DNA of 64,000 nt from an uncultured Acidimicrobiaceae bacterium (GTDB lineage Bacteria > Actinomycetota > Acidimicrobiia > Acidimicrobiales > UBA10347): contig CAJJAG010000006.1 in the NCBI GenBank assembly GCA_905182135.1, positions 434,001 through 498,000 of the forward strand. Direction: 5' to 3'. Positions 1-64,000 of this stretch are shown here, one piece after another. A program made the translations under genes and the position numbers. Every line of letters starts with the position of its first letter. Positions within the stretch are counted from its first letter, which is position 1. The notes beneath the pieces are model-generated. The model had not been told where the DNA came from. It saw only the letters and a program-made list of their open reading frames with translations, and did not search any database.

Positions 1-884
1 AACCGCAGACGGTCCGACTGGGCATCCTTAAGATCGGCACAGCGAGCGGCGAGCTCAGGAAATACTGCGGGACGATCTTGTGGAACTGAAGAGACCACCA
101 TCATGCGGGCCGGAAAGCCCTCTGCATCGACCGTCGACCGCCAGATGGCGACGTCATCCTCGTCGAGCGGGCCGCTCGCTAGATCGATCACAGTCGTATG
201 TCCAGCATTGCGCGCCTCGTAGGCGAAGTTCAAGATGCCTTCCGGGGTCAGCCGGGCATCCATAAAGTGTTTGCGAGCTTCAACACACAATCCCATCGCT
301 GGCGGTTCTTGAAGCTCACCGTTCGGTTCACCGTGTTCATCTAGGTCGACGCCAGGCATCGTCGTGTCGCGTGTGATCTCTGCTCGCTCGAGCATCGCCG
401 TGTTGACTGTCGCCAGATGCCCGCTCGCATGCATGATGTAGATCGGTCGGGTCTCAGACACCTGATCAAGGTGCTTGGCGTACATGCGCTCGCCTTCGAA
501 GTACAACGGATCGACACCACGTGCCAGCAAAATATCACCGACTGGCATCTCGGCCTCGATCTCTTTTAGTCGTTCAACAACGGCATCAATGGATTTGCAA
601 CCAGTCCAGACGGTGCCGTCTGGTGCCCGAACATCGAAGAAGCCGACATAGGGAAACTGCCACATAGCGCCAGACATCGCATGTGAATGCGCTTCGACGA
701 AACCTGGCATCAAAACCTTGTCAGCGAAGCATTCGTCGACAACATGTTCGCCCCAACCGACGAGTTCTTCGAGGTCACCGACACCGAGAACCCGGCCGTC
801 GCGAACTGCAACAGCGGTTCCCTCCGGGTTCGCAGGATTCATTGTGATCACGCGGCGGGCGGTATAGATCGTTGTCAGGGACAT
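1..884 (-). CDS. Amidohydrolase family protein (YtcJ-like), 3' end outside window
   Basis: Reading in from position 884 gives an open frame that runs off the left edge, so only the N-terminal 294 or so residues are visible. It begins MSLTTIYTARRVITMNP and carries the amidohydrolase signature VLMPGFVEAHSH, with the metal-ligand His pair at residues 66 and 68. The short beta-rich start followed by a PGFVEAHSH box is typical of the YtcJ/amidohydrolase_3 group of zinc-type hydrolases that act on amides or carbamates. The substrate cannot be inferred. The ATG at 884 is preceded by GGGAGCG about nine bases upstream, a good ribosome binding site. It reads away from the thiolase gene, with about 0.7 kb between the two starts. 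Confidence 0.85.
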   Translation of the reverse strand, partial: MSLTTIYTARRVITMNPANPEGTAVAVRDGRVLGVGDLEELVGWGEHVVDECFADKVLMPGFVEAHSHAMSGAMWQFPYVGFFDVRAPDGTVWTGCKSIDAVVERLKEIEAEMPVGDILLARGVDPLYFEGERMYAKHLDQVSETRPIYIMHASGHLATVNTAMLERAEITRDTTMPGVDLDEHGEPNGELQEPPAMGLCVEARKHFMDARLTPEGILNFAYEARNAGHTTVIDLASGPLDEDDVAIWRSTVDAEGFPARMMVVSSVPQDRPAVFPELAARCADLKDAQSDRLR

Positions 885-1596
885 TTCGGAACGCTCCCAC
901 ATTTCGGGGCCCTGCGCAATCGCTACACCGAGGCCACCGGCAGGGCGCGCCCCTCACTCGAGTGCAGAAAATAACGCTGGGCCTAACAGCCTGACTACGC
1001 ACACGGAAAGGGCGCTACTTAAGGGTTCATCCACCAAGCCATATTTGGGCATCCGGGTAGCCCAGTCAGCTCCACTGACACTATTTTGATGACACTGTTG
1101 ATTAAGACTGCTGTCACTTGGAGTGAGACCATGACGCACTCAGCAAGGTCCGAAAATATCACTGAGCTTTTTACATCACTGAGCTTTTTGACAGTCGCTA
1201 CGCACACCCCGCCCTCTACGCACACCCCGCCGACGTGTCCAACTACCGCATGTGAGCAACATTCACGATGGACCAGCTAAGCACCGCCAGCGCCCCGCTG
1301 GTTGAAGGCATCTCTATGCAGCACGGCTTTAACGAGTGAGTCGCCATGATCGAACGCTCCACCGAGTCCGCCGGCACCATCAAAGAACGAAACTTATTTG
1401 CTCTGTAATTCGAGGCCCTGTCTCTAGGTATGTGTTCGCCCAGGAACACAAAATCCCATTCGCTGAGTTAGGCCGCTACGGGCCCCAGCTGCTGGCAGTT
1501 CTCAAAAACAATCGTTCTTGTGGAGTCTCAACTTCCATTCGAGGGTCATCTCGCCCTAGCGTGTCAGCACCGTCTCTTAGTTCTGGAGTTCTCGTT
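885..1596. other. Intergenic region with short direct repeats and possible gene remnant
   Basis: No convincing gene lies between the divergent amidohydrolase and thiolase starts. The stretch atcactgagcttttt occurs twice (1158-1172 and 1175-1189), and ctacgcacaccccgcc occurs twice (1198-1213 and 1216-1231). From 1268 a plus-strand frame starts MDQLSTASAPLVEG, hits TGA after 24 codons, and continues in frame through MIERSTESAGTIKERN to a TAA. This looks like a decayed small gene but I cannot name it. The region must also hold the promoters of both flanking genes. Confidence 0.4.
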
Positions 1597-2769
1597 ATGC
1601 GCGAAGCAGTATTCGTTTCTTATGCCCGCACCGGCCTGGCCAAGGCCGGCCGCGGCGGTTTCAACATGACACCCGCCATGTCGATGGCCGCCCATGCAAT
1701 CAAGCACGCTGTCGCCAAGTCAGGGGTTGACCCAGCCGACGTCGAGGACGTCTCGCTCGGCAACGGGGCACATGGCTCTGGCAATCTCGGTCGCCTTGCA
1801 AGCCTTCTTGCCGGCTTGCCTGTTCAGACCGGTGGCAACACCATCCAGCGGCACTGTTCCTCTGGCTTGAACTCGATCGCTGTTGCTGCCAACCACATTC
1901 GGGTCGACATGTCCGACGTCGTCGTCGCAGCTGGCGTCGAGTCGATCTCGATCCCAAGCCCCGGCATGGGTGGCGCAATCAATATGGACCCAGCCCTCGA
2001 AGAGAGCTACCCAGCCATCTACATGGCAATGATCGAAACGGCCGACATTGTCGCCGATCGGTACAACGTGTCGCGTGAATCCCAAGACGAATACAGCCTG
2101 CAGTCACAGCTACGCACCGCAGCCGCTCAAGAGAACGGTCTTTACGAAAACGAAATCGTTCCGATGGAAACGAAAATGAAGCTCGTCGATCGCGAAACCA
2201 AAGAAGAGACGATCGTCGACTACACCGTCGATCGCGACGAGTGCAACCGACCCACAACCACTATCGAAGCCTTGCAGAAGCTCGCACCAGTCCGCGGCGA
2301 GGGCAACTACATCACCGCTGGCAACGCTAGCCAGCTATCGGACGGCGCAGCAGCAGTCGTGATGATGTCCGACGAAGAAGCAGCTCGCCGCGACATCGAG
2401 CCCTTGGGCGCCTTCAAGGGCTGGGCTGTTGCCGGTTGCGAACCCGACGAAATGGGAATTGGACCGATCTACGCCGTTCCGAAGTTGCTCAAGCGTCACG
2501 GCTTGACCGTCGATGACATCGACATCTGGGAACTGAACGAGGCCTTCGCTAGCCAGTGCCTTTACAGCCGAGACACGCTCGGAATCGATCCCGAGAAGTA
2601 CAACGTCAATGGTGGCTCCATCTCCATTGGTCACCCCTTCGGGATGACCGGAACTCGCTGTGCGGGCCACTTGCTGCAAGAGGGCAAGCGTCGCGGCGCC
2701 AAGTACGGCGTTGTCACCATGTGCATCGGTGGCGGCCAAGGCGCAGCTGGTCTCATCGAGATCTACTGA
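1597..2769 (+). CDS. Acetyl-CoA acetyltransferase (thiolase)
   Basis: A 390-residue thiolase of normal family length. It would join or cleave acyl-CoAs by Claisen chemistry in the cytoplasm, in beta-oxidation or in making acetoacetyl-CoA. The nucleophilic Cys is C87 in QRHCSSGLNS. The C-terminal catalytic pair is H346 in SIGHPFGMTG and C376 in VTMCIGGGQG, so all three thiolase motifs are intact. The frame is open further upstream to 1336, but the ATG at 1597 has GGAG about nine bases before it and matches the usual thiolase N-terminus (MREAVFVSYARTGLAKA). A strong hairpin follows at 2834-2857, so the gene is probably monocistronic. Substrate chain length cannot be read from the sequence. Confidence 0.93.
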   Translation: MREAVFVSYARTGLAKAGRGGFNMTPAMSMAAHAIKHAVAKSGVDPADVEDVSLGNGAHGSGNLGRLASLLAGLPVQTGGNTIQRHCSSGLNSIAVAANHIRVDMSDVVVAAGVESISIPSPGMGGAINMDPALEESYPAIYMAMIETADIVADRYNVSRESQDEYSLQSQLRTAAAQENGLYENEIVPMETKMKLVDRETKEETIVDYTVDRDECNRPTTTIEALQKLAPVRGEGNYITAGNASQLSDGAAAVVMMSDEEAARRDIEPLGAFKGWAVAGCEPDEMGIGPIYAVPKLLKRHGLTVDDIDIWELNEAFASQCLYSRDTLGIDPEKYNVNGGSISIGHPFGMTGTRCAGHLLQEGKRRGAKYGVVTMCIGGGQGAAGLIEIY

Positions 2770-2833
2770 TTTCAGCAGTGCTGTCACTTTGAACAGCACA
2801 ACGAACCGCCATCTTGTGGTGGACATCTACCAG

Positions 2834-2857
2834 CAGCCCGGGGTTCGCCCCGGGCTG
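2834..2857 (+). terminator. Hairpin terminator after thiolase gene
   Basis: A perfect 10-bp GC-rich stem (cagcccgggg / ccccgggctg) closed by a ttcg tetraloop lies 65 bases after the thiolase stop. The downstream tail (ttacgcgtctgttgc) is only moderately T-rich, so this could be a terminator or a stable 3' stem that protects the mRNA. Confidence 0.7.
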
Positions 2858-3007
2858 TTACGCGTCTGTTGCTTTCTGTCCTCGCCGTCGAGCCTCGTAA
2901 GGGTCCCTCCCTTGGATTAAACGACTTTCGTGCATCGAAACCTTCAAGTTTGCTAGCTCAAGGCCGATTGCTTCTTTATAGGTGTCGTGAACCAAGCCAG
3001 GAGCCCC

Positions 3008-4102
3008 ATGTCACACGAACTCAATCTCGCAATTGCCCTTCCAAGTCAGCTACTGGCCTTTGCTCTACCAGCGGTAGTACTCATCGCAATCGTATTCATC
3101 GTCGTACTCCCTAGATCGCGCCGCAAGAAAGCCACTATGGCCACCTGGGCGGCCGCGAGCGATGAACTCGGCCTTGAGTTCGTTGTCAATGGCATCGAAC
3201 TTGGTTCCGTTGCTCGGGGCCGGGTTAATAACCATGTCGTCTCAATAGCGCCGGCACATAAGGGCTCCAAGAATCGGGTTGTCACCCAGTACAGCGTGAA
3301 GTTCAAAGCACCCGAGGCCCCAGAATTTAATCTGGTCAAGCGCATCAACAAGAACACGCCTATCATCGGCACTGGCAACCCAGAATTTGATGCGGTCGTC
3401 GCAGTAAAGACCGACCAACCAGAGGCCCTGAGCCGCTATCTGACCGGCCCACGCCGAGCCGCCATTCTGCGACTACTGACCTACTTCCCATCTGCACAGA
3501 TCACGAATCGCGAAGCACACCTGCTCACGGTCGGGATCGAGCAAGAACATGACAAGTTGGTTGACTCGATCTGCCATCTTGTGGCAGCGGCCGAAACCTT
3601 CGACCATCTCAACCAATCTGGTGACGCTCACATCGCCAACGATGCCCGCCAAGACACTGGCGACATCACCGCTCCCCCCGCAGCCGGAACCGTTGGCCCA
3701 CCAGCAACGGCCCCAATCGCAACACCGATTATCACTGAACGAAAGGTTGATCGCGAGCGAGGCCTGTTGACCGAGGCCCGCTTGGACGCTGCAAGCGTGC
3801 TCGACGATCTATTCAACTCCGAACTCGACGACGCGGCAATCACGGCTCGCTTTCAGCAGACCTATCAGGGACACGAAGTCAACTGGACCGGCGAGGTGCT
3901 GCGAGTAGGCGCTACCGAAGACGGCATGAAACGTATCGCTGCACTCGTCGGATTTGCCGCCGGCCAAGCCCCTGAGTCAGGACGTGTCGTTGCACTCACT
4001 GCCATAAAGCCTGAACCTGTCGTTGTCCAAGGTGATGTAGTCAGCTTCTCAGGATTACTCGTAAACTTGGTTGTTGGTCAACGTCTGCTCCACATCGCCT
4101 AA
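3008..4102 (+). CDS. Membrane-anchored protein of unknown function
   Basis: A 364-residue protein I do not recognise. It has a short N-terminal stretch, one strongly hydrophobic segment (about residues 16-35, LLAFALPAVVLIAIVFIVVL), then RSRRKK, which predicts one membrane anchor with the rest in the cytoplasm. The first soluble part (about 45-190) is a mixed alpha/beta region. It is followed by an Ala/Pro/Thr-rich linker near 220-245 and a last domain with repeated hydrophobic beta strands ending in GQRLLHIA. The ATG at 3008 has AGGAG five bases upstream; an upstream GTG at 2987 has no such site. The gene is alone, convergent with the carboxylase operon. No catalytic motif is visible. Confidence 0.72.
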   Translation: MSHELNLAIALPSQLLAFALPAVVLIAIVFIVVLPRSRRKKATMATWAAASDELGLEFVVNGIELGSVARGRVNNHVVSIAPAHKGSKNRVVTQYSVKFKAPEAPEFNLVKRINKNTPIIGTGNPEFDAVVAVKTDQPEALSRYLTGPRRAAILRLLTYFPSAQITNREAHLLTVGIEQEHDKLVDSICHLVAAAETFDHLNQSGDAHIANDARQDTGDITAPPAAGTVGPPATAPIATPIITERKVDRERGLLTEARLDAASVLDDLFNSELDDAAITARFQQTYQGHEVNWTGEVLRVGATEDGMKRIAALVGFAAGQAPESGRVVALTAIKPEPVVVQGDVVSFSGLLVNLVVGQRLLHIA

Positions 4103-4272
4103 AGTCCAGCCGTAGCTCCGGTCTACTTCGTGGAGCGACCCTGCACAGGGGTGACCGCAACCGAAATTCCATAGTTGCGAACAGTCCAGTTCCAGATACC
4201 CCACAGCGGTGCGCTATGCGGCAGACAAGTTATGCGGCAGAAGAATTACCTGCAAATATTTTCCTTCGTATT

Positions 4273-6324
4273 TCACTCTTCAGCGGGGTCGCCGTCAGGT
4301 TCTTCAAGAATGACTAACACCTGACCGTTATCAACCTGATCGCCAACAGCACACCGCACCTCGGACACCACGCTCGCGATAGGCGCAGTGATTGTGTGTT
4401 CCATCTTCATCGCCTCCATGATCACGAGCGACTGACCGGCCTGCACGCTGTCACCGGCCACAACGTGCACCGATGAAACCTTGCCCGGCATAGGAGCCAT
4501 CTGCCCGCCGGCCACCGTAACCAAGGCATAGTCGGGGAACCGGCCGATGACCGTAATTTCAACGGTGCCCCCGGGGCTCTGAACCACCAGGCTGTCCTCG
4601 GTCTCGGTCACGCGATGCTGGTTGCGCACGCCATCGATCTCGATCGTGAGCACGCCAGTGCGCAGATCAGCATCAACCACATGCACACGCGCAGTTTCAC
4701 CTGCCGACTCATCGTCGACGAGCGAGTCGATCTCGAACGTCCCGCCTCTGATGGCGCGGTACCGAATAGTCACGACCCTTTCGCCATAGGCGAATAGTGC
4801 AGTCTCCGGTGGCATCGACGAGTTCCGGTAGCCGCCAGGCATGAAACCAAGCGCACCAGTACCAACTCGGTTCACCTGTTGTTTCAACATTGCTGCCGCG
4901 ATCGCCGCCTGTGCCAACAAGGTCTCGTCAGGAACCACTGCCGCTCGTGGCCGAACTCGCTCGATGAAGTCCGTTGTTGTATCCCCGTCGAGGAATGCCT
5001 GATGGCGCAGTGTTGCAACCAAAAAATCCCGGTTAGTTGTTACACCCGCGATCGCCATCGTGTCCAACACGAGCGCCAGTCGGCTCGCCGCTTCGGCTCG
5101 AGTGGGTGCATGCACGATGACCTTGGCCAGCATTGGATCGAAGTCGACCCCCACAACCGAACCTGACTCAACACCGCTGTCGATACGAGCCGCTGGCGAC
5201 ACTGGGGCCTCAAACACGTGCAGCGTGCCGATTGCTGGCAGGAAGTTGTTCGCCGGGTCTTCGGCATAAAGCCGAGCCTCAATGGCGTGACCAGTGATAG
5301 TCAAATCGTCTTGGCTGAAGCTCAGCGGCAAGCCTGCGGCGACGCGCAATTGCTCTCGGACAAGGTCGACCCCGGTGATCTCTTCGGTGACGGGGTGCTC
5401 GACTTGGATGCGGGTATTGACCTCGAGGAACCAGAACGCAGCACCAGGGCCATCCCCATCGAGCAAGAATTCGACGGTGCCTGCTGACGAATAGCCGATA
5501 GCTCTCGCTGCATCCAACGCGGCATCACACATTGCGGAGCGGACCGCTGGATCTATCATCGGGCTCGGGGCCTCTTCGATGATCTTCTGGTGACGGCGCT
5601 GAATCGAACACTCTCGTTCGAACAGATGCACAAGCGTGCCGTGTTCGTCGCCCATCACCTGGATTTCAATATGGCGGGGAGCAGGCAGGTATTTTTCGAG
5701 GAAAACGATGCCGTTACCGAACGACGACGCAGCCTCGCGTTGCGCGCCTGCGACCGCATCGATGAGCGTGTCCACCGACTCAACAACACGCATGCCTTTG
5801 CCACCGCCACCAGCCGTAGCTTTTACCAACACTGGAAAACCGATGTCATGCGCGGCAGCAATGACATCAAGGTCGGCCATGACCTCAATCGATGGCAGAG
5901 TCGGAACTCCGGCCTGAACCATCATTGCCTTGGCGGCAAGCTTGTCGCCCATCGATGCGATCGCATGGGGCGATGGGCCAACCCACGTCAATCCAGCGTC
6001 GATGACCTGGGTTGCGAATTCGGCATTCTCTGCCAGAAACCCGTACCCCGGGTGCACCGCGTCGGCGCCAGTAACGCGAGCCGCATCGAGCACCTTGGCG
6101 ACATCGAGATACGACTCAGACGGCGAACGCCCCCGCAACGAAACCGCCTGATGGGCCTCGCTCACAAAGGGAGCGTCGGCATCGCCATCAGCAAACACCG
6201 CGACAGTTTCGATGCCCATGTCATGGGCGCTACGGAATATCCGGCGGGCGATTTCGCCCCGATTAGCGACGAGCAATCGACGTATCGGTCGTCGCTCTGA
6301 TGATGTTGGTTTATCGGAAGACAC
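4273..6324 (-). CDS. Acyl-CoA carboxylase alpha subunit (biotin carboxylase + BCCP)
   Basis: A 683-residue two-function subunit of an acetyl-/propionyl-CoA-type carboxylase. Residues 12-460 form the biotin carboxylase: the N-lobe LLVANRGEIARRIFRSA, the ATP-grasp glycine loop KATAGGGGKGMR, and the active-site segment FLEVNTRIQVEHPVTE. The C-terminus is a biotinyl domain with EAMKMEH, whose K640 should carry biotin. It uses ATP and bicarbonate to carboxylate biotin for the carboxyltransferase encoded just upstream. The GTG start at 6324 overlaps the end of the beta-subunit gene by 14 bases and has GGAGG about seven bases upstream, which supports translational coupling. Whether the preferred substrate is acetyl-, propionyl- or methylcrotonyl-CoA is not certain; the fused BCCP is typical of the propionyl/methylcrotonyl types. 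Confidence 0.95.
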   Translation of the reverse strand: MSSDKPTSSERRPIRRLLVANRGEIARRIFRSAHDMGIETVAVFADGDADAPFVSEAHQAVSLRGRSPSESYLDVAKVLDAARVTGADAVHPGYGFLAENAEFATQVIDAGLTWVGPSPHAIASMGDKLAAKAMMVQAGVPTLPSIEVMADLDVIAAAHDIGFPVLVKATAGGGGKGMRVVESVDTLIDAVAGAQREAASSFGNGIVFLEKYLPAPRHIEIQVMGDEHGTLVHLFERECSIQRRHQKIIEEAPSPMIDPAVRSAMCDAALDAARAIGYSSAGTVEFLLDGDGPGAAFWFLEVNTRIQVEHPVTEEITGVDLVREQLRVAAGLPLSFSQDDLTITGHAIEARLYAEDPANNFLPAIGTLHVFEAPVSPAARIDSGVESGSVVGVDFDPMLAKVIVHAPTRAEAASRLALVLDTMAIAGVTTNRDFLVATLRHQAFLDGDTTTDFIERVRPRAAVVPDETLLAQAAIAAAMLKQQVNRVGTGALGFMPGGYRNSSMPPETALFAYGERVVTIRYRAIRGGTFEIDSLVDDESAGETARVHVVDADLRTGVLTIEIDGVRNQHRVTETEDSLVVQSPGGTVEITVIGRFPDYALVTVAGGQMAPMPGKVSSVHVVAGDSVQAGQSLVIMEAMKMEHTITAPIASVVSEVRCAVGDQVDNGQVLVILEEPDGDPAEE

Positions 6325-7933
6325 CGAAACCCTCCGCTCCCTTGACGTCGTTGTTGTGACACACCGACAACGACATACCTACAACGTCGCGAGTGTCTCG
6401 CGGGTCGATGATGCCGTCGTCGCCGATCCGGCCGGTCGCGTAAAGCGCCAGCGATTTAAGCTCGTGATAATGCTCGACTTCGGCGACCATCTCAGCGTCG
6501 GCAGCTTCGTCAAACTCAAGTCCCTTGCGGGCGGCCTGGCCTCGACGCACCAACGACATAACGCCAGCGATCTGTTTAGGCCCCATGATGGCGATCTTGG
6601 CCGTCGGCCAAAGGTAGGTAAATCGAGAGTTGAACCCTCGCCCAGACATGCCGTAGTTACCAGCGCCGTAGCTTGATCCCAGGATCACACTGATGTGGGG
6701 CACCATCGAGTTCGACACCGCATTGATCATGCGGCTGCCGTTCTTGACGATGCCGCCATGCTCAAAGTCTTTTCCGACCATAAAGCCAGTGATGTTGTGC
6801 AAGAACAACAACGGGATATCGCGCTGGTTGCACAGCTGGATGAACTGTGCCGCCTTGTTCGCACTCTCGCTAAATAGCGGCCCGTTGTTACCAAGAATGC
6901 CGACGGGGTAGCCATGGACGTGCGCCCACCCACAGATCAGCGTGGTTCCATAACGAGCCTTGAACTCTTCGAAGCGACTTCCATCGGTAATGCGCCCGAT
7001 CACTTCGCGCACATCTATCGCAGTCGCCAGCTCACGACTCATAAGCCCTAGCAGTTCGTCGGGGGCATGAATGGGTGCGTCGCCCTCGCCCGTGGCGCCG
7101 TAGCCCTGCTTGTGATGGTTCAGGTGGGCGACAACTTCGCGGCACATTCGAAGACCATCGAGCTCATCTTCAGCCAGATAATCAGCCAGCCCGCTGGTTT
7201 CGGCATGCATCTGCGCACCTCCCAACGTCTCATCATCGGAGATCTCGCCGGTGGCCATCTGGACCAACGGCGGACCGCCTAAGAAGACCTTGGAACGTTC
7301 CTTAATGAAAATGTTGTAGTCGCTCATTCCTGGCTGGTAAGCGCCACCTGCCGTCGACGAACCGAACACAACAGCAATAGAAGGGATGCCAAGTTTGGAG
7401 AGCTCAGTGACGTCGTAGAACAAGCGGCCCGATTCGCCGAAGTGGTCGACCTGTTCGCGCATTTGTCGCTCGGGGTCCTCAGACCCACGCAAGTCGCCGC
7501 CCGCTGATTCGACAAACTGCACGTAGGGGAGGCGGTTCTCCCTACTGATCTGAATCGCCCGCATGATCTTCTTGCCGGCGAAGGCAGTAATAGCGCCGCC
7601 CAACACTGTCGGGTCGTTGCCCATGATCATGCACTCAGTGCCTTCGATCACGCCGATACCCATGACTAGGCCAGCGCCCACCGTGTAGTCAGAGCTATAG
7701 GCAGCGAGCGGGCTGATCTCATAAAACGGCGAGTCTGGGTCGATCACAGCCGAGATGCGTTCGCGAATGGGAAGTTTGCCTCGGGAACGGAGACGGGTCA
7801 TCGACCGCTCGCCGCCACCTTCGGCTGCTTCGAGGTTCAGCTTGTCGATCTCAGATAGCTGCTCGAGCATGTCGTCGCGATTGCGAGCGAACTGTTCACT
7901 ACCCGTGTCCAACTTGCTTCGTAGGGTTGCCAC
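6311..7933 (-). CDS. Acyl-CoA carboxyltransferase beta subunit
   Basis: A 540-residue carboxyltransferase with two crotonase-fold halves, the normal length for PccB/MccB-type subunits. It transfers the carboxyl group from biotin to an acyl-CoA. Family features are RLRSRGKLPIRERI near the start, the oxyanion-hole glycines in VVFGSSTAGGAYQPGMSDY (about residue 200), and the second-half motifs LFLHNITGFMVGKDFE and SSYGAGNYGMSGR. It starts with GTG at 7933 and is the promoter-proximal gene of a two-gene operon with the biotin carboxylase. VGKDFEHGGIVKNGSRMINA in the second half resembles methylcrotonyl/geranyl-type more than propionyl-type subunits. That points to branched acyl-CoA use, but this is inference. 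Confidence 0.95.
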   Translation of the reverse strand: MATLRSKLDTGSEQFARNRDDMLEQLSEIDKLNLEAAEGGGERSMTRLRSRGKLPIRERISAVIDPDSPFYEISPLAAYSSDYTVGAGLVMGIGVIEGTECMIMGNDPTVLGGAITAFAGKKIMRAIQISRENRLPYVQFVESAGGDLRGSEDPERQMREQVDHFGESGRLFYDVTELSKLGIPSIAVVFGSSTAGGAYQPGMSDYNIFIKERSKVFLGGPPLVQMATGEISDDETLGGAQMHAETSGLADYLAEDELDGLRMCREVVAHLNHHKQGYGATGEGDAPIHAPDELLGLMSRELATAIDVREVIGRITDGSRFEEFKARYGTTLICGWAHVHGYPVGILGNNGPLFSESANKAAQFIQLCNQRDIPLLFLHNITGFMVGKDFEHGGIVKNGSRMINAVSNSMVPHISVILGSSYGAGNYGMSGRGFNSRFTYLWPTAKIAIMGPKQIAGVMSLVRRGQAARKGLEFDEAADAEMVAEVEHYHELKSLALYATGRIGDDGIIDPRDTRDVVGMSLSVCHNNDVKGAEGFGVFR

Positions 7934-7991
7934 AGTTCAAATCTACGTGGCTTTGTTAGCTGCGACCAAGGTTAAGCGTCTGCAACCAAGA

Positions 7992-8771
7992 TCAGGCGTC
8001 GCGTGCGCCACCGTCTACAGCGATATCGGCGCCGGTCATGTGCCATGCCGCCTCGCTCGCCACAAACGCAACGACCTTGCCGATGTCTTCCGGTTCGGGA
8101 AGTCGTTCGGTCAAGTTCGGCATGGAATTATCGAGTGCCCAGCGTTCGGCCTCCGGCCAGGATGCAGCACTGCCATCGCGCTCGGCCCGGCGAGTCACCA
8201 TCGCTCGTACCTCGTCGGTTGCGATCATTCCGGGGCTTACGAGATTGGCCGTAACACCTGTGCCACGAAGCTCCATGGCCAGTGTGCGGACAAGGGTCGG
8301 CAAGGCCGTCTTGGCTCCGTAGTACCCGGCGTTTCTCTGACCAGGCTGCTGGGTCCCAACCGTGCCCATGAAGATGATCCGCCCCCACCCGCGCTCACGC
8401 ATTGCCGGCAGACACAGCTGCGTCACTCGTACCGCAGCCAAGACGTTCACGTTCCATTCGTCGGTCCATTTCGCCATAGATGACCAGCTTGATCCACCCG
8501 GTGCGCCGTAATTGTTCACCAACACGTGCGCTCGATCCGCGACAGTTGCAAGTTGATCTGCGCCCGCGTCGGTCCGGATATCTGCCGTCACCGCTTCTGC
8601 GCTCAGCCCCTCGGCCTTCAGCTCGATTACCGTTGCCTCGGCTTGACCTGCTTCGAACCCATGGATAAGCACATGTGCTCCCTCGACAGCAAGCACCCGC
8701 GCTATACCTCGCCCCGTACCCCTGTAGCTACCCGTTACAAGTGCCGTCTTCCCAGCAAGGTTTAAGTCCAT
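7992..8771 (-). CDS. SDR family NAD(P)-dependent oxidoreductase
   Basis: A 259-residue classical short-chain dehydrogenase. The Rossmann motif TGSYRGTGRGIA sits at residues 13-24, and VNNYGA replaces the usual NNAG. The catalytic pair is YYGAK (YxxxK). The Ser that normally lies 13 residues before the Tyr is a Thr here (IIFMGTVGTQ), a conservative change that keeps a hydroxyl. The end is the usual SEAAWHMTGADIAVDGG. It probably oxidises a hydroxyacyl or other secondary alcohol, or reduces the ketone. The ATG at 8771 starts directly at the first conserved residues (MDLNLAGKTALVTG). It lies just upstream of, and on the same strand as, the carboxylase genes (59-bp gap), so it may be co-transcribed with them. 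Confidence 0.9.
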   Translation of the reverse strand: MDLNLAGKTALVTGSYRGTGRGIARVLAVEGAHVLIHGFEAGQAEATVIELKAEGLSAEAVTADIRTDAGADQLATVADRAHVLVNNYGAPGGSSWSSMAKWTDEWNVNVLAAVRVTQLCLPAMRERGWGRIIFMGTVGTQQPGQRNAGYYGAKTALPTLVRTLAMELRGTGVTANLVSPGMIATDEVRAMVTRRAERDGSAASWPEAERWALDNSMPNLTERLPEPEDIGKVVAFVASEAAWHMTGADIAVDGGARDA

Positions 8772-8818
8772 GGGCCGTGTTTAGACGAGCGCTGCCTTTT
8801 GGGCAACTCGTCGAACTT

Positions 8819-9616
8819 TCATTTACCATCAAAATCACCAGGCGCCACTTTTGCCCACTCGGCGATCCGCAAATCTGAGGTCAGGGCGCGTCGTGTCATC
8901 GCCAGCGTCACGATGATCACCGAGAGCGCCACCGCGCCGAGTACCAGGAACATCACGACTAACTGAATAAGCACTGCATCTATGGGATCGACACCCGCCA
9001 GAAGCAGACCGGTCATAGCACCAGGGAGCGCTATGAGACCGACCACCTTTGTGCGCTCGATCTGTGGGATCAACGCTAGTCGAGCAACATCGCGCACGAC
9101 CCGGCGTGTCGATGCCGGCCCGTCAAACCCCAAGGCCAGCATCGCTTCGATCTGGCCCGCCGATTCAATGAGCTGGCTCCGGGTGCGATCTACGGCCTGC
9201 ACCACGGTGGGCAGCGTGTTCCCAATAGTGATCCCGGCAATTACCACAACCGACACCGCTTCGAGGGCCAAGACACCAAGGCCGAAGATCACGGCCAAGA
9301 CAACACTGACGCTTAACCCGATCGCCGAAAGTCCTACCACAACGAGGTCGCGGCCTGCGCCGGTTCGACGAGCCACGACGGCACCAGCGATTCCAACCAT
9401 CATGACCACCCAGAGCACCGACCACAGACTCGCTAGGCCAGACTCGAAGATCACAGTGAAGAGGGCCCCTACCCCCAGGAGTTGCACGGTGGCTCGCGCA
9501 GCTGCCCACAGAACCGGCCGCTCAAGGCCAAGCCGTTGCCAGATCGACACGCCGACAACGATCACTATCAGGATCAGCGAAACTGCTGCTTGCCATAGTT
9601 CGACGTCGGTGCGCAT
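8819..9616 (-). CDS. fetB: FetB/UPF0014-family ABC transporter permease
   Basis: A 265-residue integral membrane protein with about seven hydrophobic segments. It carries the hallmark of the UPF0014/FetB family, IPQIERTKVVGLIALPGAMTG followed by LLAGVDPIDAVLIQLVVMF. Family members pair with an ATPase (FetA) and have been linked to iron export and resistance to oxidative stress. No ATPase gene is adjacent here: the neighbours are a nitrobindin-like protein upstream and an SDR downstream. The partner would have to be encoded elsewhere. The ATG at 9616 follows the stop of the upstream gene by two bases, so the two genes are almost certainly one transcript. Confidence 0.88.
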   Translation of the reverse strand: MRTDVELWQAAVSLILIVIVVGVSIWQRLGLERPVLWAAARATVQLLGVGALFTVIFESGLASLWSVLWVVMMVGIAGAVVARRTGAGRDLVVVGLSAIGLSVSVVLAVIFGLGVLALEAVSVVVIAGITIGNTLPTVVQAVDRTRSQLIESAGQIEAMLALGFDGPASTRRVVRDVARLALIPQIERTKVVGLIALPGAMTGLLLAGVDPIDAVLIQLVVMFLVLGAVALSVIIVTLAMTRRALTSDLRIAEWAKVAPGDFDGK

Positions 9617-9618
9617 GT

Positions 9619-10104
9619 TTAGTGCTGGGGCAGACGGGTTAGCACAGCGCGAAGATGGTGCGTCAGCGGTTCGCCCACTGCCGCCATAGCAACGGTGTAC
9701 TTCAGTACCGCCTGGTCGCCATCGTCTTCGACAGAGATCGCCCGCTGCACGTCACTCACCGATTTCGCACCCGGCGTGGTGTGCACGCTAATGAGCTCGA
9801 GGTCCAGCGCGGCACCACTCACCGACCCTTGATAGAGCTCGACGATGCCCGAGGGCTGCACCACGACGAACTCGATTCGGTCGTCGCCTAGTGCTCGTAG
9901 GTAGCCCGTCTCGGCGTGAAGCGGCTGGCCGGTCTCGGCATGTTTCGTCTTTTGGCTATACGCGAGGAAGGGCTTGCCTACATGGCCAAACGTAACCTCT
10001 TCGGTGTATCGAAACCCATCGATGGTTGGGTACTCGCCCTCGCCAGCCCCTTGCCAGGTACCTAGTAGAAAGGCAAGTGGTTCACAGTCCATATGGAGTT
10101 GCAT
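9619..10104 (-). CDS. Nitrobindin-like heme/FABP-fold protein
   Basis: A protein of about 161 residues of the THAP4/nitrobindin group (DUF1794, FABP-like beta barrel). Near its start it has LAFLLGTWQGAGEGEYPTI, the GxWxGxG signature of this family. His residues close to the C-terminus (LTHHLRAVLTRL) are candidates for the heme ligand. Homologues bind ferric heme and can isomerise peroxynitrite or bind NO. The frame extends upstream to a GTG at 10164, but family members begin shortly before the LLGTW box, so I prefer the ATG at 10104; 10092 is also possible. It ends two bases before fetB starts, so an iron/heme and nitrosative or oxidative stress role for the pair is a reasonable inference. 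Confidence 0.82.
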   Translation of the reverse strand: MQLHMDCEPLAFLLGTWQGAGEGEYPTIDGFRYTEEVTFGHVGKPFLAYSQKTKHAETGQPLHAETGYLRALGDDRIEFVVVQPSGIVELYQGSVSGAALDLELISVHTTPGAKSVSDVQRAISVEDDGDQAVLKYTVAMAAVGEPLTHHLRAVLTRLPQH

Positions 10105-10445
10105 ACCCCGGAGTCTTGCAGGTGTCGGCCCTGACCCGGCCGCCCAATCGCGCTGAGGACCCACCCAAGCAAAATGGTGTTCCCACGTGCACCCCGCGAA
10201 CCAAACGTCTCCGCAAGCATTCTGGTGCTTCCCTCAACCACTGACTTGATGATTGCCTAGCCAGGCAAAAATGTCCCTACTCAAATAACTAGTCGTCGGG
10301 ACCTCAGAGCTGGACCCTAGGAAACAGCCGAAGGGGGCTATCCGTAAGAACCGGTGCTTCTTGACCCGGCGTTGCGGTTTCGAGAACCCGGCGGGGGCCC
10401 CGGGAGCGGCCAAATCGGCAATAGGAAAGAACGGGCAGTGGCGCC

Positions 10446-13331
10446 GTGGCACACGAACACCTGTACGATGGAGTCGTGCTAGGCAAGATCCTGACCTTTG
10501 TTGCGGTCGACCCGCCGCAACAGTCGTTCTTCGCTGCGTGGGACCCAGATAACCCTGGTGGTCTCGGCGCTGACTCGACGCTCGATATCGAACTTGCGCT
10601 TCCTGCCGCGCGAGGCACACAGAAGCAAACAGTCGCCGCAGAGAAGTTCGCTGTTCGCGATGCAATCGATCAGCTCGCCACCCTGCGGCGCGACGAACGT
10701 GCCAGCGACTCGGCCCATGCGTGGGCCGGCGTGGTCCGCGCTGGGCTCTCACTCATCGCCCGCGGAAAGGTACTGCCATGGGTCAGCCCTAGCGGCTACG
10801 ACACATGGCGGGTCGATCCGCTCGACCCAGGTGACCACCAGATGCTCAACGCACTCGTGGATGCACTGCCTGCCCTGGCGCACGCAACACCTGCTGCTGG
10901 TCGCGGCAGTATCAGCGACCCCGGGTACACAATCCGAGCTGCGTTCGACGCAATCGCCGATGCCTTCATTCGAACGCCCGCAGCCCATCGCGTAGGGTCA
11001 CTGCGCCTTTTCGCCGATCCCACACCGACCAAGGTTCCTCATTTGAGGCCATGGGTGAACGACTTGGCGGCATCCCACTGCTCCAACAGCCGGTTGGTAT
11101 TGCGCATGCACCCACCGGTCCAGCCCCGTTCCAGCGAACCAGCCCTTCATCCTGAGCCTGCGCCAGTTGAGGATCCAGACGAGCCCTGGCGAGTCACTTT
11201 TGCGCTGCAGTCCAAGTCGGACCCATCGCTGCTCGTCGACGCACGCGACTACTGGCTCGCTCCTACCGAAGTGACGGACCGTCTGGGTCATCAAGCTGAA
11301 ACCACATTGCTGGCCGGGTTGCTCACCGTGACCAAGCTCGTAACGCCGTGGTCCAGCCTGCTCGACGATGTGGCTCCATCCGAGGGGACACTCGATGGCG
11401 GGGACCTCGATGCCTTCCTTGATCAGCTCGACGCACTCGATGCAGCCGACATCGATGTGCGATGGCCATCCGAGCTCGTGGCACCAAAGATCAAACGGCA
11501 ACTTGTGATTTCGGCCGGTTCACCAAGCAGCGGTCTCCCTTCGGCCCTCAACCTGGAAACACTGCTCGACGTTGACTGGGAATTCCTGCTCGACGGTCTG
11601 GCGCTGACCAACGAGGAGTTGCAGGTCCTTGCCGAAGCGAAGCGTTCCGTCGTCTCGCTTCGCGGCCGATGGGTGCGTCTCGACCGCGAAACGCTACGCA
11701 AGCTCCGAGCCCCCGCTCCGACCATTAGCGTGACGACAGCACTCGCCGCAGCGTTAGGCGCCGACGTCGACCTGGCGAACGACCCGAACGCTGCAGCGCT
11801 CGGCCTCGATCCCGACGAAGAGATCAACATTCGAGTCATTGGTGCGCTCGATGAGCTCGTGATGCGGCTCGAGACATTGACCGGCGAACGGTTTGCAGAC
11901 GAACCAGCAATGCTGCACGCCGAACTACGCCATTACCAAAAGCGGGGCCTGGCTTGGATGGCTGACCTGTGCCAACTCGGGTTTGGCGGTTGTTTGGCCG
12001 ATGACATGGGGCTCGGCAAAACCATCCAGGTACTGGCGCTTCATGCGACCCGTCGTGCTATCGCCAGCGACTCGAACGTCAATGTCGGCCCCACCCTGGT
12101 CATTTGCCCGACATCGCTGATGAATAACTGGGCACGCGAGGCCAAACGGTTCATTCCTGACTTCGACGTCCAGATCTTCCATGGCCCCAATCGCTCCCTC
12201 GACAGCCTGTCGGACAACTCGATCATCGTGACGAGCTACGGGGTCGTGCGCAGCGACGCTGCCATGTTGGACGCTATCGAATGGGACATCGTCGTCGCCG
12301 ACGAAGCGCAGCACGCAAAGAACCCTCGATCTCGAACCGCCAAAGCCATTCGTCAGATCAGCCATGGGGTGCGCATTGCATTGACTGGCACCCCAGTCGA
12401 GAACAACCTCAGCGAGCTTTGGTCAATCATCGACTGGTCGGTACCTGGCTTACTCGGGCCCCTCGAAACGTTTCGCCGCACAATTGCGCTGCCGATCGAA
12501 CGAGACGGCGACCGCAAGGCAACCGAACGCCTCCAACGTCTAGTAGAACCGTTCCTGCTGCGACGTACGAAAACCGACGAAGGCATCGCACCAGAACTTC
12601 CCGCGAAGATTGAACGCGACCTCATCGTTCCGCTGTCCGATGAGCAGGTGACCTTGTACAAGGCCACTACCGAACATGTCCTGGCCGAGGTCGCTGGGAC
12701 CCACGGGATCGACCGACGCGGATTGATTCTCAAATTCTTGACCGGGCTCAAGCAGATCACCAATCACCCAGCACAATTTCTGCATGAGACAGGACCACTC
12801 GATGCCCGTTCAGGAAAGCTCGACGCGCTCGACGATCTCCTCGCAACTGCCACTGCTGCCAACGAGTCCACGTTGATCTTTAGCCAATACGTCGCCATGG
12901 CCAACCTGATCGTCAAACACCAACAGGTCAGAGGACGCCAGATTGCTGTGCTACACGGCGGATTATCGGTCAAGGCTCGCCAAGAACTGGTCGACCGTTT
13001 CCAAGCGGGCGACCTTCAGATACTCGTGCTATCACTCAAGGCTGGCGGAACAGGACTCAACCTGACTGCCGCAACCCACGTTGTCCATTACGACCGGTGG
13101 TGGAATCCCGCTGTTGAAGATCAGGCAACTGACCGGGCGTACCGCATTGGTCAAACTAAGGCGGTCACGGTGCATCGCATCATCACCGAAGGCACCGTCG
13201 AGGATCGCGTAGCCGACCTACTGACGGCCAAGCGCAAGCTGGCTGCCTCAGTCACCGGAGCCGGTGAAAGCTGGATTGGTGACCTCGACGACGACGACTT
13301 AGCCGAGCTAGTCGAGCTCTCGGTTTCGTGA
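10446..13331 (+). CDS. SNF2-family DEAD/DEAH-type ATPase/helicase
   Basis: A 961-residue Swi2/Snf2-type ATPase. The N-terminal half (about 1-480) is the actinobacterial SNF2-associated region. The motor follows: the Q-like segment ELRHYQKRGLAWM, Walker A DDMGLGKT (about residue 520), motif II DEAQ, motif III LTGTPVENNLSELW, then the C-terminal RecA domain with SLKAGGTGLNLT and the arginine-finger motif VEDQATDRAYRIGQ (about 890-910). Such proteins translocate on double-stranded DNA and remodel DNA-protein complexes. The start is GTG (10446), and the N-terminus MAHEHLYDGVVLGKILTF fits relatives. Only ten bases separate it from the SWIM-protein gene downstream. This pairing is recurrent in actinobacteria and suggests a shared DNA-repair or chromatin-like function that has not been settled. 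Confidence 0.93.
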   Translation: MAHEHLYDGVVLGKILTFVAVDPPQQSFFAAWDPDNPGGLGADSTLDIELALPAARGTQKQTVAAEKFAVRDAIDQLATLRRDERASDSAHAWAGVVRAGLSLIARGKVLPWVSPSGYDTWRVDPLDPGDHQMLNALVDALPALAHATPAAGRGSISDPGYTIRAAFDAIADAFIRTPAAHRVGSLRLFADPTPTKVPHLRPWVNDLAASHCSNSRLVLRMHPPVQPRSSEPALHPEPAPVEDPDEPWRVTFALQSKSDPSLLVDARDYWLAPTEVTDRLGHQAETTLLAGLLTVTKLVTPWSSLLDDVAPSEGTLDGGDLDAFLDQLDALDAADIDVRWPSELVAPKIKRQLVISAGSPSSGLPSALNLETLLDVDWEFLLDGLALTNEELQVLAEAKRSVVSLRGRWVRLDRETLRKLRAPAPTISVTTALAAALGADVDLANDPNAAALGLDPDEEINIRVIGALDELVMRLETLTGERFADEPAMLHAELRHYQKRGLAWMADLCQLGFGGCLADDMGLGKTIQVLALHATRRAIASDSNVNVGPTLVICPTSLMNNWAREAKRFIPDFDVQIFHGPNRSLDSLSDNSIIVTSYGVVRSDAAMLDAIEWDIVVADEAQHAKNPRSRTAKAIRQISHGVRIALTGTPVENNLSELWSIIDWSVPGLLGPLETFRRTIALPIERDGDRKATERLQRLVEPFLLRRTKTDEGIAPELPAKIERDLIVPLSDEQVTLYKATTEHVLAEVAGTHGIDRRGLILKFLTGLKQITNHPAQFLHETGPLDARSGKLDALDDLLATATAANESTLIFSQYVAMANLIVKHQQVRGRQIAVLHGGLSVKARQELVDRFQAGDLQILVLSLKAGGTGLNLTAATHVVHYDRWWNPAVEDQATDRAYRIGQTKAVTVHRIITEGTVEDRVADLLTAKRKLAASVTGAGESWIGDLDDDDLAELVELSVS

Positions 13332-13341
13332 GCGTTTTCTG

Positions 13342-14472
13342 ATGGCAAAAGTACGCCAATTTGGGACTACCTGGTGGGGAAAGGCCTGGCTCGATGCTCT
13401 CGAACAAAGATCACTTATCGACCCAAACCGCCTTCCCCGAGGCCGGACCTATGCGCGCCAAGATCGAGTGCGCGACATTGAGTTGTCACCAGGTGAGCTG
13501 CGGGCTCAAGTCTCCGGCAACCAAGAGGGTCCGTATACGACCACCTTGTCCATGCGGGTATTAGCCGACAGCGAGTGGGACACCGTGCTCGACCTTGCTA
13601 TGACCAAGGCCAGCAATGTTGCTGCCCTGCTTGCTGGCCAAGTTCCGAAAGAGATCGGCGACCATGTGTTGCCTGATCGCGGTGACCTGAGCCCGGAATG
13701 TTCCTGCCCCGATTGGGCCGAGCCATGCAAACACGTTGCTGCGTTGTGTTACGTCGCTGCCGACATGTTCGATGCTGATCCCTTCGCTCTACTCACGCTG
13801 CGCGGCCTGAGCCGCGACGCTGTTCTCACCGAGGTCCGCTCTCGTCGCAGTGAACGACTCGGCGTCGACCTGACTCCATCTAGCGATCAGCCTCGTGGTG
13901 GTGACCCTGCCATTTCTGGAGCCCAGGCGTTTCGTCGTAAACCCACTCAACTGCAACAGTCCGCTCCTCTACCAAGCCACCCCGGCACCTTGGTAGCTCT
14001 GACGGTGATCCCCGGTATGGACGCCGGCATCGATGCCGATGAACTAGCGGAGCTGGTCAGCGACGCCGCAGAGCGAGCCTGGTCAATGCTCGCAGGCGGT
14101 ACTGATAGCGGACTTGATCTCAGCATCGGCGCCGACGTCGTCCGGCGCGCTGCACGAGGCACGAGCGATCAGATTGCCGAGGCCACCGGGTTAGACCCGA
14201 ACGAGTTGCGGGCAGCAGTAACGGCATGGCACATCGGCGGCCTAGCTGGCTTTCGAGCCCACAGTGCCAAGCCCGCGGTAAACGCCGACCTCATGATCCG
14301 AGGTCAACTCAGCCTGGGCGAACGGGCCCGTGTCCGCGGTAACACCGTCAGTTTCGGCACAACCCAGTTGCGCCTCGACCAAGACCAACAATGGTGGCGA
14401 TTCACCGCCGATGACGACCTCGGCTGGCTGCTGGCCGAAGGACCGACCGACGACCCCAACGACCTCCTCTAG
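13342..14472 (+). CDS. SWIM zinc-finger protein, partner of SNF2 ATPase
   Basis: A 376-residue protein starting MAKVRQFGTTWWGKAWLDALE, a conserved N-terminal block of actinobacterial SWIM proteins. The zinc finger is CSCPDWAEPCKH (CxC-x6-CxH, about residues 113-124), with an AALCYV helix following. SWIM domains bind zinc and are thought to contact DNA or protein partners. The rest is alpha-helical with no recognised enzyme motif. A C-terminal part from about residue 210 has small-residue-rich segments and ends in a Trp-rich beta region (QQWWRFTADDDLGWLLAEG). It lies ten bases after the SNF2 gene on the same strand and is almost certainly co-transcribed. It may tether the ATPase to its target, which is inference. 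Confidence 0.88.
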   Translation: MAKVRQFGTTWWGKAWLDALEQRSLIDPNRLPRGRTYARQDRVRDIELSPGELRAQVSGNQEGPYTTTLSMRVLADSEWDTVLDLAMTKASNVAALLAGQVPKEIGDHVLPDRGDLSPECSCPDWAEPCKHVAALCYVAADMFDADPFALLTLRGLSRDAVLTEVRSRRSERLGVDLTPSSDQPRGGDPAISGAQAFRRKPTQLQQSAPLPSHPGTLVALTVIPGMDAGIDADELAELVSDAAERAWSMLAGGTDSGLDLSIGADVVRRAARGTSDQIAEATGLDPNELRAAVTAWHIGGLAGFRAHSAKPAVNADLMIRGQLSLGERARVRGNTVSFGTTQLRLDQDQQWWRFTADDDLGWLLAEGPTDDPNDLL

Positions 14473-15714
14473 TGCCGCCTGACGCGACGTACCGCTTGAC
14501 CACTACGTCACGTGCTCGGACTCAAGGAACACCCAGTCATTTCGCCTTATGGGCGAGACCACCACCTTGCCCTGTCTAGGGGACCTGTGTTTGGCGACAC
14601 GTTCCGAAGGCTTCAGCACCACGATCACCGCCCTGGCCAAATTGCAACGCGAGCGCACCAAGGATCTTCTGGGTATGTCCGCTGCGTCACCCGGGTTAGC
14701 ATGCAACGGCGCCACTATTTAACGTTCTGGACCGGACGCACCCAGGCTCTGCGGGCCGCGACTTCAAGCGTCCTTCCTGCATGGAACGACTCTTTGCCGG
14801 GGTACGCAAGCCTGCTGGGGATGCATGCGTTCGCGCTTGAAGAATCGGGCAACCACTTCGGGGCCGAGGCGATTGGTCGAGAGGCTGTTGAACGAAACCC
14901 CAACGAGCTGTGGGCAATCCACTCGGTAGCCCATGTGCTCGAAACCCAAGGCCGCTCGGCTGAAGGTGTTGCGTGGCTCGATTACCCAACCGACGCGTGG
15001 GATGACCGCAACCCATTTCGTCGCCACGTCTGGGGGCACGCTGCATTGTTCAACGTAGCCCAAGGGCGCTACGACAACGTGTTGTCCCTGTACGACAACG
15101 AAATCACCTCGGCGAACACGCCACAGAACATCGACGTCCAAAACCTGGCTTCCCTCCTGGCCCGGCTCGAGCTTCGCAGCGTTGATATTGGTGACCGGTG
15201 GGATGCCCTAGCCGAGCACAGCGAAACGCGAATTGGCGACCATGACATTGTATTCAACGACATCCATTGGAGCCTGGCTATGGCGGCCGGTGGACGTGCC
15301 AAAGCGGCTTCACACCATGCTCAAGCCACGGCAGACTTCGCATCGACCGATCCGCTCTGGGCTGCGCATGTCTTTGCCTCTGTTGGCACCGACTTATGCA
15401 GGAGTCCGGTCGCATGGTGAAACCAGGACTATGCCGCCGCAGCCGACCTGATGTGGCCGATCAAGGATGATCTTGCACCCATTGGCGGGAGCCATGCGCA
15501 ACGCGATCTCTTTCCTCAGCTGCTCGGCGACGCCCTGCTCAATGCAGGCCGGTTCTCGGAGGCTCCAAGCCTGTATTCCGAGCGGGTAACGCTGCGCCCT
15601 TCGGCGCGAACCGACTGGGAGCATCTGTCAGAAGCCCTAATCGGGCTGGGCGATCACGTCGGGGCAACAGCTGCCGCTAACCGAGCATTGGCCGCGGCGG
15701 AACCTGCGGCTTAA
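14473..15714 (+). pseudogene. Decayed TTC38-like tetratricopeptide gene
   Basis: One reading frame from about 14700 to 15714 matches the tetratricopeptide-38 family by eye: HYLTFWTGRTQALRAA, LPGYASLLGMHAFALEESG, ELWAIHSVAHVLETQGRSAEG, FRRHVWGHAALFNVAQGRYD, and after a stop AAAADLMWPIKDDLAPIGGS then HAQRDLFPQLLGDALL. That frame contains one TGA at 15418-15420, where relatives would have an ordinary codon; a CGA to TGA transition would explain it. The N-terminal part is also damaged. A different frame near 14590-14690 reads LATRSEGFSTTITALAKLQ, then the sequence jumps to HYLTFW without the intervening helices, which implies an internal deletion and frameshift. The two largest open pieces are 14512-15420 and 15451-15714. 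Intact family members are about 430-470 residues, function unknown. Confidence 0.75.
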
Positions 15715-15739
15715 AAGACTGCTGGGTTGTTCCCGCGTG

Positions 15740-17023
15740 CTACGCCGCCACGATCTCGCCACGATTGGTACGCCACAACAACTCCGCTCCAACAACCAGG
15801 ATGAACGTGGTGACACCCATGCCGGCCAAGGTCTGCCGCAGGCCGACCGCGTCGGCCAGCAACCCAAGCGGGTACGACACAAGGCCGAAAGCACTGAATC
15901 CCAAACCAAGCAATGACTGGATACGGCCGTGATAGGCGCTGTCGCTAAGGCTGAGTGCCAGGGTGGCGTTCATCGATTGGAAGCCCGCCGTTGATCCTCC
16001 AACAACGACTGCGGCGATCAGCGCTACGTTAAACGTTGGTGCGCAGCTGATGAACAAAAGCCCAACGGCCAGCATCACACCGGAGATGACCTGCACCCGC
16101 GGACCCTGAGCCAGCACCGTGCGAGCAACACCTACCCCGGCGAGCAACCCACCGCCTGCACCAACGAGAGACAGAAGCGCGAAACCTTCGGAACCGCGAC
16201 CGAAGAAGTCCTCCGCCACACTTGGTAGGAAGGCAATGTAGGGAAACCCCACCATCGTGACCAGGATGGCTAGCGAAACAACGATGCGCAGCGACGGCAC
16301 CGAGATCGCGTACCGGAAGCCATCGGCCATCTCGACCAGCGGAGCTCGTTGCGGCCGATCAGGGTTCGGCAGACCAGGATCCAGAAAGAGAAAGCAGAAA
16401 GCTGCCAGCACGCTGAGCCCAGCGCTGAACAAGTAGATGCCAGCAAAGCTGAGCCAGGTCACGCCCAAGAACACCCCGGCAAGAGCGGGCCCAATAACCC
16501 GGTTGCTATTCATCGATATCTGCGCAAGTGCAACGGCATTCGGAATGAGTTTCGGTCCAACAATGTCGATCGTGAATGCCATACGCGCCGGGACCAACGT
16601 GGCAAACGCCATGGCCTGGGCTGCCGAGACGACGATGAGCATCCAGAATCGCGTGATGTCGAGGACCTCGGCCATGCCCAATGCCGCATTACTCACCGCA
16701 AGAAAAGCAGTTGCAACAATAAGCAGCTGGCGTTTGGGCACCCGGTCTGCGAGCACACCACCAATGGGGGTCATCACCAGTGACACGGCGCCAAATGCAA
16801 GCGTCACGAGCCCAAGAGCAGCGTTCGTACCACCGAGTTCCTTGGCCAACGCGCCTCGCGCGACGATGCCGCTAAAGATCGCCAGGTAATAGAGGAACGT
16901 GCCGAACCAGATGATGCGAAAGGCGGGAATCGAAAAAGAAGCGAGTGTGGGTGTGCGCGTCTCGGCCTTCTTCGGGACGTCCTCGTTAGCTACCGACGAC
17001 TCGGATGGATCAAGCCTTGCCAA
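15740..17023 (-). CDS. Major facilitator superfamily transporter
   Basis: A 427-residue protein with about twelve hydrophobic segments, typical of MFS drug/siderophore-type exporters (MFS_3/EntS-like). The loop between helices 2 and 3 has GGVLADRVPKRQLL, the characteristic GxLaDRxxRR/K motif. A charged central loop follows helix 6 (FLDPGLPNPDRPQRAPLVEM). The first 30 residues are hydrophilic and probably cytoplasmic. The start appears to be TTG at 17023 and is uncertain, since no good ribosome binding site is visible. The substrate cannot be inferred. It is convergent with the broken TTC38-like gene and reads in the same direction as the thiolase-like gene upstream, but about 290 bases and a strong hairpin separate them. 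Confidence 0.85.
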   Translation of the reverse strand: MARLDPSESSVANEDVPKKAETRTPTLASFSIPAFRIIWFGTFLYYLAIFSGIVARGALAKELGGTNAALGLVTLAFGAVSLVMTPIGGVLADRVPKRQLLIVATAFLAVSNAALGMAEVLDITRFWMLIVVSAAQAMAFATLVPARMAFTIDIVGPKLIPNAVALAQISMNSNRVIGPALAGVFLGVTWLSFAGIYLFSAGLSVLAAFCFLFLDPGLPNPDRPQRAPLVEMADGFRYAISVPSLRIVVSLAILVTMVGFPYIAFLPSVAEDFFGRGSEGFALLSLVGAGGGLLAGVGVARTVLAQGPRVQVISGVMLAVGLLFISCAPTFNVALIAAVVVGGSTAGFQSMNATLALSLSDSAYHGRIQSLLGLGFSAFGLVSYPLGLLADAVGLRQTLAGMGVTTFILVVGAELLWRTNRGEIVAA

Positions 17024-17240
17024 GGTGTCGAGACTACGGCCGAGACCTGTGCCACTTCCAGATCAGGGCTGGTGACTTTCGACCATAGGTAACGAGGCGG
17101 CCGAACGGGACCATGTCCCCATGTCCTCTACCCGCCACAGGGACATGCCCCAGCCAACCGTCATGCGAAAAAGAAAATCAGTCCCAAAGGTAGAGATCGC
17201 ACCAGCTGCACCGTAATCGCGCCGACCGTGCGGGCCTATC
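17024..17240. other. Intergenic spacer between MFS gene and hairpin
   Basis: About 220 bases with no supported gene. They would hold the promoter of the MFS gene. I see no further repeat or operator here. Confidence 0.4.
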
Positions 17241-17282
17241 GACGTCAATATCGAGGATCGTCAGACCCTCGATATTGACGTC
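17241..17282 (-). terminator. Perfect 16-bp hairpin after thiolase-like gene
   Basis: The arms gacgtcaatatcgagg (17241-17256) and cctcgatattgacgtc (17267-17282) are exact inverted complements around a 10-base loop. It begins 32 bases past the stop of the reverse-strand thiolase-like gene. No T-tract follows on either strand, and the stem is not GC-rich. It may end transcription, act as an mRNA 3' stem, or be a protein binding site. Confidence 0.55.
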
Positions 17283-17313
17283 ATACAGATCATCACTCTT
17301 CGCGAGTGTTTCT

Positions 17314-18789
17314 TTAGGCCAGAGTCAGGGTGCCGCCGGCATCGAGGTTGCCCGACTGACCAATTGATTCTTCGGTTGTCATGGCTGTTGCTGCGACCAC
17401 ATCGGTAACACGACCCCAGGTGCGAGCGCCGTCTGCAGTGCGCAACGCACACAACCCAGACTCGGGACCATCGGCGTTGTACATGACTGTGTAGGCCTCG
17501 ACCGTGACGGCGCCAGTGTGGTCTTCTGCGACCGGCGTTACGGGAATCTGATCAACCTCGTCCTGCACGTCAGCTGCCTGGTAGCCCACTGCTGGTGGCT
17601 CAGTCGAGTACAAACCAATAGCGTGTTTAGTGAGGAAGCCGCCATTGGCGCTGACCAGTCCTACAGAGCCAGCATCCCCACGCAGTACGTCGATCATCGT
17701 AGCTATCGAGTGAGTCACATAGTTGTTCAGCGGCCCGCCAGCGAACGTCAATCCGCCGGTCTGGGTCAGTTGGCGATCTTCGCTGAAGCCCATTGATTCG
17801 GCACCAACTTGCACTGCCGACGGGAAACACGAGTACAGATCGATGTGATCGACATCATCAGGGCCAACTCCTGCGAGCGAGAACAGTTTCTTGCCAGCCG
17901 CCATGATCGCAGGCGACGAATGTAGATCACGCCGATTCGACACCGCGTAAGTGTCGTGTGCATCAGTGCCAGCCCACGGGAATACCCATTTGTCACGAGG
18001 CACGCCAGCGGCTTCAGCGACCTCAGCTGAGCACAGCAGCACCGCCGCCGCCTGGTCCAGATCCCAGTTTGAATTCATCGCCTTGGTGTAGGGGAAGCCG
18101 ACCATTCGATTGGTAGGGCTTGCGTCACGGATCTCAGCGGCAGTCATGGGGGTACGAGACCATGCAAACTCGTTTTCCACGGCCTTCTGATTGAACGTCT
18201 GCCAGAGGCGAGCCAAACGATCGCGGTGCTGGTCGATCGTCTCGCCACGAGCATGGCGAATTGCTGAATCGAACAGTGGGTAGAAGTGAATGGGCATCTG
18301 CATGCCGCGCTCTTGCTCGAAGTCGGTCTGCATCAAGACGTCAGCACCAAATCGTTCGTCGGGTTCGACGTCGTCTTGGCCGGTGAACGGCACCGCCATC
18401 TCGGCCCGGCGTTGGCGGCGCCGACTCCAGATCGTCTCGGCGCCGACGAAGACCGCGCAGCTCATCTCGCCGGTGCTAATGCGAGTGGCAAGAGCGTTCA
18501 GGTACGACTGTGGCGTATTCCCACCGTTCGCAGAGACCGAGGTTTGAGCACCGGATGCGCCAACTCCATCGGCGATGAGGCGAGCCGGGTCGCTATATTT
18601 CCAGGCGCCTTGGACCACACCAACATGATCCAGCTTGGCGAGCAGCCCAGGCGCTCCGGCATCGGCAGCCGCATCACGCACGGCTTGCTCCATCATGGCA
18701 ATGGCTTCGAGTGCTTGGCTCAGGTCATCGGGCTTCTGTATTGCCTGAGCAACACCGACAACCACAGGGGTACGTGGATCAATCGTCAT
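17314..18789 (-). CDS. Thiolase-like protein lacking the nucleophilic Cys
   Basis: A 491-residue protein of the acetyl-CoA acetyltransferase-like group common in actinobacteria. The N-terminus (TPVVVGVAQAIQKPDD) and overall length fit. Where an active thiolase has its first Cys, this protein reads SANGGNTPQSYLN, with no Cys. The usual C-terminal GHPxGxTG is replaced by NGGFLTKHAIGLYST. It may keep a CoA-binding thiolase fold and act in lipid or sterol side-chain metabolism, as suggested for SCP-x-like relatives, but catalysis by the classical ping-pong route is not supported. The ATG at 18789 is directly followed by the conserved N-terminus. It is followed by a strong hairpin, so it is probably transcribed alone. 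Confidence 0.85.
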   Translation of the reverse strand: MTIDPRTPVVVGVAQAIQKPDDLSQALEAIAMMEQAVRDAAADAGAPGLLAKLDHVGVVQGAWKYSDPARLIADGVGASGAQTSVSANGGNTPQSYLNALATRISTGEMSCAVFVGAETIWSRRRQRRAEMAVPFTGQDDVEPDERFGADVLMQTDFEQERGMQMPIHFYPLFDSAIRHARGETIDQHRDRLARLWQTFNQKAVENEFAWSRTPMTAAEIRDASPTNRMVGFPYTKAMNSNWDLDQAAAVLLCSAEVAEAAGVPRDKWVFPWAGTDAHDTYAVSNRRDLHSSPAIMAAGKKLFSLAGVGPDDVDHIDLYSCFPSAVQVGAESMGFSEDRQLTQTGGLTFAGGPLNNYVTHSIATMIDVLRGDAGSVGLVSANGGFLTKHAIGLYSTEPPAVGYQAADVQDEVDQIPVTPVAEDHTGAVTVEAYTVMYNADGPESGLCALRTADGARTWGRVTDVVAATAMTTEESIGQSGNLDAGGTLTLA

Positions 18790-18994
18790 ATATCGAAGTT
18801 ACTGCCGCGGCTATCGCTGCCGCTAGCCGAGAGCCTCGACGGCTTCGCCGAGCGAGGTATCGAGCGGTCCTAGCCCAGCCACGAATAGCTCGGCGCCAAC
18901 AACATCGATCCAGCACTACATAGGTGTTGAAGCGAGCCCATCCGTTAACTCATCTTCATTCATTGCGCCCCGAGTTTCATTCCGCCTTCACCTT

Positions 18995-19885
18995 TCACTG
19001 GCCCCCAAGTTTCTCGATTGCGAACTCTGCACCAGTCGCAACCGCCGAAGCAATGTCGGCCATCTTGTCGAACTGCACGCCAAGATCAACGACCTTTTCG
19101 AGAAAGTCCTCGAATGCGAGCAGCCGATGACCACGTCCAATGACTTGGGGGTGCAATACGAACGTTGCAACCCCACCTTCGAGCTCACGAACCATCCATT
19201 GAACGTCGCCGAGCCAGTTCGAGAACATGTCCTCGGGTCGAACCAGGCCTGGCATGATGCCGCCCTTACGGAACGCTACAAACTCTAGATACGGATAGTC
19301 ATCGTTGGTCCAGGACCATGGCAGTTCAATTAGTTCAGACTCCGAACCCCACCGGGCGGGCGCTTCGGTGGGGAACTCATCGCCAACCCGAACTCGATAG
19401 GGCCGAAAATCATGGCCCATCAGTGACGAGTCGTACACAATGCCGTTTTCGAGCAGAAGCTCGATCGTCTGGTTTGTCTGGTCGCCAGCCGGTGCTCGGT
19501 ACCCAACAGGATACGTGCCAGTGAGTCCCTGAACCAGTTCGATCGAACGAGCCATGGCCGTCCGCTCATCGGAGGCAGATTGCAGCGCATTCATCTCGTG
19601 CGCATATCCGTGCAGCCCGACTTCGCAACCAGCGTCCACGATCATGCGGCACACATCGGGATACGTCTCGATGGTGTGGCCCGGGATGAAGAATGTCGCA
19701 GGAAGCGAACGGTCTGCGAGTAGTCGCAAGATTCTTGGCACTGCAACCGCACCAAACTCACCACGCGAGATGGGTGCAGCGGTTGTCATCTTTCGCATCA
19801 TCCACAACGACGGCCCATCGAAGTCGAACGACAGACACGCATGTCCAGCAGTATTGGGGGATGTGACGGTTTGAGATCCAGCCAT
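18995..19885 (-). CDS. Polysaccharide deacetylase family protein (CE4 fold)
   Basis: A 296-residue NodB-homology protein. Motif 1 is SFDFDGPS, with the catalytic base and metal-binding Asp pair at about residues 20-22. Motif 2 is HGYAHEMN (HxxxH-type zinc ligands), and motif 3 is GYRAPAGD. The late HPQVIGRGHR supplies the usual last His. The absence of a signal peptide or anchor and the SFDFDGPSLW start place it nearer the PuuE/allantoinase-like cytoplasmic CE4 branch than the secreted peptidoglycan or chitin deacetylases. The likely reaction is hydrolysis of a C-N bond in an amide or cyclic ureide. It stands alone between intergenic spacers. Confidence 0.87.
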   Translation of the reverse strand: MAGSQTVTSPNTAGHACLSFDFDGPSLWMMRKMTTAAPISRGEFGAVAVPRILRLLADRSLPATFFIPGHTIETYPDVCRMIVDAGCEVGLHGYAHEMNALQSASDERTAMARSIELVQGLTGTYPVGYRAPAGDQTNQTIELLLENGIVYDSSLMGHDFRPYRVRVGDEFPTEAPARWGSESELIELPWSWTNDDYPYLEFVAFRKGGIMPGLVRPEDMFSNWLGDVQWMVRELEGGVATFVLHPQVIGRGHRLLAFEDFLEKVVDLGVQFDKMADIASAVATGAEFAIEKLGGQ

Positions 19886-20139
19886 AGACTGACTCTGACA
19901 GAAGCACAGGCACCAACGCCAGCTTCACGTTTCCATCGGCGTCGCTGACCTCGTCAACGTCGTCGAAGCCGGTCACGGACATGGACACCGCCATATCAGC
20001 TGTTACTGCCCCCCGACCTGACCTAAATCGCCATACATCCCGGTTGGGTCCAGAGCAATATGGGGAGCCCGAAGGCAGCCGTCAGTGGTGACGAACACCG
20101 CTGATAGAGACCGAGTGGGCTCGCTGGAAAGTCCCTGAA

Positions 20140-20176
20140 AACGCTAAGAACCCCCGGGCTAAAGCCAGGAGGTCCT
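20140..20176 (-). terminator. Terminator of tRNA-Ser(CGA)
   Basis: Reading on the reverse strand directly after the tRNA, an imperfect 14-bp stem with G-T pairs (AAGGACCTCCTGGC / GCCCGGGGGTTCTT) encloses TTTA and is followed by AGCGTTTTC. The 3' half closely resembles the terminators after the other two tRNA-Ser genes in this window. Confidence 0.7.
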
Positions 20177-20266
20177 TGGCGGAAGGTATGGGATTTGAAC
20201 CCATGGATACGTTGCCGCATCAACGGTGTTCGAGACCGTCCCTTTCGTCCGCTCAGGCAACCTTCC
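20177..20266 (-). tRNA. tRNA-Ser (anticodon CGA), CCA encoded
   Basis: The reverse strand folds into a class II tRNA. The acceptor is GGAAGGT/ACCTTCC, the anticodon arm is ACGGT-CTCGAAC-ACCGT with anticodon CGA (codon UCG), there is a long variable arm, and the T-arm is GGG-TTCAAAT-CCC. The discriminator G is followed by an encoded CCA (20177-20179). The other tRNAs in this window do not encode CCA. Confidence 0.95.
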
Positions 20267-21080
20267 GTGGGCAAGGGTAGCGGTTTCGGTTCCTGTTCCG
20301 CATCAAAAATGCGAACCCGACTACTAGGTTCAACCGCCTCTACTGCTCTCTGGCTGGACGGTCATATTCGCTGCGAGAAGTGTCGATGCCCGTTGATGAT
20401 CCACTCAGGAATGGCCTGATGATTCCCTGCACTGAGGGAGTGAACACGGACCGAAGGTGTGGACCGCCGCTGACGCTCCAATGACACCATCACGGCGGTG
20501 AGCCGTTTGACCTACGGAGGAATTCACCTAGGGACTTTCGAATCATCTTTGATCCAAACCCTCAGGTCTGTCCCATAGCGCCCGACGGAAGGGCATGAAT
20601 CGGGAGTCGCTTTCATGAACATGGCATCACTATTTGAACAGGTTCTGAGCGAACATGTCACCACGGGCAGTCGCAGTGATGTTGCAACAACAGGCGAAAG
20701 CTTCGGGTGCGGGGCGCGCGACGAACGCGACAAACGCGCATGTTCGCTGTATCTGTGGCTTCTTGGCCCAACGGCTGGAGAGGCGGCCACCCGCTGCCCC
20801 TGCAAGGCCTAAGCTTCTCCGCTCTGCCGGAACCATCGCCTAGAGCGAGAGCGGCCGAAATGCGTTCGCCACCACGACATCTCGCCAGCGCAGACGGGCA
20901 CGGTGGAAGGGCATCCCGAGACCACACGGCTGATCGTCGAACTAGCGCCTGTCGACGGCACGACATAGATGACAATGACCGGTGTTGGCATCCTTAGCGA
21001 CTCGGCAGGGCTAGCGGCTAAGGATTGTCCCTAGCCAAGTTGGTGATCTGCACCGTTTTCCAAGCACGAGTTCGCGTTTT
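20267..21080. other. Long spacer without a supported gene
   Basis: About 0.8 kb. Several short frames exist on both strands (for example 20615-20812 forward and 20658-20975 reverse), but they overlap each other, are rich in Arg/Cys/Ala and lack ribosome binding sites or known motifs. I see no RNA gene signature. It may be decayed coding sequence. Confidence 0.4.
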
Positions 21081-21121
21081 TGTGCGGGAATTCATGCACA
21101 AACGACGTAAATTCCCGCACA
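21081..21121 (-). terminator. Perfect 12-bp inverted repeat after LLM oxidoreductase gene
   Basis: tgtgcgggaatt (21081-21092) and aattcccgcaca (21110-21121) are exact complements around a 17-base spacer, 15 bases past the stop of the reverse-strand gene. On that strand it is followed by AAAAACG rather than a T-run, so a factor-independent terminator is only possible. Confidence 0.45.
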
Positions 21122-21135
21122 GGACACCGCAAAGA

Positions 21136-22173
21136 TCAGCTGATCCAGCCCTTAACTTTTTCGATGGTCTCGAGGCGGTCGGGGCCCACAGGGTTAATCG
21201 ACAGGCGGGTCACGCCGGACTCCTTGTAGGCCATGATCCGATCCCGCACCCAGCCCTCGTCACCGACCATGGCGGTGGCTTTCAGGAACTCATCAGGAAC
21301 AGCGGCTTCGGCTGAATCCTTCTGACCGCTCAAATAGAAATCCTGGATCTGTTCGGCCTCGTCTTCGTAGCCGTATTTACGGAAAATATTGTTGTAGAAG
21401 TTCTTGCCCTTGGCACCCATACCGCCGACGTAAAGCGCTGTCATCATGCGGCCTCCATCGCGGATCTTCTTGGCCATGTCATCGTCGCAGAATGCCAGGC
21501 TTCCGCCGGCCACGACTTCGAGCGGCGCTCGTCCCTCTTCTCGGCTGCGCATCCCTGCTGCCAGGTCGTCGCCCCAGACCTGCTTGGCACGATCAGGGTG
21601 GTAGAAAACAGGAAGCCAACCATCAGCGAGTTCCGCAGTTAGCTCGACGTTCTTTGGGCCGAGGCTGGCGATATAGATCGGGATATCTTCGCGAACCGGA
21701 TGGTTGATGAGCTTGAGCGGCTTTCCCAAACCCGTACCCAAGTCATGGGGCAATGGCAGCGGGTACATCGGGCCGTCAGCCTCGACCCGTTCACGACGCC
21801 AGACTTTGCGACAGATATCGATCGTCTCGCGGGTTGCTTGCAGGGGCTTCTTGTATGGCACGCCGTGCCATCCCTCGATCACCTGAGGGCCAGACGCGCC
21901 GAGACCCAAGGTGAAACGTCCACCGGACACAGCGTCGAGACCGGCTGCTGTCATAGCCACCAATGTCGGCGTGCGGCTATACAACGGCAGGATCCCCGAG
22001 GCCAACTCGACCGTTTCGGTCTTGGCAGCCAGGTAGCCCAGAATCGACACCGCGTCAAAGCTGTACAGCTCGGCGACCCAGATCATGTCGATACCAGCCC
22101 GCTCGAGATCGGCGGCTTCGTTGGCGGCCTGCACCGGGTCGCCCATGTAGTTCAGTGACATCGAAAGTTTCAT
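21136..22173 (-). CDS. LLM-class (F420-type) flavin-dependent oxidoreductase
   Basis: A 345-residue TIM-barrel protein of the bacterial luciferase-like superfamily. The start MKLSMSLNYMGDPVQAANEA and the segment GIDMIWVAELYSFDAVSILGYL are typical of the actinobacterial F420-dependent branch. SGGRFTLGLGASGPQVIEGWHG is the conserved cofactor/phosphate-binding block, and IYIASLGPKNVELTAELADGW follows. It probably passes hydride between F420 (or FMN) and an unknown substrate. An upstream in-frame start at 22215 gives an Arg/Trp/Cys-rich leader without homology, so the ATG at 22173 is preferred. It is downstream of the haloperoxidase-like gene on the same strand, about 100 bases away. Function beyond the class cannot be assigned. 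Confidence 0.9.
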   Translation of the reverse strand: MKLSMSLNYMGDPVQAANEAADLERAGIDMIWVAELYSFDAVSILGYLAAKTETVELASGILPLYSRTPTLVAMTAAGLDAVSGGRFTLGLGASGPQVIEGWHGVPYKKPLQATRETIDICRKVWRRERVEADGPMYPLPLPHDLGTGLGKPLKLINHPVREDIPIYIASLGPKNVELTAELADGWLPVFYHPDRAKQVWGDDLAAGMRSREEGRAPLEVVAGGSLAFCDDDMAKKIRDGGRMMTALYVGGMGAKGKNFYNNIFRKYGYEDEAEQIQDFYLSGQKDSAEAAVPDEFLKATAMVGDEGWVRDRIMAYKESGVTRLSINPVGPDRLETIEKVKGWIS

Positions 22174-22275
22174 GGTGCAATCATTACAGGTGCGCCACCA
22201 CCGAAGGCCGGTCAATAGCGCTACTTGTCGTTCTGCAGCAATCTTTGGTGGACGACGTCGGCAGGCACCGCTGCC

Positions 22276-24075
22276 CTAGTCGCCGAAGTAGGTTTGAGCT
22301 TCGCTCCAAACAAGGGTGGCGACCTCGGCGCCAAGCCCTCGCCCAGCGACGTCATCGGCTGCGACATGGATGCCGCCGTAGCGTCGTGACTCGCCAGCCT
22401 CATCGGCTGCGTCGCCATAGGTGGCCCATTGCAGCTCAATATCGACGGAGGGACCTTCTTCGTGCTGCAACAAACCCGCCGGCACGAGATGGGTGAACAT
22501 CCCGTTGGGAAAGAACTCGCTTCCCGTCGCAGCGGCAAGCACATCGGCAGCCGCTCGGCTGAAGGCACTGTGCCCCGAGACATACCCAGCGAACGCAGGG
22601 CTGACAAATGTTGAACGCTGATAGGGAAGCCACATCGAGGCTTCGCGCCACCCAACCCCGGAGACCTCCGTGGTTGGATCGGGTGGAGAGCCCCGCCAAG
22701 TCCGCACCACCGTTGCTCCAACGGGCAGGCCTCCGTGACGTCCTCCAGGAACCGTGGTCTCTTCGGTCGCCAACTCGACAACTCCCGGCTCCAGTGGCAG
22801 TTCGCCGAGTGAACCTAAGTACCGAATCATCGAAATCGGCCGCACATAATCATAAGCACGTTTTGATCCCCACGCCGCCACCGCAGTGTCGTGTAACGAG
22901 GCGTTTAGCGTGAAGAACAGCCGAAGATCCCACTCGAGACGGCTGAGTGCCGGGCCTTCGCCAGCCCACCGCAGCGAGTCTTCAGGCAGCTGATCGCTAG
23001 CCCGAATCGCAAGCGTATTCCAATGGCCTGGTGGCGTCTCTGAGTCGGGGCCATCTGCCCAGAACTCCGCAATCGCTCGCCCATAATCAGCCAACGGGAC
23101 TTGGTTCGCCGCATAGGCCATACCGGTTGTCGGATTCAGATCATGGCCGGTCCCATCGTTGGCGCCAACCGAATTGTCTCCCCGCTTTCCAGGTGAGATA
23201 TCGATCAAGGCTCGGCCGATTTCGCCACCAAGGCTGTTCGTATATCGAACGACCTCAAGGGCTGCTTCCTTGAACTCCTGCTCGGCTGCCCCGCCCAACA
23301 GCGGTGGTGGGCCCGGATCGATCGTGATGCCTCGTGCGTCGACGTCGGGTAGCGCGAAGGAAGTCACCGATCCCCATTGGGATCCAATGAAGACCTGAGC
23401 ACCTCTGCCTTCATCCTGTCCGTTCTGCGTGAAGCGCTGATCCAGCTCTAGCGGCTGCCACCGGTTTGGGTCGTTCATGGTGATCTCATAATCCGCAACG
23501 ACGAGCGGCTGATTGACTGGCTCATAACTCATATCTAGATACTGCATCGGCTCATCAGCCCCATCGTCGAGGCCGAATTCGATGACTGCATCAGCGATGG
23601 CGATGCCCATTGCTGCGGGCGATCCCGACTCGGTCGCCGCGACCGGATCATGACAAAGACGTTCCATCAGCTCGGAAAACTCCGCAATCGAATCAGCACC
23701 ACCCTCTGCAGACTTATAACGATGCGTCAACAGCCGATGGGCTGCGAAGCTCAGCGACTCTTCGATGGACTCACGTCGGTCACCAGGCTCTGTAGTTGTC
23801 GACGGCGTACCGAAGTATGACTTGGCACCCGGCGTGTAAGCCGCCCACGCATCCCACATGGCCGCTGACAGGTGCCAGAGATTTCGGCTGTGTACCGTCG
23901 GCGCCGGGAAATCACGACGCACAGCATCGAGGGTCGCCTCAACCCACAATCGAGGAGCTGACATCGTCGCGGTCGTATCGGGTTCGCACGCTTCAGCGTT
24001 GCCGCCGCAAGCCGGGGTCATTGCGGTCAGCAACGCCAAGACCATCACGACGGCAAGAATACGGAACTTCGACAT
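22276..24075 (-). CDS. Vanadium-dependent haloperoxidase-like (PAP2 superfamily) exported protein
   Basis: A 599-residue protein with an N-terminal signal (MSKFRILAVVMVLALLTAMT) ending in PACGGN, so it may be a lipoprotein with Cys23. All residues that bind vanadate in fungal vanadium chloroperoxidase have counterparts with the same local spacing: K405 and R412 in KRAYDYVR, S500-G501-H502 in YVSGHS, and R564 and H570 in SRRYGGIH. The family oxidises halides with hydrogen peroxide, while relatives act as acid phosphatases. Conservation of the full K-R-SGH-R-H set supports the haloperoxidase-like branch. The long N-terminal domain (25-390) has the usual NLWHLSAAMWDAWAAY start of bacterial members. 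It reads towards the LLM oxidoreductase. Confidence 0.85.
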   Translation of the reverse strand: MSKFRILAVVMVLALLTAMTPACGGNAEACEPDTTATMSAPRLWVEATLDAVRRDFPAPTVHSRNLWHLSAAMWDAWAAYTPGAKSYFGTPSTTTEPGDRRESIEESLSFAAHRLLTHRYKSAEGGADSIAEFSELMERLCHDPVAATESGSPAAMGIAIADAVIEFGLDDGADEPMQYLDMSYEPVNQPLVVADYEITMNDPNRWQPLELDQRFTQNGQDEGRGAQVFIGSQWGSVTSFALPDVDARGITIDPGPPPLLGGAAEQEFKEAALEVVRYTNSLGGEIGRALIDISPGKRGDNSVGANDGTGHDLNPTTGMAYAANQVPLADYGRAIAEFWADGPDSETPPGHWNTLAIRASDQLPEDSLRWAGEGPALSRLEWDLRLFFTLNASLHDTAVAAWGSKRAYDYVRPISMIRYLGSLGELPLEPGVVELATEETTVPGGRHGGLPVGATVVRTWRGSPPDPTTEVSGVGWREASMWLPYQRSTFVSPAFAGYVSGHSAFSRAAADVLAAATGSEFFPNGMFTHLVPAGLLQHEEGPSVDIELQWATYGDAADEAGESRRYGGIHVAADDVAGRGLGAEVATLVWSEAQTYFGD

Positions 24076-24172
24076 CTGACGGGAACCTATCCCGGGAGGC
24101 CCTGTGGATAGCCGCGACGTTTCCCGGCCGCTCCCCTCAGAACGGCCGGGCAGGTCTCCACCAGATTCTCGA

Positions 24173-25474
<1,302 letters not shown>

Positions 25475-25513
25475 AGGGAAAGAATAAGGCACCATTATTT
25501 ATGATGGGCAATG

Positions 25514-25530
25514 GTTAAGTATCACTTAAC
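25514..25530. promoter_or_regulatory. Palindromic operator between ino1-type gene and lysR
   Basis: gttaagt-atc-acttaac is a perfect 7-3-7 palindrome, followed at once by another ttaag half-site (25531-25535). It sits in the 70-base space between the divergent inositol-phosphate synthase and LysR starts, where a LysR-type protein would bind for autoregulation and control of the divergent gene. Confidence 0.65.
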
Positions 25531-25545
25531 TTAAGATGGGCTGTG

Positions 25546-26421
25546 ATGAAGCTCGCAAACGTCACAACAAGCCAGCTCGAATACTTGGCCGCAGTAATCG
25601 CTGAACCCAGCTGGAAGGACGCTGCCGCCAATGTCGGCGTCTCGCCATCTGCCTTGTCGCAAGGAATTGCAGAACTTGAACGACGGCTCGGGGTACGACT
25701 ATTCGACAAACAAGGCAGGCGACGCATGCCGACGGCCGAAGCAACAGTGGCGCTCGCTCATGCAACCCGCATTCTGGCCGAAATGCGTGAACTCAGTCGC
25801 TGGGCTGAACAGGCGCGAGGCGGCAACGTAGGCCAGCTTTCGATCGGCATGATCGACACCGCGGCAATTCATCACTTCGGCGACACACTCGTCGGCTTCC
25901 GTCGAAATCACCCCACACTGACCGTACGTCTGTTGGTGCAGCCCTCAAACGCACTGCTCGACCAGCTTCGAGCCGGCGAAGTTGATGCCATCGTCTGCGT
26001 CGACCCGGACCCCGACGACCGATTCGTGCTTGAACCACTCATTGGCGAGCCGTTGCATGTCTACGCGCCGCCCGATGCCACACTCGGTGCGCCAAAGACG
26101 TGGGGGCCGTGGGTCAGTTTCCCGATGGGATCTCGCAGTCGTTCGCTCGTGGCTCGCCGATTACGCGCCCAGGGCATCCCGTTCGACGTTGTCGCTGAAA
26201 GTTCACAGCCGGCAGTGCTGAAGGAGATGGTCCGGCTCGGCATGGGCTGGGCCGTGTTGGCTTCGGTCGACGCCGAGACTGCCCCGCACCCGCTGAACCG
26301 CGCAACCAATGAACCCATTGCCGAGCGCATGCTGACACTGGTCCGGCGCTCCGATCGAATACCCAACCCAGCACTTGCCACCCTGCTCGCCGAGCTGCGG
26401 TCTACCGCCGGAGACCTGTAG
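25546..26421 (+). CDS. LysR-family transcriptional regulator
   Basis: A 291-residue LysR-type regulator. The winged helix-turn-helix is at residues 8-66 (QLEYLAAVIAEPSWKDAAAN, VSPSALSQGIAELERRLGVR), and the effector-binding domain starts at about 90 (GGNVGQLSIGMIDTAAI). Family length is normal. GTG (25543) and ATG (25546) are consecutive, and I chose the ATG. AAGATGGG lies a few bases upstream. Position and the intervening palindrome suggest it controls the divergent inositol-3-phosphate synthase gene. LysR regulation of inositol synthesis is not a textbook arrangement in actinobacteria, so the effector could be an inositol or sugar phosphate, but that is inference. Confidence 0.92.
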   Translation: MKLANVTTSQLEYLAAVIAEPSWKDAAANVGVSPSALSQGIAELERRLGVRLFDKQGRRRMPTAEATVALAHATRILAEMRELSRWAEQARGGNVGQLSIGMIDTAAIHHFGDTLVGFRRNHPTLTVRLLVQPSNALLDQLRAGEVDAIVCVDPDPDDRFVLEPLIGEPLHVYAPPDATLGAPKTWGPWVSFPMGSRSRSLVARRLRAQGIPFDVVAESSQPAVLKEMVRLGMGWAVLASVDAETAPHPLNRATNEPIAERMLTLVRRSDRIPNPALATLLAELRSTAGDL

Positions 26422-26921
26422 CTGTTACAACCCTCGCGACCCACACCGCTAGCGATGTCCATAGTGAAGAAAAGACATCAGGGCCCCAATCAAAAGCGCC
26501 GCGGTAACCGCCAACGGTTGCAGCCTGACGGTCCTAGCCCATCAGGAAGCTGAGGGCCTTTACCAAAAGCGAAGCACCGACACCGACGGACGCAACCAGG
26601 AAGGCGATTCACAACCCCTGACGGTGCCGTGTTATCAGTGAACCACCATGAAGACGAGCGCGGTCACAAGCCCATACGCGCCAAACGAATGCAGCCACAC
26701 GCCCGTGGACGCCACAAGAGAACAACCATCAGACACTGCTGGTTGGGGAATGCCCTCGACCTGGTTCGCTCCCGTCGCCTCGGGTCTCTCCCCACGCCCA
26801 GACTCTATATTCAGCCCCACTCACTAGCCGAAGAAATTCCCGAGACCCACCCGTTGCGGTATTGCCAGAATTTCCGCTCGCCCAGCTGGCTGTCGCACGC
26901 AGTAAGTAGTCTTGGGAGCTG
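26422..26921. other. Spacer, possible remnant of a small membrane protein
   Basis: About 0.5 kb between lysR and the ABC exporter. On the reverse strand, 26635-26820 could encode 61 residues ending in HSFGAYGLVTALVFMVVH, a transmembrane-like tail, but it has no clear ribosome binding site or family. I see nothing else. The promoter of the ABC exporter operon should lie near its right end. Confidence 0.35.
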
Positions 26922-28796
26922 ATGCACGGAATGCACCCTCACATGGTCATCGGTGGCGACAACGACGGTGTCAAGGGCAAGTCTCTTGACCGTTCGACCG
27001 TACGCCGGGTACTCGCTTATGCCGACCGCTATCGGTCTATGCTGCTTGGCTTTATTGCCACGCTGCTTGTCTCATCGCTACTCAGCATCGTTCCGGCGCT
27101 GCTCGTTCGCCAGATCATCGACGAGGCCATCCCTGCCAGCAACCGTGCTCAGGTGAACTCGCTCGCATTGGTCATGGTTGGCCTGGCCTTAGCCAGCGGC
27201 GTGATCTCGTTATTCGAACGTTGGTTCTCCGCCCGAATTGGCGAAAGCCTCATCTATGACCTGCGAGTGCAACTGTTCGACCACGTCCAACGCATGCCAA
27301 TTGGCTTCTTCACCCGGACCCAAACCGGCGCATTAATAAGTCGCATGAACAACGACGTCATCGGCGCCCAGCGGGCACTCACCGGCACACTTGGTCAAGT
27401 CATCTCCAACGCCATCGTTCTCGCAACCACGCTGGTCGCCATGTTCATTCTCGAGTGGCGATTGCCATTGCTTGCTTTGGCGCTGCTTCCATTCTTCTTG
27501 CTTCCAACCAAACGAGTTGGCCGCGTCCTGCAGGCTTTGACTCGCGAGCAGATGGAACACAACGCGGCAATGAACACGACCATGACCGAGCGACTGAATG
27601 TCGCCGGCGCCATGCTGGTCAAGCTATTCGGCCGACATGATGACGAGCGGGACGGCTTCGGCGAGCGCGCTGGCGCCGTTCGCGATCTTGGTATTCGTAG
27701 CGCGATGTACGGGCGAGGCTTCACCATTGGCCTGACCATTGTTGGTGCGCTGGGTACCGCTGTCATCTATTGGGTTGGTGGACGTCTCGCAATCAGCGGT
27801 TCAATCAGTGTCGGCACCGTCGTCGCCATGGGTCTGTACGTCACCCGCATCTATCTGCCTCTCACTGGCCTGACCAACGCTCGCGTCGACATCATGACCG
27901 CCATGGTCAGCTTCGAACGGGTCTTCGAGGTACTCGACACGCACAACCCAATCACCGATGCGCCCGACGCTGTCGAGCTGGTGTCGCCCACAGGTCACAT
28001 CACTGCGTCGGGCCTCTCATTTGCTTACCCGACTGACAGCAATGCGCCGGCATCTCTCGAAGCTGGCGGCGCACCCTCTGCAAACGCACAGGCCGACAAC
28101 CCACTTGTGCTCACCAACATCAACTTCGATATCCAGCCTGGCCAAACAATTGCCCTTGTAGGGCCCTCGGGTGCAGGAAAGTCAACGTTAATCTCGCTGC
28201 TTCCGCGGTTATACGACGTGAGCAGCGGTTCACTCACTGTCGACGGCCACAACGTCCGCTCGCTCACCCAAGCTTCACTGCGGGCCGCAATTGGCGTAGT
28301 CAGTCAAGACCCGCACCTGTTTCATGACAGCGTTGGCGCGAACCTGCGGTTTGCCCGGCCCTCGGCCACCGAAGGCCAGGTTCGAGATGCCTGCCGAGCA
28401 GCGCAGATCCTGGACGTCATCGACGCATTGCCCGACGGGCTCGACACCATTGTTGGCGAACGCGGCTATCGGCTATCCGGCGGCGAGAAGCAACGCCTGT
28501 CCATCGCCCGCATGCTGCTCAAAGACCCGGCTGTGGTCGTCCTTGACGAGGCCACCAGCCATCTCGACTCCGAGAACGAGTCTCTGGTGCAGCAGGCCCT
28601 GGCCACCGCTCTTGATGGCCGCACCGCGATCGTAATTGCCCACCGATTGTCAACAATTACCGCCGCCGACGTGATCCTCGTGCTCGAACACGGTCAGATA
28701 GTGGAACGGGGCACGCACACCGACCTGTTGGCTACCGGCGGTCTTTACAGCGAGCTGTACCAGACCCTCATCCGGGGCGAAGCCTCTCCGGCATGA
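26922..28796 (+). CDS. ABC exporter, fused permease and ATPase
   Basis: A 624-residue half-transporter of the MsbA/multidrug type. Six hydrophobic helices lie between about residues 40 and 340, with the intracellular-loop motif GFFTRTQTGALISRMNNDV. The ATPase follows: Walker A GPSGAGKS, Q-loop VSQDPHLF, signature LSGGEKQR, Walker B VVVLDEATSHLD and H-loop AHRLS. It would act as a dimer to export lipids, peptides or drugs. GGGAG seven bases before the ATG marks the start. A linker of about 20 residues rich in Ala/Pro/Asn (residues 375-395) interrupts the start of the ATPase. Its stop overlaps the start of xseA by four bases, so the exporter and exonuclease VII genes are co-transcribed. Confidence 0.93.
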   Translation: MHGMHPHMVIGGDNDGVKGKSLDRSTVRRVLAYADRYRSMLLGFIATLLVSSLLSIVPALLVRQIIDEAIPASNRAQVNSLALVMVGLALASGVISLFERWFSARIGESLIYDLRVQLFDHVQRMPIGFFTRTQTGALISRMNNDVIGAQRALTGTLGQVISNAIVLATTLVAMFILEWRLPLLALALLPFFLLPTKRVGRVLQALTREQMEHNAAMNTTMTERLNVAGAMLVKLFGRHDDERDGFGERAGAVRDLGIRSAMYGRGFTIGLTIVGALGTAVIYWVGGRLAISGSISVGTVVAMGLYVTRIYLPLTGLTNARVDIMTAMVSFERVFEVLDTHNPITDAPDAVELVSPTGHITASGLSFAYPTDSNAPASLEAGGAPSANAQADNPLVLTNINFDIQPGQTIALVGPSGAGKSTLISLLPRLYDVSSGSLTVDGHNVRSLTQASLRAAIGVVSQDPHLFHDSVGANLRFARPSATEGQVRDACRAAQILDVIDALPDGLDTIVGERGYRLSGGEKQRLSIARMLLKDPAVVVLDEATSHLDSENESLVQQALATALDGRTAIVIAHRLSTITAADVILVLEHGQIVERGTHTDLLATGGLYSELYQTLIRGEASPA

Positions 28797-30223
28797 ACAA
28801 CAATGCCCTATTCGATGTCGATGACACGCTCACGGTTGGTCAGCTAAACCGCCGCCTTAGCGAGGCCGTGCGCCGTTCATTCGCCAAAGACATCTGGGTG
28901 CAGGGTCAGATTCGAAACTTGAGCCGTTCGGGTCGAGGTCATGCCTATTTCGATCTGTGTGACCCAACACCAGCAGGGGCTCAACCAAAGGCATCGATAG
29001 CGGTGACCTTGTTCGATTCAAACCGCCAGATCGTGAACCGCGTCATCACGCGCACCGGCAACACCGTGCGCATCGATGACGGTGTCGAGGTCCGCATCAA
29101 GGCAACCGTTGAGATGTACTCACCCCGTGGGCAGCTTCAACTAAACATGACATCGATCGACCCCGAGTTCACCCTTGGTCGCCTCGGCGCCGACCGAGAT
29201 CAGCTACTGCGCGAACTCGCGACTGAACAGCTACTCGACGCTAATCAGCAAATCCCTATGCCGCTGGTGCCACTACGCGTCGCACTCATCACCAGCGGTG
29301 GCAGCGCAGCTCATGCCGACTTCCACGAGCAGATCGCTGCATCTGGCTACGCGTTCGAAATCACGACACTGTCCACTCGGGTCCAAGGCGAGTTCGCCCC
29401 CCAAGAGATTGCCGACATGATCGCTCACGCAGAGCAACTTGACGTTGATGTATTGGCGATGGTGCGCGGCGGGGGTGCCCGCACCGATCTTGCTGCATTC
29501 GACACCGCACCGGTCGTGCGTGCGATTGCTAATTCAACCAAACCCGTGCTGTGCGGAATTGGCCACGAGATCGACACGTCGGTCGCTGACATGGTCGCTC
29601 ACACCTCGCTCAAGACACCCACTGCGTGCGCTCAATTCCTCATCGATCGGGTCATCAGCTTCGACTTTGCCTTGGCAGAGCGCTCAGCCCGGCTAACAGC
29701 GGTTGCGTTAGTACTGCCCCATGATCAGGACAAACTCGTCAACGAGCGAGCAGCATTGCTAAGCCATCGTGTTGCCCAGACGCTGCAAGCATCATCCCAG
29801 TCAACCGCATCGGCGGCCGGTGGCCTAGAGCGACGGGTCGCCCGGGCCATCTCACGTAGCGAGCAGCTTCTCTCCACCACACAAGGCCATGTCACCGCTC
29901 GTTCATCGAGCGCCTTAAGCACTGCGATGCGCAGGTGCTCTCAACACGAAGTGTTGTTGACCGAACGGCCAACACGCACGCTCCAAAGTAAGAACTACCG
30001 GCTTGACCTGCTCGAAGCCAAGCTCAGTGCTGTCGACCCACGTCAGGCACTTCAGCGGGGCTACAGCATCACAACCACCGCCGACGGCCAGCTTGTGCGC
30101 AGCGCTGAACAGCTCATGGCTGGTATCGAACTTGTTACTCGCCTAGCGGTCGGTATGGTCACCAGCACCATCACCAGCACCGTCACCGCCTCCGATTCCA
30201 CTCATCAGGAACCCAATGACTGA
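28793..30223 (+). CDS. xseA: Exodeoxyribonuclease VII large subunit
   Basis: A 476-residue large subunit of exonuclease VII, which degrades single-stranded DNA from both ends in repair. The N-terminal OB fold covers residues 10-110 (TVGQLNRRLSEAVRRSFAKD, IWVQGQIRNLSRSGRGHAYF). The catalytic region has RVALITSGGSAAHADFHEQI and VLAMVRGGGARTDLAAFDT, then GIGHEIDTSVADMVAHTSLK. A long helical region and a C-terminal DPRQALQRGYSITTTADG follow, as usual. ATGA overlap with the ABC exporter upstream and an 8-base overlap with xseB downstream support one transcript. Confidence 0.95.
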   Translation: MNNNALFDVDDTLTVGQLNRRLSEAVRRSFAKDIWVQGQIRNLSRSGRGHAYFDLCDPTPAGAQPKASIAVTLFDSNRQIVNRVITRTGNTVRIDDGVEVRIKATVEMYSPRGQLQLNMTSIDPEFTLGRLGADRDQLLRELATEQLLDANQQIPMPLVPLRVALITSGGSAAHADFHEQIAASGYAFEITTLSTRVQGEFAPQEIADMIAHAEQLDVDVLAMVRGGGARTDLAAFDTAPVVRAIANSTKPVLCGIGHEIDTSVADMVAHTSLKTPTACAQFLIDRVISFDFALAERSARLTAVALVLPHDQDKLVNERAALLSHRVAQTLQASSQSTASAAGGLERRVARAISRSEQLLSTTQGHVTARSSSALSTAMRRCSQHEVLLTERPTRTLQSKNYRLDLLEAKLSAVDPRQALQRGYSITTTADGQLVRSAEQLMAGIELVTRLAVGMVTSTITSTVTASDSTHQEPND

Positions 30224-30446
30224 CCCCGCTAAAGCGAGCCCAGACGAGATCGGTTACGCCGATGCCGTCGCCGAACTCGACGACATCCTCGCTCAACTCG
30301 ACGACGACGGCATCGATATCGATGTTCTGTCTGAGCTCGTCGAACGGGCCGCACACCTAATTACCGTCTGTCGGGGGCGCATTTCAGCGGCCCAACAACG
30401 GGTCGCTGGCATCGTCGAAACACTTGAGACTAGCGAGCCTTACTAA
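30216..30446 (+). CDS. xseB: Exodeoxyribonuclease VII small subunit
   Basis: A 76-residue helical subunit with the family core YADAVAELDDILAQLDDDGI and LVERAAHLITVCRGRISAAQ. It binds the large subunit and is needed for stable exonuclease VII. Its ATG lies eight bases before the xseA stop, which indicates coupled translation. The length is normal. Confidence 0.93.
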   Translation: MTDPAKASPDEIGYADAVAELDDILAQLDDDGIDIDVLSELVERAAHLITVCRGRISAAQQRVAGIVETLETSEPY

Positions 30447-30919
30447 GACCCCGTAATCTCGAATTACTCTGTCGACCGACTATCACAGTCGAGCCGCTGC
30501 ACATTGACATCACCCCGGTCGTGCACGTTCCTCCAAACAAATACACCGCGTCCCATTCCTTGCCCACCTGAGCGGGATCGGACTCGTTCTGATACCGAAT
30601 CTGGTACTTCAGTAGCTCATATAACGCTGCCTTTACCGCTAGCAATCGGCGCCAACTGATCAACGAAGGTCATTCGGACCAGGACACCGTGACCCCGAGA
30701 TTGCCCTAGCCGTTCGACGTCACATCATTGGTCAACGCGATCATCGCCTCCCTCGCTGGGCTGATGGCAGCGACATGATGCGCGTCTTCGCAGAAGTCCA
30801 CGAACGTGACCTCGTTGCCTTTGGTGGCTGGCCCGCCAATGCCGGTGCGCTGAATATCAACACGAACCTCTGACCCGGTCGGCTCCTCGGTACAACGCCT
30901 CGCTGTGTAGCGTAGAGTA
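30447..30919 (+). pseudogene. Spacer with possible 3' gene remnant
   Basis: Most of this stretch has no gene. From about 30661 to the TGA at 30871-30873 the plus strand has an open frame whose last part looks protein-like (DPEIALAVRRHIIG, RWADGSDMMRVFAEVHERDL, VAFGGWPANAGALNINTNL), but it has no start and no coherent upstream part. It may be the tail of a lost gene. I do not recognise the family. It ends about 45 bases before the next gene. Confidence 0.35.
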
Positions 30920-31951
30920 ATGGCTCTTCAGAAGTTAGAGAATGCTGACGCGTTCGTCGTGCGAGACCTGGACACCGAAGCACCGGCAATCGGCATTGTG
31001 CGGTCGGCGCCAAAGATTCTGCAGGGCGGCGCCCAAGAATTGGCCCGCAGCCAGACATACCAGCTTGCGGCCCTCGAGATGCGCTACCAGGGCGCCTCGT
31101 GCGGCGTGAATGCAGCACCCGACGCACGAGACGACGCCATGATGGCGTTCTGCGCCGAGTTGATGCCAGCCGTCGAGAGCAGCTCGCTGATGCTGAACAG
31201 TGCCAAGGGTGTCAGCCCCGAGCAGATCGCGCCACTCACGGCGGCAGATAGGCGCAATGACGTGCGGCTTCAAGACATCGACGGAATCTCGAACACTGCC
31301 CATCTGACCGGCATCGGTGCCGTCGCGTGTGCATCTAGCGTCCGCTCACTAGACGGAGCGAACGTCGCTATTGAGAACTTCGATGATGTCGGACTCGCTG
31401 TAGCCCGCGCAGCGGTTGCGGCTGGCGCCAAGATAACGGCCATCTCTACCAGTGTCGGTGCCGCGATATCTGCTGGAGGTTTCGACCTTGGCGCTCTGGC
31501 AACCACATGGAAAATCGACGGCCCTGGCATGGTTGCGACCCTGTCAAAGGAAGAGCTTCCATTCTGGCGGATTTTAGGAGCCGATGTAGACGTCCTTTTC
31601 GCTGGTTCAAAGGCTGGCTTAATCGACCACAAGAACGGCGAAAACATTACGGCGTCGGTTCTCGTTCCAACCGGTCCCATCCCGTATACGACTAAAGGTG
31701 CACTTACGATCGAGCGCCAAGGTGTCACGGTTCTTCCCGACTTCATTACAACCGCTGGCGGGCTGCTTGCGGGCTTCCCCGAAGGTGATGACCAGGCCGC
31801 CATCGAGTCGTGGATCAGCAGCAAGCTGCAATCGCTAATGGCATCAATCCTTGGTAAGGACGCCAGTCCGATCCTCGAAGCTTGCTTCCAAGCCGAAACG
31901 TTCCTAAAGACCTGGCGAGACGACCTCCCCTTCGGGCGCCCGTTCGCTTAA
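30920..31951 (+). CDS. Degenerate Glu/Leu/Phe/Val dehydrogenase-like protein
   Basis: A 343-residue protein that follows the amino-acid dehydrogenase layout. The substrate domain is at 30-130 (LARSQTYQLAALEMRYQGAS), followed by a Rossmann-type domain at 145-300. ITASVLVPTGPIPYTTKGAL and GVTVLPDFITTAGGLLAGF match the conserved late blocks (iliPaA..., vlPDfiaNaGG). Active enzymes have Lys in MTYK and in GGGK. Here these read QTYQ (Q48) and QGAS (57-60), so both lysines are gone. The dinucleotide loop GFGNVG reads ENFDDVG (152-158). The fold is probably kept and the classical reaction lost. ATG 30920 follows AGAGTA closely. The gene stands alone before a tRNA. Confidence 0.72.
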   Translation: MALQKLENADAFVVRDLDTEAPAIGIVRSAPKILQGGAQELARSQTYQLAALEMRYQGASCGVNAAPDARDDAMMAFCAELMPAVESSSLMLNSAKGVSPEQIAPLTAADRRNDVRLQDIDGISNTAHLTGIGAVACASSVRSLDGANVAIENFDDVGLAVARAAVAAGAKITAISTSVGAAISAGGFDLGALATTWKIDGPGMVATLSKEELPFWRILGADVDVLFAGSKAGLIDHKNGENITASVLVPTGPIPYTTKGALTIERQGVTVLPDFITTAGGLLAGFPEGDDQAAIESWISSKLQSLMASILGKDASPILEACFQAETFLKTWRDDLPFGRPFA

Positions 31952-32095
31952 AACTTTCTCGGCTACGTTTCGAGCAGAAATGGCCCGGTCCGTAGCTGAG
32001 AACCTGCGCTGAAAGACCAACCAGCAGAGATCTCGGTCACAGTTCACAAATTCTGGTGCCGAATTGCTGGTTTTGCTTCTATCATGTGAGCCGCT

Positions 32096-32169
32096 GGGGC
32101 TGTAGCTCAGTTGGCTAGAGCACCTGCTTTGCAAGCAGGGGGTCGAGGGTTCGATTCCCTCCAGCTCCA
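32096..32169 (+). tRNA. tRNA-Ala (anticodon TGC)
   Basis: A 74-base cloverleaf: acceptor GGGGCTG/CAGCTCC, D-arm GCTC-AGTTGGCTA-GAGC, anticodon arm CCTGC-TTTGCAA-GCAGG (anticodon TGC), T-arm GAGGG-TTCGATT-CCCTC, discriminator A. CCA is not encoded. Confidence 0.97.
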
Positions 32170-32171
32170 CT

Positions 32172-32215
32172 AAGAAGAATCGGTGCGGCTGCACCGGTTC
32201 TTCTTTACTTTTTAC
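32172..32215 (+). terminator. Terminator of tRNA-Ala
   Basis: A 15-bp near-perfect stem (aagaagaatcggtgc / gcaccggttcttctt) around ggct begins three bases after the tRNA and is followed by tactttttact, a clear T-rich tail. Confidence 0.9.
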
Positions 32216-32433
32216 TGCGATGTCGCTGGCGGTTCGCTAGCCGACCGGCATCGACGCACCAAACCATGCACATGAAATCGCGTCCCCAACTCGCAGAAAG
32301 TCCACTAAACGCAACGCTGCACGCGAATTATCTTTCGGCTTCATTGGCCGAATCTCACCATTTTGCTCTCCGTGACATACCCTTACCTCAGTTGTGACGC
32401 GTTCACGCTCCTCAGAGAAAAAGAGAAATTGCT

Positions 32434-32634
32434 ATGGCAACAGGAACTGTTAAATTCTTCAACACTGAAAAGGGTTTTGGATTCATCTCGCAAGAAAGCG
32501 GCGATGACCTCTTCGTCCACTTCTCCAACATCGGAGGCGATGGCTTCAAAAACCTCGAAGAGGGCCAGACCGTTGAATTCGATATCGGTGAAGGACGCAA
32601 GGGTCAAGAAGCCCAAAACGTCCGCCCAGTCTGA
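32434..32634 (+). CDS. Cold-shock protein, CspA family
   Basis: A 66-residue single OB-fold RNA-binding protein. RNP1 is KGFGFI and RNP2 is LFVHFS, within [20 protein letters not shown], all canonical. It would bind single-stranded nucleic acid and act as an RNA chaperone or antiterminator. It follows an unusually long AT-rich leader of about 200 bases after the tRNA-Ala terminator, as is common for csp mRNAs, and ends in a strong hairpin at 32661-32689. It is probably monocistronic. Confidence 0.96.
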
Positions 32635-32660
32635 ACTAATTCAGTAATTAGGTAGTTGAA

Positions 32661-32689
32661 CAAAGCGCCGGGTTCCGCCCGGCGCTTTG
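32661..32689 (+). terminator. Hairpin terminator after cold-shock gene
   Basis: A perfect 12-bp stem (caaagcgccggg / cccggcgctttg) with loop ttccg lies 26 bases after the csp stop. The stem's own A- and T-rich ends give a short T-run (ctttg) on the plus strand. Confidence 0.85.
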
Positions 32690-32780
32690 TCGCGAACAAA
32701 TCCAGGCCCTCCCGCATGGCAGTTGAGCAGTGCCTCGGTATTCTCGGACCGACCAAGCTTGAACCAAGAAAAAATCGACT

Positions 32781-33347
32781 ATGGCTACTGAACCAATCGA
32801 AGAAAACCCCGCCGCTGACAAGTCCGGCTTCGCGAAGTCCGTCGTCGTCGTGAACACCGGCGACGGCAAGGGCAAGTCTTCGTCCGCGTTTGGCGTGATG
32901 GTCCGTGGCGTCGCCCGCGGTTGGAACATCGCCGTGCTCCAGTTCATTAAGTCGGGAGAATGGAACGTGGGTGAAGAAAAGATCGGTGTACAGCTCGGTG
33001 TCGACTGGTTCAACGAGGGCGAAGGTTTTACGTGGGACTCCGACAACATCGATCACGACAAGGCGCTCGCCCAACAGGGTTGGGGCCACGCCGCGACGCT
33101 AATCGCAGCTGGTCAGCATGAGCTCATCATTTTGGATGAATTGACCTATCTGATCAACTGGGGATGGATCGAAGCCGAACCCGTATACGAAGCGATTCGT
33201 AACCGACCCGAAAAGGTGAACCTGGTCATCACCGGCCGAGACGCACCTCAAGGACTGATCGACGTGGCTGACACAGTCAGCGAAATCCGTAAGATCAAGC
33301 ACGCCTTCGACGAGGGCATATTGGCCAAAAAGGGTATCGACTACTAA
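32781..33347 (+). CDS. cobO: Cob(I)yrinic acid a,c-diamide adenosyltransferase
   Basis: A 188-residue CobO/CobA/BtuR-type enzyme that adenosylates cob(I)yrinic acid diamide or cobinamide using ATP. The P-loop is NTGDGKGKSSSAFGVMVRG, near residues 25-43. VLQFIKSGEWNVGEE, LIILDELTYLINWGW and NVLVITGRDAP-like VNLVITGRDAPQGLIDVADT follow in family order. The start is ATG 32781. The stop overlaps the cobU start by one base (TAATG), so the two are translationally coupled. No other corrin-ring genes are near, so this pair may serve corrinoid salvage. Confidence 0.95.
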   Translation: MATEPIEENPAADKSGFAKSVVVVNTGDGKGKSSSAFGVMVRGVARGWNIAVLQFIKSGEWNVGEEKIGVQLGVDWFNEGEGFTWDSDNIDHDKALAQQGWGHAATLIAAGQHELIILDELTYLINWGWIEAEPVYEAIRNRPEKVNLVITGRDAPQGLIDVADTVSEIRKIKHAFDEGILAKKGIDY

Positions 33348-33889
33348 TGCGGCTCGGCCGTGGCCTGTCGCTGCTAATTGGTGGCGCCCGCAGCGGCAAG
33401 AGTGACTTGGCAGTTCAGCTGGGCAAAGCTTGGCCCGGGACGGTCACGTTCATAGCCACAGCGACCGCAGGCGACGCCGACATGACAGAGCGCATCAGCC
33501 GGCACCAACAAGAGCGGCCAACTGGCTGGACACTTGTCGAGTCACCCAGCTTCTCGGCCAGCCTTGCTCAGGATCTCGCTGGTGATGATCTTGTCATCTT
33601 CGACTGCATAACCCTGCTTGTCTCAAACCTGATGTTCGCTGACACCAGCGAGATGGCAATCAATCGTCACGTCGTCGAGCTCGGACAAGCGTTGTCCGCT
33701 CGCAAAGCTCCCACGCTCGTGATCAGCAACGAAGTCGGACTGGGTATTCATCCAGAAACCGAGCTCGGTCGCACGTATCGAGACACGCTCGGGCGAGCCA
33801 ATCGTTCACTGGCGGCCGCAGCCGAGACCAGCTTGTTCGTGACTGCCGGCAAGGTGCTTCGTCTCCAGGACGTAACCATCAGTTGGTAG
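33347..33889 (+). CDS. cobU: Adenosylcobinamide kinase / cobinamide-phosphate guanylyltransferase
   Basis: A 180-residue bifunctional enzyme of nucleotide-loop assembly in cobalamin synthesis. The P-loop LIGGARSGKSDLA is at residues 10-22. FIATATAGDADMTERISRHQ contains the conserved His, and the GTP-reacting His region RHQQERPTGWTLVE matches CobU. DLVIFDCITLLVSNL and VISNEVGLGIHPETELGRTY complete the family pattern. The length is normal. It is coupled to cobO. About 200 bases without features follow. Confidence 0.95.
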   Translation: MRLGRGLSLLIGGARSGKSDLAVQLGKAWPGTVTFIATATAGDADMTERISRHQQERPTGWTLVESPSFSASLAQDLAGDDLVIFDCITLLVSNLMFADTSEMAINRHVVELGQALSARKAPTLVISNEVGLGIHPETELGRTYRDTLGRANRSLAAAAETSLFVTAGKVLRLQDVTISW

Positions 33890-34091
33890 GGATCTGCCCT
33901 TCTGAGCGAATGCCCCCATCACAGGAGCAGCCTCACAGCGCTACGTTGCGACACACCGCACCGAATTGCCTCCGGCATTCCAATCACACCCGACACCGGC
34001 GTAGCGATCACTCTCGCTCAACATGTGACAGCGCTTGATGGCATGAGTGATCCGGTGGGCGTAGTTGGCGAAAATTTGGCAAAGTAGTTCT

Positions 34092-34541
34092 ATGACTGCT
34101 GCTGATCCGATTCATCTGACCCTCACGCGTTTTCACGCCAACATGCGTGGCGAGCTCGAGGGCGGATTCGACGCACTGCTACACCCCGATGTTGTCTTCT
34201 ACTCACCTGTCGTGTTCACACCTCAACAGGGCCGTGAGATCACCAAGCTGTACTTAGGTGCCGCCGGCAACACACTGTCTGGCGATACAGCATCAGATGG
34301 CGAGGAAAGCGGCAGCGCGACCTCCTTCTCCTACACCAAAACGATCGCCAGTGGTCACCAGGCCATGCTCGAATTCGAAACAACGATGGACGGCAAGTAC
34401 GTCAACGGCGTCGACATCTTGACGTGTGACGACAACTCACTCGTGACCGAATTCAAAGTCATGATGCGGCCGCTACAGGCTGTGAACATCGTGCACGAAC
34501 AGATGAAGACCATGCTTGAGAAGATGACAGCAGATGGCTGA
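34092..34541 (+). CDS. NTF2-like (SnoaL-type) small protein
   Basis: A 149-residue alpha+beta protein with the NTF2/SnoaL-like pattern. An N-terminal helix pair (LTRFHANMRGELEGGFDALL) is followed by HPDVVFYSPVVFTPQQGRE and then beta strands (AMLEFETTMDGKYVNGVDIL, LVTEFKVMMRPLQAVN). Such folds occur in small isomerases, hydrolases and binding proteins, and no catalytic set is clear. I chose the ATG at 34092; an upstream TTG at 34065 has no support. The stop is two bases before the polX start, so the genes are co-transcribed. Confidence 0.8.
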   Translation: MTAADPIHLTLTRFHANMRGELEGGFDALLHPDVVFYSPVVFTPQQGREITKLYLGAAGNTLSGDTASDGEESGSATSFSYTKTIASGHQAMLEFETTMDGKYVNGVDILTCDDNSLVTEFKVMMRPLQAVNIVHEQMKTMLEKMTADG

Positions 34542-34543
34542 TC

Positions 34544-36307
34544 ATGGCCAGTAGTCGCGATGTCATCGCCATGCTCAACGAGCTGATCTTGCTGACCACT
34601 CTTGACGAAGAAAGCTCGCAGTCCTTCAAAGTGCGGGCCTATGACAATGCCCGACTCGCCGTCGAGTCTTACACCGGCAACATCACCGAATTGTCCGAGA
34701 AAGAAATGATCGCGCTCAAAGGGATCGGCAAGGCCACCGCATCCATGATCCATGAATTAGTCGACACCGGCACGGTTAACAAGCTCGAAAACCTGCGTGT
34801 CGAGTATCCGCCTGCATTCGCCGAAATGTCACGCATCCCCGGCGTTGGCCCAAAGACGCTCAAGGCCATGCGACGTGAACTCAATATCAACAATGTTGCA
34901 CAGCTCAAGGCTGCGCTCGACATGCAGCAGATCCGCACCCTTGACCGCATGGGCGCCAAGAGCGAAGACAAGATCGCGAAGGCGCTCGAACGCATCGGTA
35001 TGAGCGGCAAGGACCGCCGCACCCCCATCGCCGACGCCATGCCGCTGGCAGAGCGACTCGTCGAAGCGTTCCTCGAACTGCCGACAGTCACCGACGCCGT
35101 GTTCTGTGGAAGCTTGCGACGCATGTCCGAGACGATCGGTGATATCGACATCACTGTCGCGTCGACGAACCCCGTGTCGGTCATGGAAGCGGTACGCGAG
35201 CGCAGCGAGGTCGCCGAGATAGTCCTCAGCGGCGATACCAAGACCTCGTTCCTAACCAACACCGGGCTGCAGGTCGATGTACGGGCGGTGTTACCCAAAC
35301 ACTTCGGGGCAGCCACCCTGTATTTCACCGGCTCGAAGCAGCACAACATTGCACTGCGCCAGCGCGCCCTCAAAAAAGGCTGGCTGCTCAACGAATACGG
35401 ACTGCTCGTGAAACCTGACCAAGACGCGGAGGACCAAACCCCGACCGAGGTTGTTGCGGCTAAAACCGAAGAGAGCATCTACCAGGCACTCGGACTGGGA
35501 TTTATCCCCGCACCCATGCGTGAGTCCACGGGCGAAATCGAAGCCGCCGAAAAAGGCAACCTCAGTGATCTCATCCAGCTCAGCGACATTAAAGGCGACC
35601 TGCATTACCACACCGAACAATCAGGCGATGGCCGTTCATCGGTGGCCGACATGGTGCAGGTAGCTGCCGATGCAGGACACGCTTATCTCGCAATCACCGA
35701 CCATGGTGAAGACCTTGCCATCAACGGTTCGAACGCCGAAGAGATGTTGGCGCACCGCGAGCTGATCTACAAGATACAAGGCGACCATCCAGACATGAAG
35801 CTTCTGTGGGGCTGCGAGCTCAACATCGATGGCAACGGTGGCCTGGACTACGACGACGACTTCCGAGCCATGTTCGACTACACCGTGGCTTCGGTCCACT
35901 CGCACTACGACCAGTCGGCAACCAAACAGACCGAGCGGTTGGTCGCTGCCATTGCTGATCCAACTGTCGACTCGATCGGCCATTTGACCGGCCGTAAGAT
36001 CGGTCATCGTCCCGGCATCGAACTCGAGATCGACATTGTGCTCGAAGCGCTGAAGCACTTCGATGTGGCGCTCGAGATTAACGGATCATTGAACCGACTC
36101 GACGCAGCAGCCGACGTCGTTCGACGCGCAGTAGATCGAGGTGTGAAGCTCGTGATCAATACCGACAGCCATCACACCAGCGAACTCGGTCGAATGGAAT
36201 ATGGCGTGTTGACCGCACAACGCGGCTGGGCCCCGAAAGACCAGGTCATCAACACCTGGGACCAGGATCGTTTTCTGGCCTGGGTCGCTAGCCATCGCTC
36301 TACCTGA
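34544..36307 (+). CDS. polX: Family X DNA polymerase with PHP domain (PolX)
   Basis: A 587-residue bacterial PolX. The N-terminal 8-kDa-like domain has helix-hairpin-helix motifs (IALKGIGKATASMIHEL, MSRIPGVGPKTLKAM). The nucleotidyltransferase motif is FCGSLRRMSETIGDIDITV, with the DxD metal ligands at about 200-202. The later Asp is in LQVDVRAV, and FTGSKQHNIALRQRA is the family palm motif. From about 345 a PHP domain follows (DLHYHTEQSGDG, LAITDHGEDLAI, ASVHSHY, INTDSHHTSELG) with intact metal ligands, which implies 3'-5' exonuclease or phosphatase activity. It would fill gaps in base excision repair. One extra residue sits in HTEQSGDG compared with the common HTxxSDG. Confidence 0.94.
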   Translation: MASSRDVIAMLNELILLTTLDEESSQSFKVRAYDNARLAVESYTGNITELSEKEMIALKGIGKATASMIHELVDTGTVNKLENLRVEYPPAFAEMSRIPGVGPKTLKAMRRELNINNVAQLKAALDMQQIRTLDRMGAKSEDKIAKALERIGMSGKDRRTPIADAMPLAERLVEAFLELPTVTDAVFCGSLRRMSETIGDIDITVASTNPVSVMEAVRERSEVAEIVLSGDTKTSFLTNTGLQVDVRAVLPKHFGAATLYFTGSKQHNIALRQRALKKGWLLNEYGLLVKPDQDAEDQTPTEVVAAKTEESIYQALGLGFIPAPMRESTGEIEAAEKGNLSDLIQLSDIKGDLHYHTEQSGDGRSSVADMVQVAADAGHAYLAITDHGEDLAINGSNAEEMLAHRELIYKIQGDHPDMKLLWGCELNIDGNGGLDYDDDFRAMFDYTVASVHSHYDQSATKQTERLVAAIADPTVDSIGHLTGRKIGHRPGIELEIDIVLEALKHFDVALEINGSLNRLDAAADVVRRAVDRGVKLVINTDSHHTSELGRMEYGVLTAQRGWAPKDQVINTWDQDRFLAWVASHRST

Positions 36308-36431
36308 TCAGCTACATCGGTCAGAGGGGCAGCACCCCAAGGTCCGAACCCACCCTGACCTTGGAGCTCTGTTCGGCTATGTTCGCTTGGACGATCGACG
36401 GCCGCAGGGTCACGTAGCAGGGAGCAAAGAC

Positions 36432-37514
36432 ATGAGTATCGGAGGCGTTCGACCCGCAGTGCAGGCCATGCCCACATACCGTCCCGGTAAGGCTGCTGGG
36501 CAGGCCGAAGAAGAGCATGGCATCAAGAACGCCATCAAGCTCGCCTCGAACGAGAACCCCTATCCGCCGGTGCCCTCAGTCGTCGCAGCAATGACCGACG
36601 CTGCTGGGCGAGTGAACCGATACTGCGACCACCTCGCCGTCGAGTTGCGCGCTGCCATTGGCGCCATGGTCGGCCTCGACCTCGACAATGTCGCTGTTGG
36701 ATGTGGGTCGGTCGGCCTGTTGCAACAGCTGTGCCTTGCATACCTAGATCCTGGCGACAACGTCGTCTACCCGTGGCGTTCGTTCGAGGCGTATCCCGTG
36801 AACGTCCAGATGATGGGGGCCGAATCGCGACAGGTACCTCTCGTCGATCACGCCTTCGACCTTGATGCCGTGGCTGCTGCCGTCGATGAGCGCACCAAAA
36901 TTATCATGTTGGCGACCCCTAACAATCCCACCGGAACAGCTCTCAGCGTTGACTCATTACGCGCCATGCTTGCCAAGGTTCCCGACAGCGTGATCGTGCT
37001 GATCGATGAGGCATACCGTGAGTTCCTCGACCCAAGCTTCGGTGACCCGGTTGAGCTGTTGGCTGACCACTCGAACGTCATCGTCAGTCGCACCTTCTCG
37101 AAGGCCTTCGGCTTGGCTGGCGTGCGCGTTGGTTACTTGGTCGCTGCATCCGCCATTGTTGACGAGGTCAACAAGGTGCTCGTGCCCTTCGCCGTGAACG
37201 GCATCGCCCAGGCAGGCGCGCTCGCGGCACTAAGGGCCCGTGACGAGTACGAGCCCTTCCTCGCTGGCCTCCGCGATGAACGAGCTCGCGTCGTTGCTGC
37301 GCTCACCGATGCAGGGTGGAAATTACCTGATACACAGGCCAACTTCGTGTACTTACCACTTGGAGAACGTACCCAAGATCTCTACGTCGAGATCGAGAAA
37401 CGCGGTGTCGTGACTCGTCCGTTCGCTGGGGAAGGCCTCCGCGTCACAATCGGTACCCCCGCAGAAAACGACCGTTTCCTAGCCACCCTCGCTGCCGTTG
37501 CCGTCCCGGAATAA
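36432..37514 (+). CDS. Histidinol-phosphate/aromatic aminotransferase
   Basis: A 360-residue PLP-dependent class I/II aminotransferase of the HisC/Pat group. KLASNENPYPP is the HisC start block, and FSKAFGLAGVRVGY carries the PLP Lys. ATPNNPTGTAL and IDEAYREFLD are also conserved. It could serve histidine synthesis or phenylalanine/tyrosine transamination; isolated actinobacterial copies away from his genes are often the aromatic enzyme (Pat). I start at ATG 36432, preceded by GGGAGC about six bases before; an upstream start at 36387 lacks a site. It is convergent with the DoxX gene, with eleven bases between. Confidence 0.92.
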   Translation: MSIGGVRPAVQAMPTYRPGKAAGQAEEEHGIKNAIKLASNENPYPPVPSVVAAMTDAAGRVNRYCDHLAVELRAAIGAMVGLDLDNVAVGCGSVGLLQQLCLAYLDPGDNVVYPWRSFEAYPVNVQMMGAESRQVPLVDHAFDLDAVAAAVDERTKIIMLATPNNPTGTALSVDSLRAMLAKVPDSVIVLIDEAYREFLDPSFGDPVELLADHSNVIVSRTFSKAFGLAGVRVGYLVAASAIVDEVNKVLVPFAVNGIAQAGALAALRARDEYEPFLAGLRDERARVVAALTDAGWKLPDTQANFVYLPLGERTQDLYVEIEKRGVVTRPFAGEGLRVTIGTPAENDRFLATLAAVAVPE

Positions 37515-37525
37515 ACTCAGCGCCG

Positions 37526-38026
37526 TTATTTGACGGTCGGGCGGTAAAAGATTGCTAGTTGGGCGGCGCCTGCAGCGATACCACCGCCTGCAGCCAAGAT
37601 GAGACCAAGCCAGCCGTCAAGGTCAGCATCGATACCAAGTGCATTATCGACGGACCATTCGCCAGGGCCCAACATGGCGATACCCACGGCAGCGACGGCC
37701 AGGATAAAGGTGAACTCCCAGCCTCCGCTGACGATGAAGAAGCCACTAGATCGATGGACCACGTAGCCCGCTACCAACATGACGCCGACAAATCCCATCG
37801 CAGAGAACGTCGTCAGCAGGCCGATGGCCAGCCCGAGCCCCGCAAAAATTTCGGTGCCCGCTGCCAGTCGGGCATGAACCGCACCGGGCTTCATGCCGAT
37901 CGAGTCAAACCAGCCTGCAGTCCCGGCAAGCTTGCCGCCCTTAAACACTTTGGCATAGCCATGTGCAGCCATGGTCAGCCCAAAGGCAACCCGCAGAAGC
38001 AACATGGCAGCGTTGTATTCATCCAT
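37526..38026 (-). CDS. DoxX-family membrane protein
   Basis: A 166-residue protein with four hydrophobic helices and the DoxX family pattern: LLLRVAFGLTMAAHGYAKVFKGG at the start, then GWFDSIGMKPG, LAAGTEIFAGLGLAIGLLT and WEFTFILAVAAVGIAMLGPG. Relatives are small membrane proteins linked to thiosulfate:quinone oxidoreductase-like complexes or to thiol and oxidative stress. The exact role here is unknown. It is monocistronic and convergent with the aminotransferase gene. Confidence 0.9.
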   Translation of the reverse strand: MDEYNAAMLLLRVAFGLTMAAHGYAKVFKGGKLAGTAGWFDSIGMKPGAVHARLAAGTEIFAGLGLAIGLLTTFSAMGFVGVMLVAGYVVHRSSGFFIVSGGWEFTFILAVAAVGIAMLGPGEWSVDNALGIDADLDGWLGLILAAGGGIAAGAAQLAIFYRPTVK

Positions 38027-38202
38027 GGTACGACACTAGGACCTGGGACCGTAAGACGTCACACCTCGCACCCACAAGTACCTCAACAGCTCTCCTCACG
38101 CCTCTCACTTGAAGCCAAACCGCTCGAGGGGACGTAGCCCGCCGGTGGCTTCAGGACCACACCGCGCCCGGGAATGACAAGGCGTACCAGTAGCCTGAGC
38201 TG

Positions 38203-38457
38203 GTGGGAACGGTCATCAATATCGTTATCGCAGTCGCTGCCTGCTACTTCATCATGAGGTTTGGCATGAAGATGCTTGGCGGCTTCTCGCAACCAATGGC
38301 TGAGCCGCTTCCGCCTGGCGAGATGCGCAAGGTCAAACTGAACTACCGCTGCGATATTTGCGGCTCTGAAGCTCGCATGACCATGGCGCCCGACGAAGAC
38401 CCGCCAGCGCCGCGGCACTGTCTCGACGACATGGTGCTCATCACCCCCGTCGAATAG
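38203..38457 (+). CDS. Small membrane-anchored zinc-ribbon-like protein
   Basis: An 84-residue protein with one N-terminal membrane helix (VINIVIAVAACYFIMRFGMK) followed by a short soluble part. CDICG near residue 50 and an HC at RHCLDDM suggest half of a zinc ribbon. The start is GTG 38203, apparently leaderless or weakly initiated (gctgGTGGGAACG). I do not recognise a named family. It sits next to crgA at the edge of the division cluster, convergent with it. Confidence 0.65.
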   Translation: MGTVINIVIAVAACYFIMRFGMKMLGGFSQPMAEPLPPGEMRKVKLNYRCDICGSEARMTMAPDEDPPAPRHCLDDMVLITPVE

Positions 38458-38515
38458 CACGCAGTGCGACATCCCCAGGGGACATCCACACTGCGCTCAG
38501 ATCAGTGGCACTAGA

Positions 38516-38583
38516 GGGCTCAGGAACCTAAAGGGCTCAGTGAACCTAAAGGGCTCAGTGAACCTAAAGGGCTCAGTGAAATT
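38516..38583. repeat. 18-bp tandem repeat at crgA stop codon
   Basis: The unit gggctcagtgaacctaaa occurs about 3.7 times (38516-38583), the first copy one base short and the last diverging after tgaa. The last copy covers the crgA stop codon. Read on the crgA strand in its frame, every full unit supplies both TAG and TGA. Confidence 0.9.
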
Positions 38584-38863
38584 GGGTGGCGGTGACGATG
38601 CCACCGAGGATCAGCCCAAGGCCGCCCAGCAGGTACCAGTTACTCACGCCACCAGGGACCCAGCCCATGTAGTTAATGATGATTACTAGCGCTCCTGCGA
38701 TGAGCAGACCGAACATCAGTACAGGAATCCAAGCAGCGCTGACCTTACCCGGTACGTATCCAGAGCTGTACGGCTGCTGAACAGGAGCCTGAGCGCCCTT
38801 GGGTTGAGTTCCCTTAGCGGTAACTCGACCACCCTGGACTTTGCGTTTTTGTGGGCTTGCCAT
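38573..38863 (-). CDS. crgA: Cell division protein CrgA
   Basis: A 96-residue protein with a basic N-terminus (MASPQKRKVQGGRVTAKGTQ) and two membrane helices (AAWIPVLMFGLLIAGALVII, WYLLGGLGLILGGIVTATQF) separated by NYMGWVPGGVSN. This matches CrgA, which in actinobacteria recruits FtsI and other divisome parts to mid-cell. The position beside pabA/trpG and the pknB-rodA-pbpA cluster is the same as in mycobacteria and supports the call. I start at ATG 38863; a GTG-type extension to 38893 would overlap the divergent promoter. The stop codon lies inside an 18-bp tandem repeat. Confidence 0.88.
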   Translation of the reverse strand: MASPQKRKVQGGRVTAKGTQPKGAQAPVQQPYSSGYVPGKVSAAWIPVLMFGLLIAGALVIIINYMGWVPGGVSNWYLLGGLGLILGGIVTATQFH

Positions 38864-38922
38864 TTCGACAGGATAGTCAAATACAAGCGCCACGAAACGC
38901 AGGCGCCAATACAGTGCACCTT

Positions 38923-39546
38923 ATGGCACCTCGTGTGGTCGTGATCGACAACTATGACTCCTTCGTCTACATCCTTGTGCAGTACCTGGGCGAGCTCGGC
39001 GCAGACCTCCATATTCACCGTCATGACAAGATCACTGTCGACGAGGTTGCCGCGCTCAAGCCAGATGCAATACTCGTTAGCCCCGGGCCTGGGACTCCTG
39101 ACGGTGCCGGTATTTCGCTTCAGGTCATCGAGCAACTCGGACCAACAATTCCCGTGCTCGGCGTGTGCCTGGGCCATCAGTGCATCGGCCAGGTGTTTGG
39201 TGGCAACGTCGTGCGGGCCCCAACCGTCATGCATGGCAAAACATCATCTGTCTCACACACTGGCCAGGGGGTCTTCACCGGACTCGACCCTGAACTGACC
39301 GTCACCCGCTACCACTCGCTGGTCGTTGAACCCAGCACCGTGCCTGACGAACTCGAGGTCACTGCCACCAGCGCAGACGGCGTAATTATGGGCCTTCGCC
39401 ACCGGTCCTTCCCTATCGAGGGTGTGCAGTTTCACCCTGAGTCGGTTCTTACCGAGTCAGGACACATGATGTTGACGAACTTCTTAGCAATGAGTAAGCG
39501 GTGGGCCGAAACCGGATCAACCACGCCGCCGAAATCAGTCGACTAG
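38923..39546 (+). CDS. Glutamine amidotransferase, anthranilate/aminodeoxychorismate synthase component II
   Basis: A 207-residue class I glutamine amidotransferase. It opens with VVVIDNYDSFVYILVQYLGE. The catalytic Cys lies in VLGVCLGHQCIGQVFGG, and the His/Glu pair lies in GVQFHPESVLTESG. It gives ammonia to a chorismate-using partner (TrpE or PabB) that is not encoded nearby. In mycobacteria the gene at this site is named trpG/pabA, so either role is possible. The ATG at 38923 lies in a 60-base divergent gap with crgA. The kinase gene pknB lies convergent downstream. Confidence 0.93.
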   Translation: MAPRVVVIDNYDSFVYILVQYLGELGADLHIHRHDKITVDEVAALKPDAILVSPGPGTPDGAGISLQVIEQLGPTIPVLGVCLGHQCIGQVFGGNVVRAPTVMHGKTSSVSHTGQGVFTGLDPELTVTRYHSLVVEPSTVPDELEVTATSADGVIMGLRHRSFPIEGVQFHPESVLTESGHMMLTNFLAMSKRWAETGSTTPPKSVD

Positions 39547-39841
39547 CGCTGCATCTGGCGTCCATGCAGCACTAAACGAAAACCAGCGGCATCGCCATCG
39601 GGCTATAAACGAGCGCCGCTTCCAACGAAACTCAATAGTAAAGAAGGCCACACCATTGTCGTGGCCGATAGGTCGTCACACCTCGCCAAGATCTTGGCGC
39701 AGCTCCCGACAACGTCACTGGCGCAAGGAACGGCGAGCAGGGAGCAGAACCAATATTTAGCGGCTCTCCTGCTACCGGTGACGTGTACCCCCGAGCCCAG
39801 ACGCAGCTCCACGGGACGCACAGCGATCACGCGCCAGGTGG

Positions 39842-41860
39842 TTAGTCGCCGAAGCCATCATCTTGGCCCTGGCCTTGTCCTTGGCCCGAGCCAGGATCAA
39901 ACCCATTGCCAACGTCCGGGCTAAGCAGCCCAGTGAACACCTGTATCTTTTGACCTGGTGTAACGACTGAGTTCGGGCCAGGGATCGTGTCGACGACCTT
40001 GCCGACCAATGCGGCGTCAGTGACAAACCGTCCGAATTCCGCAGCTTCCAGACCAAGGGCGTCAATCTCCAGAAACGCCTGGGCCTTGTCGACCCCAATG
40101 AACGACGGCAAGATCAGGTCCTCGGGGCCTTCGCTTAAAACGATAGTGATCTCACTTCCCGGCTTGGCAACTTCACCGGCCTCGGGGATTGTGCCGAGCA
40201 CAAGATCGCGCTCGATCTCGTCATCGAATTCAAGTTCGAACTGGTCGCGGACGATAAACCCTTCAGCCTCGAGTATGTCGCGTGCTACAGCTGGCTCTTC
40301 GCCCTGCACATCTGGGATCGGCAGTTCTTCGGTGCCAATAGACACCTGGTAGACAACCACCGATCCAGGATCAGCAAGCGAACCCGCCGGTGGTTCTTGC
40401 CCAACAACTTCGCCTTCGGGCGCAAGATCGCTGGTGACGGCCTGGCGTGACGGCTCGAAGCCAGCACGACTAATCAACTGCAGCGCTTCGTTCTCGGTCA
40501 TGGTCAGCACCGACGGGACCGATTTCACGTTCGATCCAGAACTGACAAACATCGTCACATCGGAACCAACGTTGAGCACTGAGTTGGCTGGCGGGTCAGT
40601 CCGAATTACCTGGCCGACCGGAATCGAGTTATTGGCTGTGGCCACGATCTCGACCACAAGTTGTAAACCCTCGAGCGTGCTGAGCGCATCGGCCTCAACG
40701 CGACCACCAACCGACGGGACTACGACAGTCTGGACACCCGTCGTTGTCGGCAGACCATCACCTTCGACCGTCTTATTGCTGACCTCTTGTAGCAAGATCA
40801 GGAAACCAGCCAAGATCAGCCCAGCCAGAAGCACACCAACGACCATGAACCCACCGCGACGCCGAGGAGGCTCGTGATAGCTCACTGGTAACAGTTTGGC
40901 CTGACGGCCCTGTGTCGGGATCACAGCGGTCGCTGTAGTCGGCGCACCACCCGCCCCCATCGGAGCGGCTGACCCTTGCCCTGGTGCTTGTGCTTGTGGC
41001 ATTGCCCCCGCAGCAGCGATTGCCTGCCCTTGACGGAAGCGATCCAGATCGGCAACCAGCGCTTCGGCGGACGGATACCGGTTGTCAGGGTTCTTCGACA
41101 ACAACTTCATGGTGATTGCAGCCAGCGCTGACGGAATTTCGACACCATGGTCGGTAACCGGCACGACGGGCTCTTGCACATGCTTGTACGCGATCGACAC
41201 CGGTGTCTCGCCAGTGAATGGCGGCCTTCCAACCAACATCTCGTACAGCAACACACCAAGCGAATACAGGTCACTGCGGTGGTCGACCTTGTGGCCTTGA
41301 GCTTGTTCAGGAGAGAAGTATGTGGCCGTGCCCATGACCGCGCCAGTCTGGGTCAGGTTGGCGTCAGCGTTTGCTGACAGCGCAGTAGCAATGCCGAAAT
41401 CGGCAACCTTCATCTCACCCTTTAGTGTCACCAGCACATTGCCGGGTTTGACGTCGCGGTGCACAACGCCGCCATCGTGGGCGAAGCCAAGAGCACCAGC
41501 GACATCGAGGGCGACCCGCGTAACTTGTTCGACGGTCAAGCTCCCGTCTCGGCGCAGGATCTGGGCAAGGCTCTGGCCCTCGACGTACTCCATCACGATG
41601 TAATACGTACCGAGTTCTTCGCCCCAGTCGTAGATCGAGACGATGTTCGGGTGGTTCAAATTTGCCGCTGCTTGGGCCTCGCGGCGGAACCGTTCAACGA
41701 ACGTCGGGTCGGTGGCATATTCAGGAAAAAGCACCTTGACGGCAACCGGCCGGCCCAGCAACTGATCGCGCGCAAGAAACACATCGGCCATGCCACCACG
41801 GGCTAATCGACGGTGCAGTTCGTATCGCCCACCAAAGACGGTGGGGCTTTCCTCTGGCAT
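39842..41860 (-). CDS. pknB: Ser/Thr protein kinase with PASTA domains
   Basis: A 672-residue PknB-type kinase that senses peptidoglycan fragments and phosphorylates division and wall-synthesis proteins. The kinase domain is at 12-275: the glycine loop LARGGMADVFLA, Lys42 in VAVKVL, the catalytic HRDVKPGNVLV, DFG, and APE-type SPEQAQG. A Gln/Pro/Ala-rich juxtamembrane linker and a helix at about 345-365 (GFMVVGVLLAGLILAGFLIL) follow. Outside the membrane are four PASTA repeats (about 385-655) ending in a Gly/Gln/Asp-rich tail. ATG 41860 gives MPEESPTVFGGRYEL, and upstream TTG 41869 is less likely. It is last in the fhaA-fhaB-pstP-rodA-pbpA-pknB series. No pknA is present. Confidence 0.95.
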   Translation of the reverse strand: MPEESPTVFGGRYELHRRLARGGMADVFLARDQLLGRPVAVKVLFPEYATDPTFVERFRREAQAAANLNHPNIVSIYDWGEELGTYYIVMEYVEGQSLAQILRRDGSLTVEQVTRVALDVAGALGFAHDGGVVHRDVKPGNVLVTLKGEMKVADFGIATALSANADANLTQTGAVMGTATYFSPEQAQGHKVDHRSDLYSLGVLLYEMLVGRPPFTGETPVSIAYKHVQEPVVPVTDHGVEIPSALAAITMKLLSKNPDNRYPSAEALVADLDRFRQGQAIAAAGAMPQAQAPGQGSAAPMGAGGAPTTATAVIPTQGRQAKLLPVSYHEPPRRRGGFMVVGVLLAGLILAGFLILLQEVSNKTVEGDGLPTTTGVQTVVVPSVGGRVEADALSTLEGLQLVVEIVATANNSIPVGQVIRTDPPANSVLNVGSDVTMFVSSGSNVKSVPSVLTMTENEALQLISRAGFEPSRQAVTSDLAPEGEVVGQEPPAGSLADPGSVVVYQVSIGTEELPIPDVQGEEPAVARDILEAEGFIVRDQFELEFDDEIERDLVLGTIPEAGEVAKPGSEITIVLSEGPEDLILPSFIGVDKAQAFLEIDALGLEAAEFGRFVTDAALVGKVVDTIPGPNSVVTPGQKIQVFTGLLSPDVGNGFDPGSGQGQGQGQDDGFGD

Positions 41861-41959
41861 TGTCAGCAATGTTACGTGGGTTCAACCTGAGAATCTCGGC
41901 ATAGGGGATCGGACCCCAATAGATTCAGGCCGCTTGATTTGACACTGAACCTTCAATCT

Positions 41960-43471
41960 CTAGCCAAAGTAAGCGTCAATCAATGCTGCGGCAATCGGAG
42001 CGGCCACTCCACCACCGGTTTGTTGGCCCTGCCCCGGTACCGCCTCAACTATCACAGCGAAGGCAATTTCAGGTTCGCCTTCTCGCTGTCCGGCGAAGCC
42101 AATCACCCAAGCGTGGGTGTCCTCGGCGCCCGAGACTGTGTTCACTTCGGCGGTGCCCGTCTTAGCGCCAACGGTCAAACTTCCCCGAGCTAGCGATGTG
42201 GCTGTGCCAGATTCGACGACACCGACCATCATCGCCTCGATCGCATTCGCGACCGATGAGCCGACCGCCTGGCGCCATAGATCAGCATCGACCCGGGCCA
42301 GCAGTGCGCCATCGGCTGCGTCGCTTACCTGGCCGACCACGTGGGGCTGCATAATGTCGCCGTTGTTCGCGATGCCCGCAGCGACCAGTGCCATTTGTAG
42401 CGGTGTCGCCCGGACGTCGAACTGTCCGATCGATGCCTGTGCGAGCAGTGAGGACCCTTCGACGATCGGCGCCGGCGGATCCTGATCAGACTCGCCGAGC
42501 TGAATGCCGTAGTGATCGGGGAACCGGGAGTCTGCGACAAGTGGGATGTCGAACGGCGGGGCATCGTTGAACCCGAACCGCTCAGCTGTGGCGATCATCA
42601 GTGCCGGCCCCAGGTATTCAGCCCCGAGTTTAGCAAAAGTCGTGTTGCACGATCGCTCTAGCGATTGCGCCAAATTCCCACCGCACAGGCTTCCGCCAAA
42701 GTTCTGCAATAACACTTCAGTCAACGGCAACTGATAATTCACAACGTCGGGGAAGACGGGGTCGCTTCGTGTGACCACCCCGTTCTCGAGCGCAGACGCA
42801 GCTGTCACAACCTTGAACGTAGAGCCCGGTGGAAAGACCTGACGATGAGCGCTGGTGAGAAGCGGTTCACCGGGCGCTTCGTCTAGCGCCTCTTTGGCGG
42901 CTCGAGCCGCATCTAGGTTGGTGTCGCTTATGACATTCGGGTCAAAGGTCGGCCAGCTATAGAACGCCAGAACAGCGCCCGTCTGCGGGTCGAGCACAAC
43001 GACCGAACCCCGACGGTCCCCCAACGCGCTCGCAGCGACACGCTGCAGTTCGCTATCGAGTGTCAGCGTTACGTCGGCGCTGACATCGCCGTTGCCGAAG
43101 AAGTCAAAGAACGACTCAAAGCGCTGCACTCCTATGTGTCCAGCGAGTTCATCGTTGTAGCTACGTTCGACCCCGGTCGCACCGAACTCAAACGAGAAAT
43201 AGCCGGTTACATGGGAGTACAACGGACCCTCGGGATAATGACGTTGGCGGTCGAAGCGACCATCGACATTGACCGACTCGGCAATGACGACGCCGTCGGC
43301 AGTAACGATGTTGCCCCTGCGCTGCCCAAAGTCGCGCACCACGCGCCGGGTATTTAGCGGGTCAGCTGTTAGCTGTTCAGAGTCGAATACTTGTACCCAG
43401 TTCAATCGAGCGAATAACAACGCAAACAGCAACATCATCGCAAGACCGAGCTGGCGGATCTGTCGATTCAT
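41960..43471 (-). CDS. pbpA: Penicillin-binding protein (transpeptidase)
   Basis: A 503-residue class B penicillin-binding protein. It has a short cytoplasmic N-terminus, one membrane helix (GLAMMLLFALLFARLNWVQVF), and a dimerisation domain to about 150. The transpeptidase follows with SxxK in PPGSTFKVVTA (nucleophile Ser), SxN in SCNTTF and KTG in GAKTGTAEV. It crosslinks peptidoglycan together with RodA. The start overlaps the rodA stop by four bases (ATGA). Length matches mycobacterial PbpA. Together they form the elongation/division wall-synthesis pair regulated by PknB. Confidence 0.95.
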   Translation of the reverse strand: MNRQIRQLGLAMMLLFALLFARLNWVQVFDSEQLTADPLNTRRVVRDFGQRRGNIVTADGVVIAESVNVDGRFDRQRHYPEGPLYSHVTGYFSFEFGATGVERSYNDELAGHIGVQRFESFFDFFGNGDVSADVTLTLDSELQRVAASALGDRRGSVVVLDPQTGAVLAFYSWPTFDPNVISDTNLDAARAAKEALDEAPGEPLLTSAHRQVFPPGSTFKVVTAASALENGVVTRSDPVFPDVVNYQLPLTEVLLQNFGGSLCGGNLAQSLERSCNTTFAKLGAEYLGPALMIATAERFGFNDAPPFDIPLVADSRFPDHYGIQLGESDQDPPAPIVEGSSLLAQASIGQFDVRATPLQMALVAAGIANNGDIMQPHVVGQVSDAADGALLARVDADLWRQAVGSSVANAIEAMMVGVVESGTATSLARGSLTVGAKTGTAEVNTVSGAEDTHAWVIGFAGQREGEPEIAFAVIVEAVPGQGQQTGGGVAAPIAAALIDAYFG

Positions 43472-44811
43472 GTTGCACCTGCATCGACCTTGGGTCGACG
43501 ACGCCCTGGCGTCGGGGCATCGACAGGGCGGTCAGTTTGTTCATCACTAATCCGCACGATAATCGCCAAGATCGCATAGTTGGCGAGCAACGACGAACCG
43601 CCGTAACTCACGAAAGGCAGCGTCACCCCAGTCAACGGAAGCACCCGAGTTACACCGGCAATAATGATGAACGCCTGAACACCAAGTAGTCCAGTCAGGC
43701 CCGTCGCCAGCAGTTTCGAGAATGGACGTCGAGCCCCGAGCGCTGCCCGCAGCCCCGATCCAATCATTAAAAGGAACGCCATCAGGACCGCTGTGGCCCC
43801 GAGCAGTCCGAGCTCCTCACCAATTGTCGCAAAGATGAAGTCGGTCTCGGCAGCAGGAACCCGTTGTGGAAACCCACGGCCCGGGCCGGTACCAGTAATG
43901 CCCCCGCTTGCCAAGCCAAACTGCGCCTCAATGACCTGGTATCCGCTACCGAGAGGGTCGTCCCAAGGCTTGAGCCATGCATCAACACGGGTCTGCACAT
44001 GACCAAACTGAGTCCATGCAACGTACGCGCCACCCATGAAGAGAACCATGCCAGTCAGCAAATACGCCAACCGTTCCGTGGCCACCCAGATCATTAACAA
44101 GAACAGCATGAAGAACAGCAACGACGTGCCCAAGTCCTTTTGCGAGATCATGATGAGCAATGAGGCACCCCAGGCAAGTAGTACCGGCGCCGCATGTTTC
44201 GGCTCGGGAAGACGCAGCGGGCCAACCCGCCAGGTTCCGGCGCGGAAAAACTCTCGTTTGTCGATCAGATAGCTGGCAAAGAAAACGGCCAATGCGAGTT
44301 TGGCGAACTCACCAGGCTGGAAGTTGACCGGACCAATTCGCACCCAAATCCGTGACCCATTGATGGTCTGCCCTATCACCGGCATCAGCGGTAAAACCAA
44401 CAGCAACAAACCGAAGAACAGCAAGATGTAGCGAAACTGCTCCAGGTCGCGGCTCCGACGAACTACGAACAGCGTCATGCAATACAGGCCAACACCCAAA
44501 AACGTCCACACGGCTTGTTGGGCTGCGAGTTCATCGTTCAATCGAGCGATAAAAACATACCCAAGACCATTGAGTAACCCGGCGAGCGGCAGCAGTAAGC
44601 CGTCGGCCTCAGGGGCCAAGAAACGAGTGGCTACATGAGCGGCGAAGAAGAGCCCCAGGACGACAATCAGGAACGGCATTGCGTTCGCAGGGATTGACGA
44701 GAGTCGACCAACAGTGGCCAGCACATAGGCACCGCTCGTTACGACACCACTCAAGATGATGAGGACCAGCTCACTGTTACGACGATGCCGCCCGACGAAA
44801 AACGCCTTCAT
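43468..44811 (-). CDS. rodA: RodA/FtsW-type peptidoglycan glycosyltransferase
   Basis: A 447-residue SEDS protein with about twelve membrane helices. It carries the SEDS blocks NGSRIWVRIGPVNFQPGEFAKLALAVFFASYL, ISQKDLGTSLLFFMLFLLMIW-type, QVIEAQFGLASGGITGTGPG and the late GVTLPFVSYGGSS. It polymerises lipid II next to the class B PBP encoded immediately downstream (four-base overlap). The C-terminus ends in a basic, Pro-rich tail. PstP is 17 bases upstream. The order is conserved with mycobacteria, which supports RodA rather than FtsW. Confidence 0.94.
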   Translation of the reverse strand: MKAFFVGRHRRNSELVLIILSGVVTSGAYVLATVGRLSSIPANAMPFLIVVLGLFFAAHVATRFLAPEADGLLLPLAGLLNGLGYVFIARLNDELAAQQAVWTFLGVGLYCMTLFVVRRSRDLEQFRYILLFFGLLLLVLPLMPVIGQTINGSRIWVRIGPVNFQPGEFAKLALAVFFASYLIDKREFFRAGTWRVGPLRLPEPKHAAPVLLAWGASLLIMISQKDLGTSLLFFMLFLLMIWVATERLAYLLTGMVLFMGGAYVAWTQFGHVQTRVDAWLKPWDDPLGSGYQVIEAQFGLASGGITGTGPGRGFPQRVPAAETDFIFATIGEELGLLGATAVLMAFLLMIGSGLRAALGARRPFSKLLATGLTGLLGVQAFIIIAGVTRVLPLTGVTLPFVSYGGSSLLANYAILAIIVRISDEQTDRPVDAPTPGRRRPKVDAGAT

Positions 44812-44828
44812 GGAAGAGGCTAACTGCC

Positions 44829-45695
44829 CTACCGGCGCCAGGACCAGCGTTGCTTTGGAACGGCGGCCTTCGAGGATTCGTCGACGGTGACCGCTACTTG
44901 ATCGTTCGTTAGCCCACCGGCTTTGACAACCATCCGATTCGCCAGGGCTTCGGCCTTAGCCGGCATGGAAGCCTCGTCGGCGGCGACGATGTCAGCGATC
45001 ACGGTGGTGATGTTGTCACGGCCGCCGCCCTGGTTAGCCGCAGCAACGAGTTGCTTGACTGCCACATCAGGGTCGGCTTCGGTCGCCAGGATCGTCGCGA
45101 TGGTCTGCGCATCGACCTCGTTGAACAAGCCATCGCTGCACAATAAGTATCGGTCGCCGATCCTCGGCACGAAGTGAAACGAGTCGACTTCGACATGTTC
45201 GATCACACCCAGCGCCCGAGTCACGATGTTGCGTTGCGGGTGCACCTCGGCTTCGGCTGGGGTGATACGTCCTTCGCGCACCAGCGCTTCCACCAGGCTG
45301 TGGTCTTCGGTGAGCTGTTCGAGGACATTGCCAGTGAGCCGGTACATACGGCTATCGCCGACGTTGATGGCCCCAAGAGCTACACCGTCTTCGACCTCGA
45401 TGAGCCCAAGAGCAACCACTGTTGTGCCCATGCCGTGAAGATTCGGGTCAGCAGCAGCTTCGTCGAGGATCCGACGGTTGGCATGTTCGACGCCGGTAAC
45501 GAGCGCTTCGAGCACAGGCGCATCAAAGCGACGGATCATCTCTTTGGCCGCAATAGCGCTTGCAACCTCGCCGCCGCGATGTCCACCCATCCCGTCGGCT
45601 ACAACCACCAAGCCGGGAGCTGTCGCATAGCTGTCCTGATTGTTAGCGCGAGCGACACCAACATGGGTCTCCGCTGCGATTCGAAGGCCGAACAC
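44829..45695 (-). CDS. pstP: PP2C-type Ser/Thr phosphatase
   Basis: A 288-residue PPM/PP2C phosphatase: THVGVARANNQDSYAT, VVADGMGGHRGGEVASAIA, VGDSRMYRL, CSDGLFNEVD and GGRDNITTVIAD, with all metal-binding Asp residues present. It would dephosphorylate PknB and its substrates. Mycobacterial PstP is more than 500 residues and has a membrane helix and an outer domain. This one ends soon after the catalytic domain with a basic Trp/Arg tail (QRWSWRR) and has no helix, so it should be cytoplasmic. It starts at GTG 45695 overlapping the fhaB stop by one base. Confidence 0.94.
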   Translation of the reverse strand: MFGLRIAAETHVGVARANNQDSYATAPGLVVVADGMGGHRGGEVASAIAAKEMIRRFDAPVLEALVTGVEHANRRILDEAAADPNLHGMGTTVVALGLIEVEDGVALGAINVGDSRMYRLTGNVLEQLTEDHSLVEALVREGRITPAEAEVHPQRNIVTRALGVIEHVEVDSFHFVPRIGDRYLLCSDGLFNEVDAQTIATILATEADPDVAVKQLVAAANQGGGRDNITTVIADIVAADEASMPAKAEALANRMVVKAGGLTNDQVAVTVDESSKAAVPKQRWSWRR

Positions 45696-46213
45696 TACGA
45701 GAACTCCATCGTTGTGCCGCCGAGCTGAATCAGGTCACCAGCTACCAGGGCTGTGATTACGACGATCGCTTCGCCGTTCAGTGCGCTTCCATTTCGTGAT
45801 GCCAGGTCTTCGAAGAAATAGGTGCCATTCGTGTTGAAGATCCGGGCATGCACGGTGGACACGTAGGTGTCGTCGACGACGATTCCATTCGTGTTTGCCC
45901 GGCCCAACGTGATCTCCGTACCGAGTGGAAACACCATTCCGGTATCGGACATGCGGAGCTGCCCAAGGGCCATCGGTTCGACCACGGCGAGTGCAGCGGA
46001 CTGCCCCCTCCTGGCGGATGACCCAGCAACCGCGGGACGACTCTCCGCCGTGTGCGCCGACGAGGCTGGAACCGGATCAAGGTCGCGTCGCTTCCTGGCT
46101 ACGGTCCGAGGATCACGCAGCTCGCTGAAGACCGACCACAAGACACGGACAAAGAACAGGTAGAGACCAGCAAGCAGCATGATCTTCATCACGTTCAGGA
46201 GCGGTTCAGACAC
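45695..46213 (-). CDS. fhaB: FHA-domain protein FhaB
   Basis: A 172-residue protein with one N-terminal membrane helix (VMKIMLLAGLYLFFVRVLWS), a linker, and a C-terminal FHA domain (from about 90: TEITLGRANTNGIVVDDTYV, STVHARIFNTNG, SRNGSALNG). FHA domains bind phosphothreonine. In mycobacteria FhaB/FipA is a PknB-family target that links to division. It is the second gene of the operon and is coupled to pstP. The start is GTG 46213. The phospho-binding Arg and Ser of GR...S and the SRNG box are all present. Confidence 0.92.
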   Translation of the reverse strand: MSEPLLNVMKIMLLAGLYLFFVRVLWSVFSELRDPRTVARKRRDLDPVPASSAHTAESRPAVAGSSARRGQSAALAVVEPMALGQLRMSDTGMVFPLGTEITLGRANTNGIVVDDTYVSTVHARIFNTNGTYFFEDLASRNGSALNGEAIVVITALVAGDLIQLGGTTMEFS

Positions 46214-46252
46214 GGTCCAGGAAGCGTAGTTCCTCTGAAACAGGCGACATGG

Positions 46253-46912
46253 TCAGCGGGCTTGGAAGGTGGCAGGTGTGGCACCGAAAACGATCTGATC
46301 GCCTGGCTGCAATCGGACCTCGGTTACGAAGGCTGCATTGACCGTCGTGCCGTTGGTGGAGCCATGATCGGTCAGCATCCAACCGCCGGGGACCCGTTGA
46401 ATGACGGCGTGATTCCTGCTCACGTTTTCATCGCTCAGGACCAGCGAACAGTTCGGAAGACGCCCGACCGAAAAGGCACTGTCACCAATGGCAAATCGTT
46501 CGCCAGTCTCCATGACGAGTTCGGCATTAGTCAGCGTGGTGGCGCCCTCGCGCCATTGCGCCTGTACCTGCAGCGTGCCTTCGGGGTACTCGGTCGCTTC
46601 GACAAGCACAACCGAAACTGGACCGAGAAGACGGTAATTTTCATCGACAATATGGGTGCGGGCAGCCGCGATCAGCTCGTTGGTCAGCGGCGTCTCAACC
46701 TCTTGGAAGCGCTCATAGTCCTCAGACGAGATGTAGACCCAGTAGTGATTCGGAACAGCGAGAGCACCATCGACTGCGACCGACTGGTTCGCATCGATCT
46801 CGCGGACAATCCGGCGTCCGATCTCGATCGGGTTCAATCCGCTTTTGAAGACGCGAGCAAACGTGCTCTCGACGAGGTGTTCTAACCGCCGTTCGAAATT
46901 CCGCAGCACCAC
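46253..46912 (-). CDS. fhaA: FHA-domain protein FhaA (DUF3662 N-domain)
   Basis: A 219-residue protein. Residues 1-120 match the DUF3662 domain of FhaA (VLRNFERRLEHLVESTFARV, SGLNPIEIGRRIVREID, NHYWVYISSEDYERF). Residues 140-215 are an FHA domain with SVGRLPNCSLVLSDENVSRN, HAVIQRVPGGW and DHGSTNGTTVN. Mycobacterial FhaA has a long disordered linker between the domains, which is much shorter here. It binds phosphorylated MviN pseudokinase and related wall-synthesis regulators. It is the first gene of the cluster, with a 39-base gap to fhaB, and starts at GTG. Confidence 0.94.
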   Translation of the reverse strand: MVLRNFERRLEHLVESTFARVFKSGLNPIEIGRRIVREIDANQSVAVDGALAVPNHYWVYISSEDYERFQEVETPLTNELIAAARTHIVDENYRLLGPVSVVLVEATEYPEGTLQVQAQWREGATTLTNAELVMETGERFAIGDSAFSVGRLPNCSLVLSDENVSRNHAVIQRVPGGWMLTDHGSTNGTTVNAAFVTEVRLQPGDQIVFGATPATFQAR

Positions 46913-46925
46913 GACAGGGATCCTA

Positions 46926-47642
46926 CTATCCGTTGCGATCCGCAGCGATCTGATCGGCCATCGTGACCAGGGTCTCGCCCCGGAACTCTCGCATCATGCG
47001 GCCGTACGCCCTGATATCAAGCGCTGCAAGAGCAGTTGCTTCCTCGATCGCTGTGGCTACGACCTGGCTATCGGGCACTACGCGATCTAGGAACCCCACG
47101 TCAACCGCACCGACCGGGTCAGTAAGACGAGCATTCGTAATCGAGCGCTGCAGATGGCGCTTGCTGATGCGTTCCCGAGCGATCGTGTAGGCCCAGTCAG
47201 GCAGGGTCATCCCAATCGCGACCTCGTTCAGCCCGACCTTGAACGGGCCTTCGGCGCCAACGCGTATGTCGGCACCGAGCAACATGAGCGCGCCAGCAGC
47301 CAGCGCGTGCCCCGTGCAGGCGGCGACGACAGGGACCGTTGCGCCGTAGATCTGGTGGACAAGCTCGCCGCCGTCGGCGACCATGGCAACAACAGCGCTG
47401 GCATCATCCGCTTGGATGACGCTGAGATCGAAGCCAGCACAGAACCGGCCTTCTCGGCCAGCGATCACTGCGGCGATGCAACCGGGGTCGGCCTCAGCTG
47501 CTGTAAGAGCTTTGCGGACGTCGGCGATCATCGACCTGGAGAGTGCATTGGCCTTACCGTCATCCATGGTGATCAGTGCGACGGAACGCGAATCTTGATC
47601 GCCGCCGACGTTGACGTGAGTTGTGACTACCTGTTCGGACAT
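46926..47642 (-). CDS. Enoyl-CoA hydratase/isomerase family protein
   Basis: A 238-residue crotonase-fold protein of short family length. VALITMDDGKANALSRSMIA is the N-terminal CoA-binding strand, and VIAGREGRFCAGFDLSVIQ gives the first oxyanion-hole loop. LMLLGADIRVGAEGPFKVGL is the second block. The usual catalytic Glu pair is not obvious; NEVAIGMTLPDWAY may carry one Glu. Several actinobacterial proteins of this type are annotated as crotonase-like. ATG 47642 (MSEQVVTTHVNVGG) has GGGG nearby. The frame stays open upstream through a 12-bp tandem repeat, giving a VPDL-repeat leader, but I see no credible start there. Confidence 0.88.
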   Translation of the reverse strand: MSEQVVTTHVNVGGDQDSRSVALITMDDGKANALSRSMIADVRKALTAAEADPGCIAAVIAGREGRFCAGFDLSVIQADDASAVVAMVADGGELVHQIYGATVPVVAACTGHALAAGALMLLGADIRVGAEGPFKVGLNEVAIGMTLPDWAYTIARERISKRHLQRSITNARLTDPVGAVDVGFLDRVVPDSQVVATAIEEATALAALDIRAYGRMMREFRGETLVTMADQIAADRNG

Positions 47643-47672
47643 CCCCGATTGATACGACAGCCACACCGCCGC

Positions 47673-47747
47673 CACCAAATCAGGCACCAAATCAGGCACC
47701 AAATCAGGCACCAAATCGGGCACCAAATCGGGCACCAAATCAGGCAC
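47673..47747. repeat. 12-bp tandem repeat, six copies, upstream of crotonase gene
   Basis: The unit caccaaatcagg is repeated six times (47673-47744), with copies four and five reading caccaaatcggg, and a seventh start (cac). It lies 30-105 bases upstream of the enoyl-CoA hydratase start. The unit length is a multiple of three. Confidence 0.97.
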
Positions 47748-47789
47748 TACGAGGCTTAGCCCATAGGTTCGATCCCGGCAGGGAAACAA

Positions 47790-47819
47790 CCGTAGCCCCA
47801 CCCAATGGCGAGGCTACGG
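47790..47819 (-). terminator. Terminator of tRNA-Leu
   Basis: Read on the reverse strand after the tRNA, CCGTAGCC pairs with GGCTACGG around a 14-base loop that can pair further, followed by TTGTTTCCC. It fits a tRNA terminator. Confidence 0.65.
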
Positions 47820-47833
47820 GCTTATTCTTACTG

Positions 47834-47917
47834 TGCGCGAGGGGGGACTTGAACCCCCACATCCCTAAGGACACAGGCACCTGAAGCCTGCGCGTCTGCC
47901 AATTCCGCCACTCGCGC
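47834..47917 (-). tRNA. tRNA-Leu (anticodon CAG)
   Basis: An 84-base class II tRNA on the reverse strand: acceptor GCGCGAG/CTCGCGC, anticodon arm CAGGC-TTCAGGT-GCCTG with anticodon CAG, variable arm TGTCCTTAGGGAT, T-arm GGGGG-TTCAAGT-CCCCC, discriminator A. No CCA is encoded. Confidence 0.96.
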
Positions 47918-48253
47918 GTAGCGCTCAGCATTAGTGAGCCGGATCACTCTATCTGTCCACCTAGGGGAACGGGCAAGCCAATTCGCGAACAACAGCGCCG
48001 GAGAACGAGCGTCACCACTTCTAGCGCCATATCGGCGTGTGCACTGCGGGCATGACCACAAAACAACCCAAACTCGCACCCACCGCTTCGGCTCGCGGTA
48101 ACACGCCGACCGCTTCAGCCCACAAACCCGCCAAACCCCAGCCCGGCCCTAACGTTCGCGCACCAGGCACCTTGCCATTAAGAGTACGACGATGTCACAC
48201 CGGCACGGTAGGTTCGGAGACGCTTCCCCCTGACGACCACAGGAAGCACTCTC
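47918..48253. other. Spacer without a supported gene
   Basis: About 0.34 kb between tRNA-Leu and the DUF2786 gene. A Pro/Lys/Thr-rich plus-strand frame (48052-48279) exists but overlaps the start of the next gene and has no family resemblance. The tRNA promoter must lie at the left end. Confidence 0.4.
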
Positions 48254-48952
48254 GTGACAACAATTATCAACCGCGTTAAAGCTCTTATCGCCAAAGCCGA
48301 GTCATCGCCGTACCCCCCAGAGGCCGATGCCTTCATGGCCAAGGCCCAAGAACTCATCAATGACCATGCCATCGACCAGGCCCGTCTTACTGGCGCTGAT
48401 CCCACCTCGGTCGGCCACGAGACCTTGCAGATGAAGGGCACCTACACCAAAGAGCGCTGCCTGATCTGGAGCGCCGCAGCCAACGCTAACCGGTGCCAAA
48501 TCCTGACACTGTCGACCTACGGCAGTTCGAAAATCAGTAATCTGACGTTGATCGGACGCGAACAAGATCGCCAACTCGTTCGTCTGCTCGCTACTTCGCT
48601 TGAGCTCCAAGCGGTTCGTCGCCTTGACGATCTCGACCCAAACGCGACTACCGGCAGCCCTGTGGTGCAACGCCGAAGCTTCCTGCGAGGTTTCGCACTC
48701 GAAGTCGCAGACCGGCTCCGGCGGTCAGGCCATACCCATGCCGTTGTCAGCCAAGCAGCCGAGCAGGCATTGGTTCTGGCCCGTGACGCGGTCGATCGTT
48801 ATGTGGGCGAGAACTTCGATGTCAGCAGCGGCCGACGCGGCTCGGCACAACATGATGGCATGGCGTTCTCACATGGCCGACGCGCAGGAGCGCGGGCCGA
48901 CGTCGGCTCGACCCGAATCGGCAGCGACCGGCGATCGTTGCCACCCGGCTGA
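48254..48952 (+). CDS. DUF2786 domain protein
   Basis: A 232-residue protein whose first 45 residues (IINRVKALIAKAESSPYPPE, AFMAKAQELINDHAID) match the DUF2786 helix pair found in phage and bacterial proteins of unknown function. The middle contains ANANRCQILTLSTY and LTLIGREQDRQLVRLLATSL, and the C-terminus is Arg/Gly-rich and probably disordered. The GTG start has GGAAG eight bases upstream. It stands alone. No catalytic residues are recognised. Confidence 0.8.
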   Translation: MTTIINRVKALIAKAESSPYPPEADAFMAKAQELINDHAIDQARLTGADPTSVGHETLQMKGTYTKERCLIWSAAANANRCQILTLSTYGSSKISNLTLIGREQDRQLVRLLATSLELQAVRRLDDLDPNATTGSPVVQRRSFLRGFALEVADRLRRSGHTHAVVSQAAEQALVLARDAVDRYVGENFDVSSGRRGSAQHDGMAFSHGRRAGARADVGSTRIGSDRRSLPPG

Positions 48953-49091
48953 TCCTCACAAAAGACAGTGGCACCCCGAGATCGTCCTACTCTGCACTAG
49001 AACGACCAGTACCCGGGTCATTGCTTCGGCCTGCTGGTTAGAAACTAAAGACACGGCGCGAATGTACTTGTGGCACTTCGGGGCGAGAGGA

Positions 49092-49574
49092 TTAAACGGT
49101 TGGGCTTTCACCGCTGGGCGTATCGTCGCCACCACCGGCAAAATCTGCAATCGACGGAATGCCAATGCCTACATCCTTGCCAGACAAAAAGGCACCTGCG
49201 GCAGTTGCTGCGGTCGCAATCAGGCCGAGATACAGCCCCAACGAGACAAAGCTCGTCTGAGTAAGCCAACGCAGCAGTACAAAGACGAAGCCGACAGCTG
49301 CCAGGACCATGGCGAACTCCTCTGTTTCCATACTGCCGACGGTAGCTTCGAAGACCCCCATGGCCTTCAGGGCAATAAGCATTCCAGCCGCTAAGGCAAG
49401 CAAGCATCCAGACCAGGCAAAGAAACCAGCACCCCACGCATTAACGCTCACATTCAAGCCTGGCAGGTCAAAGCCGTAGTCGAAGCTGTACCAAGGGAGG
49501 ATCGATGCGATAAAGGCCACAATCCCACCGCCCACAGCGATCAGATTGTTTTGGGTGAGTTTGCTGAAGTCCAT
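49092..49574 (-). CDS. Small integral membrane protein of unknown function
   Basis: A 160-residue protein with four hydrophobic helices (LIAVGGGIVAFIASILPWYS, FFAWSGCLLALAAGMLIALK, FAMVLAAVGFVFVLLRWLTQ, LGLYLGLIATAATAAGAFLS) and a Gly/Asp/Ser-rich tail. The short LPWYSFDYGFDLPGLN loop after helix 1 recurs in unnamed actinobacterial membrane proteins. ATG 49574 follows GAGGGACC; the upstream in-frame start at 49616 is less likely. No function can be assigned. Confidence 0.75.
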   Translation of the reverse strand: MDFSKLTQNNLIAVGGGIVAFIASILPWYSFDYGFDLPGLNVSVNAWGAGFFAWSGCLLALAAGMLIALKAMGVFEATVGSMETEEFAMVLAAVGFVFVLLRWLTQTSFVSLGLYLGLIATAATAAGAFLSGKDVGIGIPSIADFAGGGDDTPSGESPTV

Positions 49575-49903
49575 GAAGGTCCCTCTCAACGGATTCGCTC
49601 CACCTCGAAGTAACAAGTTTCGCGTCTATTACTCGTGGAGTCTTGCAAAAATCTGTGGCCAATTCAGGCTCTCGCTTCCCAGAACGAGTCCCGAAACGCC
49701 AAAACCTTGTTACTGGGCGGTTCTTGTTGAGATTTGGACCAACTTTTAGTGCTCAACAATCAGTCCGTAAGTCTTCATCGATTGTCGTTCCCTGAAATAA
49801 TGCGCTTTGGACAACTCGCATCTCGACGACTCGCCCTTCGACCGCAGAGGTGATCCTCGACGACGGACCGCTGTGTTGAGACACCCACAGTTCGGCTGGC
49901 AGG
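49575..49903. other. Spacer with no visible feature
   Basis: About 0.33 kb between a membrane protein gene and the end of the metallo-hydrolase gene. I see no gene, repeat or RNA signature. The membrane protein promoter is expected at its left end. Confidence 0.4.
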
Positions 49904-50614
49904 CTATTGGCCGAACATCATCAGCCATTGCTCGGCGGACTTAGGGGCGAACACGTAATTGTACTCGCGGGTCTTTTCCATCGACTGTGACGACTCAGGC
50001 GAATAGAGGTGACCAGGAAAGAGCACGGCCTCGTCGGGCACGTGCGCCAGTCGCTGGGTAAGCGTTGTGTACAACTCCGCTGGGTCACCACCAGGCAGGT
50101 CAGTGCGACCGCAACCCTCAATGAATAAGGTGTCACCGCCAAGGAAGTGATTATCGACCAGGAACGTCTGGCTGCCGGGTGTATGCCCTGGCGTATGGAT
50201 TAATTCAATAGGTACGTCACCAACCATCATCGTGTCGCTGCCATCATGGATTATCAGATCATCATCGCTCACCCCTGTGACCTTGCGAACAAACTCGGCT
50301 TCGGCCGCCTGGACATGCACCGGAATCTGCTTCTGGGTGAGCAACTCAGCGATGCCCTCAAGCTTGTAACCCATCATGGATCCGCCAACATGGTCAGCGT
50401 GATAGTGCGTGGCGAGCGCACCGACGATCTCCATGCCGTCGGTCTCAGCAAGTTCGATCAAGTCGCCCACGTTGTACGCCGGATCAACAATCACGGCCTT
50501 GCCTGCTTCGGGGTCTCCAACCAGGTAACAGAAGTTGCGCATCTGGCGTGCGATCTGATCATCCTTGGCGAAGTCTCGCCCAGACAACAGTTGGCGGAAG
50601 TACAGGTTCGACAT
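49904..50614 (-). CDS. Metallo-beta-lactamase-fold hydrolase (glyoxalase II/persulfide dioxygenase-like)
   Basis: A 236-residue MBL-fold enzyme. The metal site motif is THYHADHVGG (HxHxDH) at about residues 69-76, followed by HTPGHTPGSQTFLV and GGDTLFIEGCGRTDLPGGDP, then LFPGHLYSPESS. This pattern is shared by glyoxalase II and persulfide dioxygenases (ETHE1-like). The FIEGCGRTDLPGGD segment favours the latter type. The N-terminal Phe/Tyr-rich start (MSNLYFRQLLSGRDFAKDD) is common in actinobacterial members. It would use iron or zinc. It stands alone and reads away from pheA. Confidence 0.9.
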   Translation of the reverse strand: MSNLYFRQLLSGRDFAKDDQIARQMRNFCYLVGDPEAGKAVIVDPAYNVGDLIELAETDGMEIVGALATHYHADHVGGSMMGYKLEGIAELLTQKQIPVHVQAAEAEFVRKVTGVSDDDLIIHDGSDTMMVGDVPIELIHTPGHTPGSQTFLVDNHFLGGDTLFIEGCGRTDLPGGDPAELYTTLTQRLAHVPDEAVLFPGHLYSPESSQSMEKTREYNYVFAPKSAEQWLMMFGQ

Positions 50615-50740
50615 ACCTCTAGCCTAGATCCGCTACTTCCCCCGACCGCCACCAGCGCTTGAGACACCTCCGATGTACGCGTCCCAAGCGAGCTTGACCA
50701 GAAACAGCCAAAGGTTCGAGGCGTTGCGTTCTAGAGTCGT

Positions 50741-51676
50741 GTGGTGACTTCACAGCGCTCAATTGGCTACCTGGGGCCCCATGGCACCTTTACAGAGCAG
50801 GCGGTGCTCTCTGAGCCCGACCTGGCCGAATATGACGGCCATCTCTTTACCTCTATGCCCGCGGTCTTGAACGCAGTCGAGAGCGGTGAACTCGACCTTG
50901 GGTTCGCTGCAATCGAGAACAGCATCGAGGGCACCGTCAACGCAACGATTGACACGCTTGCGTTTTCGTCGAACCTGCTGATTCAGCGCGAGGTCGTCAT
51001 TCCGATCTCGATGGAACTACTGGTTGCACCCGGCACCACCCTTGAGTCAATTGAAACGGTCGTTTCGTTCCCGCACGCCATCGCTCAATGTCGGGTCTGG
51101 CTGGCCGAACACCTTCCAGGCGCCCGCCATAGCGCTGCGAACTCAACCGCCGACGCAGTCGAACTCGTCGCCACAGCCGGAGACCCAACAGTTGCCGCTA
51201 TCGGTAATCGACTGGCCGGTTCGATCTATGGCCTGGCCGAGTTAGCGAACAGCATTGAAGACACCGAAGACAACCAAACACGCTTCGTGACCGTTGCTCG
51301 CCAGGGCGTCCCGAAGATCACGGGCAACGACAAGACCTCAATCGTGATCTTTCAGCGTGATGACCGCCCAGGCTCGTTGCTATCAATCCTGCAAGAATTC
51401 TCAGCCCGCCAGATCAACCTTTCCAAGCTCGAGAGCCGGCCCACCAAAAAGGGCTTGGGAAACTATTGTTTTATTATGGATCTAGATGGGCATATCTCTG
51501 ATGCCGTCGTGGCCGACGCCTTAAAAAACATTATGGCCAAACAGGCTGACGTCAAGTTCTTGGGGTCCTACCCGACCGCCGGAACCGGAGCGACCCAGGT
51601 CCGTGCTGAAGCCAATGCCGCATGGCGGTCCGCTGAGGACTGGCTCGCTGGCGTCCAATCTCAGATCAATGACTGA
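50741..51676 (+). CDS. pheA: Prephenate dehydratase
   Basis: A 311-residue enzyme that converts prephenate to phenylpyruvate in phenylalanine synthesis. The catalytic domain has IGYLGPHGTFTEQAVL, FAAIENSIEGTVNATIDTLA and the catalytic Thr in EDNQTRFVTVAR. The C-terminal ACT domain (about 205-285) has KTSIVIFQRDDRPGSLLSIL and NLSKLESRPTKKGLGNYCF, the phenylalanine feedback site (ESRP). It starts with tandem GTG codons at 50741. Its stop overlaps the following membrane protein start by eight bases. Confidence 0.95.
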   Translation: MVTSQRSIGYLGPHGTFTEQAVLSEPDLAEYDGHLFTSMPAVLNAVESGELDLGFAAIENSIEGTVNATIDTLAFSSNLLIQREVVIPISMELLVAPGTTLESIETVVSFPHAIAQCRVWLAEHLPGARHSAANSTADAVELVATAGDPTVAAIGNRLAGSIYGLAELANSIEDTEDNQTRFVTVARQGVPKITGNDKTSIVIFQRDDRPGSLLSILQEFSARQINLSKLESRPTKKGLGNYCFIMDLDGHISDAVVADALKNIMAKQADVKFLGSYPTAGTGATQVRAEANAAWRSAEDWLAGVQSQIND

Positions 51677-52115
51677 CACACCGGCGCCCGCGCCAACTGC
51701 TTTGGCGATCGCTCCTGTGGCAGATCGCATCGTCTTTGCACTGCGACAGGCTGGCCTACTTGGCGTCGCTTTGTTGGTGGCCGGCACGGTAACTGAACGC
51801 CTTCGCCCCGACCAATCGCTTGACCGAGGCATCGCCTCGACGGCGTTTCTGTGGGCAATCGTCTTATGGCTATGTGTACTGCTCTTCAATGCAATCGCCT
51901 TTGACCAACCTCGCTCCCATACGCACGAGGGCATCGCTCTCTACGTCGCCACAGGCATTGATGTGCTGGTGTTCTTCACCGGCCTCGTCACGCTCAATGA
52001 CGGCTCAGCCGGCCGTCGATTCGTGTATCTGTTAGCAACAAGCCTGGGCGCCATCATGTTCTGGTGGGCCATGATCAGCTTGGGTTTCCTGGTCACCAAA
52101 CACCTGCGGACATAG
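51669..52115 (+). CDS. Membrane protein of unknown function, coupled to pheA
   Basis: A 148-residue protein with a Pro/Ala-rich N-terminus (MTDTPAPAPTALAIAPVADR) and four hydrophobic helices: LLGVALLVAGTVTE, TAFLWAIVLWLCVLLFNAIA, GIDVLVFFTGLVTL and LLATSLGAIMFWWAMISLGF. The ATG overlaps the last eight bases of pheA, so it is translated from the same mRNA. I do not recognise a family and do not infer a role in amino-acid synthesis from the overlap alone. Confidence 0.75.
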   Translation: MTDTPAPAPTALAIAPVADRIVFALRQAGLLGVALLVAGTVTERLRPDQSLDRGIASTAFLWAIVLWLCVLLFNAIAFDQPRSHTHEGIALYVATGIDVLVFFTGLVTLNDGSAGRRFVYLLATSLGAIMFWWAMISLGFLVTKHLRT

Positions 52116-52302
52116 TCGGCCCTTTAACTCGTCGCTGTCCTCCGTCATCCCTCTTGCACTCTCGTCATCCATGGGCCTAAAACAGAGCTGGGTAATTCGG
52201 CTTCGTCTCGCCCTTCACTGAACGCTCGTCCGAGCCAGATGCTCAACAGCCCCGACATGCGGCATAACGACGGATGTCTCGGCCATGACACATCGAGTTC
52301 AA
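52116..52302. other. Spacer after the pheA operon
   Basis: No gene is supported in this stretch before the 14-bp tandem repeat. It separates the pheA transcript from the tRNA-Ser(TGA) terminator on the other strand. Confidence 0.4.
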
Positions 52303-52355
52303 CATGCTGTGTGATTCATGCTGTGTGATTCATGCTGTGTGATTCATGCTGTGAT
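52303..52355. repeat. 14-bp tandem repeat next to tRNA-Ser terminator
   Basis: catgctgtgtgatt occurs three times exactly (52303-52316, 52317-52330, 52331-52344), then catgctgtgat (52345-52355). It abuts the T-rich tail of the reverse-strand tRNA-Ser(TGA) terminator. Confidence 0.95.
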
Positions 52356-52363
52356 AAAAACGT

Positions 52364-52397
52364 AAAGAACCCCCGAGCAAAGCTCAGAGGCTCTTCA
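52364..52397 (-). terminator. Terminator of tRNA-Ser(TGA)
   Basis: On the reverse strand AAGAGCCTCTGAGC pairs with GCTCGGGGGTTCTT (with G-T pairs) around TTT, and the tail is TACGTTTTTATC. Confidence 0.85.
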
Positions 52398-52420
52398 TTG
52401 TGTTGCCGAGAACACGAGAG

Positions 52421-52507
52421 CGGAAGGAGGGGGATTCGAACCCCCGGGACCCGTGAAGGCCCATTAGTTTTCAAGACTAACGCAATCGTCCGCTCTGCCA
52501 TCCTTCC
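52421..52507 (-). tRNA. tRNA-Ser (anticodon TGA)
   Basis: An 87-base class II tRNA on the reverse strand: acceptor GGAAGGA/TCCTTCC, anticodon arm TTAGT-CTTGAAA-ACTAA (anticodon TGA, codon UCA and relatives), long variable arm, T-arm GGGGG-TTCGAAT-CCCCC, discriminator G. CCA is not encoded. It is divergent from tRNA-Ser(GCT) 80 bases away. Confidence 0.96.
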
Positions 52508-52586
52508 ATCATCGATACTAGCGAGCGCAACAGACGATTTGGCCGCTAAAGTTGCGATTCGATTTGCTGCGTGCAGCGAATCGACT

Positions 52587-52675
52587 GGAGAGGTGGCCGA
52601 GTCCGGTTGAAGGCGCATCCCTGCTAAGGATGTAACGGGGCAACCTGTTCGAGGGTTCGAATCCCTCTCTCTCCG
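52587..52675 (+). tRNA. tRNA-Ser (anticodon GCT)
   Basis: An 89-base class II tRNA: acceptor GGAGAGG/TCTCTCC with a terminal wobble pair, anticodon arm CATCC-CTGCTAA-GGATG (anticodon GCT, codons AGC/AGU), long variable arm, T-arm GAGGG-TTCGAAT-CCCTC, discriminator G. CCA is not encoded. Confidence 0.96.
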
Positions 52676-52699
52676 CTCCTATGTTGTCGATAACGCAAC

Positions 52700-52740
52700 A
52701 AAGAACCTCTGAACTTCGTTCAGGGGTTCTTTACGTTTTG
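52700..52740 (+). terminator. Terminator of tRNA-Ser(GCT)
   Basis: A near-perfect stem aaagaacctctgaac / gttcaggggttcttt around ttc begins 25 bases after the tRNA and is followed by acgttttg. It resembles the other tRNA-Ser terminators in this window. Confidence 0.88.
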
Positions 52741-52908
52741 GACGATGACGGGTTTCGCTTCGAGAACAACGCTTGCCAACCAGACCATGGCACCGCCCCA
52801 AGGTTCGGCCCTTGGAGCGGCAGAGAGTCCCTGGGAATCGGCACCGCCTCGGCACCAACCTCTCCACTAGAACTGAGCGTGGATGATGGCCGACTGGGTT
52901 CTCGGTTC

Positions 52909-54120
52909 TTAGCCGACAAGAATAGGGATGTTGCGTGGTCCGCGAATCTGGCCCGTCGACCAAGTCACCTCTGCCCCTGGCTCAAGCGAGTACTCAGGAA
53001 TAGCGTCAAGCCAGGTCTCGACGGCAATCGTCATTTCAAGTCGAGCCAGGTTCGACCCCAAACAACGGTGGATCCCGACGCCGAATGCGATATGGCGATT
53101 CTGAGCCCGATCAATAACCACCTCGTCGGCTCGTTCGAAGACCTCAGGATCGCGGCAGGCAATAGGGTAGGTCATCAAGACGTGATCGCCCTGGCGAAAC
53201 TCGACTCCGCGAACTTCGGTGTCGTTGAGCACTCGTCGCATCACATTGACGGGAGCATACGCGCGCAGCAACTCTTCGACAGCCGTCGGTATCAGTGAAG
53301 GTTCAGCGACAAGGCGACGCCGATCATCGGGGTGCTGAGCGAGATGCCAAAGTGCTGCGCCGATTGAGCTCCACGTCGTGTCGATACCGGCGACGAGCTG
53401 AAGCACCAGCATGCGTTCAATGGTGTCATCATCGAGCGGTCTCCCATCGAGCTCAATCGATACAAGATGGCTAACAAGATCCTCGCCCGGGTTCTGACGG
53501 CGCTCCCGCATGACCCCAGCCATATAACCGCGAACCTCGCTCATAGCACTGCGAAGAGTGTCAGCGTCGTTGGCCCCAACACCGAGAATCCCTTCGATCC
53601 ACATACGAAACCGGTCACCGTGTTCAGGATCGATACCGAGAATCGCCGCAATGGCACCAACCGGAATGTGTTGTGAGTAGTCCGTTGCGGCATCGCCCCG
53701 CCCTCGTTCGACGATGGCCTGGACACGGGTGCGACAATCAGCTGTGAGGTGATCCCGCCATGCTTCGATGCGTTTCGGACCAAAGAATGGCAGTAACACA
53801 CGTCGTAAGTCGTGATGCTCCGGAGGGTCCGTATTGATGGGTGGAAACAGTCCGCGTTCAGTAGTTCCACCTCGTCGCAATCCATGGTGCACGCTCGAAA
53901 ATGACTCAACGTCATGAGCAATGCCGACAACGTCTTCGTAGTGCAAGGGCATCCACACCCCTTCGTTAAATCGCTCAGTGTGAGCGATTGGACACCGAGC
54001 ACGCAGGTCTTCAACAATGGGGTAAGGGTTGGAAGTCCAATTCTGATCGTTGAGATCCCAGTCAGTCGCAAAGTCTTGGACATCAGCGATGCCCGTTCTC
54101 AGATCCTCATTGCTGCTCAT
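52909..54120 (-). CDS. Cytochrome P450
   Basis: A 403-residue P450 of normal bacterial length. The I-helix oxygen-activation motif is LVAGIDTTWSSI, and ExxR is VEELLR. The heme-binding loop FGVGIHRCLGSNLARLE has C353 as the axial thiolate. It is a soluble monooxygenase needing ferredoxin or another reductase, none of which is encoded adjacent. The substrate is not inferable. ATG 54120 (MSSNEDLRTG) has AGGGG just upstream; a frame extension to 54144 is unlikely. A small secreted-type frame lies 17 bases upstream. Confidence 0.93.
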   Translation of the reverse strand: MSSNEDLRTGIADVQDFATDWDLNDQNWTSNPYPIVEDLRARCPIAHTERFNEGVWMPLHYEDVVGIAHDVESFSSVHHGLRRGGTTERGLFPPINTDPPEHHDLRRVLLPFFGPKRIEAWRDHLTADCRTRVQAIVERGRGDAATDYSQHIPVGAIAAILGIDPEHGDRFRMWIEGILGVGANDADTLRSAMSEVRGYMAGVMRERRQNPGEDLVSHLVSIELDGRPLDDDTIERMLVLQLVAGIDTTWSSIGAALWHLAQHPDDRRRLVAEPSLIPTAVEELLRAYAPVNVMRRVLNDTEVRGVEFRQGDHVLMTYPIACRDPEVFERADEVVIDRAQNRHIAFGVGIHRCLGSNLARLEMTIAVETWLDAIPEYSLEPGAEVTWSTGQIRGPRNIPILVG

Positions 54121-54137
54121 CAACACCCCTATGGTTT

Positions 54138-54353
54138 TCAGCACGATACAACGATGGGTCGGGCCGCTGCCACGGACCTCGAGTCCATCGACAACTCAGT
54201 CGGCGTCAACCAGGTCCCGCCTGGAACGACGGGTTCGGGGTCGGTTCGCTGACTGTTGGGGATCGACGCAGCCATTGCTGAAATTGGGTCGCCATCCGAA
54301 CCATCGATTACGAACAGAAAGAGACCTAACACAGTGATAGATCCGAGCTTCAT
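54138..54353 (-). CDS. Small putative exported protein upstream of P450 (uncertain)
   Basis: A 71-residue frame that starts MKLGSITVLGLFLFVIDGSD, which looks like a signal peptide or short anchor, followed by a Pro/Ser/Thr-rich part. AAAAGG precedes the ATG by about eight bases, and the stop lies 17 bases before the P450 start, so it could be the first gene of the same transcript. I do not recognise any family, and it may be a chance frame in a 420-base leader. Confidence 0.4.
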   Translation of the reverse strand: MKLGSITVLGLFLFVIDGSDGDPISAMAASIPNSQRTDPEPVVPGGTWLTPTELSMDSRSVAAARPIVVSC

Positions 54354-54544
54354 AACGTGCCTTTTCTTCGAGACTGAGTATCAAATATCAGCGCGTCAAA
54401 GTCCGTTATCTCTTGCCCGGTTCGCCGTTCGGCGGTGATCCTCGCCACCTCCTAGTAGTAATGCGCCAGCTGCAGATGTTGGCCACTACGTTGAATCAGA
54501 AAACTGCATTGCAGCCCGTAATTCGCGGGCTACGATATCAGCCT

Positions 54545-54618
54545 GCGCTTGTCGCCCAATTGGATAGAGCACCTGATTACGGATCAGGAGGTTGGGGGTT
54601 CGAGTCCCTCCAAGCGCG
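54545..54618 (+). tRNA. tRNA-Arg (anticodon ACG)
   Basis: A 74-base cloverleaf: acceptor GCGCTTG/CAAGCGC, D-arm GCCC-AATTGGATA-GAGC, anticodon arm CCTGA-TTACGGA-TCAGG (anticodon ACG), T-arm GGGGG-TTCGAGT-CCCTC, discriminator G. CCA is not encoded. Confidence 0.95.
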
Positions 54619-54624
54619 CAGAAC

Positions 54625-54660
54625 AAATCCCTCGCCTTTGGCGGGGGATTTTCTGCTTTT
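54625..54660 (+). terminator. Terminator of tRNA-Arg
   Basis: aaatccctcgcc pairs with ggcgggggattt (one G-T pair) around ttt, followed by tctgctttt. Confidence 0.85.
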
Positions 54661-54739
54661 CACTACGCCTTCACTCACTATCCAAGGCGCGACAAAGACC
54701 GACAGGCAATGGCGCACCTGTCAGACTTATCCAATCCGG

Positions 54740-55663
54740 CTAGGCCACCGAAGCGGCCTTCTTCGAGACGCGATCTTGACGCGCCTCGAACTTCTCGGCC
54801 GCACGAATCAGGGTTGGGCCAACAGCAAAAATATCATCGCGGGCTTGTTCGGCCTCGGGAGATAGATCGGTGATGTCTTCGATCTTCCAAAAGCGAAGAA
54901 GCGGGTCGATGATGTTCTCGGCGTGGATGCGCTGGTTGTAGATACCGATTCGAGCCATCTGCAGGGCTCGGCGGGCAAACCCAGGAATCTTGGTTCCAGG
55001 CATAGCGAAGTTTTGCAGCACACGGTTCAATGCCGGCAACACCACGTCGGGCGCCTGGGCCAACATCTCCGTGGTGACCCCGCGATAGAAAAGAAAATGG
55101 TGGTTCTCATCGCGAGCGATTTTGGCCATCAACGTGTGCGCCGTCTCGCAATCGGACTGAACGCCAGTATTGCGATGGCTGATACGGGTCGCCAGTTCCT
55201 GCGCCGAGGTATAGCAAAACATGTCTATGACAGTCTCGAACTGAGGGTTCCAACCGCCCTCAACGGTCACCATACGATCATCTTCGAGCAGTCGAGGGTC
55301 ACAGTTTCGACTGGTCAACAGGTACGAACGCATGGCGATGGCGTGTTGGCCTTCTTCAGCCGTCCAGAGCCGAGACCAGCGATTCATTGGCGAGTCTTCG
55401 TCGAAGTACTTACCAAACAACGACGTGTAATACGGCAGGTTGTCTTCGGTCAACAGGTTCAACACAAATGCGGTACGGACCTCAGGCGACAAGGTCGACT
55501 GGGAAACATCCCACGGCTTTTCCTTAAAGCTTTCACCTTTTTCCCAGTCAATAAAGTCGTGAAAATACCAATGTTCGCGACGTTCACGGTGCTCGGCCAT
55601 CAGTGTTTCCATGGTTGATTCAACACTTTTTGCAAGCTCTATGGCTTCAGCATTTGCAGACAC
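54740..55663 (-). CDS. Acyl-ACP desaturase (ferritin-like di-iron)
   Basis: A 307-residue di-iron desaturase (FA_desaturase_2 / DesA type) that introduces a double bond in an acyl-ACP or acyl-CoA. The iron ligands are in EEGQHAIAMRSYL (ExxH, about residue 103) and ARDENHHFLFYRG (ExxH, about residue 185), with a Glu in LLTEDNLPYYTSLF. It starts with GTG at 55663 preceded by a GAGAGAGA stretch. It is isolated and divergent from the EamA gene. Length is close to mycobacterial DesA1/2, though somewhat shorter. Confidence 0.9.
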   Translation of the reverse strand: MSANAEAIELAKSVESTMETLMAEHRERREHWYFHDFIDWEKGESFKEKPWDVSQSTLSPEVRTAFVLNLLTEDNLPYYTSLFGKYFDEDSPMNRWSRLWTAEEGQHAIAMRSYLLTSRNCDPRLLEDDRMVTVEGGWNPQFETVIDMFCYTSAQELATRISHRNTGVQSDCETAHTLMAKIARDENHHFLFYRGVTTEMLAQAPDVVLPALNRVLQNFAMPGTKIPGFARRALQMARIGIYNQRIHAENIIDPLLRFWKIEDITDLSPEAEQARDDIFAVGPTLIRAAEKFEARQDRVSKKAASVA

Positions 55664-55811
55664 GGCGTGTCTCTCTCTCAGCAGCTCAGATGGGCCCGGC
55701 GGGGGGTTACTAGACCATTAGACAAAACAATTCGGCAAGTAGTTACTAGTAAGGCGAAATTATTCGTCACATCTTCACAGTCGGAGTTATCACCGGTCGT
55801 AGCCTTTCGGG

Positions 55812-56747
55812 GTGTCTACCAGCGCTACTCCGGCCACAACTGCACTCGCTTCATCAAACGAACTGAGTCGCGGTCTGCTCGGTGCCGCAATTGCCGTGAC
55901 AGCGTGGGGCACCAGCAGCGTGATCGCCAAGGTGCTCCCACAAGGGGGCTTAGCCATCGCCTCATATCGATTCATGACCTACTTCCTGATCGTCGGCCTG
56001 CTACGAGTAAGCCGACGTCAGTTCCTGACCTGGCACGCGTTCAAGAGCTCTATCCCGGGCGGACTCCTCTTAACAGGCGACGTGGCCTTCTTCTTCACCG
56101 CTATCAAGTTGACCACCGTGGTTAACGCAACAATTATCCTTGCGCTCCAACCACTAATTCTCACGATATACGGTGTTCGGTTCCTCGGTGAACGGGTGCG
56201 ACGATCCGACATCGGACTGGGCGCCATCGCCCTGGCTGGAGTCATCGTGATCGTGCTCGCTGGCAGTAACAGCGGCGACGCCAACATTTGGGGTGACCTC
56301 GCTGCGGTAGGAGCACTGGTGTCTTGGTCGGCCTACTTCGTGTTTGCAAAGCGAGCCAGTGGTGTTGTTAGCCCCGCCGATTACACACTCGCAGCAGCAT
56401 TGATCGTGGCGATTACCACCACGCCGCTGGCCTTGGCATTCGGGCAATCATTGGCGTGGCCAGCATGGAGCGACTGGTTCTGGTTGCTCGGCATGGCCAT
56501 AGGTGCAGGCCTGCTTGGTCACAACATGATGAATTGGTCCATCGTGCGGATCCCACTGTGGCTTGGTAGCACCATGACCTTGTTGGTACCGCTCGTGTCA
56601 TCGGCCATGGCTTGGATCTTCCTGGACGAATCACTCAACACAACACAAATCATCGCGATGTTCGTAGCACTTGTAGCTATTGGCTTTCTCATACGGGCGC
56701 AATCGACCCCGCGGCCGGCTGCCAACCCAGAGAGCACCATTTCCTGA
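55812..56747 (+). CDS. EamA-family (DMT) transporter
   Basis: A 311-residue protein with ten hydrophobic helices in two repeated EamA halves: IAVTAWGTSSVIAKVLPQG then ALQPLILTIYGVRFLGERVR, and LAAVGALVSWSAYFVFAKRA then LVPLVSSAMAWIFLDESLNT. It moves small metabolites; the substrate is unknown. The start is GTG 55812 after TTCGG. Its stop is two bases before the galK start, so they are one transcript. Confidence 0.9.
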   Translation: MSTSATPATTALASSNELSRGLLGAAIAVTAWGTSSVIAKVLPQGGLAIASYRFMTYFLIVGLLRVSRRQFLTWHAFKSSIPGGLLLTGDVAFFFTAIKLTTVVNATIILALQPLILTIYGVRFLGERVRRSDIGLGAIALAGVIVIVLAGSNSGDANIWGDLAAVGALVSWSAYFVFAKRASGVVSPADYTLAAALIVAITTTPLALAFGQSLAWPAWSDWFWLLGMAIGAGLLGHNMMNWSIVRIPLWLGSTMTLLVPLVSSAMAWIFLDESLNTTQIIAMFVALVAIGFLIRAQSTPRPAANPESTIS

Positions 56748-56749
56748 CC

Positions 56750-57901
56750 ATGTCGCCGGCGCTTGACAGGGCAATCGCCAACTATGCGAGTAGTTATGGA
56801 ACCCAGCCGACACTCGTAGTTCGTGCCCCCGGCCGAGTCAACATCATCGGCGAACACACCGACTACAACGACGGCTTCGTGTTGCCCATGGCGCTCCCTT
56901 TCGAGGTCGTTGTTGCAGCCGCTCCCCGCGTCGACGGTAAGGTTTTTGCCAGCTCAGAGGGCTTTGAGCCGGTGGAGTTCATGGTGGCTGACCCAGTCGA
57001 TCAGGGCAGATGGAGCACGTATGTGCATGGCACCGGCGCCATGCTCATTGAGGCCGGATATTCGGTCGCTGGTTGGCAAGGTTGCTTGGCCAGCGATATC
57101 CCTGCTGGTGCCAACCTCTCCTCGTCGGCGGCACTTGAAATCGCATCTGGTCTCATATTCGTGACTTCGGCCAACGGCTCTATTGAGCCCAGCGCACTTG
57201 CTCGGGTTGGCCAGCGCGTCGAGAACGACGTCATAGGTTTCCCTAGCGGCATCATGGATCAGCTCGCCTGCGCTGCAAGTGTTGACGGTGCAGCGTCGCT
57301 GATCGACTGCCGAGCCTTATCCGCTTCCCCTGTACCTCTTCCCGGCGGCGTCGACATCATCGTCATGGACACCGGCACTCGCCGCAAACTCCTTGACACC
57401 CAATACGCCGCTCGTCGTACCGACTGCGAAACCGCTGCTGCCTCATTAGGAGTGACAGCCCTGCGCGATGCCACGCTCGACCAGATAGCCAATCTCGGCG
57501 ACGACCGAATCTATCGTCGCGCCCGGCACGTGATCGGCGAGAACACCCGCACCCTCGAAGCAGCCGCAGCAATGCGGTCCAACAACGCCGTCGAACTTGG
57601 ACGGTTGATGAACGAGAGCCATGCCAGCCTGCGCGACGACTTCGACGTGTCGGGCCCGGCCCTTGATCGCATCGTTGCACTCGCCCAACAGATCAACGGC
57701 TGCCTCGGTGCACGCATGACTGGGGGCGGGTTTGCTGGCGCTGCAGTTGCGTTGGTCCAAAGCAACTCGTCCGAGGCGTTCGTCGCCGAACTCACAAAAT
57801 CATTCGTGGCTCCAGATGAGCAGCCTGCTGTAGCGCCGACGATGCTTTACACAGTGCGCCCAGCTGCTGGCGCGTCGGTGATTACTAACCCCAATCGGTA
57901 A
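56750..57901 (+). CDS. galK: Galactokinase
   Basis: A 383-residue GHMP kinase that phosphorylates galactose in the Leloir pathway. The galactokinase signature RVNIIGEHTDYNDGFVLPMA lies at about residues 27-46, the ATP-binding loop PAGANLSSSAALEIA at about 115, and the late motif GARMTGGGFAGAAVAL near 325. I start at ATG 56750, where MSPALDRAIANYASSYG fits the family; the frame extends far upstream into the EamA gene and is rejected. galT and galE are not adjacent. EamA lies directly upstream on the same mRNA, which may mean sugar import, but this is speculation. Confidence 0.93.
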   Translation: MSPALDRAIANYASSYGTQPTLVVRAPGRVNIIGEHTDYNDGFVLPMALPFEVVVAAAPRVDGKVFASSEGFEPVEFMVADPVDQGRWSTYVHGTGAMLIEAGYSVAGWQGCLASDIPAGANLSSSAALEIASGLIFVTSANGSIEPSALARVGQRVENDVIGFPSGIMDQLACAASVDGAASLIDCRALSASPVPLPGGVDIIVMDTGTRRKLLDTQYAARRTDCETAAASLGVTALRDATLDQIANLGDDRIYRRARHVIGENTRTLEAAAAMRSNNAVELGRLMNESHASLRDDFDVSGPALDRIVALAQQINGCLGARMTGGGFAGAAVALVQSNSSEAFVAELTKSFVAPDEQPAVAPTMLYTVRPAAGASVITNPNR

Positions 57902-58398
57902 ACAAAAACGAGCTGCCGCCGCCCAAAGGCAATGGCTCGCGTGACGTCCTCGAAAGAAGTACGATTTAAGACCCCGTAAGACAACGTAAAACCTAACCTG
58001 GCAAGATTGGGTCGGCGTTTATGAGCATTGCTCGTTGGCTTCGAAGATCTCTGTGTAATGGCTTCCATCACCGAAGCGGGCATCGACGCCACCAATGTCG
58101 ATGCCTAGATCCCCCACCTGCGTCTCAAGCTCATCTCACTGGTTGTGCCAGCCATACGTTCGTTGACTACAGCCCTGAACCGAGCTTCGCAGCGTTCTTT
58201 CCGGCAGTCCTTGTGCCAATGCCAACCTTGACGCCAGCGTTCTTTCCAACATCGGACATGTCCAAGTCCTGGCTCTCTTTCTTTCTGTCCGCCGGTCTCT
58301 AAATGAACCAGCAAGTAAGCGTCCGGTATTTTGGGATTATGTATTTCAGAACACGAAAATTAGCTTCAACTGGGTGAAGCCTTGCGACGCGACATAAC
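57902..58398. other. Spacer with possible gene remnant
   Basis: About 0.5 kb with no supported gene. A short frame beginning MASITEAGIDATNVDA at about 58058 is cut by a TAG, which looks like the start of a lost gene. The promoter of the polyprenyl synthetase gene should be at the right end. Confidence 0.35.
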
Positions 58399-59412
58399 GT
58401 GCTCAGCGTGAGCCCTGCGGTACTCAGCCGAGCCAAAACCATCGTCGAACCAGCCCTACGCCATGCAGTGGGATCCCTCGACGAAAACCTCCGCCTACCA
58501 GTGACGTACCACCTGGGTTGGACAGACAAGGACGGCAACCCCTCTGACGCCGGAAGCGGCAAAGGTATTCGATCCGCTCTCGCAATCCTGGGCGCCGAAG
58601 CTGTCAATGCGTCAGCCGACGTTGCGATCGCTGGTGGAGTAGCTGTTGAGCTGATACACAACTTTTCGCTGATCCACGATGACATCATGGACAACGATCG
58701 CACCCGGCGCCACCGGGCAACAGTCTGGGATGTGTTTGGTATTGGCGAAGGCATCGTTGTCGGCGACGCCATGCATGCGCTCGCTTTCGAAATACTCCTT
58801 GATGACAGCCGCACCCCACACGGTGCAACGGCCACGCGTCGGCTAGCCAAAGCAACATCGGCCATGATCGCCGGCCAGGCCCAAGACGTCGCCCTTGACC
58901 GCGGCGCTACCGCCAGTCTCGCTGAGTGCATTGCCATGGAGACCAACAAGACCGGCGCATTGCTTGCTCAGTCGGTCGCTATCGGCGCCGTACTCGGCGG
59001 TGGCGATGATGTTGTTGTCGACGCACTCGAAGACTTCGGCATTGCACTCGGCATTGGTTTCCAGGCCGTTGATGATGTTCTAGGCATCTGGGGCGAATCT
59101 GCAACAACAGGTAAACCAGTTGGCAACGACCTGCGCGAGCAGAAAAAGTCCATGCCAATCGCTATTGCCTTTGACCGCGGGGGCGACATTGGCCAGGCGG
59201 TTCTTGACGCTTTCACTGGGCCGCTGAACGACAACCAGATCGCAGCACTTGCGTCCAAACTCGAATCGGCCGGCATTCGCGACGAGGTCCAGAGTATCGC
59301 TCGCGACTACCTCGACCAGGCGATCAAAACTCTCGACACCGTTGCGCTAGCGGCCCCAGCAAAGACCGAACTCATAGAACTCGCCAACTTCATCTGGGAA
59401 CGCGACTCGTAA
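58399..59412 (+). CDS. Polyprenyl (isoprenyl) diphosphate synthase
   Basis: A 337-residue trans-isoprenyl diphosphate synthase that elongates allylic diphosphates with IPP to C15-C40 products. The first aspartate-rich motif is HDDIMDND (D94-D98), the second is GFQAVDDVLGIWG, where the last Asp of DDxxD is Gly, as in many actinobacterial IdsA/GrcC-type enzymes. GKGIRSALAILGAEA binds the substrate diphosphate. It starts with GTG 58399 (58408 possible). Product length cannot be set from the sequence. It stands alone. Confidence 0.9.
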   Translation: MLSVSPAVLSRAKTIVEPALRHAVGSLDENLRLPVTYHLGWTDKDGNPSDAGSGKGIRSALAILGAEAVNASADVAIAGGVAVELIHNFSLIHDDIMDNDRTRRHRATVWDVFGIGEGIVVGDAMHALAFEILLDDSRTPHGATATRRLAKATSAMIAGQAQDVALDRGATASLAECIAMETNKTGALLAQSVAIGAVLGGGDDVVVDALEDFGIALGIGFQAVDDVLGIWGESATTGKPVGNDLREQKKSMPIAIAFDRGGDIGQAVLDAFTGPLNDNQIAALASKLESAGIRDEVQSIARDYLDQAIKTLDTVALAAPAKTELIELANFIWERDS

Positions 59413-59453
59413 CTCTTTCCAACTCGGTCAGCACTCTTTCCAACTCGATCAGC
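59412..59453. repeat. 21-bp tandem duplication at polyprenyl synthase stop
   Basis: actctttccaactcggtcagc (59412-59432) is repeated with one change (g to a) at 59433-59453, and starts at the last base of the stop codon of the preceding gene. Confidence 0.85.
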
Positions 59454-59545
59454 GTCTTTCTTCCTGCAACCGCACATCTGTTCCGGCACCGTCTGTGAAA
59501 CGAGGCGAGATCACCTCTGTCGCCGAATGCGCACCGTGTATGTCT

Positions 59546-59635
59546 CACCATCTGTGTCTACACCATCTGTGTCAGACACAGATGGTGAGGGTGTTACACC
59601 ATCTGTGTCAGACACAGATGGTGAGGGTGTTTGGT
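59546..59635. promoter_or_regulatory. Two tandem 27-bp perfect palindromes upstream of amt
   Basis: The palindrome caccatctgtgtc-a-gacacagatggtg occurs at 59561-59587 and 59597-59623, with an extra left half-site caccatctgtgtc at 59546-59558 and the repeated spacer agggtgtt after each. The direct-repeat unit is 36 bp. It lies 180-260 bases before the ammonium transporter start, so it may be a regulator binding array or a dispersed palindromic repeat. Confidence 0.75.
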
Positions 59636-59805
59636 TCGCGCAGGATCGCGAGGCCCAGCGGCCGATCTGGGCTACCCCGAAACACGACGGAAACGTTTCT
59701 GAATCACAGCGTTCACTCGGTGGGAACACACGCGAAATAGTGTGTTCCTAGGTTTACCTCACGCACAACACTGCGCCCGACGCGCAGGTTACGGGAGGTA
59801 ACGAA

Positions 59806-61221
59806 ATGAAACGCAAGTTCTTAATCGCTGCAGTGGGCGCAGCGATCTTTGGCTTGGTGCCAGCTGCACCGGCTATGGCCCAAGAAGCAGAGGCTTTATC
59901 GCCAGAAGCCGTACAAGCGATACTCGACAACATCTGGGTGTTCGTAGCCGGCATTTTAGTCTTCTTGATGCAGGCGGGCTTCGGCCTTGTAGAAGCGGGT
60001 CTGACCCGAGCCAAGAACGTGGCCAACATCATGGCCAAAAACATCGCCGACATGTGTATCGGCGCCCTGGCTTTCTGGGCCATTGGTTATGGCATTGCGT
60101 TCGGAGACGGCCAATGGATCGGAACCGACAGCTTCTTCCTGAGTGGCTTCGGAGACGGCAGCTTTGATGGCGGCTACTCCGGCTACACGCCGTTCTTCTT
60201 CCAGGTCGTCTTCGCCGCTGCTGCGGTCACAATCGCATCTGGCGCCATGGCTGGCCGCACCAAGATCTCGGGCTACCTGATCTTCAGCGCCGTGATGACC
60301 GCATTTATTTACCCAGTCGTCGTCCATATGTTCTGGCAGGGCGATGGGATCTTGAACCGTATCACTGTTGGTGACGCCGCATTTAGTGACTTCGCAGGAT
60401 CATCTATCGTCCACTCAGCTGGTGGCTGGGCCGCCTTGATGGGTGCGTACTTCCTCGGACCTCGTATTGATAAGTACAGCAACGACGGCACCCCACGAGC
60501 TATCCCTGGCCACAACATCGCCTTCACCGTTATTGGTGTCTTCGTGCTGTGGTTCGGCTGGTTCGGTTTCAACGCAGGCTCAGAACTCGCCGCCGACAGC
60601 GTCGTCATCCGAGTTGGAGTCACCACGATGTTGGCCGCAGCCGCAGGCGGCTTCATGGCTGGCGCTGTCATGTGGATGAAGGTCGGCTTCCTCGATGTCG
60701 CCATGACGGCCAATGGAGTCCTTGCCGGCCTGGTCTCGATTACTGCTGGTACGGGAACAATGACGCCGTTAGGCGCAGTCATCACTGGTGCAATCGGCGG
60801 CATAATCGTGGTCTTCAGCGTCCTATTCTTTGAGCGCATTCACATCGATGATCCTGTCGGAGCTATCTCCGTCCACGGTGTCTGCGGCGTCTGGGGCACG
60901 CTCGCGATCGGCTTCTTTGCCAAGTGGGATGATGCATTCCTTGGCCGAGAAGACGCTGGCCTGTTCTACGGCGGCGGCGTATCACAGCTCGTCATGCAAC
61001 TTGTCGGTGTCGTCATCGTGGCCGCTTGGGTGCTGCCAACGACAGGCCTGCTGTTCTTCATACTCAAAAAGATGAACATGTTGCGGGTCAGCCCCGAAGA
61101 AGAAATCGCTGGCCTTGATGTCAGCGAACATGGCTCGGCCGGCTATGGCATCGAGACGACCTTTACTGGCAGCCTTACTAGCAGCCGATCCCTACAGGAC
61201 CAATCAGCCAGAGATAGCTAA
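59806..61221 (+). CDS. amtB: Ammonium transporter (Amt family)
   Basis: A 471-residue ammonium channel. A signal peptide (MKRKFLIAAVGAAIFGLVPA ending AMA) precedes eleven membrane helices: FVAGILVFLMQAGFGLVEAG carries the entry site, FDFAGSSIVHSAGGW-type DFAGSSIVHSAGGWAALMG the first pore His, and ISVHGVCGVWGTLAIG the second pore His. It moves ammonium in low nitrogen. AGGT before the ATG is a good site. No glnK or nitrogen regulator gene is adjacent. Two large palindromes upstream may mark its control. Confidence 0.95.
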   Translation: MKRKFLIAAVGAAIFGLVPAAPAMAQEAEALSPEAVQAILDNIWVFVAGILVFLMQAGFGLVEAGLTRAKNVANIMAKNIADMCIGALAFWAIGYGIAFGDGQWIGTDSFFLSGFGDGSFDGGYSGYTPFFFQVVFAAAAVTIASGAMAGRTKISGYLIFSAVMTAFIYPVVVHMFWQGDGILNRITVGDAAFSDFAGSSIVHSAGGWAALMGAYFLGPRIDKYSNDGTPRAIPGHNIAFTVIGVFVLWFGWFGFNAGSELAADSVVIRVGVTTMLAAAAGGFMAGAVMWMKVGFLDVAMTANGVLAGLVSITAGTGTMTPLGAVITGAIGGIIVVFSVLFFERIHIDDPVGAISVHGVCGVWGTLAIGFFAKWDDAFLGREDAGLFYGGGVSQLVMQLVGVVIVAAWVLPTTGLLFFILKKMNMLRVSPEEEIAGLDVSEHGSAGYGIETTFTGSLTSSRSLQDQSARDS

Positions 61222-61941
61222 CACACGTGCTTCTTCTCCTGCTGGCGCTAACCACCTCCCAAGCGTGGGCGTCGGCAGGAGATCACAGATCCGCCAATCG
61301 AACCTGGTTGTTACCCCACCAGTTTCGATTGGCGCTATCGCGCCTGGGCATAGCCACGCATCTGGGCGATCTCTGATCAAGGGCCAACAATACTCTCATC
61401 ATGACCGGGCCAGATGAGAGCTTCACACCCAAACCGGCCTTGCCTCAGAACTCCCAGTTCTATCGCCAGGTACTTCACCAATAGCCATCACCTGTCCGGG
61501 TCAGAAGGGCCCAGGGTCGAATCGTCTACCACTACCGGGAACTCAAACTGTGAGACGAATCAAACGCGCGTCCACGTCACCACCGGTCGAACCCTGCAAG
61601 CACTGAACCGCCAGAGCGACATCGGGTTCATCAATATGTCGATAACGCCCAACAGCGAGACAGCGACAATCAGTATCACGCCGTGACACTCGGGTAGTCC
61701 GCGTTCATTGCACAGCTCGAGCCAACATTTTTGCCTGCCGGAACCGTCAACGGCTGCGGCTGCGGCTGCGGCTGCGGCACACCATGGCACTCACGTAGTT
61801 CGAATCACTCGCTGTGCTCACAATCCTGTCGGAGCTTGACCCATCACCGATCCCGCTCTATCAACAAGCGGCCTCTCCGACTGCGCATCGCGATGATTCT
61901 CGGATCAACCAGACAGGAATGTAGGCGTTGTGTGATAGGTG
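61222..61941. other. Spacer with a 6-bp tandem repeat
   Basis: About 0.7 kb with no supported gene. ggctgc is repeated about four times at 61752-61777. No glnK-like frame is present after amtB. Confidence 0.45.
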
Positions 61942-63387
61942 TTACTCCGAGCGGCGGTCGAGGAAGCCGTAGACCTCGACCAGGTCGACGCCCGGAAAAC
62001 GGCTGAACGGCTCTCGAGCAGCCGGCAGGCCGGACACGATATGGCTGCGATCTCGTGACGAGGGCCATGCAACCGTCGACCAGCGTTGCCGTTGCGAAGG
62101 GTGCGGCTCACGGCAACAACCAGGATCGGGGCAGGTCGACGTCGTCCGGCGCGATGTCTCGCTACCACGGAAATAGCGGGCCTGGCGAGCGTCGGTTCCC
62201 ACCGTGATTGCGTGAGGTGGCGAACGATCTGCCTCTACGTAGGTGACACACCAGAACTCGCCATCGGCGGTGTCGGTGTATTGGTAGTGCAGAGCAAATG
62301 CATCTTCGCTGTGGAACGCCTGCCGTGTTCCCCACTCGCGACAGAGCCGCTGACCTTCGAAGCCGCCGAACGGGTCAGTCGGCAGCGGCACATCGTTATT
62401 TTCGTAGGCCTTCCACACGACACCTTCGTTGTCTGAACGAAGGAAGTGCAGCGTTATATCGAGATGTTCGGTAGCCAGGTTCGTCAACCGGTGGCCTGCC
62501 ATTTCATAGGAGATGTAAAACAACTCCTTGATATCTTCGACCGAAATATCCTTTTGTTCTTTGGCTTCGCGAAGGTGTTGGACAGTTGCCGCTTCAGGGG
62601 CAAGCACAGCAGCAGCCAGGTAATTCGATTCAACACGCTGGCGCACATAGTCCAGGAAGTCATCGGTGTCTCGGTGCCCAAGAACAAAATGACCAAGCGT
62701 CTGCAACACGACAGAACGGGCACTCCGGGTTGTCAGGTCGTTGCGTTGCGGAATATAGATAACCCGGTTGCGTTGATCTGCGACCGAGCGAGCGCTGCTG
62801 GGTAGGTCTCGAACCCGGTCGATCGTGAAACCACAATTGTCGGCCATCTGCACGAGCATGCGCTCAGAGACAGGGCCGCGACCTGGATAGTCCACCGCAG
62901 TCAGCAACGACGAGGCAACCTCTTCGATCTCGGCGAAGTAGTTATTCCTATTGCGCATCTCGGCGCGCATCTGCACATTGGCTCGGCGTTGATCGTCTCC
63001 GTCACGATGACCGGCGCGATCCTCGGCACCCACTAATGCCTTGTATAACCCCGAGATATGTTCGAGGGCGCTGTCTGATGTCTTCGCCGTCGGCCGAAAC
63101 TCAGCCAAGCCAAGCTCCAGGTACCGAGGGTCACTTTGGGCTCGTAGCACAGAGATCTCAAGTTCATCTCGGCGCGTCGGCGAGTCGTCGATGAGTAGAT
63201 CGGTTGTCGTGCAGCCGAGCGAGTCCGCAAGCTCACCCAGCAAGCCAACTCTGGCTTCGACATGCCCATTTTCGAGCTGACTTAAGTACGACGTCGGCCG
63301 ATCCACCCGAGCGCTCAACTCGTCCAGGGTCAATCCCGCTTCTTTGCGGTAGAAGCGAATGCGGCGTCCGAGTAGTAGTGCATCCAT
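61942..63387 (-). CDS. RamB-like XRE transcriptional regulator with degenerate ImmA/IrrE domain
   Basis: A 481-residue regulator. Residues 5-60 are an XRE helix-turn-helix (GRRIRFYRKEAGLTLDELSA, YLSQLENGHVEAR). The middle resembles an ImmA/IrrE metallopeptidase, but the site that is HExGH in active enzymes reads Q229-T230-L-G-H233 in LQTLGHFVLGH, so zinc catalysis is lost. A C-terminal Cys pair (CPDPGCC) follows. Relatives such as RamB control acetate, propionate and glyoxylate genes in actinobacteria. The ATG at 63387 is clear, with MDALLLGRRIRF the expected start. Its targets may include the acyl-CoA genes in this genome, which is inference. Confidence 0.88.
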   Translation of the reverse strand: MDALLLGRRIRFYRKEAGLTLDELSARVDRPTSYLSQLENGHVEARVGLLGELADSLGCTTTDLLIDDSPTRRDELEISVLRAQSDPRYLELGLAEFRPTAKTSDSALEHISGLYKALVGAEDRAGHRDGDDQRRANVQMRAEMRNRNNYFAEIEEVASSLLTAVDYPGRGPVSERMLVQMADNCGFTIDRVRDLPSSARSVADQRNRVIYIPQRNDLTTRSARSVVLQTLGHFVLGHRDTDDFLDYVRQRVESNYLAAAVLAPEAATVQHLREAKEQKDISVEDIKELFYISYEMAGHRLTNLATEHLDITLHFLRSDNEGVVWKAYENNDVPLPTDPFGGFEGQRLCREWGTRQAFHSEDAFALHYQYTDTADGEFWCVTYVEADRSPPHAITVGTDARQARYFRGSETSRRTTSTCPDPGCCREPHPSQRQRWSTVAWPSSRDRSHIVSGLPAAREPFSRFPGVDLVEVYGFLDRRSE

Positions 63388-63499
63388 TATCCAAAAATAG
63401 CCTCTTCTTCTCTAATTCCCACAGAGAACGCGATCGCCGTTGCGAAGAAACGGACTTTTTCTTCTTTTCCTATCCACGTGCGGTTTTCTGACACCGATT

Positions 63500-63886
63500 A
63501 TGAATACTCAGAAAATGTCTGACACCGAACCCCGTTATGTGCTGCACATCGCCCCGCTGAACCGCTGGGAACGGGCAGTCGCTGACGGCCAGGGCGATTA
63601 CATCGACCCTTCACTCGAAGCTGAAAGATTCATTCACTGCTCGACACACGAACAGGTTCTTATCCCAGCCAACGAGCGATTTGCCGGTCGTGACGACCTG
63701 GTTCTACTGCTCATCGACCTGGAACTGGTTCCTGCACGCACGCTGTTCGAAGACTGTTACGAAACAGGCCAGCCGTTCCCGCACATCTACGGGCCCATCC
63801 CCGTAGCTGCAGTCGTCAAGGTCATCCCATTCCCCTGTCATACCAATGGCACGTTCTCGCTGCCCGAAATACTGCACGAGCGTTAA
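63500..63886 (+). CDS. DUF952 family protein
   Basis: A 128-residue protein of the DUF952 family: VLHIAPLNRWERAVADGQGD, ERFIHCSTHEQVLIPANERF, LVLLLIDLELV and GQPFPHIYGPIPVAAVVKVI are typical. The function is unknown; the fold resembles RNA-modifying ADP-ribosyl-type enzymes. I start at ATG 63500; 63515 is also possible. The frame is open back to 63440, but the upstream part is Phe-rich without similarity. Confidence 0.85.
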   Translation: MNTQKMSDTEPRYVLHIAPLNRWERAVADGQGDYIDPSLEAERFIHCSTHEQVLIPANERFAGRDDLVLLLIDLELVPARTLFEDCYETGQPFPHIYGPIPVAAVVKVIPFPCHTNGTFSLPEILHER

Positions 63887-63950
63887 TTCCACCTCGCCCC
63901 TGCGCTCATTTAACCCAACAAGCTCAGCACCTACCGGTTATACACAAGTG

Positions 63951-64000
63951 ATGCGCACCGTTGTTGTCGGTCATGCCTTCTTTACGCTGGCTATGTTCGG
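63951..64000 (+). CDS. Possible gene start cut by window edge
   Basis: ATG at 63951 opens a frame (MRTVVVGHAFFTLAMF) that runs to the end of the window. It is short and could be a signal-like N-terminus, but there is too little to assign. Confidence 0.3.
   Translation, partial: MRTVVVGHAFFTLAMF

Follow-up and report, generated by a model that had tools for sequence, protein, structure and literature searches.

A palindromic array before amtB is very probably a copy of a dispersed REP-like family linked to a RAYT-type transposase

The array of tandem palindromes upstream of amtB is very probably a copy of a dispersed REP-like palindromic family that belongs to the one RAYT-type Y1 (HUH) transposase gene in the genome. 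The repeat is probably mobilised by this transposase, and it is very unlikely that the array is a nitrogen-control switch or operator. Its position before amtB appears to be incidental, and it would serve there at most as a transcribed spacer hairpin. A supposed nitrogen operator thereby becomes a transposase-linked repeat, and a false regulatory annotation is avoided. The family is also unusual among REP-like sequences, in that its tag is central and it is tied to a type of Y1 transposase reported to be REP-less, an association that is repeated in independent genomes.

Two tandem perfect palindromes, an exact 36-bp repeat and a left half-site, all described in an earlier note, are present in the window (the whole 64,000-nucleotide stretch analysed), and the flanking genes are polyprenyl synthase and amtB, as stated there. 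The features are as follows.

58399-59412, + strand: polyprenyl synthase (named by sequence reading, not family search)
59532-59544, + strand: possible further left half-site, CACCGTGTATGTC, degenerate with 3 mismatches, which may be chance
59546-59558, + strand: extra left half-site, CACCATCTGTGTC
59559-59594 and 59595-59630, no strand: two identical 36-bp tandem units holding the palindromes
59561-59587, no strand: first perfect palindrome, CACCATCTGTGTC-A-GACACAGATGGTG, with core GTGTCAGACAC at 59569-59579
59597-59623, no strand: second perfect palindrome, CACCATCTGTGTC-A-GACACAGATGGTG, with core GTGTCAGACAC at 59605-59615
59806-61221, + strand: amtB-like transporter (named by sequence reading, not family search)

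Both palindromes are 27 nt long, with 13-bp arms that are 100% complementary and a 1-nt centre. The first begins 149 bp past the polyprenyl synthase stop codon, and the amtB start lies about 182-183 bp downstream of the end of the second. Under a uniform base model, a 64-kb sequence would contain about 0.001 perfect palindromes that combine 13-bp arms with a 1-nt centre, and the DNA fold of positions 59540-59640 (-34.4 kcal/mol, z = -8.0) is equalled by no shuffle; the array is far beyond chance. Rfam matches to the array are microRNA hairpins, all sub-threshold, and were taken as chance matches to a long hairpin. Two 21-bp direct repeats, 95% identical, lie right after the polyprenyl synthase coding end (59412-59453), and an inverted repeat, GGAACACAC...GTGTGTTCC, was seen by eye upstream of amtB at about 59724-59750 of the window.

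The exact 27-mer is absent from the viral_contigs and genome_contigs databases and from five congeners, and searches were therefore continued with a core. Ten exact matches to the 13-nt half-site were found in the genome, five of them outside the array, and comparison of the sites of these other copies gave the common part, GTGTCWGACAC. In the 2.36-Mb assembly (8 contigs, about 60% complete) this core is present in 34 copies, where composition predicts 1.1 and the reversed control gives none. The copies fall into 22 clusters. Of the 11 clusters with two or three cores, ten have a spacing of exactly 28 bp; the one in the window alone has 36 bp. The earlier note's guess that the 36-bp unit was recently duplicated in tandem fits the data, because comparable repeats spaced 28 bp apart are seen in ten other clusters, and its fallback reading of a dispersed palindromic element proved to be right. 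By an ORF heuristic all 22 clusters are intergenic, against a coding fraction of 0.84 (one overlaps a short ORF that was judged spurious). The family thus has the form by which REPs are defined, that of dispersed intergenic palindromes of 20-40 bp, with 13 of the 34 elements perfect to 27 nt. Judging by titles, a literature search for GTGTCAGACAC or GTGTCTGACAC as a repeat found nothing. Several clusters (L075, L076, L083 and L084) adjoin the upstream stop codon as CTAACC, in which AACC is similar to the beginning of an element arm; these junctions possibly reflect an insertion preference, or chance.

An 8-nt arm stands on either side of each core. From GACAC outward, the 68 arms conform to RRAKGRTK nearly everywhere (G5 and T7 are invariant, and A3 is found in 67 of 68) and are drawn from a small set of variants. 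The clusters are built of 13-nt half-sites (GACAC-RRAKGRTK) placed head to head around one A/T base and often in tandem, so that left half-sites are followed by a single orientation switch at the A/T centre and then by right half-sites. The outermost half-sites are often truncated, for example in AACCATCTGTGTC-T-GACACAGATGGTT-CGCAGATGGTT-CAGATGGTT. Against 5.0 elements with fully matching arms expected on re-pairing, 13 of 34 are observed, a count reached by 4 of 10,000 shuffles; the remaining 21 have imperfect outer arms and combine different arms. With matched arms in 13 elements and mixed arms in the rest, the elements seem to be assembled from half-sites, not from a fixed hairpin. Total arm pairing is no higher than in shuffles (202 against 200.7), and arm pairing alone is therefore not used as an argument for a hairpin.

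The only PF01797 (Y1_Tnp, Y1/HUH) gene of the genome, at C1:45196-46155 (E 2.6e-9), lies between two elements, ACCTTCTGTGTCAGACACAGAAGGT ahead of the gene and TTTACCCCTAACCCTTTGTGTCTGACACAAAGGGTTAGGGGTAAA directly past the stop codon. The upstream core is GTGTCAGACAC, with centre A, and the downstream core is GTGTCTGACAC, with centre T, so the two copies are mutually inverted. The family is thus associated with a Y1/HUH gene that sits between two inverted copies of the element, which is the layout of a RAYT unit (REPtron); the same layout is found in G082 and L138. The encoded protein is 320 aa long and carries the HUH motif NHYH, the tyrosine motif YIANNP, and a long C-terminal tail with no significant Pfam or NCBIfam HTH match. 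The NCBIfam family that fits it best is NF047646, “REP-associated tyrosine transposase” (E 2.5e-21; 76.1 bits, below the cut-off of 80). Similarity to E. coli RayT is weak and runs through both motifs, and a PDB sequence search returned nothing relevant. The gene encodes a RAYT-type transposase.

A homologue of the transposase is encoded in 14 of 395 genomes of the class. More than six cores are found in only two of the 395, the present genome (34) and G082 (88), and both are among the 14 homologue carriers (P = 0.0012). In the distant genome G082, a homologue is preceded by a pair of A-centred cores and followed by a pair of T-centred ones. The arms of these cores (GTCATCCG and variants) match those of the dispersed G082 copies that were read, and differ from those of the present genome. 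The homologue of L138, an uncultured member of Acidimicrobiales, is flanked by inverted GGGGTCAGACCCC palindromes 28-29 bp apart, with two GGGTCAGACCC units before the gene, at 28-bp spacing, and three GTCTGAC-centred units after it, at spacings of 28-29 bp. In L165, a further actinomycete, GGTGTCAGACACC lies upstream of the homologue, before the contig end. Among 80 transposase relatives in other bacteria, almost none has the palindrome and many have GGGGTCAG inverted repeats, while distant homologues from other phyla often have non-palindromic inverted repeats beginning GGGGTCAGGTCT. The PF01797 genes found in G005 (58 cores) and G046 (40 cores), which are fragmented assemblies 80-86% complete, are not flanked by the core. 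Palindromes of other sequence adjoin the Y1 genes in G046 and G001, as well as the second Y1 gene of G082. Different palindromes lie by other Y1 genes of the class (L208, L107, L109 and L211): GTTTGTCTCAGAGACAAAC (an inverted pair), AAGGTGAATGCCATTCACCTT, GACGGTGCCAGGCACCGTC and GATCACTTGCCAAGTGATC. The palindrome-flanked transposases do not group together in a quick tree, which is poorly supported.

The E. coli TnpA_REP member processes single-stranded REP in vitro, and seeding of REPs has been proposed (PMC8266576). By analogy, the transposase most likely recognises the GTCWGAC-centred unit in single-stranded DNA, as TnpA_REP does with REPs, and would cleave it and copy or move it into the spacers between genes. 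The tandem and truncated half-sites could then result from local slippage, or from a switch of template, at the hairpin. The rule of inverted A/T centres, together with the shift from GGGGTCAG to GTGTCAG, makes recognition testable in vitro. It is also possible, if somewhat doubtful, that there is a separate superfamily of centre-tagged REP-like elements, with GTCWGAC mid-palindrome, which are moved by long-tailed group-1/TIRYT Y1 transposases, are recognised via head-to-head half-sites or the hairpin tip and not a foot tag, and have evolved repeatedly from GGGGTCAG terminal repeats that are not palindromic. If this is true, the transposase subclass of the superfamily is one that was thought to be REP-less.

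The alternative that survives best, itself improbable, is that the elements are hairpin terminators or mRNA-stabilising hairpins that have been selected at gene ends with no involvement of a transposase. The strength of the hairpin agrees with this, as does the placement of the clusters, ten of which lie between convergent genes (nine are co-directional and three divergent) and several directly past stop codons. However, the excess of convergent placement is only suggestive (P about 0.06), three clusters being divergent, the outer arms are imperfect in 21 of 34 elements, and it is left unexplained why, in several genomes, Y1 genes lie between inverted elements. A terminator T-tract was looked for at the palindromes and none was found, so they do not show the combination of G+C-rich stem and T-tract of an intrinsic terminator; this supports the view of the earlier note that a plain terminator is less likely. 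As a secondary role, transposase-linked elements may terminate transcription or stabilise mRNA. Less probable again is that the elements are sites for a host DNA-binding protein (in chromosome organisation, or a global regulator) that flank the transposase gene by chance. The near-invariant A3, G5 and T7 outward of the core are as would be seen in a protein site, but high copy number is confined to two of 395 class genomes, the arms differ per genome, and homologous transposases are flanked, in inverted orientation, by the local variant in independent genomes.

The genes neighbouring the clusters encode a cyclophilin, a 3-hydroxyacyl-CoA dehydrogenase, a luciferase-like monooxygenase, a P450, amidohydrolases, a class II tRNA synthetase, a GTP cyclohydrolase, an aminotransferase and others. 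They are functionally unrelated, which weighs heavily against an operator specific to nitrogen. Four congeners carry an amtB orthologue (75-80% identical), and in three of them polyprenyl synthase lies immediately upstream. None of the four has the array before amtB; they are too distant for the insertion point to be placed. Nearer to amtB than the array is a GAAAC-rich block (window about 59679-59737, with elements GAAACA, GAAAC, GTTCAC, GAACA and CGAAA) that is common to all four congeners; it is likely to be the amtB regulatory region, and would be a better candidate for nitrogen control than the array. A single core-like GGTGTCTGACCCC in the polyprenyl synthase-amtB spacer of the congener G005 (L226) was considered and rejected as a case of conservation, as it resembles G005's own repeat type. 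Control of amtB by a nitrogen (or other) regulator acting at a multimeric operator, as the earlier note proposed, is the least likely explanation: tandem perfect dyads about 183 bp upstream of the amtB start would suit it, but in place of the few copies near nitrogen genes, conserved before amtB in relatives, that mark an operator, there are 34 core copies in 22 clusters, 21 of these lying elsewhere by unrelated genes and many at gene 3' ends, while what the four congeners retain is the GAAAC-rich block and not the array.

The transposase-linked family can be compared with three known systems. With the GTAG- and CGTC-tagged REPs of REPtrons, which sit inverted around RAYT genes (Nunvar et al. 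2010, PMC2817692; see also PMC3733652), it shares short intergenic palindromes, clusters, inverted copies beside the transposase gene, and a link between presence of the gene and copy number. It differs from them in copy number, which at about 34 against over 100 is modest for REPs, and in its build: no unpaired GTAG or CGTC stands at the hairpin foot, the arms running outward as RRAKGRTK and being variable, whereas the constant part is central. For this reason the element is not filed as a GTAG/CGTC REP, although by analogy it would work like one. A conserved tag at the palindrome centre, and not at the foot, is unusual. So is the transposase, which resembles the TnpA_Y1 subclass 2.1 of Quentin et al. 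2018 (PMC6006769) in its NHYH HUH motif, Y-I-x-x-NP tyrosine motif, long C-terminal tail, and replacement of W by F in the W motif (LFKGRF), the assignment being by motifs and not by the HMM of that study. No REP-like sequences were found near subclass 2.1 genes in that survey, in contrast to the elements beside the transposase here, which makes the association unusual.

The closest counterparts are the self-complementary repeat families of TIRYT genes (“TIRtrons”), whose terminal repeats carry the motif GGGGWSAS (Di Nocera et al. 2013, PMC3733652). As in the present family, TIRYT repeats, including the self-complementary Stenotrophomonas maltophilia ORF 1152 family, are inverted on both sides of a Y1 gene, have dispersed copies and short-distance clusters, and are self-complementary; GTCAG is held in common with GGGGWSAS, and exact GGGGTCAG is found in the close relative L138. 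Differences are that the match of GTGTCAG to GGGGWSAS is partial (6 of 8 positions if it is read as TGTGTCAG), that the whole unit is here a palindrome centred on GTCWGAC, and that the host is an actinomycete, placed in the order Acidimicrobiales from its relatives, whereas actinomycetes are a group unmentioned in the main text of PMC3733652. Since the GGGGTCAGACCCC flanks of L138 and the GGGGTCAGGTCT repeats of distant homologues fit GGGGWSAS, the window element is best seen as a palindromic relative of the TIRYT terminal repeats.
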